Positions 1 to 35,635 of a stretch of 35,635 nucleotides of DNA are shown here, in pieces. Numbering within the stretch: position 1 is the first letter of the stretch; every line of letters starts with the position of its first letter. The notes below the pieces were generated by a model. That model did not search any database, had not been told where the DNA came from, and saw nothing but the letters and a program-made list of their open reading frames with translations. Position numbers and translations under genes: made by a program. This stretch comes from an uncultured Verrucomicrobiota bacterium (GTDB taxonomy: Bacteria > Verrucomicrobiota > Verrucomicrobiia > Limisphaerales > UBA9464): contig CAINWP010000263.1 of NCBI GenBank assembly GCA_903854475.1, positions 1 through 35,635 of the forward strand. Direction: 5' to 3'.

Positions 1-113
1 GAACGGTCCTGCGCTCGCTGAGTAGGCTCTGAGGAGGAGGAGCTTTCGCGCTACGCGCTTGGGGGGATTTGCTGTTCGCCTCCATGGCTCGCTCCGGACC
101 ATTCCCGCTCCGC
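1..113 (+). repeat. Intergenic ~110-bp inverted-terminus repeat, copy A
   Basis: First of five related elements in the window. It begins GAACGGTCC (1-9) and ends with GGACCATTCC (96-105) plus CGCTCCGC, so the ends form an imperfect terminal inverted repeat. The middle carries GAGGAGGAGC followed by the small dyad GCGC-TAC-GCGC and a GGGGG run. The start may be cut off by the window edge. It does not read as a gene and carries no transposase, so it looks like a REP- or MITE-type non-autonomous element. With copy B it fills most of the 336 gene-free bases at the window start. Confidence 0.85.
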
Positions 114-131
114 TGTACGTTTTGGGCCGCG

Positions 132-243
132 GGAACGGTCCTGCGCTCGCTGAGTAGGCTCTAGGGAGGAGGAGCTTTCGCGCTACGCGCTGGGGGATTT
201 GCTGTTCGCCTCCAAGGCTCGCTTCGAACCGTTCCCGCTCCGC
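132..243 (+). repeat. Intergenic repeat, copy B (tandem with A)
   Basis: Near-identical to copy A in the same orientation, separated from it by about 18 bases. Termini are GGAACGGTCC (132-141) and GAACCGTTCC (226-235), matching as an inverted repeat at 9 of 10 positions. The core GCGC-TAC-GCGC is retained. High identity to copy A suggests a recent local duplication; the difference at the 3' terminus (GAACCG against GGACCA) restores pairing with its own 5' terminus. The remaining bases up to 336 show nothing recognisable apart from the leader of the next gene. Confidence 0.85.
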
Positions 244-336
244 CTGGGAGGGCGTTGAGTGGCCTGGTCAGGGTCTTTAGGGCTGCGATGGAAGGGATAG
301 TCTGGACAGCGGTGTCCGGGGAGCGAAAGTAACTGG

Positions 337-1557
337 ATGCGTTGTAAGTCGCGGGCTCTTGGAAGAGTGGCTAGATGGATCTTAGGTCTTGTGGGAGGAC
401 TGGCGGCGATTCAGGTGCAGGCTCAATTGGAGGACATCCGTATCGATGATGTTCCCGATTATGAGTGGCATGTGGGATGTTTCGGGACTGCCACCGGCAA
501 TTTGATGGGTTTTTGGGACCGTAACGGGTTTCCGGACTTTTACACCGGGCCAACCGGGGGCGGGGTTGCGCCGCTCAATAGCCGTTCGAGCCAAGGTAAT
601 CAGGGTGTTTTTTCTCTGTGGGCTTCGAAGGCGGGCCGCGATGGCCGACCGGCCAATCAGCCGGGTCATGAGGATGATTATTACTTCGCGTACGAGAGTG
701 TCTTTACCGATCCCTACATTACGGCGGGTCGTAAGGAACACGCGCCGGATTGCATCGGAGATTTTATTGGGCTCAGCCAGAACAAGTGGGCGGATTTGGG
801 GGGCGAGTGCCGAGGCAATATCGACGGGTTCTCCTATGTGTATTGGAGCAAGGGGGGCGATCGCCGTTGGGTGCGTCTGGGTCAGGAGCCAACCATTCCG
901 GCCGGTTCGGATATTCCTTCCGGGTTGGTGTCTTGGACGCGATATCGGGGAGGTGATGCGGCCAGTTTCTGCCAATTGACCGATTTCAATCCGACGGTCT
1001 CCGAGGGGCGCGGTTTCACTTATTTAGACCTCAAGGCGGAGATCCGCGCGGGTCGTCCGGTGCTCCTCTTTATGCAACTTTCGGGAGAGTTTTCTCGGAC
1101 GGTGGCCGGCGTTAGTGGTGTGAATCCGGAGATCCATGGGATGCTGGCCTATGGCTACTGGATCGACAACGACGGCACCGAGTACGTGCGTTATCGCACT
1201 AGTTGGGCCAGTGGTGATCAGATGCTTTCGCCGTGGACAGCCGCGCCGTGGTTGCCAGGCACTCTGGGATTCCCGCTCCGAGGGGTGATTGCCTATCAGC
1301 CGGTGCCCAAGATTCGTTCGATTCGCCGGGATGGGGGCGATGTGGTCATCGCCTGGGATGGTTCGGTGGCCAAGATTCGTGATGGGTTGACCGGAGAACG
1401 TCGGCAGGCCCAGCAGTTCGTGGTGGAGCAGGCCGATGCACCGGATGCCTCTGTCTGGACCTCGGTTTCGGGTCGTCTGGAGGTCCGGGAATTCCGTGGA
1501 ACCGCGCCCTCCGGCGGGAACGCGTTCTACCGGGTCCGCTCAGTAACGGCGCTGTGA
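337..1557 (+). CDS. Secreted C39-like (papain-fold) family protein
   Basis: A 406-residue protein with an N-terminal signal peptide: basic start, hydrophobic stretch at residues 15-26, probable cleavage near QVQAQ at 30. The motif HVGCFGTATGNLMGFWD has the candidate nucleophile Cys48. IHGMLAYGYW carries the candidate general base His267. This Cys-then-His arrangement and the GNLMGFWD context resemble peptidase C39-like domains (Peptidase_C39_2). Residues from about 325 form a small C-terminal module ending in FYRVR, a tail common in secreted verrucomicrobial proteins. The 3' end overlaps mnmA on the other strand by 31 bases (convergent). Protease activity is inferred; the third catalytic residue is not obvious. 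The ATG at 337 gives a clean signal peptide. Confidence 0.75.
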   Translation: MRCKSRALGRVARWILGLVGGLAAIQVQAQLEDIRIDDVPDYEWHVGCFGTATGNLMGFWDRNGFPDFYTGPTGGGVAPLNSRSSQGNQGVFSLWASKAGRDGRPANQPGHEDDYYFAYESVFTDPYITAGRKEHAPDCIGDFIGLSQNKWADLGGECRGNIDGFSYVYWSKGGDRRWVRLGQEPTIPAGSDIPSGLVSWTRYRGGDAASFCQLTDFNPTVSEGRGFTYLDLKAEIRAGRPVLLFMQLSGEFSRTVAGVSGVNPEIHGMLAYGYWIDNDGTEYVRYRTSWASGDQMLSPWTAAPWLPGTLGFPLRGVIAYQPVPKIRSIRRDGGDVVIAWDGSVAKIRDGLTGERRQAQQFVVEQADAPDASVWTSVSGRLEVREFRGTAPSGGNAFYRVRSVTAL

Positions 1558-2669
1558 ATCAGGGGATCTCGGCGGATCCAGCCACCGCCCAGCACCCGGT
1601 CTCCGTCATAGAAGACGCAGGCTTGTCCGGGGGTCACGGCCCGGGCGGGTGCGTGGAGGCGGACCGTGGCGGTTCCTTGGGGTCCTCCCGGTTCGACTGT
1701 GGCGGCCGCGCCGGGATGGTTGTACCGGATCTTAGCGACGCACTCGAAGGATTTAGGCGGTTGATCCCAGGGAATCCAGTTGCAGTGGTCGACGGTGAAT
1801 TCGGAGCGGCTCAACTGCGATTCGTCGCCGACAACGACTCGATTATTCGCCGGGTCTAATTCGAGGACGTACAGCGGATTTGGGGAGGAAATGCCGAGGC
1901 CTTTGCGTTGGCCGATGGTGTAGAATTCGATGCCGTCGTGGTGTCCGAGTACCTGGCCCTGGGTGTCCACGATCTCGCCGGTGTGGCGCTCCACGAGTTT
2001 CGACTGTTCGAGGAATCGTCCGTAGTTGTTGTCGGGCACGAAACAAATCTCCATCGACTCTTCCTTGTCGGCGGTGCGCAGTCCGCATTCGCGGGCCACG
2101 TCGCGGGTGTCGGCTTTGGTTTTTTCGCCCAGAGGGAAGAGCACACGGGCCAGTTGGTGTTGGCGGAGTGAGAAGAGGAAGTAGCTTTGGTCTTTGCGAG
2201 GGTCGCGGCCGCGGAGCAAGAGGGAGCGTCCTTCGGCGGTGTGTTCGACGCGGGCGAAGTGCCCGGTGGCGACGAGGTCGCAGCCCAGTTGTCGGGCTCG
2301 GTCGAGGAGAGTTCCAAACTTGAGGTGCTGGTTGCACATCACGCAGGGGTTCGGTGTCCGTCCGGCTCGGTATTCTTCGGCGAAGTAGCCGATGACGCGT
2401 TTTTGGAATTCGGCCGATTCGTCGATGAGGTAGTAGGGGATGCCGAGGCTGGCGCTGACGCTGCGGGCGTCCATGACCGCCTGGGGTCCGCAGCATTTGT
2501 CTTCGGCTCGGTTGACGCAGTCTTGCGGCCACAGCTTAAGGGTGACCCCCACGACTTCGAATCCCTGCTCCAGGAGCAAGGCTGCAGCGGCCGAGGAATC
2601 GACGCCGCCGCTCATGCCTACCAATATTCGTTGTCTTCGCTGAACCGAGTTGGTCACGGCCAAGAGCAT
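1527..2669 (-). CDS. mnmA: tRNA-specific 2-thiouridylase MnmA
   Basis: Installs the 2-thio group on wobble uridine 34 of tRNA(Lys/Glu/Gln) in the cytoplasm, using ATP and sulfur passed from a relay protein. About 380 residues, normal for the family. The PP-loop GMSGGVDSS lies near residue 20. The two catalytic cysteines are visible in NPCVMCNQH and in MEICFVPDNN, and the C-terminal barrel ends GQACVFYDGDRVLGGG. The reading frame is open upstream to 2732, but the ATG at 2669 puts the PP-loop at the usual distance from the N-terminus and avoids a leader of unrelated composition. Monocistronic by layout: it converges with the C39-like gene and diverges from the methyltransferase. Confidence 0.95.
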   Translation of the reverse strand: MLLAVTNSVQRRQRILVGMSGGVDSSAAAALLLEQGFEVVGVTLKLWPQDCVNRAEDKCCGPQAVMDARSVSASLGIPYYLIDESAEFQKRVIGYFAEEYRAGRTPNPCVMCNQHLKFGTLLDRARQLGCDLVATGHFARVEHTAEGRSLLLRGRDPRKDQSYFLFSLRQHQLARVLFPLGEKTKADTRDVARECGLRTADKEESMEICFVPDNNYGRFLEQSKLVERHTGEIVDTQGQVLGHHDGIEFYTIGQRKGLGISSPNPLYVLELDPANNRVVVGDESQLSRSEFTVDHCNWIPWDQPPKSFECVAKIRYNHPGAAATVEPGGPQGTATVRLHAPARAVTPGQACVFYDGDRVLGGGWIRRDPLIHSAVTERTR

Positions 2670-2735
2670 ACCGGGCGGCGCGCCGAAGGCGACTCTCCTC
2701 ACTCCCCAGAATCGGCTCGGGGTCGGTCCCACCTA

Positions 2736-2762
2736 TTTACACAAAAGGGGACACTATATAAT
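2736..2762 (+). promoter_or_regulatory. AT-rich promoter-like block
   Basis: An AT-rich island in otherwise GC-rich DNA. TTTACA (2736-2741) and a perfect TATAAT (2757-2762) are separated by 15 bases, slightly short for sigma70. A transcript would start near 2769, run through repeat copy C and reach the methyltransferase start at 3015, giving a leader of about 245 bases. Just upstream, GGGGTCGGTCCC (2720-2731) and AAAAGGGGACA (2744-2754) resemble REP-type sequence, so the island could instead belong to an old mobile repeat. Confidence 0.35.
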
Positions 2763-2790
2763 ATACTGATGCCGTTGCAAAGGCTCCGCG

Positions 2791-2903
2791 GGATCGGTCC
2801 TGCGCGTGCTAGGAAGCTCGGGGGAGGAGGAGCTTTCGCGCTGTGCGCGGGGGGAGGGTTTGATCGCTTCCAATGCTCGCTCCGGTCCGGTCCCGCTGCC
2901 GCT
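2791..2903 (+). repeat. Intergenic repeat, copy C
   Basis: Third copy, diverged from A and B but clearly related. Termini GGATCGGTCC (2791-2800) and GGTCCGGTCC (2884-2893) pair at 8 of 10 positions. GGAGGAGGAGCTTTCGCGC is shared with copy A and the core dyad is GCGC-TGT-GCGC. It occupies the gene-free gap 2670-3014 between mnmA and the methyltransferase. The other 200 or so bases of that gap hold only the AT-rich block described separately. Confidence 0.8.
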
Positions 2904-3014
2904 GCGGGTGGGTGCGAGTCTTTAGGAAAGCAGGTGCTTGGATGGCTGCCTTTGGGGGCGATGTTGGGGACGGTGCTTGGCTCAGAGGCGTTTTGGTCGT
3001 ATCAACGATGCCAC

Positions 3015-4316
3015 ATGGCGTCCTTTGATCGTCCCCAGTTCCGGCCCCGGAGACCTTATGATGGTCCTCCTTCTTCCGGCCCGAGTTTTGGCCCGCGCTC
3101 CAGTCCGCGCTCCAGTCCGCCGGCGCTGCCACAGGCGGATACGACGCATTGGAAGACACCCTGGGTCTGGTTGAAATACCACTCTCAACAACCTGTCGTG
3201 TACCCGGCCATGATCCGGGATGCCTCCTCTGGCGCAAAGCAGGGCGACTGGGTCCACGTTTATGACAAGTCGGGTTCGCCCTGTGGCAATGGTTTGTGGC
3301 ATCCGCGCGCGAAGGTGCCGTTGCGGCTTTTCCATTGGGGAGAATCCTTTGTCGAGGAGTCGGTTTTGGGAGATTTGCTCGACCGGGCCATGGACCACCG
3401 GATCGATTTCCTGCGCCTGCCAGAGGTGAGCGACGCGTTCCGGGTGGTGCACTCTGATGCCGATGGTCTTAGTGGTCTGGTGGTCGACAAATTTGCCGAT
3501 GTTCTGAGTATCCAGGTTCACAGCCTAGGCATCGCTCAGCGGTTGGCCTCCTGGATTCCTCGCATGCATGCGCGTTTGGGCACTCAGCGGGTCGTCTTCG
3601 AAGTGGACGACACCGTGGCGCGCAACGAGGGCATCTCTCCCACGACGGTGAAGTCCGATCCTGTCCGGGCGGTGAAGATTCGGGAGCACGGCATCCGCTA
3701 TGAGGTGGATTTCAAGGAAGGGCACAAGACCGGGTTCTTTTGTGATCAGCGCGACAACCGCCTGAAGCTTTCCCGCTATACCCGTGACAAGCGGGTGTTG
3801 GATTTGTGCTGCTATTCTGGAGGTTTCTCCATTTCGGCGATGTTGCTGGGGCAGGCCGCCGAGGCGACTGGGGTAGATTTGGACGAGGCAGCCATCGCCA
3901 TGTCCAAGCGCAACGCGAATCTCAATCAGGTCCGCGTTAGCTGGGTGGACTGTGATGCGTTCAGTTACGCCCGCCAGATGCGGGACAACGGAGAACAGTG
4001 GGATGTGGTGATTCTGGATCCACCCAAGCTCATCCACAGCCGGGATGATGAAGATGCGGCCGAGGGGCGGCAGCGCTACGAAGATCTCAATGGACTCGGA
4101 ATGGTGATGACCCGTCCCGGAGGCTTGCTGGTTACCTGCTCTTGCTCGGGAATGATCTCGGCCGAGGAGTTCGAGGATATCGTCATCCGAATGTCGATCC
4201 GGACTCGGCGCCGTCTCCAGATCATCGACCGCACGGGACCTGGCGAAGATCATCCGGTGATGTCTAATTGCCCGGAAAGCCGCTACCTGAAGGTGATTTG
4301 GGCCCGCGTCTGGTGA
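3015..4316 (+). CDS. RlmI-like class I rRNA (cytosine-C5) methyltransferase
   Basis: A 433-residue SAM-dependent methyltransferase of the RlmI/PUA-methyltransferase family, which modifies a cytosine in 23S rRNA. A PUA-like N-terminal domain (about residues 55-130, with YPAMIRD and VHVYDKSGSPCGNG) is followed by the Rossmann domain: SAM-binding motif LDLCCYSGGFS starting at D263 and catalytic-loop motif DPPK at 335-338, then LLVTCSCSG with the cysteine expected in this group. The frame is open far upstream, but that part is repeat copy C, so the ATG at 3015 is preferred. The first 45 residues are Pro/Ser/Arg-rich and contain a 12-bp tandem duplication (RSSPRSSP). No strong Shine-Dalgarno is visible. 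The exact target base is inferred. Confidence 0.85.
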   Translation: MASFDRPQFRPRRPYDGPPSSGPSFGPRSSPRSSPPALPQADTTHWKTPWVWLKYHSQQPVVYPAMIRDASSGAKQGDWVHVYDKSGSPCGNGLWHPRAKVPLRLFHWGESFVEESVLGDLLDRAMDHRIDFLRLPEVSDAFRVVHSDADGLSGLVVDKFADVLSIQVHSLGIAQRLASWIPRMHARLGTQRVVFEVDDTVARNEGISPTTVKSDPVRAVKIREHGIRYEVDFKEGHKTGFFCDQRDNRLKLSRYTRDKRVLDLCCYSGGFSISAMLLGQAAEATGVDLDEAAIAMSKRNANLNQVRVSWVDCDAFSYARQMRDNGEQWDVVILDPPKLIHSRDDEDAAEGRQRYEDLNGLGMVMTRPGGLLVTCSCSGMISAEEFEDIVIRMSIRTRRRLQIIDRTGPGEDHPVMSNCPESRYLKVIWARVW

Positions 4317-4383
4317 GTCCTTGAGGGATTGATCGGCCGCCAAACTCGGATTCGGAAGTGCCGTTGTCCGAGCGGTCCTTCCC

Positions 4384-4414
4384 TTGACACGGCCTTGGAT
4401 TGAGCGAGTAAAAT
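4384..4414 (+). promoter_or_regulatory. Sigma70-like promoter for htpG
   Basis: TTGACA (4384-4389, perfect -35) and TAAAAT (4409-4414, 5 of 6 to TATAAT) with a 19-base spacer, 75 bases upstream of the htpG ATG. No CIRCE-type 9-base inverted repeat is seen, so HrcA control is not indicated. Confidence 0.5.
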
Positions 4415-4488
4415 TAGCTCCCGCTTGCGGTTCGCCGAAGCGTAGCCCGGACCAATGACGGTCTGGATCTTTGTTTTTTCAACACACC

Positions 4489-6342
4489 ATGAGTCAACCT
4501 ATCAGTCAGCCCGAACAGCATTCCTTCCAAGCCGAAATTCAGCAATTGCTGAGCATCGTCATCCACTCCCTGTACACGGACCGCGAGGTCTTCGTGCGGG
4601 AGTTGGTTTCGAACGCCGCCGACGCCTGCGAGAAACTTCGCTTCCTTCAGGCCAGTGGGCAGTCACCCACGGGCGTCAGTGAACCCTCCATCTCCATCAC
4701 CGCCAATGAGGCGGAGTCGACACTGACCATCGCCGACACCGGCATTGGCATGAACCGGGATGAATTGGTCCAAAACCTGGGAACTATTGCGCATTCCGGC
4801 ACCAAGTCCTTTCTCAAGGCGTTGGCCGAGCAGCAGAAGCCGGACACCCGGCTCATCGGCCAATTCGGTGTCGGCTTCTATTCCGCCTTCATGGTGGCCA
4901 AGCAGGTGACGGTGGTGACCCGCTCTCAAGCGGCCGGCGCCGAGGGTTGGAAATGGACCAGTGAGGGTGGCAATGGCTACACGCTCGAGTCGGCTCCGGA
5001 CGCCACCCCGGGTACTCAGATCACCCTCAGCCTCAAGGACGAAGCCAAGGAGTTCGCGCAAGCCGGCAATCTGGAACGCATCGTTAAGCGGTACTCTAAC
5101 TTCGTGGCCTTCCCGCTCGAATTGGACGGCAAACGAGTCAATACGGTGCAGGCCATCTGGGCCCGTTCGAAGAACGAGGTGAAGGAAGAAGAATACAAGG
5201 AGTTCTACGAGTATCTGGCCCACGACAACGAAGCACCCAAGTATCGCCTGCACTTCACGGCCGATGCGCCCATCGCCATCCAAGCGTTGCTCTTCGTGCC
5301 CTCGCGCTGTCTCGAAATGCCCGGAATGGTGCGTCAGGAGTCTGAGGTTCACCTGTATTGCCGCAAGGTACTGATCGATTCCAAGCCGAAGGGGCTTCTC
5401 CCGGAGTGGTTGCGGTTTGTTCGCGGTGTGGTCGATAGCGAGGACTTGCCGCTCAATGTCTCCCGCGAGCGGATGCAAGACTCGGACTTGATGCGCAAGC
5501 TGAGTAAGGCGCTGACCAATCGTTTCCTCAAGCACCTCGCCGAAGAGGCCGAGAAGGACGCCGCCGCCTACGAGGGTTTCTATACCGAGTACCATCGGTT
5601 CCTCAAAGAGGGCGTGCTGAGCGACTGGGAGAATCAGGCTGCGCTCGCCAAACTCATTCGCTACGAGTCTTCGGCCACCGAGGTCGGCAAGAAGACGTCG
5701 CTGGCGGACTATGTGAAGCGCATGCCGGAGGGACAGAAGGATATCTACTATCTCTTGGCCAAGGACCGGGCCGCCGCTGAGGCGAGCCCGTATTTCGAGG
5801 TGTTCCGCGCCCGTAAGTTCGAGGTCTTGTTCGTGGACGATCCGATTGACGAGTTCGTGATGGATCGCCTGCGTGAGTTCGAGTCCAAGACCATCATGAC
5901 CGCCGAGAAGGCTGAGTTGGATGTGGAGGACGCTTCCAAGGAGGGCTCTCTCTCGGAAGACGAAGCGACGGCATTGTCTGGCTGGCTCAAACTCACCTTG
6001 GGCGAGTCGGTGCATGAAGTGCGTGCTTCCAAGCGTCTGGTGGACAGCCCGGTGGTGGCCCTCGACAGCGACAAGTACATGACCTCCAGCATGCGTCGCA
6101 CCCTCAAGGCCATGGGCCGTGAAGCCATGACTGGTGATGAAGCCGCGCCGGACCTGGAGATCAATCCGAGGCATCCGGTCATCGTGAAGCTCAACCAGTT
6201 GCGCCAAAACGATGCCGCCCTGGCAGGACTGGTAGCCGAGCAACTGAACGACCAAGCCCGACTGGCGTCGGGTCGCCTCGAAGACCCGCGTGCCATGCTT
6301 CAGCGCATGAACATGCTGCTCTCCAGGGTGGTCGGCGCCTGA
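4489..6342 (+). CDS. htpG: Molecular chaperone HtpG (Hsp90)
   Basis: ATP-dependent cytosolic chaperone, 617 residues, normal for bacterial Hsp90. The GHKL ATPase domain is intact: ELVSNAADACEKLRF (Glu, Asn and Asp of motif I), DTGIGM, GTIAHSGTKSFL (lid) and GQFGVGFYSAFMV. The middle domain has the LNVSRERMQ arginine-bearing loop, and the C-terminal dimerisation domain ends near LLSRVVGA. The ATG at 4489 (MSQPIS) is preferred over an in-frame TTG six codons upstream. A sigma70-like promoter precedes it and a bidirectional hairpin follows. Confidence 0.97.
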   Translation: MSQPISQPEQHSFQAEIQQLLSIVIHSLYTDREVFVRELVSNAADACEKLRFLQASGQSPTGVSEPSISITANEAESTLTIADTGIGMNRDELVQNLGTIAHSGTKSFLKALAEQQKPDTRLIGQFGVGFYSAFMVAKQVTVVTRSQAAGAEGWKWTSEGGNGYTLESAPDATPGTQITLSLKDEAKEFAQAGNLERIVKRYSNFVAFPLELDGKRVNTVQAIWARSKNEVKEEEYKEFYEYLAHDNEAPKYRLHFTADAPIAIQALLFVPSRCLEMPGMVRQESEVHLYCRKVLIDSKPKGLLPEWLRFVRGVVDSEDLPLNVSRERMQDSDLMRKLSKALTNRFLKHLAEEAEKDAAAYEGFYTEYHRFLKEGVLSDWENQAALAKLIRYESSATEVGKKTSLADYVKRMPEGQKDIYYLLAKDRAAAEASPYFEVFRARKFEVLFVDDPIDEFVMDRLREFESKTIMTAEKAELDVEDASKEGSLSEDEATALSGWLKLTLGESVHEVRASKRLVDSPVVALDSDKYMTSSMRRTLKAMGREAMTGDEAAPDLEINPRHPVIVKLNQLRQNDAALAGLVAEQLNDQARLASGRLEDPRAMLQRMNMLLSRVVGA

Positions 6343-6411
6343 CTCAGTCGGAGAGCTTGGGTAGTAAGGGTCGAACGCTGTCCGTTCCAAGCAGGCACTC
6401 ATTCCAAATAA

Positions 6412-6464
6412 AACGGCCCGGTGGCGGTGGGGAGGCGATGCCTCTCCGTTAGCCCCGGGCCGTT
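6412..6464. terminator. Bidirectional terminator-like hairpin between htpG and ychF
   Basis: AACGGCCCGG (6412-6421) pairs perfectly with CCGGGCCGTT (6455-6464), with an inner GAGGC-GAT-GCCTC hairpin (6432-6444). It sits in the gap between convergent htpG and ychF. The minus-strand side is followed by TTTATTT; the plus-strand side has only a short T stretch. Termination in both directions is inferred from position and structure. Confidence 0.7.
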
Positions 6465-6556
6465 CTGTGTGCTGGTTGAGCCTCCGACTGGCGAACCCTG
6501 CAGCGAGTCGGTTTTTGGTGAGGGCCAGCGCGGCCCTCTGAATCTCAAGTCAGGCG

Positions 6557-7660
6557 TTACACGTTGAACTTGAAGACGAGCACGTCGCCGTCGGCGACCA
6601 CGTATTCTTTGCCTTCCATCCGGTAGAGACCCTTGTCGCGGGCTGCAGCCACCGAGCCGCAGGACACCAGGTCCTTGTAGGCGACGGTTTCAGCCTTGAT
6701 GAAGCCACGTTCGAAGTCGCTGTGGATAACTCCGGCCGCCTTGGGCGCGGTGTCTCCGGTATGGATGGTCCAGGCCCGGACTTCTTTCTCGCCCGCCGTG
6801 AAGTAGGTGCGGAGTCCGAGGAGGTGATAGGTGGCCCGGATGAGCGAACCCACGCCCGACTCGGTGACTCCGAGGGCGGTGAGGAATTCTTTGGCCTCGT
6901 CCTCCGACAAATCCACCAGGTCGCTTTCGATCTGAGCACTAATCACCGTGGCTTCGCAGCTCAGGTGGTTCTTGGCGTACTCGCGCACCTTGACCACATA
7001 AGGATTGGTGTCCGCGGTGGCTAGATCGTCTTCCTTCACATTGCAGGCGAAGAGGGTGGGTTTGTCGGTCATCAGCCAGAAGCTCTTGGAGAGGGCTCGC
7101 TCTTCGGGAGTCAACTCGCAGGTCAACGCCGGTTTGCCGGTGTCGAGGTGCGGCTTGAGCTTGCTGAGGACGGACTGTTCAGCCACGGCCTCTTTGTCTC
7201 CGCGCTTGGCATCTTTGCCGACCTTGTCGAGGCGCTTGTTGACCGACTCCATGTCGGCCAAAACCAACTCGGTGGTGATGGTCTCGATGTCCCGGACCGG
7301 GTCCACGCTGCCGGCCACATGGTGGATGTCGGCATCCTCGAAGCAGCGGACCACTTGCACGATGGCATCGACCTCGCGGATGTGGCTCAAGAACTTGTTC
7401 CCCAAGCCTTCACCGGCGCTGGCTCCCTTCACCAATCCAGCGATATCTACGAATTCGATGGCCGCGGGAATCACGACGCTCGTCTTGGCGATTTTCTGCA
7501 ACACCCCCAGACGTTCATCCGGCACGGTGACGATGCCCACGTTGGGATCGATGGTGCAGAACGGGTAGTTCGCCGCCTGCGCCTTTCGGGTGCGGGTGAC
7601 TGCGTTGAAGAGGGTGGACTTGCCCACATTGGGCAAACCGACGATACCGGCCTTAAGCAT
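6557..7660 (-). CDS. ychF: Ribosome-binding ATPase YchF (Obg-like)
   Basis: Cytosolic P-loop NTPase of the Obg-HflX group that binds ribosomes and hydrolyses ATP. It is 367 residues, the family size. Visible motifs: G1 GLPNVGKST at the N-terminus, switch-I region NYPFCTIDPNVG, G3 DIAGLVKGAS, and NVKEDD in place of the canonical NKxD, the change that marks the YchF subfamily. A helical insert covers roughly residues 120-200 and a TGS domain ends AKDLVSCGSVAAARDKGLYRMEGKEY (C-terminal 90 residues). It lies 60 bases downstream of the UreF-like gene on the same strand and may be co-transcribed. Confidence 0.97.
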   Translation of the reverse strand: MLKAGIVGLPNVGKSTLFNAVTRTRKAQAANYPFCTIDPNVGIVTVPDERLGVLQKIAKTSVVIPAAIEFVDIAGLVKGASAGEGLGNKFLSHIREVDAIVQVVRCFEDADIHHVAGSVDPVRDIETITTELVLADMESVNKRLDKVGKDAKRGDKEAVAEQSVLSKLKPHLDTGKPALTCELTPEERALSKSFWLMTDKPTLFACNVKEDDLATADTNPYVVKVREYAKNHLSCEATVISAQIESDLVDLSEDEAKEFLTALGVTESGVGSLIRATYHLLGLRTYFTAGEKEVRAWTIHTGDTAPKAAGVIHSDFERGFIKAETVAYKDLVSCGSVAAARDKGLYRMEGKEYVVADGDVLVFKFNV

Positions 7661-7720
7661 AACGAGGACCGGAGGAAAGCCTCAAGTGGCCTCGCGGGAA
7701 AGGGGATTCCTCGACGATCC

Positions 7721-8380
7721 TTAGCTTCCGACTGCCCCAGAGTGGGGTTCCAGAGCTGTGAAGGCCGACGGGAGCAGACGCTGGACCGCCTCCGGAAGGG
7801 GCGCCTCGAGTGAATCCATCCACACCCTCCAGTCGGCCATCGGCACGTTTTGCGGGCGGCATCGTTCGGCGAAACCTCGGAGCAAGGTGCTGGCGTAATG
7901 GAGCAATCCGGATCGGTAGGGCAAATTGAACGCAGCCAGGGCCACGCCAAAGACGATTGGGTTCCAAGCGTGCGCTTGGCCGTCCTCAACGGCTGACAAG
8001 TAGCGCTGGACCAATCGGAGATCGCGACAGGCCTTCAGTCGCGACAATTGCCGACGACCGACACGGAACGAGGCTTCGGTCCATTGGCCCGCCCTCCGTG
8101 CGGGATAATTTCGGTCGAGCTCAATCAAGTCGCGATGTCTGCTCAGTCGGGTGAGTTCAGCGGCCTCAAGGATGACGGGCCAATCTAAGGCAATGACCAC
8201 GCCATCACGGTGGGATTCTAGGAACGGGCGAGGGTCTGCCTGGGCTCCGAGGGTCGGGTGGGGCAGCAGGAAATCCTCTTCAGGCAAGGTTGGAGCCAAC
8301 CACTCCTGCATGGAGGAAGAGAGGGTTTGCGAAACGCTGCCCTCCGGCGGAGGGGCTCCATTCGGGAATGCCCGGCTCAT
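7721..8380 (-). CDS. UreF-like urease accessory family protein
   Basis: A 219-residue all-alpha protein. The segment WTEASFRVGRRQLSRL followed by HAWNPIVFGVALAAFNLPYRSGLLHYAST matches the layout of UreF: E-x-S-x-x-x-GR-x-L, then a histidine-led helix with VFGVA. The length is also right (UreF is about 220). UreF helps UreG and UreD load nickel into urease. However, no other urease gene (ureABCDEG) is in the window and the usual UreF N-terminal motif (LPVGGFxYSxGLE) is only weakly matched (TLPEEDFLLPHPTLG). It could be a diverged UreF or a paralogue with another role. ATG 8380 overlaps a small upstream ORF as ATGA; an internal ATG at 8311 is the alternative start. Confidence 0.5.
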   Translation of the reverse strand: MSRAFPNGAPPPEGSVSQTLSSSMQEWLAPTLPEEDFLLPHPTLGAQADPRPFLESHRDGVVIALDWPVILEAAELTRLSRHRDLIELDRNYPARRAGQWTEASFRVGRRQLSRLKACRDLRLVQRYLSAVEDGQAHAWNPIVFGVALAAFNLPYRSGLLHYASTLLRGFAERCRPQNVPMADWRVWMDSLEAPLPEAVQRLLPSAFTALEPHSGAVGS

Positions 8381-8478
8381 TGGTTCACGAGGTTAGCCTT
8401 GGTGCTCGGTTCGGCCAACAGGAGTTCACCAGAAGGGACTCGGATTTTGTCGGCCGAGGACTTCTTAGGAGCAGCCAT
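8377..8478 (-). CDS. Possible 33-residue small protein coupled to the UreF-like gene
   Basis: The minus strand carries ATG at 8478 and 33 codons ending in a TGA that overlaps the UreF-like ATG as ATGA. The peptide starts MAAPKKSSADKIRVPSGEL and ends TKANLVNQ. The frame is closed upstream by a TGA and there is no other ATG in it. The coupled ATGA junction, lysine-rich start and plausible codons favour translation. No family is recognised and there is no clear Shine-Dalgarno. It may be a real small protein, a leader ORF, or chance. Confidence 0.4.
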   Translation of the reverse strand: MAAPKKSSADKIRVPSGELLLAEPSTKANLVNQ

Positions 8479-8565
8479 TCCATCGACCGTCTCATGTTGC
8501 CGATACCTTGGATGAGAACCGATGAGTGTTCAATTTGGCCCACTTGATCCTTCTGCATTGTCGGA

Positions 8566-8595
8566 TTGAATCCGTGCCAGAGGACGGGTTATAGT
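8566..8595 (+). promoter_or_regulatory. Promoter for tRNA-Val
   Basis: TTGAAT (8566-8571) and TATAGT (8590-8595) with an 18-base spacer. Transcription would start near 8602, about a dozen bases before the mature tRNA 5' end at 8614. Confidence 0.5.
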
Positions 8596-8613
8596 AAGCC
8601 CCTGCGGTCGGTG

Positions 8614-8689
8614 GGGCGGTTGGCGCAGCGGTTAGCGCAAATGCTTTACACGCATTGGGTCGGGGGTTCGAATCCCTCACCGCCTACCA
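8614..8689 (+). tRNA. tRNA-Val (anticodon TAC)
   Basis: A complete 76-base cloverleaf. Acceptor stem GGGCGGT/ACCGCCT starts with a G-T pair. The D arm is GCGC-AGCGGTTA-GCGC. The anticodon stem AATGC/GCATT holds loop TTTACAC with anticodon TAC at 8647-8649. The variable loop is GGGTC, and the T arm GGGGG-TTCGAAT-CCCTC has one G-T pair. Discriminator A is followed by an encoded CCA (8687-8689). TAC reads valine GTA codons (and GTG/GTT when modified). Confidence 0.97.
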
Positions 8690-8712
8690 TCCTGCAGTGA
8701 TCCCTTGTCCGC

Positions 8713-9555
8713 ATGCGAATACTCTGCGTTCACGCTCATTTCGATGATTTCGAATTTGTAGCCGCGGGCACCTTCGAGCTGTTCCGCCTCAAACACGCTG
8801 CGAATTTTCGAGCCAAGGTCCTTGTTTGCACCGATGGGCGTTCAGGCCACCACTGGCGAACCCCCCAAGAAACGGCTCGCATCCGTTCAGAAGAGCAGGC
8901 GGCCGCTGCTGCCATCGGAGGGTACGAGTTCGAACGCCTTGCTCGCCCGGATGGGAGTCCCTTCGGAGAAGCGCGACTTCCCAGCAATGATCTTTTGGCT
9001 GCACTTTGGAAAAGCATCCGAGATTTCGAACCCGATTATCTCTTTTGCCCTCCGCTTCCGGCCGATACCCGCGCGGGAGTTCACCCCGATCACATTACAG
9101 TGGCCGATGCCGTCCGCCGGGTGGCTTACATGATCAACGTTCCTCATGCCTTCGTGGACCACTATCCTGAAGAGGGCCAGGTCGAGGCGCGATGGATCCG
9201 AACCCCGGTAATCCTCAACACTTGGGATAGCTACATTGGCGACGGCCCCCAATCGGCCCCCGACCTGGTGGTCGAAGTCTCAGAAACCTTCGATCAAATC
9301 GTCCGTCAGTCTTGGTGCCACCAAAGTCAAATCCGGGAGTGGTTGCCCTGGGTTGGTCGGCATGGAATCGCACCGGTGGAGACACTTGACCAATGGGAAG
9401 CGAGTCTCCGCCAGCGGTTCTGCAATCAGCGGCTGTCTCTCGGATTAGGTGATGGGGCGCCGGTGGAGGTTTTCTCGCTCACCTCTTGGGGTCAGGTGGC
9501 TGATCGGCATCAGTTAATCTGCGACTTCCCCGCATTCCAGCCAAAGCTTGGTTGA
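8713..9555 (+). CDS. PIG-L family deacetylase
   Basis: A 280-residue zinc-dependent N-acetylglucosaminyl-type deacetylase of the PIG-L/LmbE superfamily. The N-terminal motif reads HAHFDDFEF (residues 7-15) where the family has (A/P)HPDDxE: the Pro is replaced by Phe, but the zinc-binding His9 and Asp12 and the catalytic Asp11 are present. The second zinc-binding site GVHPDH places His124 and His127 as expected. There is no signal peptide, so it is cytosolic. It starts 23 bases after the tRNA and precedes the polysaccharide-export block by 150 bases, so a small-molecule or glycan-precursor deacetylase is plausible; the substrate is not deducible. Confidence 0.85.
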   Translation: MRILCVHAHFDDFEFVAAGTFELFRLKHAANFRAKVLVCTDGRSGHHWRTPQETARIRSEEQAAAAAIGGYEFERLARPDGSPFGEARLPSNDLLAALWKSIRDFEPDYLFCPPLPADTRAGVHPDHITVADAVRRVAYMINVPHAFVDHYPEEGQVEARWIRTPVILNTWDSYIGDGPQSAPDLVVEVSETFDQIVRQSWCHQSQIREWLPWVGRHGIAPVETLDQWEASLRQRFCNQRLSLGLGDGAPVEVFSLTSWGQVADRHQLICDFPAFQPKLG

Positions 9556-9591
9556 TGAGGTGCCAGATTGGGTCGACTCGTGAGATCGGAT

Positions 9592-9646
9592 GTTTTCGGG
9601 AAAACCCGGAAAACAGGTTGACACTAAGCTCCGAAGCTCGAAAACT
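9592..9646 (+). promoter_or_regulatory. Inverted repeat and TTGACA upstream of the export block
   Basis: GTTTTCGGG (9592-9600), loop AAAA, and CCCGGAAAAC (9605-9614) form a 9-bp stem with one bulged G. It lies immediately upstream of a perfect TTGACA (9618-9623). The best -10 at 17-base spacing is only AAAACT (9641-9646). The palindrome could be an operator of the outer-membrane barrel gene promoter or a terminator for the deacetylase, although no T run follows. Confidence 0.3.
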
Positions 9647-9706
9647 CCGAGCGCAATCAAGCTCCGCGTTCCAACGACGACAGAGCCGTCTAAAAACGGA
9701 TTTCGC

Positions 9707-10999
9707 ATGAAAAACTTCATTCCTAGCGTGAGCGCCCTTACTATCGGCGCTGCGAGCCTCGCGGTCACCACGGCCCTTCAAGCCTCTGAAGGCGGGGCTA
9801 AGCCTTGGACCGTTCGGGCTGGCGTTTCTGGTTTCTACAACGACAACGTCTACACTCGCAGCAATCTTCCGGGTGCGGTTGCCGACTACAAGGTCGGAAG
9901 TTTTGGTTTCGAGGTGACCCCGGGCTTCAGCCTGAACCTGCCGATCAACGACGGTCAGACCACGTTGGGACTGCGCTACGACTACTTGCTGCGCTATTTC
10001 GAAAACCGCACCAAGGCTGTCGACCACAACCATGTGTTGGATGCGAACCTGACTCACAATTTCAACACCCGCTTCAAGATCAACCTCTTCGATAGCTTCG
10101 CTCAGGCTCAGGAGCCTCAGCAGCTCGGAAATGGTGCCGGTGGCGCAGGCGTGTTCCTCCGTGCTGAAGGAACCAACTTCCGTAACATTGCGGGCTTCGA
10201 TTTCACTTCCCAGCTCGCTGAGAACTGGAGCGCGGTCACCGGTTTCCGGAACAATGTTTTCCGATTCGACGATTTCAATTTCGCCAATTCGCTTGACCGC
10301 GTGGAGTATCTCCCGTCGGCCAATGTGCGGTATCAGGTTACTCCCAAATCTAGCGTCGGTTTGTTCTACCAGTACGGGGTCACCGATTATGATGGCCCAG
10401 AGCGGTTTGGAATTCCCAACGTTGGTTTGGTTCGTGATGTCAATTCGCACTTTGTTGCGGCGACCATCGATCACGACTTTGCAGCCAACCTGACAGGTTC
10501 GCTCCGTGGTGGTATCCAGTACAACGACTTCGCCGATGAGGTCGGCGTCAAGAGTCGCGATGGTGTTTCGCCTTATGTTGACGGTCAGGTGTCCTATGGC
10601 TTTCTGCCCGGCTCTTCGTTGACCGTGGGTGTGCGTCATCAGTTGACGGCAACCGATGTGGGTATTTTATATGCCGTTGGCAACGGTCTGTTGTTGGATC
10701 CGATCCGCGGCAGCAGTGCCACCTCTGCTCGTATCGGTGTCTCGCACAGCTTCACCCCGAAGTTGGTGGGTTCTATTAATGGTCTCTACCAGATGGGCAA
10801 CTTCATCGGTGGCGGTTCGGGAATCGATGGCAAGAGCGACAGCTACGCCTCTGCAGATGTGAGTCTCTCCTACCGCATCACACAGAATATCTCGACTCGT
10901 GTGTCTTACGCTTACGACCGCGTTGATTCCGATCTTGTGAACGATCTTCGCGAGTTCTCACGTAACCGGGTGTTCCTGGGCGTCAATTTCACCTACTAA
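9707..10999 (+). CDS. Outer-membrane beta-barrel protein of polysaccharide-export block
   Basis: A 430-residue protein with a signal peptide (MKNFIPSVSALTIGAASLAV, cleavage after about residue 26). The body is a run of alternating hydrophobic/polar strands rich in Tyr, Phe, Asn and Gly, and it ends in an aromatic-terminated strand (VFLGVNFTY), the hallmark of BAM-assembled barrels. GFYNDNVYTRSN near the mature N-terminus resembles the putative beta-barrel porin-2 family (BBP2) found beside exopolysaccharide genes. The ATG at 9707 is chosen over an in-frame upstream start because it begins the signal peptide. A strong terminator follows directly, separating it from the Wzc-like gene. Role as outer-membrane exit or scaffold for the polysaccharide is inferred from context. 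Confidence 0.8.
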   Translation: MKNFIPSVSALTIGAASLAVTTALQASEGGAKPWTVRAGVSGFYNDNVYTRSNLPGAVADYKVGSFGFEVTPGFSLNLPINDGQTTLGLRYDYLLRYFENRTKAVDHNHVLDANLTHNFNTRFKINLFDSFAQAQEPQQLGNGAGGAGVFLRAEGTNFRNIAGFDFTSQLAENWSAVTGFRNNVFRFDDFNFANSLDRVEYLPSANVRYQVTPKSSVGLFYQYGVTDYDGPERFGIPNVGLVRDVNSHFVAATIDHDFAANLTGSLRGGIQYNDFADEVGVKSRDGVSPYVDGQVSYGFLPGSSLTVGVRHQLTATDVGILYAVGNGLLLDPIRGSSATSARIGVSHSFTPKLVGSINGLYQMGNFIGGGSGIDGKSDSYASADVSLSYRITQNISTRVSYAYDRVDSDLVNDLREFSRNRVFLGVNFTY

Positions 11000-11018
11000 G
11001 ATTTTCTAACTCTAGCGA

Positions 11019-11056
11019 AGGAGGCTGGAACATCCATTCTAGCCTCCTATTTTTTT
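11019..11056 (+). terminator. Rho-independent terminator ending at the wzc-like start
   Basis: AGGAGGCTGGAA (11019-11030) pairs with TTCTAGCCTCCT (11037-11048) around the loop CATCCA, a 12-bp stem with one G-T pair, followed by TA and seven T. It is a textbook intrinsic terminator for the barrel gene. The T run stops five bases before the ATG of the next gene at 11061, leaving no separate leader for that gene. Confidence 0.9.
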
Positions 11057-11060
11057 GCAC

Positions 11061-13280
11061 ATGGAAGTATCGAAGGCACCCCAGTCGCAGGAATCCAACC
11101 TCCACTTCCTCGATTACTGGCGGATTATCCGTATTCGTAAGGCTGTCATCTTGGCGGTCTTCTTGTTGGTTGTTATCACTACAGCGGTCATCACCCAATT
11201 CCAGCCGGAGTCCTACTCGTCGCTGGCGCGGATGAAGGTGGAAAAGGACACCCCGCTCACCCAGTTGATGATGGGTAGCGGTCCGATGACGCCAGCCTTC
11301 GACCAGTACTTTCTTCAGACAGAGTTCCAAGTCATTCGTTCTCCGAAGATTCTCAACGAGGTCATCAAGAGTCTAAAATTGGCCCGCGTTTACGCCCAGC
11401 GCGAAAAGATGCCCGGTGAATTAGCTATCCAAGACGCTTACGAGGCGTTGTCGCGTGAGCTGGAAATCACTCAGTTCCGTAACACGGCCATTATCGAGAT
11501 TACGGCGTTCAACGAAGATCGCGAGCTAGCCGCCAGTATTGCCAACAAAATCGCGGAGATCTACGGCAATTACCGTAACAAGAACCGTTCTGGGCGCAGT
11601 GATCTGGCTTGGGCGGCTCTGACCAACAAGTTGGCTGGCTACGAAAAGGAAGTCTCCGAGGCCCGCGAGAAAATGGACAAGCTTCGGATTGAACTCAAGG
11701 TACCTGAAGAAATCGCGGATTCTGGCCAAGTTCAGGGTCTTTCAGCTCAGGAACTTTCGCGGATGACCGGAGTCATTCAGGACTACCAGACGCGGATCAC
11801 TCGCAATAACCGTTTGCTTGAACAGTTGGGTCTCTTAAAGGGGGATAGACTGCTTAACGCCCTTGTGGTAGCCAATCCTACCAGCGAGCTCAACACTCTG
11901 ATTTCGGCTCGTAATTTCGCTTCGCGTCAAGCTTCTGGACTCAGCCCAGACTTCGGCCCCGATCATCCGGAGGTCATCAAATGGTCCCTTCAAATCGCCA
12001 AGCTTGATGAGCAGTTGGACGCGACAGTTCAGGGTATCCTCAGCGGCATGCGTTCCACTCTGGAGGCCGAGAAGGCAGCGATGGAAAACCAGAAGACCTA
12101 TCTCCAAGAGACCATCGAAAAAAATTCCCAAGACACCCAACGGTTCCGGCCATACATCGTCCAGCGCAACGAATTCGAGAGCGCCCGCCGCATTCGCGAC
12201 GGCATTAAGATTCGTGTCGCCCAAGAAGACATCGACCGAGATCTTAGCAGCACTTCGGCTGTTGAAACCATCAACGAAGCCCTTCCCGGCACCAACCCGG
12301 TCCGGCCGAAGAAGGCTGTCAATATCACCATCGGCGTGGTCTTTGGTTTGATCCTTGGAATTGGACTAGCCTTCTTCATCGAATACCTCGACACATCGGT
12401 GAAGACCATCGATGACGTGGAGCAAGCATTGCAGGCGCCGGTGCTCGGGGTAATTCCCCAGAATGTTGGAGCCCTCATGTCTGAGGGAGCTGATAGCCCG
12501 CATGCCGAGGCTTATCGAGTCCTACGGACCAATATTCTGTTCTCCCGTAAGGACACAAATTGGCGAACGATGACCGTCGTCTCCGGCGGAGCCGGCGAGG
12601 GCAAGTCTACCACCATCTTTAACCTCGCGACCGTCTTTGCTCAGAACGGCAACCGAGTGCTCATCGTAGACTCCGACCTTCGCCGTCCGAGCCTCCACAA
12701 GATTCTCAATGTTGCCAACAATCTGGGGTTGACCAACTACCTGCTGAAGCAGAACCGCCTCGAAGAAGTAATTCAGACGACGCCGGTTCCGTCTCTCGAC
12801 TTTTTGCCCTCGGGGCGTCTGCCGAGTAGCTCCATCGGCATCCTCAATTCAGCGGCCATGAAGGAGTTCATCGCTGAAGCAAAGAGTCGATATGACTTCG
12901 TGTTTTTCGATTCACCGCCGATCATGGGCGTCAGTGACGCTTCCATCTTGGCCAGTGAGGTAGACATGGCTGTGTTGGTGGTCCAATACCGCAAATACCC
13001 CCAGCAGATGACCCTTCGCGCCAAGCAAATGGTCGAGAAGGTCGGTGGTCACCTCTTGGGTGTGGTGTTGAATAATATCAACATCAGTCAAGATAGTTAC
13101 TACTACTACTATAGCGGGTATTACTACGATTACTATTCTAAGAGTGAAGATAGTAAGCCGGATGGTGAGCGCAAGTTGTCCAAGAAGAAGCGTTCCGATG
13201 CCAAGCCCGCCGAGATCAACGTCGCCAGCTCAGAGATCAAGGGTTCTGAAATAAAGCCGGGCAAGGACACCAAGTATTGA
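11061..13280 (+). CDS. Wzc-like polysaccharide co-polymerase / BY-type tyrosine kinase
   Basis: A 739-residue inner-membrane protein controlling polysaccharide length and export. The Wzz domain starts HFLDYWRIIRIRK, with TM1 at about residues 29-50 and TM2 near 417-438 (NITIGVVFGLILGIGLAFFI). A long coiled-coil-like periplasmic region lies between. The cytosolic BY-kinase domain has Walker A GGAGEGKST (509-517), Walker A' VLIVDSDLRRP and Walker B FVFFDSPP. The tail has a tyrosine cluster with ten Tyr in about 15 residues (from SQDSYYYYY), the autophosphorylation site, then a Lys/Ser-rich end. ATG 11061 is preferred over a TTG at 11055 inside the T run. Its TGA overlaps a TTG of the next frame as TTGA. 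Confidence 0.93.
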   Translation: MEVSKAPQSQESNLHFLDYWRIIRIRKAVILAVFLLVVITTAVITQFQPESYSSLARMKVEKDTPLTQLMMGSGPMTPAFDQYFLQTEFQVIRSPKILNEVIKSLKLARVYAQREKMPGELAIQDAYEALSRELEITQFRNTAIIEITAFNEDRELAASIANKIAEIYGNYRNKNRSGRSDLAWAALTNKLAGYEKEVSEAREKMDKLRIELKVPEEIADSGQVQGLSAQELSRMTGVIQDYQTRITRNNRLLEQLGLLKGDRLLNALVVANPTSELNTLISARNFASRQASGLSPDFGPDHPEVIKWSLQIAKLDEQLDATVQGILSGMRSTLEAEKAAMENQKTYLQETIEKNSQDTQRFRPYIVQRNEFESARRIRDGIKIRVAQEDIDRDLSSTSAVETINEALPGTNPVRPKKAVNITIGVVFGLILGIGLAFFIEYLDTSVKTIDDVEQALQAPVLGVIPQNVGALMSEGADSPHAEAYRVLRTNILFSRKDTNWRTMTVVSGGAGEGKSTTIFNLATVFAQNGNRVLIVDSDLRRPSLHKILNVANNLGLTNYLLKQNRLEEVIQTTPVPSLDFLPSGRLPSSSIGILNSAAMKEFIAEAKSRYDFVFFDSPPIMGVSDASILASEVDMAVLVVQYRKYPQQMTLRAKQMVEKVGGHLLGVVLNNINISQDSYYYYYSGYYYDYYSKSEDSKPDGERKLSKKKRSDAKPAEINVASSEIKGSEIKPGKDTKY

Positions 13281-13321
13281 GCATCTATCTGGATGCCTAT
13301 AAACTCCGCGAACTTATCAAC

Positions 13322-13963
13322 ATGATGCTTCGATTCGGTCAAAACGGGATGTGTGCGTTTGTGCTGCTGATGGCCGTTCTCTGGGGCGGTTGCCAGACGG
13401 GTACTGGACAGGCCACTCCTCAGACTGCCAACGCGGCAACCGCACCGGTTGCCCTAGCTGCGGGGACCAACGGCGGGTTCAGCATCGACCGCATCGCTGT
13501 GGGCGATGTGATTCGCGTGATGTATGAAGCCTCAGTGCCCATCGCCCCGACAGAGATTCAGGTACCGGAGACTGGGTTGGTTACCATTCACATGGGGGAG
13601 CAAGTGCAGGTTGCCGGGAAAATGGCGGCCGATGTTTCCAAGGACATTCGCGACCTTTTTACGGTCAAGAAACAGATGTACAAGCGTCTGTCGGTGAACG
13701 TTCAGGTGCTGGGTCGCACGGTTTCTGTGGGCGGAGAGGTACGGTCGACAGGTTCTTTTCCCTTCGAAGGGGGAATGACGGTGCTCAAAGCCATCAACCG
13801 GGCCGGCGGTTTCACAGAGTACGCCAATCGTCGCGAAGTTCGCGTCACCCGTGTCAACGGCCAGCAAGTCATGGTGGACTGCAAGGCGGCGATGAAGAAA
13901 CCGGAATTAGATGTCCCCTTGTATCCGGGAGACCGCATCGAAGTGGTTCGTAGCATCCTCTGA
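13322..13963 (+). CDS. Wza-like polysaccharide export lipoprotein
   Basis: Periplasmic/outer-membrane polysaccharide export protein, 213 residues. After a signal peptide with Cys at about residue 24 (VLWGGC; the lipobox has Trp at -3 and Leu at -4, so it is non-standard) comes a Poly_export domain (IAVGDVIRVMYE to LSVNVQV) and one SLBB domain (VSVGGEVRSTGSFPFEGGMTVLKAINRAGG), ending LYPGDRIEVVRS. It is shorter than E. coli Wza and has no C-terminal amphipathic helix for an outer-membrane pore, so the adjacent barrel protein may provide the exit. The frame is open to a TTG at 13277 that overlaps the wzc stop; ATG 13322 is chosen because it begins the signal peptide. Confidence 0.88.
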   Translation: MMLRFGQNGMCAFVLLMAVLWGGCQTGTGQATPQTANAATAPVALAAGTNGGFSIDRIAVGDVIRVMYEASVPIAPTEIQVPETGLVTIHMGEQVQVAGKMAADVSKDIRDLFTVKKQMYKRLSVNVQVLGRTVSVGGEVRSTGSFPFEGGMTVLKAINRAGGFTEYANRREVRVTRVNGQQVMVDCKAAMKKPELDVPLYPGDRIEVVRSIL

Positions 13964-14057
13964 TCTACCGAATTCGTTTCACCGGTAGCAGACGGTAGAA
14001 GATAACGTTTGGAAAATCAGGCTGGAACCCGTCAGCGGCGCGCAGCATCCTTTTTAG

Positions 14058-14441
14058 ATGTTCGAGTTTCGCCTCCTTGGCTCATCAAGTCATGCCTGGA
14101 GCGGCGATGTTTTAACCATTGGTCGTGATCCCACCAATGGTTGGGTGTTGGTCTCCCCGGGAGTATGGGGCCGACACGCCGAGATTCAGCGGGGCCCCGA
14201 TGGACGCCTGACGATTCGCAGTCTCGGTGACTCGGTAGTGGCCATCAACGGAGTCGCTGTCCGCGAATCTATCTTGCGGTGGGGTGACGCCGTTTCACTC
14301 GGCGCGACCGTCGCCCGGTTTCATTTAGCTGCACCCACTCAGCGGGGATTATCCGGCTGGGAACGTACCCTGTGGATCACCTTAGGATTTTGCACGGTAG
14401 CCCAGGGAGGTCTTTTGGTGTGGTTACAACGCGGACGCTGA
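14058..14441 (+). CDS. FHA-domain protein with C-terminal membrane anchor
   Basis: A 127-residue protein. Residues about 18-88 form a forkhead-associated fold: TIGRDPTNGWVLV (IGR arginine), WGRHAEI in place of SRxHAxI, then DSVVAINGVAV for the conserved NG turn. FHA domains bind phosphothreonine peptides; here the usual Ser before RH is replaced, so binding may be weakened. The last 25 residues (TLWITLGFCTVAQGGLLVWLQ) form a transmembrane helix with a basic end, so the domain should face the cytoplasm. It lies 94 bases after the Wza-like gene on the same strand. A link to export signalling is only positional. Confidence 0.75.
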   Translation: MFEFRLLGSSSHAWSGDVLTIGRDPTNGWVLVSPGVWGRHAEIQRGPDGRLTIRSLGDSVVAINGVAVRESILRWGDAVSLGATVARFHLAAPTQRGLSGWERTLWITLGFCTVAQGGLLVWLQRGR

Positions 14442-14454
14442 CTTCTGGGACTCC

Positions 14455-14521
14455 GGCTTTAGACGCGATCAAACCAAAGCCAAAAACTGCGGGTTTCTTG
14501 AATTTTCCATGGTGGTTTGAT
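14455..14521. other. Inverted repeat in the FHA/ferritin-like convergent gap
   Basis: ATCAAACCA (14468-14476) and TGGTTTGAT (14513-14521) form a 9-bp inverted repeat with a 36-base spacer. The segment GCGATCAAACC also matches the reverse complement of part of repeat copy C, so this may be a decayed fragment of the repeat family. Nothing else is recognised between 14442 and 14607. Confidence 0.25.
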
Positions 14522-14607
14522 AGCCCCAGCGTCGTTGGGGCAGTGGGCACTGTTTTGGGATGAACTCTGGGTGGGGCGCTGAGCTCACTGGTTTTCCCTG
14601 TCAGGAC

Positions 14608-14630
14608 GGCTTTAGCCCGAGGCCAAAGCC
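14608..14630 (-). terminator. Hairpin spanning the stop of the ferritin-like gene
   Basis: GGCTTTAGCC-CGA-GGCCAAAGCC is a 10-bp stem with one mismatch at the 3' end of the minus-strand gene; its stop codon lies within the stem. No T run follows on the minus strand, so intrinsic termination is uncertain. Confidence 0.3.
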
Positions 14631-16081
14631 AAGTCTCTCAAGTCCGCTCGGATGGATTCATAACTCACGGCGAATTGAGCGGCGGTCGGGTCGGGGGTCT
14701 TGCCGTGGCGTTCGCAATATTGGGTGTAGGCACCGGTCCACCAATTGGAATGCTGAGTGAAACCCTCCGAACGCCACCGCTCCCAGTTCATTAAGACCTT
14801 GCTCCAGCAGGCATCCCCGTAGGCCACAGCCTCATGGGGCGAGGGCATATCGGAGACGTACCAGTCACGGCCGACGCGTGCGTGAAGCACCTCATCGGCC
14901 CAGTCGAAATCCTGGAAAGTTGCCGCCAGAGGATTCCCCGCCATGATGGCTGTTTCCCATTCGTGCCGTTTGCCGGTCTTGGGCATGAGCCCCTGTTCGA
15001 TGAAGTACAGTACGGCATGCCGCTCCTTCGGAGTGAGCTGGGTATTTAACCCGAGGGACCAAGTGAAATTCACTGCCACCTGATTGGGCCAATCAATGCC
15101 GGCGCTGGTGAAGCCCACCTCGCCCATCATCGCATGACGTGCTTCATCCCAGAGTTGGCGGCTCATGTCCCGGTAGTAGCCCCAGGGCTTGTCCGGTGTT
15201 TGAGTGATAATGCTGGCCATCATTTCCGGCACGTCGATTTCTCTGAGCCGCTTGTAGTACATCATCAGCACCTTGGCCTCGGCCGGTTGCTTTGGATCGT
15301 AGAGAAACACTTCTGCATTGACCCCCATGTTGTAGGGATCGGGGAAACGTTCATCCCGTTGAGGCCGAGGATCATACTGCCAGGGCTGCGCGGAATGCAG
15401 GCGCGCCGGCAGTGGCATATCCGCACCGGTCGTCGAGGAGCCATCTAAACCGCCTGCTGCGGCTATGGCCTGTCGCAGGAGGCTCAATGCAGGTTGCGCA
15501 GCAGCGCGTTGGTCGCCGGAGACCAGGCTGGAGATGGCGTTGCGTCCGTAATGATGCAGTGCCTCCAGATCGAGCTGGGCGATGCGCATAAGACGCACCG
15601 TGGGTTGGTCGGCCAGGGGATGGGCATTGGCTGCGTGGTCGGCCATTGTACCCAACAACGCAGGCAAGACGATCTCGTACAATCCGAGGAGTAGCAGGTC
15701 GCGGGGGGCCGCCTGAAGTTCATCGAATGCCAGAGCCAAGCCTTCGTGTGGGACTTTATCTAAGCCGAGGGGAGGTTCGCGCATTTCACCGACCCGAGCT
15801 CGAAGCGCACTGACTTGTTCGGCACAGAGCCACGCCTGATGGCTCCAGGCCATTTTGAGTTCGTAGATCGGCTCAGCGGTAATTCGCGCCGTCAGGATGC
15901 CGTGGATGCGGCGCAGGACGTAGTAGTGACGCTTGAGACGCCGCACACTCTGATCGACGGACAACCCGGGGCGTTCGGCTTGAGCGAAGGAGCAAAGACC
16001 TGCCAAGGGGGGTAGGTTTCGGTGCGTCCGGTAGTTGGCTGTGAACGAGCTTTGGTGGGAAAGATCGATGGGCGCAGTCAT
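14612..16081 (-). CDS. Large ferritin-like diiron domain protein
   Basis: A 489-residue, mostly helical cytosolic protein. Carboxylate/histidine motifs typical of ferritin-like diiron proteins are visible: YYKRLREIDVPEMM, WDEARHAMMGE (Glu313, His316) and, about 80 residues later, DWADEVLHARVG (Glu397, His400). The first half has further helices (YELKMAW, LYEIVLPALL, LDLEALHHYGR). This resembles the DUF455-like branch; substrate and reaction are unknown. It could be an oxygenase, a peroxide-handling protein or a metal store. It is the last gene of a minus-strand run behind recJ (gap 87 bases). The ATG at 16081 is the only sensible start. Confidence 0.7.
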   Translation of the reverse strand: MTAPIDLSHQSSFTANYRTHRNLPPLAGLCSFAQAERPGLSVDQSVRRLKRHYYVLRRIHGILTARITAEPIYELKMAWSHQAWLCAEQVSALRARVGEMREPPLGLDKVPHEGLALAFDELQAAPRDLLLLGLYEIVLPALLGTMADHAANAHPLADQPTVRLMRIAQLDLEALHHYGRNAISSLVSGDQRAAAQPALSLLRQAIAAAGGLDGSSTTGADMPLPARLHSAQPWQYDPRPQRDERFPDPYNMGVNAEVFLYDPKQPAEAKVLMMYYKRLREIDVPEMMASIITQTPDKPWGYYRDMSRQLWDEARHAMMGEVGFTSAGIDWPNQVAVNFTWSLGLNTQLTPKERHAVLYFIEQGLMPKTGKRHEWETAIMAGNPLAATFQDFDWADEVLHARVGRDWYVSDMPSPHEAVAYGDACWSKVLMNWERWRSEGFTQHSNWWTGAYTQYCERHGKTPDPTAAQFAVSYESIRADLRDLALASG

Positions 16082-16168
16082 GGGTTTCCAGATGGTCCAG
16101 ATAGATAAGTCCAGGAGAGGGATGTGGGCAATGACTCGGTTGGAGTGTCCGAGGCAGAGAAATTGCCC

Positions 16169-17881
16169 TTAGGCCGAATCTGAGGGCTTCCAGTCGATGA
16201 GGCGCAGTTGCAGAAAGCGCCGGCCTCCGTAGTCGCCGGCCTCAGGGATGACGGCCAAGTCGAAACGCCCCTCGGGAACCGGGCGATCGCCAGCCCCCCA
16301 CCAGACAGTTTCGATCGGCGTACCTCCGTCGGTAACCCAAAATTTCCAGTGCTGTTCCTTCAGGCGCTGCGGTAGGCGGGCGTGGGTCAAGCCTCGGACA
16401 GCGAGTTGAATCACCGGGTTGCCCATGCCGAAAGGCTCCAGGCGTCGGAGATCGGCCACCACCGGCAGGCTCAAGGATCGCAGGGAAATAGATGCATCGA
16501 TGCGGACCTCGGGCTGAAGGTGTTCGGGGCGAAGTCGTTCTCGTGCCAGATCATTGATGCGCTGGCGGAAGGCCTCTAGTCGCGCCGGGTTGATGGAGAG
16601 TCCGGCGGCCATGGCATGCCCTCCATGCTTCTCCAGCAGGTCGGAGCAATCGCGAAGAGCCCCCGCCAGGTCGAACCCGGAAACGCTTCGGCCGGATCCG
16701 CGCCAGAGGGTCCCATCACCGCCCAGAATTAGGGTTGGGCGGTTGAATTCACGTAGCACACGGGAAGCGACGATACCGACGACTCCGATGTGCCAGGAGG
16801 AATCTCCCTCCACGATGACCAGATCGCGTTGCGGATCGAAGCGGTTCCGTACGCGTTCTCCAGCTTCTTGGGCGATACGTTTCTCGACCTCTTGACGTTC
16901 GCGATTCTGCAGGTCGAGCACTTCGGCCAGACTCTGGGCTTCGGACTCACGGTCGCAGAGCAGCAGCCGCAATGCGTCTTCCGCGGTCTCCAGGCGTCCG
17001 GCGGCGTTGAGACGAGGTCCGAGTTGGAAACCGACCTCATAGACTCCCATCGGGCTGCGTGTCCGTGAAACCCGCTTGAGCGCCTGCAATCCCAATCGCG
17101 AAGTGCTGTCGAGGCGCTCTAGCCCGGCGTGTACCAGAATGCGATTCTCGCCGATCAACGGAACGAGATCTGCAACGGTGCCCAGCGCCACGAGGTCGAG
17201 CAATGTCTTGAGGTTGTAGGTGTCAAATCCACCCAGGCCCAATTCGCGTCCGTGTTTGACGAGGGCGTGGGCGAGTTTGAAGGCGAGTCCGGCGGAGCAG
17301 AACGGGGCGATGGCCGCCTCCGGGGAACGCAATGGGTTGACTAGGGCCAGAGCCGGTGGCAATGGGTTGCTGAGTTGGTGATGATCGAGAACTAGGACGT
17401 CGACCCCGCGACTGTTGAGCCAGCCGATCGCCTCTACCGCAGTCGAGCCACAGTCGACGGCCAGCAGCAACGAAGTGGGGTGACGGGCCAGACAGTTTTC
17501 CACGCCGGCCTGGCTCAGGCCATAGCCCTCGTCTCGGCGGTGAGGTAGGTACTGGGAGCACTGCCATCCCAGCGTGGTGAAGACCTCTGTCAGGATGGCG
17601 GTCGAGGTGACGCCATCCACATCGTAATCCCCAAAAATTACTAGCGGTTCGTTCCGCTCCCGGGCCAGGAATAGTCGGTCAATCGCCAAACGGATGTCGG
17701 GAAGGACCATCGGGTCGGACAGGGATTTTAGGCGCGGGTCGAGAAAGGCCTCGGCAGCCTCGGTGGTTACGATTCCTCGATTGACCAGGCAGGTAGATAC
17801 CAAGCTAGAGAGTCCCTGTTCTCGACGCAGGGCTTCGACGCATTCGGGAGGAGGGGTCGCCATGACCCAGCGAGAATTCAA
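16169..17881 (-). CDS. recJ: Single-stranded-DNA-specific exonuclease RecJ
   Basis: 5'-to-3' ssDNA exonuclease of recombination and mismatch repair, 570 residues, normal length. The DHH phosphoesterase motifs are present: GDYDVDG near residue 84, DHH at 166-168, and the DHHA1 motif GGHAMAAG near 420. The OB-fold domain follows (LEPFGMGNP, then LPQRLKEQHWKFWV). The start is TTG at 17881, whose last two bases begin the terC stop (TTGA overlap). It is preferred to ATG 17863 because it supplies the SRW motif seen at RecJ N-termini. The overlap implies translational coupling with terC. Confidence 0.95.
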   Translation of the reverse strand: MNSRWVMATPPPECVEALRREQGLSSLVSTCLVNRGIVTTEAAEAFLDPRLKSLSDPMVLPDIRLAIDRLFLARERNEPLVIFGDYDVDGVTSTAILTEVFTTLGWQCSQYLPHRRDEGYGLSQAGVENCLARHPTSLLLAVDCGSTAVEAIGWLNSRGVDVLVLDHHQLSNPLPPALALVNPLRSPEAAIAPFCSAGLAFKLAHALVKHGRELGLGGFDTYNLKTLLDLVALGTVADLVPLIGENRILVHAGLERLDSTSRLGLQALKRVSRTRSPMGVYEVGFQLGPRLNAAGRLETAEDALRLLLCDRESEAQSLAEVLDLQNRERQEVEKRIAQEAGERVRNRFDPQRDLVIVEGDSSWHIGVVGIVASRVLREFNRPTLILGGDGTLWRGSGRSVSGFDLAGALRDCSDLLEKHGGHAMAAGLSINPARLEAFRQRINDLARERLRPEHLQPEVRIDASISLRSLSLPVVADLRRLEPFGMGNPVIQLAVRGLTHARLPQRLKEQHWKFWVTDGGTPIETVWWGAGDRPVPEGRFDLAVIPEAGDYGGRRFLQLRLIDWKPSDSA

Positions 17882-18864
17882 GCTGCTGAACCCTTTCCGC
17901 CCTGGCGGTGATGCGGATTGGAGAGCACCGAGGCTAAGATGGAGAGCAGGATCAGGCTCATGACCACTGCGAGCGAAACGTACTTGAGCTGGTCTCCGAG
18001 GAGCTTCAGTAGGAACTGCTCAGCCAGCATTTTGGCTCCGATGAAAACGAGCACTAAGGCTAGACCTTTCTTCAGATACCGGAAGTACCCCATCGCACTG
18101 GCGAGGACGAAGTAGAGGGACCGAAGGCCCAGGATGGCAAAGATGTTGGAGGTGAAGACTAGGAAGGGTTCTTGAGTGATGCCGAAGATGGCTGGGATGG
18201 AATCGAGGGCGAAAACCACATCGGTCGTCTCCACAACGAGAAGCACCACGGCGAGCGGGGTGATCATCCAGCGTCCGTTCGAGCGGGTGGTGAAGTGCTC
18301 TTGATCGAATCTGGTGCTAACGGGCAGACAATGACGTAACAATCGCACGACAGGATTTTTCGAGAGATCGGGTGGTTTTTCATCCTCCTGGATCAGGAGC
18401 ATCTTTGCGCCGGTGATGAGCAGGAAGGCTCCAAAGATGTAGAGGGTCCAATGAAACCTTTGGATTAGTTCACTGCCTAACCAGATCATCCCGCCTCGGA
18501 GCACGAGTGCCCCAAGGATGCCCCAGAACAGTACTCGGTGCTGCCACCGCTGGGGGACTCCGAAGTAGGTGAAGATCAACGCGATGACCAAGACGTTGTC
18601 CATCGAGAGGCACAACTCTACTAGGTAGCCGGTTAGGAAGAGTGCCGAGGTCGATGGATCCCATCCTTGGATGGTTCGGGGAGCTACCACGGTGCCAAAG
18701 AGGAAGGCGCAGCCAGCCCAGACCAACGTCCAGACCAGAGCCTCACGTGCGTGAACCTCCCGGCTCTTGCGATGGAACAGGCCAAGGTCCAGCGCCAATG
18801 CGCCAAGGACGAAGGCACAGAAGCCTGCCCAATGCCCGATGGAGAGGTTCAAGATGGGAGCCAT
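17878..18864 (-). CDS. TerC/Alx family integral membrane protein
   Basis: A 328-residue inner-membrane protein with about nine transmembrane segments. The two family signatures are visible: LCLSMDNVLVIALIF (Asp89-Asn90) and VFALDSIPAIFGITQEPFLVFTSN. TerC/Alx proteins are linked to manganese export and tellurite resistance. E. coli alx is controlled by a yybP-ykoY riboswitch; none could be recognised here, although the leader has a hairpin at 18913-18938. It is the first gene of a minus-strand operon with recJ, with a TTGA stop/start overlap. Confidence 0.92.
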   Translation of the reverse strand: MAPILNLSIGHWAGFCAFVLGALALDLGLFHRKSREVHAREALVWTLVWAGCAFLFGTVVAPRTIQGWDPSTSALFLTGYLVELCLSMDNVLVIALIFTYFGVPQRWQHRVLFWGILGALVLRGGMIWLGSELIQRFHWTLYIFGAFLLITGAKMLLIQEDEKPPDLSKNPVVRLLRHCLPVSTRFDQEHFTTRSNGRWMITPLAVVLLVVETTDVVFALDSIPAIFGITQEPFLVFTSNIFAILGLRSLYFVLASAMGYFRYLKKGLALVLVFIGAKMLAEQFLLKLLGDQLKYVSLAVVMSLILLSILASVLSNPHHRQGGKGSAA

Positions 18865-18912
18865 GTTGGAGTCGCGACCCGAAGGGGTTGACTCAGACTC
18901 ATAAACGGCGTC

Positions 18913-18938
18913 GATGCAAGTTCCCGACTCGGTGCATC
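18913..18938 (-). promoter_or_regulatory. Hairpin in the terC leader
   Basis: On the minus strand GATGCA and TGCATC pair around CCGAGTCGGGAACT, which can itself fold as CCG-AGT-CGG. It lies about 50 bases upstream of the terC ATG. No recognisable riboswitch consensus was found, so function is unknown. Confidence 0.25.
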
Positions 18939-18960
18939 TTAAGGACGCGAGATGGGGGCA

Positions 18961-19076
18961 GCGGGACTGAGCCTACGCCCGCAAGGAAGCTCAGTGAAGG
19001 ATGGAGCTTTTGCGCTCTGCGCGAGGGGTGGGTTTGATTGCATCCAGAGCTTGCTCCGGCCCGGTCCCGCTGCCGC
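18961..19076 (+). repeat. Intergenic repeat, copy D
   Basis: The termini GCGGGACTGAGCC (18961-18973) and GGCCCGGTCCCGC (19058-19070) pair along 13 bases with one mismatch and one G-T pair; the outer seven are perfect. The core is GCGC-TCT-GCGC. It fills a third of the gene-free gap 18865-19213 between divergent terC and the efflux block. The remainder holds the terC leader and about 140 bases upstream of the small membrane protein, in which nothing is recognised. Confidence 0.75.
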
Positions 19077-19213
19077 CGAGTGTCGTCGTGGAAGACTCCA
19101 GCCTGAGACTCCTACGCGCCGTAGTTGCTAGGGCTCCGTGGGAGCGTTGATGGGGACTCTTTGGCAAATGAGGGGTTGCGGTCTCGGGGAATGCCGAAGA
19201 AAGATTTGCGCAC

Positions 19214-19726
19214 ATGGCTGGACGCTCAAAAAGCTCCCATCACGGACCTTGGGTTCGTTGTCTGGCCTTGCTCGGATTGGTTTCTTATCTCGGTGGCATG
19301 GGTTGGTTCATGACCCTTTGTACTGCGGCAGTGGCTGTGGTTGATGGGGAACATTCGGTTCGCATTGAATCCCGGCAGCAGGGTTTTTTTGTGATTCTAG
19401 GGCATGACCGTTCGGCTCAACATCCTGATCGGATTCATTCCCACGACTGGATCGCCGACCTCCTGACTTCGCTGGCGTCGGACTCCCTCACTTCAGGGGG
19501 TGACCATGTCATCGACTTGGACCGAGATCCCGGTCTGGCTGCTCGATCCAGCGAGGCTTCCATCCGTGATTCGATTGCTCGGAATGCGACTGGTTTAGTG
19601 CTTACTGCGTTTCCGCTGCCTGCCGTTGCTCCATCGAGCCGGCCGCACCGTCAGGCCTCTATCGGGGTTCAGTCGACTTTGGCGCCTTCTCTCAGCGTTA
19701 GTCGCATCCACGTGCTCCGCTGCTGA
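19214..19726 (+). CDS. Hypothetical small membrane/periplasmic protein of the efflux block
   Basis: 170 residues, not recognised as a named family. A hydrophobic segment (about residues 14-42, CLALLGLVSYLGGMGWFMTLCTAAVAVV) acts as a signal anchor. The exported part holds several His and Asp (VILGHDRSAQHPDRIHSHDW, then GGDHVIDLDRD), which could bind metal. It sits upstream of the TolC and RND genes (132 bases to the TolC start) on the same strand, where an accessory metal-binding role is plausible but unproven. It is too short, and lacks the beta-barrel/lipoyl/hairpin layout, to be a membrane-fusion protein. Confidence 0.6.
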   Translation: MAGRSKSSHHGPWVRCLALLGLVSYLGGMGWFMTLCTAAVAVVDGEHSVRIESRQQGFFVILGHDRSAQHPDRIHSHDWIADLLTSLASDSLTSGGDHVIDLDRDPGLAARSSEASIRDSIARNATGLVLTAFPLPAVAPSSRPHRQASIGVQSTLAPSLSVSRIHVLRC

Positions 19727-19858
19727 GCCGATCGGACGGTTTACTCCAGTCCACCGGTTCTACTTGTCTGGAATCTGTGGCTTCTCAATGGGCTGCGATC
19801 CGCCGAGTCGTGGCCCGAAGACGGTTTCTCGCTCGGCACTCCATTCGTTTGATTGCTC

Positions 19859-21151
19859 ATGAACTCGTTAATTTTCCGGCTGTTTGGCCCTCTGGTTGGT
19901 ATCGCCACTGTCCTTAGCCTTTCTGCCGCCGAATCTCCGGTGGGGATCACCGCCGAAGCCCTGGTCACCGAGGCTTTGGAACACAATGCCGAACTTGGTT
20001 TTTACCAGGCCCAGCTCGAGGGAGCTAAGGCGGCCACTCGATTGGCGGGTCGACTCGATTTACCCAAGGCCGAACTTCAGGCGGGTCAAGTTCGCAGCAA
20101 GAACCTGGACCACTCCATGGCTGGCGAGGGAGCCATGTGGTCGGCTTCGGTGCGACAGAGTTTTGAGTGGCCTGGCCGTCTGGGGTTGCGAAAAGCCATC
20201 GCCAATCAGGATGTCGCTCTGGCGACCCTCGGCCTGGAAGCGTTCCGTCGCGACTTGTCAGGCAAGGTGCGTGAGAACGCATTCGGATTGGCCAGCGCCG
20301 AAGAGAAATCGCGCGTGGCCCGCGCGGTGGCCGATCGCTTCCGGGCATTGCGCGAGGTGCTCGTGCAGCGAGATCCCGCGGGCATCGCCCCACAGTTGGA
20401 GGTGCGCATCCTCGAAGCGACGGAGTTGACGCTCCGCCGCAGGGCTTCGGAATTCGCGCTGACGGTGGATGCCGAGCGGGTGCGTCTGAACCTCCTCCGG
20501 GGAGCGCCCCTTGAGGCCTCGTTTCAGGTCCAGCGGGACCTTCCCGACTTGCCGGAACGACCGGCTCTCGATCGCCTCATGGCTGCGGCGAACACCAATA
20601 ATTTCGAGCTACGCACACGCGCTGCCGAGTTGGTCCAGCAGGGTTTTCGGGTAGACTTGGCTCGTAATGAGCGCTGGCCCGCCTTTGAAGTGGGGCCGAT
20701 GACCATGGGGCAGGATGGCAGTACCTTCGACCGGATCGTGGGTGTGGGCGTGGCCTTCCCGTTGCCATTGTGGCGTCCTCGTACAGCCAACATCGCCGCC
20801 ATCGAGGCCAAGCGGCAACAGGCCTCCGCAGTCCTCACCGTTGCCCGGCGCGAGGTGGAACGTCGAGTGGTCAGCGCCAGCCGCGGTTATGATTCCCGAC
20901 TCACCGAATTGACCCGTTGGAGGTCTGACGTGGTGTCCCAGTTCGAGTCGGCCGCCGAATTGGCCGATCGTCATTATCGGCTCGGAGCGGTTCCGGCCAC
21001 GATTTATGTCGAGCTTCAGAAGCAGTACCTCGATGCGGTCGAAGCCCACCTAGACACTCGCCGGGAGGCTCTGGCTGCGCTGTTGGAATTGGAGCAAGTC
21101 ACGGGTCTGAATTTGATCCGCGCCTCGAACACTCAACCGGCCCAGCCATGA
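19859..21151 (+). CDS. TolC-family outer-membrane efflux channel (CzcC-like)
   Basis: 430 residues with a signal peptide (to about residue 22, LSLSAAES). Two outer-membrane efflux protein repeats are seen, each with long helices: LVTEALEHNAELGFYQAQLEGAKAA, then later ELRTRAAELVQQGFRVDLARNERWPAFEVGP. GVAFPLPLWRPRTANIAAIEAKRQQA is the typical strand-to-helix turn. It forms the trimeric exit duct of an RND pump. The ATG at 19859 is preferred over a TTG two codons upstream. Its stop overlaps the RND start as ATGA, so the two are translationally coupled. Confidence 0.9.
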   Translation: MNSLIFRLFGPLVGIATVLSLSAAESPVGITAEALVTEALEHNAELGFYQAQLEGAKAATRLAGRLDLPKAELQAGQVRSKNLDHSMAGEGAMWSASVRQSFEWPGRLGLRKAIANQDVALATLGLEAFRRDLSGKVRENAFGLASAEEKSRVARAVADRFRALREVLVQRDPAGIAPQLEVRILEATELTLRRRASEFALTVDAERVRLNLLRGAPLEASFQVQRDLPDLPERPALDRLMAAANTNNFELRTRAAELVQQGFRVDLARNERWPAFEVGPMTMGQDGSTFDRIVGVGVAFPLPLWRPRTANIAAIEAKRQQASAVLTVARREVERRVVSASRGYDSRLTELTRWRSDVVSQFESAAELADRHYRLGAVPATIYVELQKQYLDAVEAHLDTRREALAALLELEQVTGLNLIRASNTQPAQP

Positions 21152-24100
21152 TCCAACGCCTCCTCGAATTTTCCCTGCGCCAGCGGGCGGTGGTCTTGTT
21201 GGCGACGATGGCATTATTGGTCGCGGGTATTTGGTCGGCCCGTGAATTGCCGATCGATGCGGTTCCTGACATCACCCAGCCGCAGGTTCAAATCAACACG
21301 CAGGTTCCTGCCCTCGCACCCGAGGAAGCTGAAGTGCTGGTGACCCGGATCCTCGAGCAGGAATTGGCCGGACTGCCGCAGCTCCATGAACTGCGATCGC
21401 TCACCAAGTACGGGCTCTCGCAGGTCACTCTTCAGTTCGAGGATGGCGTGGATGTCTACCGTTGCCGCCAACTGGTGGCCGAGCGCATCCAATCGGTCCG
21501 GAATCGTTTACCGGCGGGAGCCGACCCCGCCTTGGCTCCCATTTCTACCGGTCTGGGCGAGATTTTCTATTACACCTTGTCGTGGAGGGCCGATGCCACC
21601 CATCGCCCCGCCGATGCCTTTGCTCAACTGCTCGAACTGCAAGAAACCCAGGAATTCATCGCCAAGCCCTTCCTGCGTTCCACGCCCGGGGTCGCTGAGA
21701 TCAACACCATCGGTGGTTTCAGCCGACAAATTGTCATCCAGCCGGATCCGGATAAGTTGAGGGAGGCCAACCTGACATTCGCCGAGTTGGCGGAGACGAT
21801 CCGTCGGAACACCGAGAATACCGGCGGGGGTGTCATCCATCGCGGGGGACGCCAGTTGGTATTCCGGGCGGCCACTAAACCCACCACCCTTGCCGAGATC
21901 GGCGACCTACCGGTGAAGTATGCCGGCGCGGTTCAGCCCTTGAGGGTTCGCGATTTGGCCGAGGTCCGTATCGATGCGGCATCCCGGACTGGTGCAGCCA
22001 CACAGAATGGTGAGGAGACGGTGCTAGGTACCGTGATGATGCTCATGGGTGAGAATAGCCGGATCGTCGCCCACCGCGTAGGACTCCGGATCGCGGAGCT
22101 CCAGGCGCGCCTGCCCCGGGGGATCGAAGTCCAAGTAGTTTATGACCGGTCTAACTTGGTCGATCGCACCGTGGGTACCGTGAAGCGTAATTTGTCGGAA
22201 GGGGCCGTGCTGGTGGTCGTGGTGCTCTTGCTGCTTCTAGGCAATTTCCGCGCTGCGCTGATCGTGGCGTGTGCGATTCCGCTGTCGTTCCTGTGCGCGA
22301 TGATCGGCATGGCCCGATTCGGGATCTCCGGCAATTTGATGAGTCTCGGAGCCGTGGATTTCGGTCTCATTATCGACGGGGCCGTGGTGATCGTGGAGAA
22401 CATCGTCCGTCAGTTAGCCCATCGCCAGCATCAGTTGGGTCGGGTTCTCACGGTCGAGGAGCGTCACCGCACGGTGCTCGCGGCAGCCCGTGAAGTGGGC
22501 TCACCGGTGTTCTTCGGGGTGCTCATTATCACCATCGTGTACTTGCCGATCCTTTCGCTGACCGGGGTGGAGGGTAAGATGTTTCAGCCGATGGCCCTGA
22601 CGGTGATGTTGGCCCTCGGCGGCGCGCTGGTTTTGGCCATGACCCTCATGCCCGTGCTGGCGTCGTTCTTTCTAGGCGGATCGGTCAGCGAGACAGAAAA
22701 CGCTCTCATGCGCTGGCTCCAGCGGGTGTATTCACGGGTGTTGGCGCTGGGTATTGCCGGCCGTGGCTGGGTCGCCGGTGGAGCGGTGGTGCTGTTCATG
22801 GCCTCTGTGGTCCTGTTCCTGCGGTTGGGCGCGGAGTTCGTTCCGACCCTCGATGAAGGGTCTACCACCTTTGCCTTGTTTCGACCCGTAGGTCAGAACA
22901 TCGACGATTCGGTTCAGGATCAGTTGCGCACCGATGAACGCATCCGATCCCGCTTCCCGGAGGTGACCCATATTTTCTCCCGGATTGGAACCGCTGAAGT
23001 AGCCACCGATCCCATGGCCCCCAACGAGGCCGATTTCTACCTATCCTACGCACCGAGGGATACTTGGCGTAAGATCGACGGTCGTCTGGCCACCAAGGAT
23101 GAGTTGGTGGATCTCATCCGTCAGGACATCGAGACGACATTCACCAACACCACCGCCATTGCCTCCCAACCGATCTCGATGCGTTTCAATGAGATGCTGG
23201 AGGGTGTCCGTGCCGACTTGTCCATCAAAGTGTTCGGCAACGACTTCGACCAGCTCGACACCATCGCCGCCCACATCAAGGAGCTCCTGGAACCCTTGCC
23301 CGGGCACGATGAGATTGAACATGAGACAGCGGGTCGCAGTTCCATGCTGAACCTGAATCCGCGCCGGGAGGTTCTTCTGGCCCGGAACTTGTCGGCGAGC
23401 GCCCTCAATGAGGCGGTCTCAGTGGCGCTGGCGGGTCAGGAAGTAGGGCAATTCGCTCATGGGACCCATACTCACAGCATCGTGGTGCGGTTGCGCGGTG
23501 ACTTGCGCAATGACGAGGCTCAGATTCGAGCGCTGCCGGTGCGGGTGGGTGAATCGGGCATGGTTCCACTGGGCCAGTTGGCCGAACTCACGACCCTGGA
23601 GTCGGTGCAGCCGATCCGCCACGAGAGCGGTCGTCGCCGGGTGGCGCTCATGGTCAACCTGAACACCTCCGACATCGAAGGGTGGGTTCGCAGAGCTCAG
23701 GCGATTCTAGGGGAAAAGGTGACACTGCCGGATGGCTACATTATTGAGTTCGGGGGGCAATTCAAACGGCTTCAGGAGGCCCGGTCCCGGCTGATGATTG
23801 TCGTGCCGTCCACGCTTCTGCTGATCTTTGGCATCGTATTCATGGCCTTTGGCAGCCTCCGTCAGGCCCTTCTCATTTATTCCGGAATCCCGCTGGCGGT
23901 GACCGGGGGTGTCTTGGCGCTGTGGTTGCGGGGCATGCCCTTCAGCATCACGGCTGCGATCGGATTCATCGCCCTGAGTGGCGTGGCTGTGCTCAATGGC
24001 ATGGTGATGGTCAGTTGCTTTAACCGGCTCCGTGAGGAGGGGTTGGGAGTGATGGAGGCCGTCTTGTCCGGTGCTGTCAGCCGCTTGCGACCGGTGCTCA

Positions 24101-24288
24101 TGACCGCGATGGTGGCCTCGCTCGGTTTCGTGCCGACAGCCATGGCCACGGGCGCGGGAGCCGAGGTACAGCGACCGTTAGCCACGGTGGTTATTGGAGG
24201 CATCCTCAGTTCCACCTTGCTGACCCTCATCGTGTTGCCCGTGCTCTACGGATGGTTCGAGCGGCAGAAGCCGACGGGTGCTGAGTAA
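21148..24288 (+). CDS. CzcA/CusA-family heavy-metal RND efflux pump
   Basis: Inner-membrane proton-driven pump, 1046 residues, full length for HME-RND proteins. The TM4 proton-relay motif reads AVDFGLIIDGAVVIVEN with Asp404, Asp410 and Glu417, equivalent to CzcA Asp402, Asp408 and Glu415. This pattern fits the divalent-cation (Co/Zn/Cd/Ni) branch rather than the Cu/Ag CusA branch. N-terminal signatures RELPIDAVPDITQPQVQI and YGLSQVTLQF are typical, and both six-helix halves are present. No membrane-fusion (CzcB-like) gene lies between, before or after it in the window. Metal specificity is inferred from the motif only. Confidence 0.93.
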   Translation: MIQRLLEFSLRQRAVVLLATMALLVAGIWSARELPIDAVPDITQPQVQINTQVPALAPEEAEVLVTRILEQELAGLPQLHELRSLTKYGLSQVTLQFEDGVDVYRCRQLVAERIQSVRNRLPAGADPALAPISTGLGEIFYYTLSWRADATHRPADAFAQLLELQETQEFIAKPFLRSTPGVAEINTIGGFSRQIVIQPDPDKLREANLTFAELAETIRRNTENTGGGVIHRGGRQLVFRAATKPTTLAEIGDLPVKYAGAVQPLRVRDLAEVRIDAASRTGAATQNGEETVLGTVMMLMGENSRIVAHRVGLRIAELQARLPRGIEVQVVYDRSNLVDRTVGTVKRNLSEGAVLVVVVLLLLLGNFRAALIVACAIPLSFLCAMIGMARFGISGNLMSLGAVDFGLIIDGAVVIVENIVRQLAHRQHQLGRVLTVEERHRTVLAAAREVGSPVFFGVLIITIVYLPILSLTGVEGKMFQPMALTVMLALGGALVLAMTLMPVLASFFLGGSVSETENALMRWLQRVYSRVLALGIAGRGWVAGGAVVLFMASVVLFLRLGAEFVPTLDEGSTTFALFRPVGQNIDDSVQDQLRTDERIRSRFPEVTHIFSRIGTAEVATDPMAPNEADFYLSYAPRDTWRKIDGRLATKDELVDLIRQDIETTFTNTTAIASQPISMRFNEMLEGVRADLSIKVFGNDFDQLDTIAAHIKELLEPLPGHDEIEHETAGRSSMLNLNPRREVLLARNLSASALNEAVSVALAGQEVGQFAHGTHTHSIVVRLRGDLRNDEAQIRALPVRVGESGMVPLGQLAELTTLESVQPIRHESGRRRVALMVNLNTSDIEGWVRRAQAILGEKVTLPDGYIIEFGGQFKRLQEARSRLMIVVPSTLLLIFGIVFMAFGSLRQALLIYSGIPLAVTGGVLALWLRGMPFSITAAIGFIALSGVAVLNGMVMVSCFNRLREEGLGVMEAVLSGAVSRLRPVLMTAMVASLGFVPTAMATGAGAEVQRPLATVVIGGILSSTLLTLIVLPVLYGWFERQKPTGAE

Positions 24289-24322
24289 CCCCGTCAGAAG
24301 TCTGTGCCTGTGGAGGGGTTCA

Positions 24323-24389
24323 CTCGGTGCGACCACCGAGATAAAGGTCGGGTTGATATCACGGAATTCGTCCGCCACCTTGGGGTGGC
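24323..24389 (+). promoter_or_regulatory. Two hairpins in the hpf leader, one touching the start codon
   Basis: CTCGGTG-CGAC-CACCGAG (24323-24340) is a perfect 7-bp hairpin. GCCACC-TTGG-GGTGGC (24374-24389) is a perfect 6-bp hairpin whose last base is directly followed by the hpf ATG at 24390. The second would bury the ribosome-binding region, so translational control of hpf is plausible. No T run follows either, so they are not typical terminators of the RND gene. Confidence 0.5.
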
Positions 24390-24746
24390 ATGAAGTTCAT
24401 CCTAGCAACTCACAATGTCACCCTGACCGACGCCATCGAGCAGCACGTGCTCCAGCAAATTGACAAGCTGGAGCACATTGACCGTTGGTTGATCGATGCT
24501 CGGGTTACATTGGAGCGAGACCATGTGGCCCACTCGCCAGAGAAACAGTACAAGTGCGGGATCCGAATCGGTGTCAGCGGCAACGATTTGTTTGCTGAGG
24601 ATCGTGAGTCGGATCTTTATGCAGCCATTGACCTCGCAGTGAAGAAGCTCCAAGCGCAGCTGCGAGCTCGGCATAGCAAGGTCAAAGCCAAGACCCACAA
24701 GCAGGCAGCCCGCCTGAAGGAACGTCGCCGCGTTGAGCCCGCCTGA
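24390..24746 (+). CDS. hpf: Ribosome hibernation promoting factor, short form
   Basis: 118 residues, S30EA/RaiA fold. HNVTLTDAIEQHVLQQIDKLEH is the first helix region, followed by ARVTLERD strands and DLYAAIDLAVKKLQAQLRARHSK, the conserved second helix that packs into the mRNA/tRNA channel of the 30S subunit. It then has a basic tail. It lacks the C-terminal dimerisation domain of long HPF. It promotes ribosome inactivation in stationary phase. First gene of a long co-directional run; a hairpin abuts its start codon. Confidence 0.92.
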   Translation: MKFILATHNVTLTDAIEQHVLQQIDKLEHIDRWLIDARVTLERDHVAHSPEKQYKCGIRIGVSGNDLFAEDRESDLYAAIDLAVKKLQAQLRARHSKVKAKTHKQAARLKERRRVEPA

Positions 24747-24750
24747 TCCT

Positions 24751-26064
24751 GTGATCTTGCGAGCTAGAACGGTTGTTCCGGTCACCGCGCCGCCGATCCA
24801 CGACGGCGCGGTTTGGATTTCCGGGCATCAGATCCGTGCCGTCGGTCCGTGGTCGGAGATTCGGGAAATCCGGCAAGTCGCCGCGGGCCTGGTGACCGAC
24901 TTGGGCGATGTGGCCGTCTTTCCTGGGCTGGTCAATGCCCACTGTCATCTCGACTACACGGCCATGACGGGCCTTTTGACACCGCCCCGGGAATTCCCGG
25001 ACTGGATCAAGGGCATCTTAACCCTCAAGTCCCAATGGACCGATGCGGAGTTCGAGGCCTCGTGGCTGCTTGGGGCTCGCCAGCAGTTGGAGACCGGGAC
25101 GACCACCGTCGCCAACATCGAGACGCGCGCTCATCAGTTGGCCAGCCTGCGTGCGGCGACCCCGCTGCGCATTTTTTCCTTTCTGGAAATGACTGGCATT
25201 CGTTCAGGCCGCGAGCCGGAGCGTATTCTCGCCGAGGCTATAGACGTTCTGAAGTCCTTGCCTCCGAACCGGGGTGGCGTTGGGCTTTCACCGCATGCCC
25301 CTTACTCGACGTCGCCAGAACTCCTGAGGGTGATTGCCGACGCGGCCCGCCGGGATGGTTGGCGCATCACCTGCCATGTCGCGGAGTCCCAGCCGGAGTT
25401 CGACATGTTCATGTACCGTCGGGGATCGCTTTTTTCGTGGCTGGAGAATCAACGGCCCAGCGCCGACTGCGGACTGGGATCCCCAATCCAGCACCTTCAT
25501 CGGTACGGCTTGCTCGACTCGCCCCTGATGGCCGTTCACGTCAACTGCCTCTGGGGCGACGATGCCCTTCGTCTGGCCGCCCGAGGTGCCACCGTGGTCC
25601 ACTGCCCGCGTTCGCACGCGTATTTTAGTCACCCTCGGTTTCAGCGCGAGGCGCTCACGGAGGCGGGGGTTCCCATTTGCATCGGCACCGACAGCCTGGC
25701 CTCCACGAAGGCCTCCCGCAACGGAGCTCCGGTTTTGTCGCTGATCGACGAATTGCGGGCGTTGGCCTCCGATGACCCGGGTTTATCACCGCGTCAGATC
25801 CTCGCCGAAGTAACGATGAATCCGGCGCGTGCCCTGGGCCTTAAGTCGGTGGTGGGAGAACTTAAGTCCGGCGCTTTGGCCGACCTTCTGGTGATCCCGT
25901 ATGGCGGCTCAGTGTCGACGGTGGAAGAAGCATTGATCCATCATCGTGGGTCGGTTGGTGCCACGATGATTGGCGGCCGTTGGGAATGGATCGCTCCTGG
26001 ATCTTCCATGCCTGTTTCCAATTCTGGCCTCACCTCGAGCCCTAGTTTGCAGCCCAGCCCATGA
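24751..26064 (+). CDS. Amidohydrolase of the ATZ/TRZ-SsnA type
   Basis: About 437 residues, a TIM-barrel metal-dependent deaminase/chlorohydrolase. Metal ligands are visible in order: PGLVNAHCHLD (HxH), SPHAPYST, CHVAES, HVNCLWGDD and GTDSLAST. The FDMF...WL segment after the HVAES motif recalls aminodeoxyfutalosine deaminases of menaquinone synthesis as well as other purine-like deaminases, so the substrate is open. The start is GTG 24751, four bases after the hpf stop; a TTG at 24733 overlapping hpf is the alternative. Its stop overlaps the SDR start as ATGA. Confidence 0.8.
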   Translation: MILRARTVVPVTAPPIHDGAVWISGHQIRAVGPWSEIREIRQVAAGLVTDLGDVAVFPGLVNAHCHLDYTAMTGLLTPPREFPDWIKGILTLKSQWTDAEFEASWLLGARQQLETGTTTVANIETRAHQLASLRAATPLRIFSFLEMTGIRSGREPERILAEAIDVLKSLPPNRGGVGLSPHAPYSTSPELLRVIADAARRDGWRITCHVAESQPEFDMFMYRRGSLFSWLENQRPSADCGLGSPIQHLHRYGLLDSPLMAVHVNCLWGDDALRLAARGATVVHCPRSHAYFSHPRFQREALTEAGVPICIGTDSLASTKASRNGAPVLSLIDELRALASDDPGLSPRQILAEVTMNPARALGLKSVVGELKSGALADLLVIPYGGSVSTVEEALIHHRGSVGATMIGGRWEWIAPGSSMPVSNSGLTSSPSLQPSP

Positions 26065-26780
26065 ACATCGCTATTCCTCAGACCGTCCTCGTCAGCGGGG
26101 CCGCCGGCGGGTTGGGTCAGGCGCTGGTTGCTGAGCTGGCCGGGGTCGGTCATCGAGTCCTGGCGGGCTGGCACGAGACTCCATTGCCAGCATTGATCCC
26201 CGGAGTCGAAGCCGTGGCACTTGACGTCACCTGCGACGACTCTTGTGCTGCTGCGGCCGCTGTGGCGCTGGAGCGCTGGGGTCGGATCGATGCGGTGATC
26301 CATGCGGCTGGCATCACCTGCGACTCGCTGTTGGCCCGAGCGCAGCCCGAGGATTGGGATGCGGTGTTCGCGGTGAATGTCGACGGTGCCCGGCGATTGG
26401 CCCGGGCCACCTTGCCTCTCTTGGCAGGGCAGGGCGGCGGGCACTGGATTAGCATCGGTAGTCACGCAGGCCAGGCAGGGTCCGCGGGCCAGGTGGCCTA
26501 CGCCGCATCCAAGGCGGCACTCAATGGGCTAATGCTCTCGTGGGCCCGTGAGTTTGCGGCGCACAATGTTCGGATCAACACGGTGCTTCCGGGAGTGCTG
26601 CCCACACCCATGACCGAGTCGTTGGATCCGGAGGTGATGCGCTCTTACGCACAGGCCAACGTGCTGGGTCGCATCAACGATCCGTCCGAGGTGGCCCGAT
26701 TCATTGGCTTCCTACTGACGACCCACAACATCTCCGGTCAGGTCTTCGCGCTCGACAGCCGGATTCACCGTTGGGCGTGA
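26061..26780 (+). CDS. FabG-like short-chain dehydrogenase/reductase
   Basis: 239 residues, classical SDR. Visible features are the nucleotide motif SGAAGGLGQ near the N-terminus, HAAGI in place of NNAG, the active-site Ser in ISIGSHAG, YAASK with the catalytic Tyr and Lys, and LPGVLPTPM after it. It reduces or oxidises a hydroxyl/keto group with NAD(P)H; FabG-like 3-oxoacyl reduction is the closest guess. ATGA overlap with the amidohydrolase and a 32-base gap to bioF place it in the biotin operon, where an acyl-chain reductase for pimelate assembly is conceivable. That role is inference. Confidence 0.82.
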   Translation: MNIAIPQTVLVSGAAGGLGQALVAELAGVGHRVLAGWHETPLPALIPGVEAVALDVTCDDSCAAAAAVALERWGRIDAVIHAAGITCDSLLARAQPEDWDAVFAVNVDGARRLARATLPLLAGQGGGHWISIGSHAGQAGSAGQVAYAASKAALNGLMLSWAREFAAHNVRINTVLPGVLPTPMTESLDPEVMRSYAQANVLGRINDPSEVARFIGFLLTTHNISGQVFALDSRIHRWA

Positions 26781-26812
26781 CCTGGCCGGCGGTTTCCGGC
26801 CATCCTCTGCCC

Positions 26813-28057
26813 ATGCCCGAGCCGTTCGAGGAAACCCTGTGCCAACGTTTGGAGGCGGTGCGTGCTCAGGGACTGTGGCGATCCCTCAGGCCGGTGGACC
26901 ATCGCACGAAGTCGGAGCTGGAGACTGGCGGCCACCGGTTGGTGTCCTTCGCGGGCAACGATTACCTCGGGCTTTCCTTGCATCCCGCCGTGTTAGAGGC
27001 CGCGGTCCGGGCGGTTTACGAATGGGGCGCCGGTTCGGCCGCATCTCGACTCATCAGCGGATCGCTGGCGGTGCATCACCATCTCGAGGAAACGCTCGCC
27101 GAGTACCTCAGGACGGAGGCTGCGCTGGGGTTTTCCACGGGTCATGCCGCTGCCACTGGCACGATCCCGGCCCTCGTGGGCCCGGGCGATGTGGTGATTG
27201 TGGACCGCCTGGTGCATGCCTGTTGCGTGGATGCGGCCCGGCTCTCCGGGGCGAAGCTGCGGGTGTTCCGCCATAACGATCTCAACGATTTGGACCGCAT
27301 CCTCCGATGGGCTTCCGCCTTGCCGCGCAAGGATTCTGGCGGGCCTCGAGTCTTGGTGGTCACCGAGAGCGTCTTTTCCATGGATGGGGATTCGGCCCCG
27401 CTGGCCGAACTGGTTGAACTTAAGGATCAGCACGGGGCCTGGCTCATGCTCGACGAGGCTCACAGCACCGGGGTGATGGGTCCGGAAGGCCGTGGCCTCG
27501 CGGCGCAGCTGGGATTGGGATCGCGGATTGAAGTCCGCATGGGAACTCTGGGCAAGGCGCTGGGGGCTTCCGGCGGTTTCATTGCCGGTTCGCGGTCCTT
27601 GATCGATCTCTTGGTGAATCGGGCCCGCAGTTTCATTTTCTCCACAGCCCCTGTTCCTGCGGCCGCCGCCGCTGCGACCGCCGCTCTCGAACTCATGATC
27701 ACTCGGGACGGTGAGGAGGCGCGCCATCAATTGCGATCCGCGTCGGCCGTGGGAGCCCGTGTGGTCAACCGGACATTCCCAGAGCCGTCGGGCTCCGCCC
27801 CATCCGAAGGGTCCGTCGGACATATTCTGCCAGTGCTCGTGGGTGACGAGGCCGCGGCCGTGGCCTTGGCGGACCGTCTGAGGTCAGCCGGGGTCTGGGT
27901 GCCCGCCATTCGTCATCCCACGGTGGCCCGGGGTTCGGCCCGCCTGCGCCTCACCTTTAGCGCTGCCCACAGCGCGGCCGACCTGGACTGTCTGGAGGAG
28001 GCCTTGAACATGGCCTGCATCCAAACTCCTCTCACCCCTTCTGGATGGACCCTCTGA
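26813..28057 (+). CDS. bioF: 8-amino-7-oxononanoate synthase BioF
   Basis: PLP-dependent alpha-oxoamine synthase that joins pimeloyl thioester and L-alanine in biotin synthesis. 414 residues. SFAGNDYLGLSLHPAV, GSAASRLISGS and the PLP lysine in GTLGKALGASGG (Lys248) are visible, with the cofactor Asp in LMLDEAHSTGVMG. Relatives (Kbl, SPT) share these motifs; the overlap with bioA settles the call. The ATG at 26813 is preferred over a TTG at 26771. The stop overlaps the bioA ATG at 28057 as TGATG. Confidence 0.9.
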   Translation: MPEPFEETLCQRLEAVRAQGLWRSLRPVDHRTKSELETGGHRLVSFAGNDYLGLSLHPAVLEAAVRAVYEWGAGSAASRLISGSLAVHHHLEETLAEYLRTEAALGFSTGHAAATGTIPALVGPGDVVIVDRLVHACCVDAARLSGAKLRVFRHNDLNDLDRILRWASALPRKDSGGPRVLVVTESVFSMDGDSAPLAELVELKDQHGAWLMLDEAHSTGVMGPEGRGLAAQLGLGSRIEVRMGTLGKALGASGGFIAGSRSLIDLLVNRARSFIFSTAPVPAAAAAATAALELMITRDGEEARHQLRSASAVGARVVNRTFPEPSGSAPSEGSVGHILPVLVGDEAAAVALADRLRSAGVWVPAIRHPTVARGSARLRLTFSAAHSAADLDCLEEALNMACIQTPLTPSGWTL

Positions 28058-29502
28058 TGAACCGTCTGGCTCAACTCGATCACCGGTACGTCTGGCATCC
28101 ATTCACCCAGATGAAGGACTGGTTGCGCACCGAGCCCATCGTGTTGGTCGAAGGGAAGGGGGCGGTCTTGCGCGATGTGAAGGGTCGGGAGTATCTCGAC
28201 GCCAACGCCTCTATTTGGACCAACCTTCATGGTCACCGAAATCCACGTATTGACGCGGCCATCCGACGTCAGTTGACCCGAGTGGCGCACACTTCGGCCC
28301 TGGGTCTGGCCAGTGGTCCTGCGGCGGAGTTGGCCGAGCAATTGGTGCGATTGGCGCGGGGACCGAAGGGTCAGCCCCGGCTCGCGAAAGTCTTCTATTC
28401 TGACGATGGCTCCACGGCGGTGGAGGCGGCACTCAAGCTGGCTGCTGAGCACACGCGCCGCAGCGGGTTGGTCCGCAAACCGCGCTTCGTGTCGGTGAAG
28501 GGTGCGTATCACGGGGACACGATCGGGGCCGTCAGTGTGGGGCAAATTGATTTATTCCATCGGACGTGGTCCTCCCTGTTGTTTCCCACGGAGTCGGTTC
28601 CCGCGCCCGGCTGCTACCGGTGTCCCTTCAATCGAGCCCGACCCGAGCGCGCCGATGCTCGGACCTACCGGAGTTGCCAGTGGGAATGCGTGTCCGGCGT
28701 GGAGAAGGTGTTTGATCAGGCCCGCGCCCGCGCCCGGCCATTCTCGGGCCTGATCGTCGAGCCTCGGATGCAAGGCGCAGCCGGGATGATCGCCCACCCC
28801 GAGGGTTGGCTGGCACGCGTGGCTGAGATTGCCCGTGGTCATGGGGCCTTGCTCATTGCCGACGAGGTGATGACCGGCTTCGGACGCACCGGCGTGGGCA
28901 CGCGGAGCGGAGATCGCTTCCATGCCTTCGCCACCCAGCATGAGGGTGTGGTGCCGGACCTCCTGGCTCTGGCCAAGGGGCTGACCGGCGGATATTTGCC
29001 CATGGCTGCCACGCTGACGACGCAAGCCATCTTCGATTCGTTCCTCGGTGACTACGCCGATTTCCGGACCTTCTTCCACGGTCATAGCTACACGGGCAAT
29101 GCCCTAGGTGCGGCGGCCTCATTGGCCAGCGTGGCGTTGCTGTCGGCCCCAGCCGGGGTGCGTCGTCGTCGGGCCCTCGAGGCGACGTTCCAGGCCGAGT
29201 TAGAACTCCTCTGGCGGCATCCGAACGTGGGTGATGTGCGCCGGGTGGGACTGGTTGCCGGAATCGAACTGGTCCGCGATTGGCGCCAGCGCACCCCATT
29301 CCGACTGGAGGAGCGGGTCGGTATCCGCATTTGCGAGGCCATGGCCCGCCGGGGTGTGCTGACCCGACCCATCGGCAGCGTGATCGCCCTGATGCCGCCC
29401 TATTGCACCACTCAGACTCAATTGCGCCGGATGGTGTCCGCCTTGGCCGAGTCTCTGGAGGAAGTCTTCCCGCAGTCGGCCCTTTCCGCTCCGGGCTCTT
29501 GA
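28057..29502 (+). CDS. bioA: 7,8-diaminononanoate aminotransferase BioA (BioK-like)
   Basis: PLP class III aminotransferase converting 8-amino-7-oxononanoate to 7,8-diaminononanoate, 481 residues. The N-terminal motif is VWHPFTQM, where E. coli BioA has WHPYT with the SAM-contacting Tyr17. GAYHGDTIGAVSVG, FFHGHSYTGN and GVLTRPIG resemble the Bacillus subtilis lysine-dependent enzyme more than E. coli BioA. The PLP lysine is in LAKGLTGGYLP (Lys307). An insert of about 35 residues carries CYRC and CQWEC. The start is ATG 28057 (TGATG coupling with bioF); ATG 28045 is possible. The amino donor is inferred. Confidence 0.9.
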   Translation: MNRLAQLDHRYVWHPFTQMKDWLRTEPIVLVEGKGAVLRDVKGREYLDANASIWTNLHGHRNPRIDAAIRRQLTRVAHTSALGLASGPAAELAEQLVRLARGPKGQPRLAKVFYSDDGSTAVEAALKLAAEHTRRSGLVRKPRFVSVKGAYHGDTIGAVSVGQIDLFHRTWSSLLFPTESVPAPGCYRCPFNRARPERADARTYRSCQWECVSGVEKVFDQARARARPFSGLIVEPRMQGAAGMIAHPEGWLARVAEIARGHGALLIADEVMTGFGRTGVGTRSGDRFHAFATQHEGVVPDLLALAKGLTGGYLPMAATLTTQAIFDSFLGDYADFRTFFHGHSYTGNALGAAASLASVALLSAPAGVRRRRALEATFQAELELLWRHPNVGDVRRVGLVAGIELVRDWRQRTPFRLEERVGIRICEAMARRGVLTRPIGSVIALMPPYCTTQTQLRRMVSALAESLEEVFPQSALSAPGS

Positions 29503-29575
29503 CGCGGCCGCACTTTTGCAACGGACTCGCTGGGACGATCCCGCTTCGGAGTCCCTGCTCCGATCCTCACGGACC

Positions 29576-30976
29576 ATGAACTTCGCTGACCTGCGTTTCT
29601 GGGAATGCCTGCTGGCCGCCTTGTTGGTGGCCGCGGGATTTCGCAGTGCATTTCGTGGAGCGGCGGCGGTCCGCGACGGGCGTTTTGATCGCTGGTTCTT
29701 GCTGATCCTCGGGTTGGTCCTGCTGGGCCTGGTCAGTTGGCTGACCTTCGTGATCCACCTGGGTGTGGCGGTGTTTACGTTCGCGTGCGTGGCCTGGGGT
29801 TCCCGGCGGCCCGCTGCGCACGGGCGTTGGATCTTAGCGGCGGTGGTGCCCCTGCAACTGCTCCCGCTCTTGTTTTATAAGTACGCCGACTTCCTTTGGC
29901 GGGATGTCTGGGGCGGCGCGGGTTCTTGGACGGGTACGGTGGCCATTCCGGCGGGCATTTCATTTTACACGTTCCAGTTGGTGGGTTTCGCAGTGGACAC
30001 GCTCATTCGGCGCGACCCGCTGCCCCGTTGGTTTGATTTCCTCAATTTCGCCGGATTCTTCCCGCAAATCGTGGCCGGGCCCATCGAGCGCCGGGAGGCG
30101 TTGCTGCCCCAAATCGAGGGATTCCGGCTAAGGTGGTCGGCCGCCGATATTGATGCCGGCTTCCGTTGGATGGCGCTGGGGCTCTTCTTCAAGTGTGCCT
30201 TGGCCGACAATTTGGCCGGGCAGTTTCATCGGGGACCCAGCACCAATGCTTATCAGATCTGGCTGGCCAATGGGATCTTTGGACTGCGCATTTACTACGA
30301 CTTCGCCGGCTACAGCCTCATCGCCGTGGGCATCGCCCGATGCCTGGGGATCCGGTTGTCGCTCAATTTCCTGAGCCCTTACTGCGCCACGGGCCCGGCG
30401 GAGTTCTGGCGTCGGTGGCATGTCACCTTGAGCCATTGGTTCCGGGATTACATTTACGTTCCGCTCGGCGGCGGACGCGGGCGGGGCTGGGCCTTCAACG
30501 TGGCGGTTGTCTTCCTGATCTCTGGCATTTGGCATGGGGCCGGTTGGAACTTCGTCCTCTGGGGCGGGCTGCATGCGCTCTGGTTGATCGCGGCCCGGCT
30601 CACCGCCCGGGTGAGCGTCCCGGCACCGTTGGGCTGGCTGGGCACGGTGATCATCGCCGCCTTCTCCTGGCTCTTCTTTTACGAAACCAACCCGTCGGTG
30701 CTGTGGGCCAAGCTGGCGACATTGGCCCAGCCTGCGGCTTATGGACCGGCCGCGTTGGCGGCGCTCAAGGCCTCCTTCACGGCGGCAGACCTCGTCACCT
30801 TGGGAGGGACATTGGGACTGTGCGCCCTCACGTTGTTGGCCGAGTGGCGTTCGCTCAGCCGCGGCGGAGAACCCTATTCGCTATTGGTGCGTCCGTGGGT
30901 GCTCGTGGTGTTGGTGGTGCTGACCGTGTGGTTGGCACCGGGGGATCAAAATGACTTCATCTACTTCGCCTTCTGA
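29576..30976 (+). CDS. MBOAT family O-acyltransferase (AlgI-like)
   Basis: 466-residue polytopic inner-membrane protein with about ten hydrophobic segments. MBOAT signatures: GFFPQIVAGPIERREALLPQI, PAEFWRRWHVTLSHWFRDYIYVPLGG and ISGIWHGAGWNFVLWGGLHALW with the catalytic His320. AlgI-type proteins move acetyl groups across the membrane for O-acetylation of extracellular glycans. The ATG at 29576 is preferred over a TTG at 29516, which would add a non-membrane leader. It overlaps the next gene by 26 bases, so the two act together. It follows bioA by 73 bases. Confidence 0.92.
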   Translation: MNFADLRFWECLLAALLVAAGFRSAFRGAAAVRDGRFDRWFLLILGLVLLGLVSWLTFVIHLGVAVFTFACVAWGSRRPAAHGRWILAAVVPLQLLPLLFYKYADFLWRDVWGGAGSWTGTVAIPAGISFYTFQLVGFAVDTLIRRDPLPRWFDFLNFAGFFPQIVAGPIERREALLPQIEGFRLRWSAADIDAGFRWMALGLFFKCALADNLAGQFHRGPSTNAYQIWLANGIFGLRIYYDFAGYSLIAVGIARCLGIRLSLNFLSPYCATGPAEFWRRWHVTLSHWFRDYIYVPLGGGRGRGWAFNVAVVFLISGIWHGAGWNFVLWGGLHALWLIAARLTARVSVPAPLGWLGTVIIAAFSWLFFYETNPSVLWAKLATLAQPAAYGPAALAALKASFTAADLVTLGGTLGLCALTLLAEWRSLSRGGEPYSLLVRPWVLVVLVVLTVWLAPGDQNDFIYFAF

Positions 30977-31925
30977 ACAGCCCGTTCCCTCACGGGTCCC
31001 GCGCCTGGCGCTCGCCGTGCTGACGGCGGCAGTTCTGGCGTGGGCAGTGGGGGCGGTGTACACGCTCCGTTGGAACCCCGAGGTCGCGTTCTTTCATCGC
31101 GTCCACGAAGCCAAGCGCGCGTGGGCGATGGGTTTGTCGTCATCGAACCGGGTGCTGCTCGTCGGCGGCTCGGGCTGCATGACCTCCATTGATCCAGTGC
31201 AAATGCGCGAGGCGCATGGGTTGCATGTCCTGAATCTGGGTCTCGGTGCCGGCGCGGGCGCGAAGTTCCTCGGCCGCTATGCCATGGACTGGGCCCGTCC
31301 CGGGGATCGACTGATTTTGACGATCGAGCCGGGAATCCTGACCGGTGCCATCAACTGGAAGTCGCTCGGCGTCCAAATCGCCGCCGCCAACGGCACCTGG
31401 CAATTGTGGGAGGAGCCGGGATCTTGGGAATGGCCCAGCCGACTCTTGGGATTACGGCCCGGTGGCCAGCACCTCTTCACCCTGCTGGGTAAGGCAGTGC
31501 TGCGGCAGCCGTGGTATCGTTATGGCATCGATGAGATCCGCCCGGGGGGCTGGCATGAAGTGGCCGCCCGTCGTGAGGTGCCCTCGCCGGGTCCGGGTCC
31601 GGTGGCCTTGTCGCCGGAAGCCCGCCTTTGGCTTGCCGACCTGAAGGCCGAGTGCGATCAGAAAGGCATATCGGTGGCGTACGCCATTCCGTGGTTTTAC
31701 GGATCCGAAGCAGACCGCCCGGCCATGGTGGAGGCCCACCAGCGGTTCCTTGCGGATGTGGGTCGCATCGTGCCGATCCTCCCGGATCCGTCGATGGGTG
31801 TGAACACGCGGCGCGAAGATTATGCCGACTCGCTAGTGCACCCCACGGGCGAGGCCGCCCGACGTCGGACCGACGACCTGGCCCGGATCCTCCAGGACTG
31901 GCACCCGGGTTCCGTGCTGCGCTAA
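30951..31925 (+). CDS. SGNH/AlgX-J-like partner of the MBOAT protein
   Basis: 324 residues with one N-terminal membrane anchor (LALAVLTAAVLAWAVGAVYTL, about residues 19-39) and a periplasmic domain. VLLVGGSGCMTSIDP gives the candidate nucleophile Ser74. DSLVHPTGEAA supplies Asp293 and His297 in the DxxxH spacing; together they form an SGNH-type triad. Such proteins pair with MBOAT acyltransferases (AlgI/AlgJ, PatA/PatB) to place acetyl groups on polysaccharide or peptidoglycan. The 26-base overlap with the MBOAT gene supports the pairing. The glycan acceptor is not known. Confidence 0.78.
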   Translation: MTSSTSPSEQPVPSRVPRLALAVLTAAVLAWAVGAVYTLRWNPEVAFFHRVHEAKRAWAMGLSSSNRVLLVGGSGCMTSIDPVQMREAHGLHVLNLGLGAGAGAKFLGRYAMDWARPGDRLILTIEPGILTGAINWKSLGVQIAAANGTWQLWEEPGSWEWPSRLLGLRPGGQHLFTLLGKAVLRQPWYRYGIDEIRPGGWHEVAARREVPSPGPGPVALSPEARLWLADLKAECDQKGISVAYAIPWFYGSEADRPAMVEAHQRFLADVGRIVPILPDPSMGVNTRREDYADSLVHPTGEAARRRTDDLARILQDWHPGSVLR

Positions 31926-32006
31926 ACCGTCTGGGCATCGATCCGATTGCAGGCTCATAAACGCGCTTTCCCGCGTCGCCCGCTCTTCACACACTGCGTC
32001 CCGCAC

Positions 32007-33119
32007 ATGAGTTCCAATACTTATCGGATCGCCGCGCTGGCTGGCGATGGCATCGGCCCTGAAGTCATGCGGGAGGCCTTGAGCGTCCTCCGTGCCGTGG
32101 GAGACCAGTTTTCCCTGAAGTTCGACGTCACCGAGGCGCCCGTCGGTTGGGCTGGCATCGACGCCGCCGGCAAGGCCTTGCCCGACGCCACGCTGGAGCT
32201 GTGCCGCCGTTCCGATTCCATTTTGTTCGGCTCGGTGGGCCTGCCCGACCGCGACCCGACCATTCCGAAGGAACAGCGCCCCGAGCGCGCCGCCCTGCTG
32301 CGCATTCGTAAGGAGTTCGGGCTCTTCGCTAACCTCCGCCCGGTGCGCTTGCCCAAGGCCCTGGCCCACGCCTGCCCGCTGCGTCCTGAGCGCCAGGGTG
32401 ACGGCATCGACATCCTCGTGGTTCGTGAACTCACCGGCGGCCTGTACTTCGGCGAGCCCAAGAAGACTGAGGACCTCGGCAATGGCCAGACCCGCGCCAT
32501 CGACACTATGGTGTACACCACCTCGGAGATCGAGCGCATCGCCCGCGTCGGCTTCAAGGCCGCTCAGTTGCGCCGCAAGAAGCTGACCAGCATCGACAAG
32601 GCCAACGTGCTAGAGAACGGCGTGCTCTGGCGCGAGGTGGTCACCCGCATCGCTCCTGAATTCCCCGATGTGGCCCTCGAGCACATGTTCGTCGACAACG
32701 GCGCCATGCAGTTGTTGCTGCGGCCGACCCAGTTCGACGTGCTGCTCTGCGAGAACCTCTTCGGCGACATCCTCAGCGATGAAGCCGCCGCCTTGGCCGG
32801 CTCCCTTGGCATGCTGCCCAGCGCCAGCCTCGGTGCGACGAATGGCCAGCAAACCTTTGGCTTCTACGAGCCCGCCGGCGGCACCGCCCCGGACATCGCC
32901 GGCAAGGACCTCGCCAACCCGATCGCCCAAATCCTCTCCATCGCCCTCATGCTCCGCTACAGCTTCGGGCTCAATGCGGCGGCCGATGCCGTGGATGCCG
33001 CGGTCGGTAAGGCCATCGATCAAGGCCTGCGCACCGGCGACATTTTCTCGGCCAGCGAGGCCGGTGCCCGGCGCGTCGGCACCCGCGAAATGGGTGCGGC
33101 CATCGTCGCGGCCCTGTGA
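32007..33119 (+). CDS. leuB: 3-isopropylmalate dehydrogenase
   Basis: Oxidative decarboxylation of 3-isopropylmalate with NAD in leucine synthesis; cytosolic, 370 residues. GDGIGPEV at the N-terminus, RELTGGLYFG, the catalytic-lysine region TSIDKANVLE and the metal-binding FVDNGAMQL and NLFGDILSDEAA are all present. NLRPVRLP is the usual substrate-binding loop. The ATG at 32007 is preferred over an in-frame start at 31947 that falls in the intergenic gap. It lies 25 bases upstream of the panE-like gene and is probably co-transcribed with it. Confidence 0.96.
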   Translation: MSSNTYRIAALAGDGIGPEVMREALSVLRAVGDQFSLKFDVTEAPVGWAGIDAAGKALPDATLELCRRSDSILFGSVGLPDRDPTIPKEQRPERAALLRIRKEFGLFANLRPVRLPKALAHACPLRPERQGDGIDILVVRELTGGLYFGEPKKTEDLGNGQTRAIDTMVYTTSEIERIARVGFKAAQLRRKKLTSIDKANVLENGVLWREVVTRIAPEFPDVALEHMFVDNGAMQLLLRPTQFDVLLCENLFGDILSDEAAALAGSLGMLPSASLGATNGQQTFGFYEPAGGTAPDIAGKDLANPIAQILSIALMLRYSFGLNAAADAVDAAVGKAIDQGLRTGDIFSASEAGARRVGTREMGAAIVAAL

Positions 33120-33144
33120 GTTTCCCAGCTGTATTTATTCTGCG

Positions 33145-34128
33145 ATGAAGATCGCCGTCATTGGTTGTGGGGCGCTGGGCAGCTACTACGGCGCCCTGCT
33201 GTCCCGTGCCGGACACGAGGTGTGGTTCCAACTCCGGGCCGACCACGACGTCGTGGCCCGCGACGGCGTCCATGTCGTTAGCGACCGAGGCGGCGAGTTT
33301 CACGCCCGGCCGAACTGTGTCCGCGTGCCCGAGTCCGCGGGCGTGGTCGACCTGGTCCTCATCGCCCTGAAGACCACCGCCAACGGCGAGTTTACCCGGC
33401 TGGTTCCCGGCTGGGTCGGGCCGCAAACTGCGGTGCTCACCTTGCAAAACGGCCTCGGCAACGAGGATGCCCTAGCCCGCATCGTACCGCCTCAACGAGT
33501 CTTGGGTGGGTTGTGCTTGGTCAGTCTCAACCGCACGGCCCCGGGACAGATTCGTCACATCGACCTCGGTACCATTTTGCTCGGTGAACACCTCGGCCTT
33601 CCCACCGAGCGCACCTCTTCCCTGGTGGCCGTGTTAGAATCGGCGGGCATTCCCTGCGAAGTTTGCCCTGATTTGCTACAAGCCCGTTGGCGCAAGCTCG
33701 TCTGGAACATTGCCTTCAATGGTCTCGGCGTCGCCGGTTCGGCAGGCCTCGACAGCGTCTCGCACGGGCGATGGCAGCCCGGACAACCCCTTGGCCGAGC
33801 GCTCTCGGCCCAGGATGTTTTGCAAACGCCCGCCTGGCGCGCCCTCGCCCGCGACCTCATGGGCGAGACCATCGCCGTTGCCACCGCCCTGGGTCATCCC
33901 ATCAACCCCGCCCACGCCGACGCCGAGCTCATCCGCACCGTTTCCATGGGTCCCTATCGACCGTCCACGGTCATCGACTTCGAGATGGGTCGACCGATGG
34001 AACTCGACGCCATTTTCTACGAACCCCAGCGCGAGGCCCGCCGTGCTAAAATTCCGACCCCGCGCCTCGACGCCCTCTGCGCCGTCCTCCGATCCCTCGA
34101 AGCCGCCGGAGCACGGCCATCGAAATAA
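33145..34128 (+). CDS. 2-dehydropantoate 2-reductase family (PanE/ApbA)
   Basis: 327 residues. The N-terminal Rossmann motif is AVIGCGALGSYYG, followed by LVLIALKTTAN and LTLQNGLGNED, then the C-terminal helical domain with WRKLVWNIAFN (catalytic Lys) and the SMGPYRPSTVIDFEMGRPMELD signature. The enzyme reduces ketopantoate with NADPH in pantothenate synthesis. Paralogues of the family act on other 2-keto acids, so panE is not assigned outright. It follows leuB by 25 bases and faces leuD. Confidence 0.85.
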   Translation: MKIAVIGCGALGSYYGALLSRAGHEVWFQLRADHDVVARDGVHVVSDRGGEFHARPNCVRVPESAGVVDLVLIALKTTANGEFTRLVPGWVGPQTAVLTLQNGLGNEDALARIVPPQRVLGGLCLVSLNRTAPGQIRHIDLGTILLGEHLGLPTERTSSLVAVLESAGIPCEVCPDLLQARWRKLVWNIAFNGLGVAGSAGLDSVSHGRWQPGQPLGRALSAQDVLQTPAWRALARDLMGETIAVATALGHPINPAHADAELIRTVSMGPYRPSTVIDFEMGRPMELDAIFYEPQREARRAKIPTPRLDALCAVLRSLEAAGARPSK

Positions 34129-34207
34129 CGACGCTCCAGCGCCGTGCCCCCCGCGGTAGATTCGTTTCCCAAAAAGGGTGACGAACCCATGCCTGAAGAG
34201 GTTACCA

Positions 34208-34327
34208 GCGGCAGCGGGCCGGGGCCGGAGCGAGCATAGGAACGTTGACATCCTGATCCCCCTCGCGCGGCCGCGCGAACGCCGAGCCTGTCCCTACGTT
34301 CCCTGCGAGGGCAGGGCCTGACCCGCA
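34208..34327 (-). repeat. Intergenic repeat, copy E (opposite orientation)
   Basis: Reverse-strand member of the repeat family. GCGGGCCGGGGCC (34214-34226) and GGCCTGACCCGC (34315-34326) form the imperfect termini. On the minus strand it contains GCTCGCTCCGGCCCCGGCCCGCTGCCGC, as in copies C and D, and a core dyad GCGC-GGCC-GCGC. It lies in the gap between convergent panE-like and leuD genes. An internal CCCTGC-GAGG-GCAGGG hairpin (34301-34316) could act as a terminator. It is the most diverged copy. Confidence 0.6.
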
Positions 34328-34407
34328 GAGCCCCACCGCCAACGTGCCTCTGAAGAAAACCCCGGCACGGCGTGTGGCGGGATCCCCAGTCCTCAGTTCT
34401 CCTAGGC

Positions 34408-34962
34408 TCAGGCCTTTTGCGCGATCATGCCGCTCTGGCGGGCGTAGTCGAAGATCCCGCCCGCATCGATCACCGGTCGGACCTCGCCCAGGGACTTGAG
34501 CGAATAGCTCTTTCCGGTCCCGTGATGGAGGATGGTCTGGGTGTTGATGTCTACTGTGGCCACATCGCCCGTTTTGAACTGGTCCCGAAGGTTAAATTCC
34601 GTTTCCACCGGATAAATTTCACCCGTCGCCACACAGTTCCGGAAGAAGATGCGAGCGTAACTCTCGGCCACCACGACTTCGCAGTTGGCTGAACCCATCG
34701 CGATAGGAGCATGCTCGCGGGAGCTGCCGCATCCGAAATTCCGGCCCGCGATGATGATAGGAAACTCCGTGTCCAACGCGCCTTCCTTCACAAAGCGTGT
34801 CGTGTAAAGAGAATCGGGCAGCCCCCACAGCGCGTACGCACCCAGCTTCTCGTACTCTTCGGGAATCGTCGGTATCAAGTTAAGGAACTGGGCCGGGATG
34901 ATCTGGTCAGTGTCGATGTTGTCTCCCACCACATAGACTGGCCCCGTGAACGTCGATTGCAT
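34408..34962 (-). CDS. leuD: 3-isopropylmalate dehydratase small subunit
   Basis: Small subunit of isopropylmalate isomerase, 184 residues. The family signatures are present: DNIDTDQIIPAQFL, NFGCGSSREHAP and YARIFFRNC. It works with the Fe-S LeuC large subunit, which is not in the window. ATG 34962 (MQSTFTGP) is preferred over an in-frame TTG at 34998. It converges with the leuB/panE-like pair and diverges from cysI. Confidence 0.95.
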   Translation of the reverse strand: MQSTFTGPVYVVGDNIDTDQIIPAQFLNLIPTIPEEYEKLGAYALWGLPDSLYTTRFVKEGALDTEFPIIIAGRNFGCGSSREHAPIAMGSANCEVVVAESYARIFFRNCVATGEIYPVETEFNLRDQFKTGDVATVDINTQTILHHGTGKSYSLKSLGEVRPVIDAGGIFDYARQSGMIAQKA

Positions 34963-35114
34963 GGCGACAATCTGGCGGACGGGCGTCCCCAGCGGCAAAC
35001 CGAAATTCGGCAGGAACAGCGTTACCCCCGCCAGCGATATCCGCTGCCCCCCAGACTCAACTCTCGCGGATCGAGGGTTCCACCACAGTTTTTAGAGACC
35101 CTCGAAACCCTACT

Positions 35115-35139
35115 GAAAACATCGGGTATTCGTGTTTTC
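35115..35139 (+). promoter_or_regulatory. Inverted repeat upstream of the sulfite reductase gene
   Basis: GAAAACA (35115-35121) and TGTTTTC (35133-35139) form a perfect 7-bp inverted repeat with an 11-base spacer, in the divergent gap between leuD and cysI. This is the size of a dimeric regulator site or a small hairpin; no clear -35/-10 pair is seen beside it. Confidence 0.3.
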
Positions 35140-35160
35140 CGCGATTGATTCGGAGCCGCC

Positions 35161-35217
35161 ATGAGCGATGATGTCCGCGCCTGTCGTTCCACGAAAAAAC
35201 AGGCGTTTTGGAAATGA
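35161..35217 (+). CDS. 18-codon leader ORF overlapping the sulfite reductase start
   Basis: ATG 35161 opens MSDDVRACRSTKKQAFWK, ending at a TGA that overlaps the next ATG as ATGA (35214-35217). An in-frame TGA at 35146 closes it upstream. Its only Cys codon (35182-35184) lies in the 5' arm of a hairpin: CGCCTGT (35178-35184) pairs with ACAGGCG (35199-35205), followed by TTTT. The layout suits a leader peptide that senses cysteine supply or couples translation to the sulfite reductase gene. Translation itself is not shown. Confidence 0.45.
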   Translation: MSDDVRACRSTKKQAFWK

Positions 35218-35635
35218 GCACCGCTGCCACCCCTGAGAAAAAGCCCAGCCGCAACGAAGAACTGAAGACGGCGATCCCGACCTTGGCTGGGAATATCGCC
35301 GCCACGCTTGCCGACACAGCCGCCGCCTGCTTCTCGGCAGACGACGAGCAGTTCCTCAAGTTCCACGGCATCTACCAGCAGGACGACCGCGACCTCCGCA
35401 AGAGCGGCAAGCAGTACATCTGGATGATCCGCGGCCGCATTCCCGGCGGAGTCTTGAGCGCCCGGCAGTGGATTGCCTTGGATGACCTGGCTACCCAGCG
35501 CGCCAACAACACCCTGCGCCTCACGACTCGGCAGAGCGTTCAATTCCACGGTGTCGTCAAAGATCGTCTCGGCCCGCTCATGCGCGAGATCAACCAGGCC
35601 ATGATTGATACCCTGGCCGCCTGCGGTGATGTGAA
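35214..35635 (+). CDS. cysI: Sulfite/nitrite reductase hemoprotein, 5' part
   Basis: Partial at the window end; 140 codons are visible. DEQFLKFHGIYQQDDRD, a KQYIWMIRGRIPGG stretch and NTLRLTTRQSVQFHGV match the N-terminal ferredoxin-like domain of siroheme/Fe-S sulfite reductases (CysI/Sir), which reduce sulfite to sulfide for cysteine synthesis. The Fe-S cysteines lie beyond the window, so an assimilatory nitrite reductase of the same fold cannot be fully excluded, though QQDDRD favours CysI. The ATG at 35214 is the start, four bases after a hairpin with a TTTT tail. Confidence 0.85.
   Translation, partial: MSTAATPEKKPSRNEELKTAIPTLAGNIAATLADTAAACFSADDEQFLKFHGIYQQDDRDLRKSGKQYIWMIRGRIPGGVLSARQWIALDDLATQRANNTLRLTTRQSVQFHGVVKDRLGPLMREINQAMIDTLAACGDV

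Follow-up and report, generated by a model that had tools for sequence, protein, structure and literature searches.

The 35,635 bp contig C263 of an uncultured Verrucomicrobiota bacterium, which constitutes the whole stretch of DNA analysed here (the window), carries five short repeats with inverted termini and belongs to a source genome (G000) of 4.44 Mb in 340 contigs. The locus raises the question of whether these repeats represent a folded RNA or a MITE/REP-like element mobilised in trans, the two options offered by the original prediction. All five repeats belong to one family of probably mobile DNA, with about 80 copies per genome, found in a group of freshwater Verrucomicrobiota; every copy is able to form a long hairpin, and many lie immediately behind the recognition end of a single-copy transposase (RAYT).

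Five copies of a single repeat family

Copy 1 (1-113, plus strand), the left end of which is cut off by the contig start, is the first of a tandem pair with copy 2 (122-252, plus strand), where outer stem arms occur at approximately 129-141 and 227-239 and the central hairpin reads GCGC-TAC-GCGC. Copy 3 (2781-2910, plus strand) is located in the divergent gap between mnmA (minus strand) and an rRNA-methyltransferase-like gene (plus strand), and copy 4 (18954-19084, plus strand) likewise separates two divergent genes, one of the TerC family (minus strand) and the other at 19214-19726 (plus strand). Copy 5 (34200-34333, minus strand), which has a GAACGT-type middle stem, occupies the convergent gap between the genes at 32668-34128 (plus strand) and 34408-34998 (minus strand). 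All five lie outside coding sequence. Their proposed membership of one family is borne out by blastn inside the window, where copies 1-4 match one another at E 1e-5 to 1e-44 and copy 5 is joined to copy 3 at E 1e-9, and by a covariance model built from 35 copies, which recovers all five at E <= 1e-14. The central loops between the GCGC arms (TAC, TAC, TGT, TCT and GGCC) are as first described, but the elements, initially drawn at ~110 bp, measure about 125-131 bp by their window coordinates. A tRNA gene is also found in the window at 8614-8686 (Rfam RF00005, 66.6 bits). At 14436-14588, the relatives G017 and G011 contain approximately 230 bp of extra sequence, the CCCCAACGGGGCGC...GGCGTTCTGAAGGAACGC palindromes of which belong to another type of repeat.

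Distribution and genomic setting of the hairpin family

Searching the source genome with the covariance model revealed ~78 intergenic copies of ~110-130 bp, and the same model was positive in 12 of the 18 other genomes of the genus, with 89, 116 and 67 copies in the well-assembled G017, G011 and G003, respectively, and 27 in G015, all of these counts being lower bounds as contigs often end within arrays. No copies were found by a stricter filter in six congeners (G004, G006, G008, G009, G013 and G014), and outside the genus the model found the element in only one of 77 genomes. This sole extra-genus element (G022, contig C70, L073; 102.8 bits) may possibly derive from horizontal transfer or misbinning. 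The search of the genome and its relatives had been proposed with the original prediction, and the copy number and genus-wide spread leave no room for a family of fewer than ten copies. Besides single copies there are head-to-tail arrays that repeat every ~129-137 bp; the hairpins break MAG assemblies, and several contigs here terminate within such arrays. Integron attC sites were considered for the 132-bp arrays and rejected, given that singletons exist and that neither cassettes nor recognisable boxes are present. Another dispersed repeat (GGTAGGGCGATTTCTCCGAAAGCGCCGCGTC and ACCGGACCGCTCGGAGATTGGTCCCTACC) occurs in many copies beside some elements on several contigs of G017 and G005.

A simple hexamer gene model called both neighbours for 34 copies, of which 16 are in divergent, 15 in tandem and three in convergent settings, and none of the 34 overlaps substantially with predicted coding sequence. 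Within tandem gene pairs, eight copies are on the same strand as the genes and seven on the opposite strand; the strand is random relative to genes. The mostly divergent or tandem setting does not suit a role as terminator or 3'-end stabiliser. The excess in divergent regions sets the family apart from GTAG REPs, which are reported to prefer downstream and convergent positions (Di Nocera et al., 2013; PMC3733652).

Covariation of the hairpin stems

The element is composed of three nested stems, formed by the outer termini, a middle stem and the central GCGC hairpin. The terminal and central pairing had been predicted and stands; the middle stem had been overlooked. RNAalifold by itself yields a mediocre structure because MAFFT shifts the middle arm by one base, and arm-swap tests were used instead. 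A non-redundant set of 98 copies (<92% identical), taken from several species, shows that the two arms of one copy form pairs far better than recombined arms from different copies do (outer stem z -11.6, middle -12.3, central -8.0; controls +1.0 to -3.4). All three stems, not only those first described, therefore co-vary, with middle-stem variants including GGAAGC/GCTTCC, GGAGGC/GCCTCC, GTAGGC/GCCTCC and GGAACGT/ACGTTCC. Hairpin-templated repair could also produce such matching of the arms.

Three co-varying stems, and the greater number of divergent (16) than convergent (3) settings, which places copies in upstream regions, might also be expected of a structured RNA, non-coding or cis-regulatory, that has multiplied within the genome. 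This explanation is nevertheless highly improbable. The outer stem pairs of the 98 copies comprise 1104 Watson-Crick, 36 G.T and 44 A.C pairs, and as RNA would favour wobble, this lack of preference points to a DNA element rather than RNA. A functional RNA was rejected on this parity and on the randomness of the strand. The folded-RNA option of the original prediction is further weakened by the lack of an Rfam match to the element (only the tRNA was found in the window), by the divergent and tandem gene settings and tandem arrays, and by the folding energy of copy 2, which is no better than that of shuffled sequences, a single-sequence fold being an uninformative measure.

A conserved RAYT gene and its terminal repeat

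No Pfam transposase is encoded by the main ORFs of the window, as originally noted, but one exists elsewhere in the genome. Eight Y1_Tnp matches occur in the source genome, one of which, on contig C160, is an intact, single-copy RAYT of 311 aa with the motifs NHFH and YVHLNP (PF01797, 41 bits; NCBIfam REP_Tyr_transpos, 46.9 bits, under its cut-off of 80). A hairpin element ends 91 bp ahead of its start codon. Intact orthologs, one per genome, are encoded in G017, G005, G011, G001, G002, G018, G003 and G012 (98-72% identity), and a dN/dS of 0.05-0.14 (about 0.09) shows the domesticated C160 RAYT to be under purifying selection. The element and the terminal repeat described below are found upstream of the RAYT at L091-L095 (element in G000, G017, G005, G011 and G001), and the element is degenerate or shortened at L096 (G002); RAYT orthologs of 72-80% identity lack the upstream element. 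Because the flanking sequence is common to these loci, the adjacency represents one inherited locus rather than six independent events. A PDB search with the RAYT gave no match, and Pfam did not confirm a C-terminal helix-turn-helix domain. Of the other Y1 genes examined in the source genome, G007, G010, G015 and G016, none is near an element; elsewhere in the Verrucomicrobiota, RAYTs are bordered by terminal repeats of their own but not by the hairpin element. Contigs C332, C67, C236 and others of G000 (L106-L108) carry another RAYT subfamily, the ends of which read GGGGTCAGTTCTTGATATTGATA ... CAATATCAAGAACTGACCCC, with 17 matches in G000, the intact gene among them, and 19 in G008. Mostly broken by stop codons, this subfamily is IS-like and decaying beside the conserved single-copy RAYT.

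In distant Verrucomicrobiota relatives, a ~25-bp repeat starting with GGGGTCAGT or GGGGTCGGT occurs ~45 bp ahead of the RAYT start codon, and at L100, L101, L209, L210 and L233 its inverse is found past the stop codon, making these repeats two-sided. Orthologs in the clade of the C160 RAYT have a 5' repeat only (GGGGTCAG/GGGGTCGG), the 3' repeat kept by relatives having been lost. This 5' terminal repeat matches in sequence a dispersed repeat (REP), the lineage-specific form of which (GGGGTCGGTCCCACCTATTTACAC) is present in 44 copies in the source genome (up to three mismatches), its left boundary being sharply defined at GGGGTC. Precisely those nine genomes that encode a RAYT of at least 72% identity contain 8-47 REPs each, compared with 0-4 in the other ten, and the REP variant tracks the species, as exemplified by CACACATTTACAC in G003. 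Hairpins outnumber REPs by ~2:1. On contigs C222, C60, C211 and C326 (L290, L057, L058 and L297), the junction ahead of several RAYT repeats is doubled in tandem over a short stretch (GCGGGGTC-GCGGGGTC, TCTCGGGG-TCTCGGGG and GACGACGGGGC-GACGACGGGG), perhaps an insertion footprint.

REP-hairpin composites and their proposed mobility

Directly upstream of copy 3, a second repeat that had been overlooked in the window, a REP (GGGGTCGGTCCCACCTATTTACACAAAAGGGGACACT...), occupies 2719-2766 (plus strand), the mapped terminal-repeat copy itself lying at 2719-2742, and is followed by the remainder of the spacer at 2767-2780 (plus strand); the 31-nt spacer as counted starts at ~2750. The region 2719-2910 is thus a REP-spacer-hairpin composite, with the REP as its left end. 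This arrangement is common in the source genome, where for 21 of the 41 mapped REPs an element begins 39-145 nt downstream, in every case on the strand of the REP, against an expectation of 0.11. Among 17 composites, the spacer is exactly 31 nt long in seven and the other spacers fall into a few homologous groups, while the outer flanks are unrelated, with no pair exceeding 70% identity. A shared REP, spacer and hairpin amid unrelated flanks indicates that the composite, the left end of which is the RAYT repeat, spread as one unit and is inherited as such at unrelated sites. There is also a similarity between the hairpin ends (GGGATCGGTCC) and the REP core GGGGTCGGTCC, with at least 9 of 11 positions matching in 69% of left and 50% of right ends compared with 1.4% of shuffles, although this is one similarity seen many times, as the copies are not independent.

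These observations are most readily explained if the family is non-autonomous mobile DNA of REPIN or MITE type that owes its low-rate propagation to a single-copy, domesticated TIRYT-type HUH/Y1 transposase encoded elsewhere in the genome, a reading that we consider likely. The ~78 copies, their genus-wide spread, the covariation and the RAYT repeat at the left end of the composite together lend good support to a MITE/REP-like element mobilised in trans, and the RAYT has probably spread the hairpin repeats. The mobile unit would be directional, with a left RAYT terminal repeat of ~24-50 bp (GGGGTCGGTCCCACCTATTTACAC...), a spacer of 31-79 bp and a right three-stem hairpin of ~115-130 bp. The RAYT would cut and paste single-stranded DNA at such composite units, the hairpin being what it may recognise or protect. 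Hairpin-only copies would descend from composites as partial or derived units, and tandem arrays would stem from local duplication.

The hairpins and the RAYT do not always coincide. G015 (27 hairpins) and G010 (seven) contain neither REPs nor an intact RAYT of the C160 lineage, G007 has many hairpins but few repeats, and its RAYT is 60% identical, and REPs interrupt older hairpins in C129, C63 and at site B of G017. The hairpins may have had a separate history and acquired the RAYT repeat only afterwards. In a rival reading, the hairpin would be a separate MITE or other cruciform repeat, spread by an unrelated transposase (e.g. of the DDE type) or through replication slippage, and it would have become linked to the RAYT repeat only secondarily, as RAYT repeats inserted into or beside it. 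The direct GCTCCGC repeats that flank many copies are consistent with this: at site A (window ~2706-2910), where congeners have zero, one, two or four elements between the same two genes, filled sites often have GCTCCGC on both sides, and G010 has no element and a single GCTCCGC. The flanking GCTCCGC is constant, however, where a target duplication would be site-specific, and no variable target duplication was found. The fixed orientation, discrete spacing (31 nt in seven copies), homologous spacers at unrelated sites and the match of the hairpin termini to the REP core likewise make a separate MITE unlikely.

The empty site A of G010 could represent an old, precise loss; at site C, it is G016 that lacks the element. 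A search for empty sites in the two nearest genomes (G017 and G005), using joined flanks, found every resolved site occupied and only the tandem number different. As the closest genomes share occupied sites, movement must be old or rare; REPINs are stated to persist for millions of years (PMC8049555). The same stability would be expected if hairpin-templated repair, through template switching from arm to arm, kept the pairing in place of selection, in which case covariation would be uninformative on function and the family an inert relic amplified long ago. Such repair would explain the matching arms, but neither the dispersal nor the linkage to REPs, and the RAYT is intact and constrained; the relic explanation thus has very little probability.

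Comparison with known REP and transposase systems

REPs and REPINs with their RAYTs were described by Bertels and Rainey (2011; PMC3116915). Like these, the Verrucomicrobiota family consists of intergenic inverted-repeat hairpins of ~100 bp with compensatory changes, present in tens to hundreds of copies as singlets and tandem clusters, alongside a single-copy RAYT. Two inverted, near-identical REPs with compensatory changes occur within one hairpin (outer and inner stems), copies are extragenic and of high copy number, and the repeat flanks its cognate RAYT, on the 5' side only and at one inherited locus. In contrast to REPINs, the hairpins lack a GTAG/GTGG foot (5' GT[AG]G), the consensus left end being GGGCTCCGCGGGANCGGTCC; their termini vary and co-vary and are less conserved than true REPs, and a distinct, directional terminal repeat is present on one side only. 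As the GTAG foot is missing, the family is not filed as a GTAG REP/REPIN, though it is REPIN-like in its working.

The transposase itself fits the TIRYT type (probably TnpAY1 subclass 2.1, RAYT group 1). TIRtrons, Y1 transposase genes with terminal inverted repeats (Di Nocera et al., 2013; PMC3733652), were tentatively equated with subclass 2.1 by Quentin et al. (2018; PMC6006769), who reported the motifs NH[YF]H and Y[IV]HLNP for this subclass and found no REP-like structures beside its genes. The RAYT has a Y1 HUH core with N-H-F-H and Y-V-H-L-N-P and a C-terminal extension, its terminal repeats start with GGGGTCRG (compare GGGGWSAS), and dispersed copies of these are moderately abundant. 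The relatives at L100, L101, L209, L210 and L233 resemble TIRtrons in having repeats on both sides; the lineage studied here differs in its 5' repeat only and the large co-varying hairpin behind it. With the MITEs of DNA transposons the elements share their short length, non-autonomous nature and terminal inverted repeats, but no variable target-site duplication was found, the internal nested stems co-vary and the linked transposase is HUH/Y1 rather than DDE. What is new here, on the best reading, is a REP-like hairpin system tied to a RAYT of a subclass reported to be REP-less (PMC6006769). More tentatively, and with a chance that we place slightly below even, a subclass-2.1 RAYT may maintain a two-part unit of new design, comprising a directional terminal repeat and a large co-varying hairpin, which has spread and persisted genus-wide, preferentially in divergent promoter regions.

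The biology of REPs and RAYTs has so far been derived mostly from gamma-proteobacterial GTAG-type REPs. The genus offers ~13 species in which the repeat, the hairpin and, in nine species, a conserved single-copy RAYT can be compared, making testable both what subclass-2.1 RAYTs target and the reason for which a repeat that looks selfish endures alongside its transposase.
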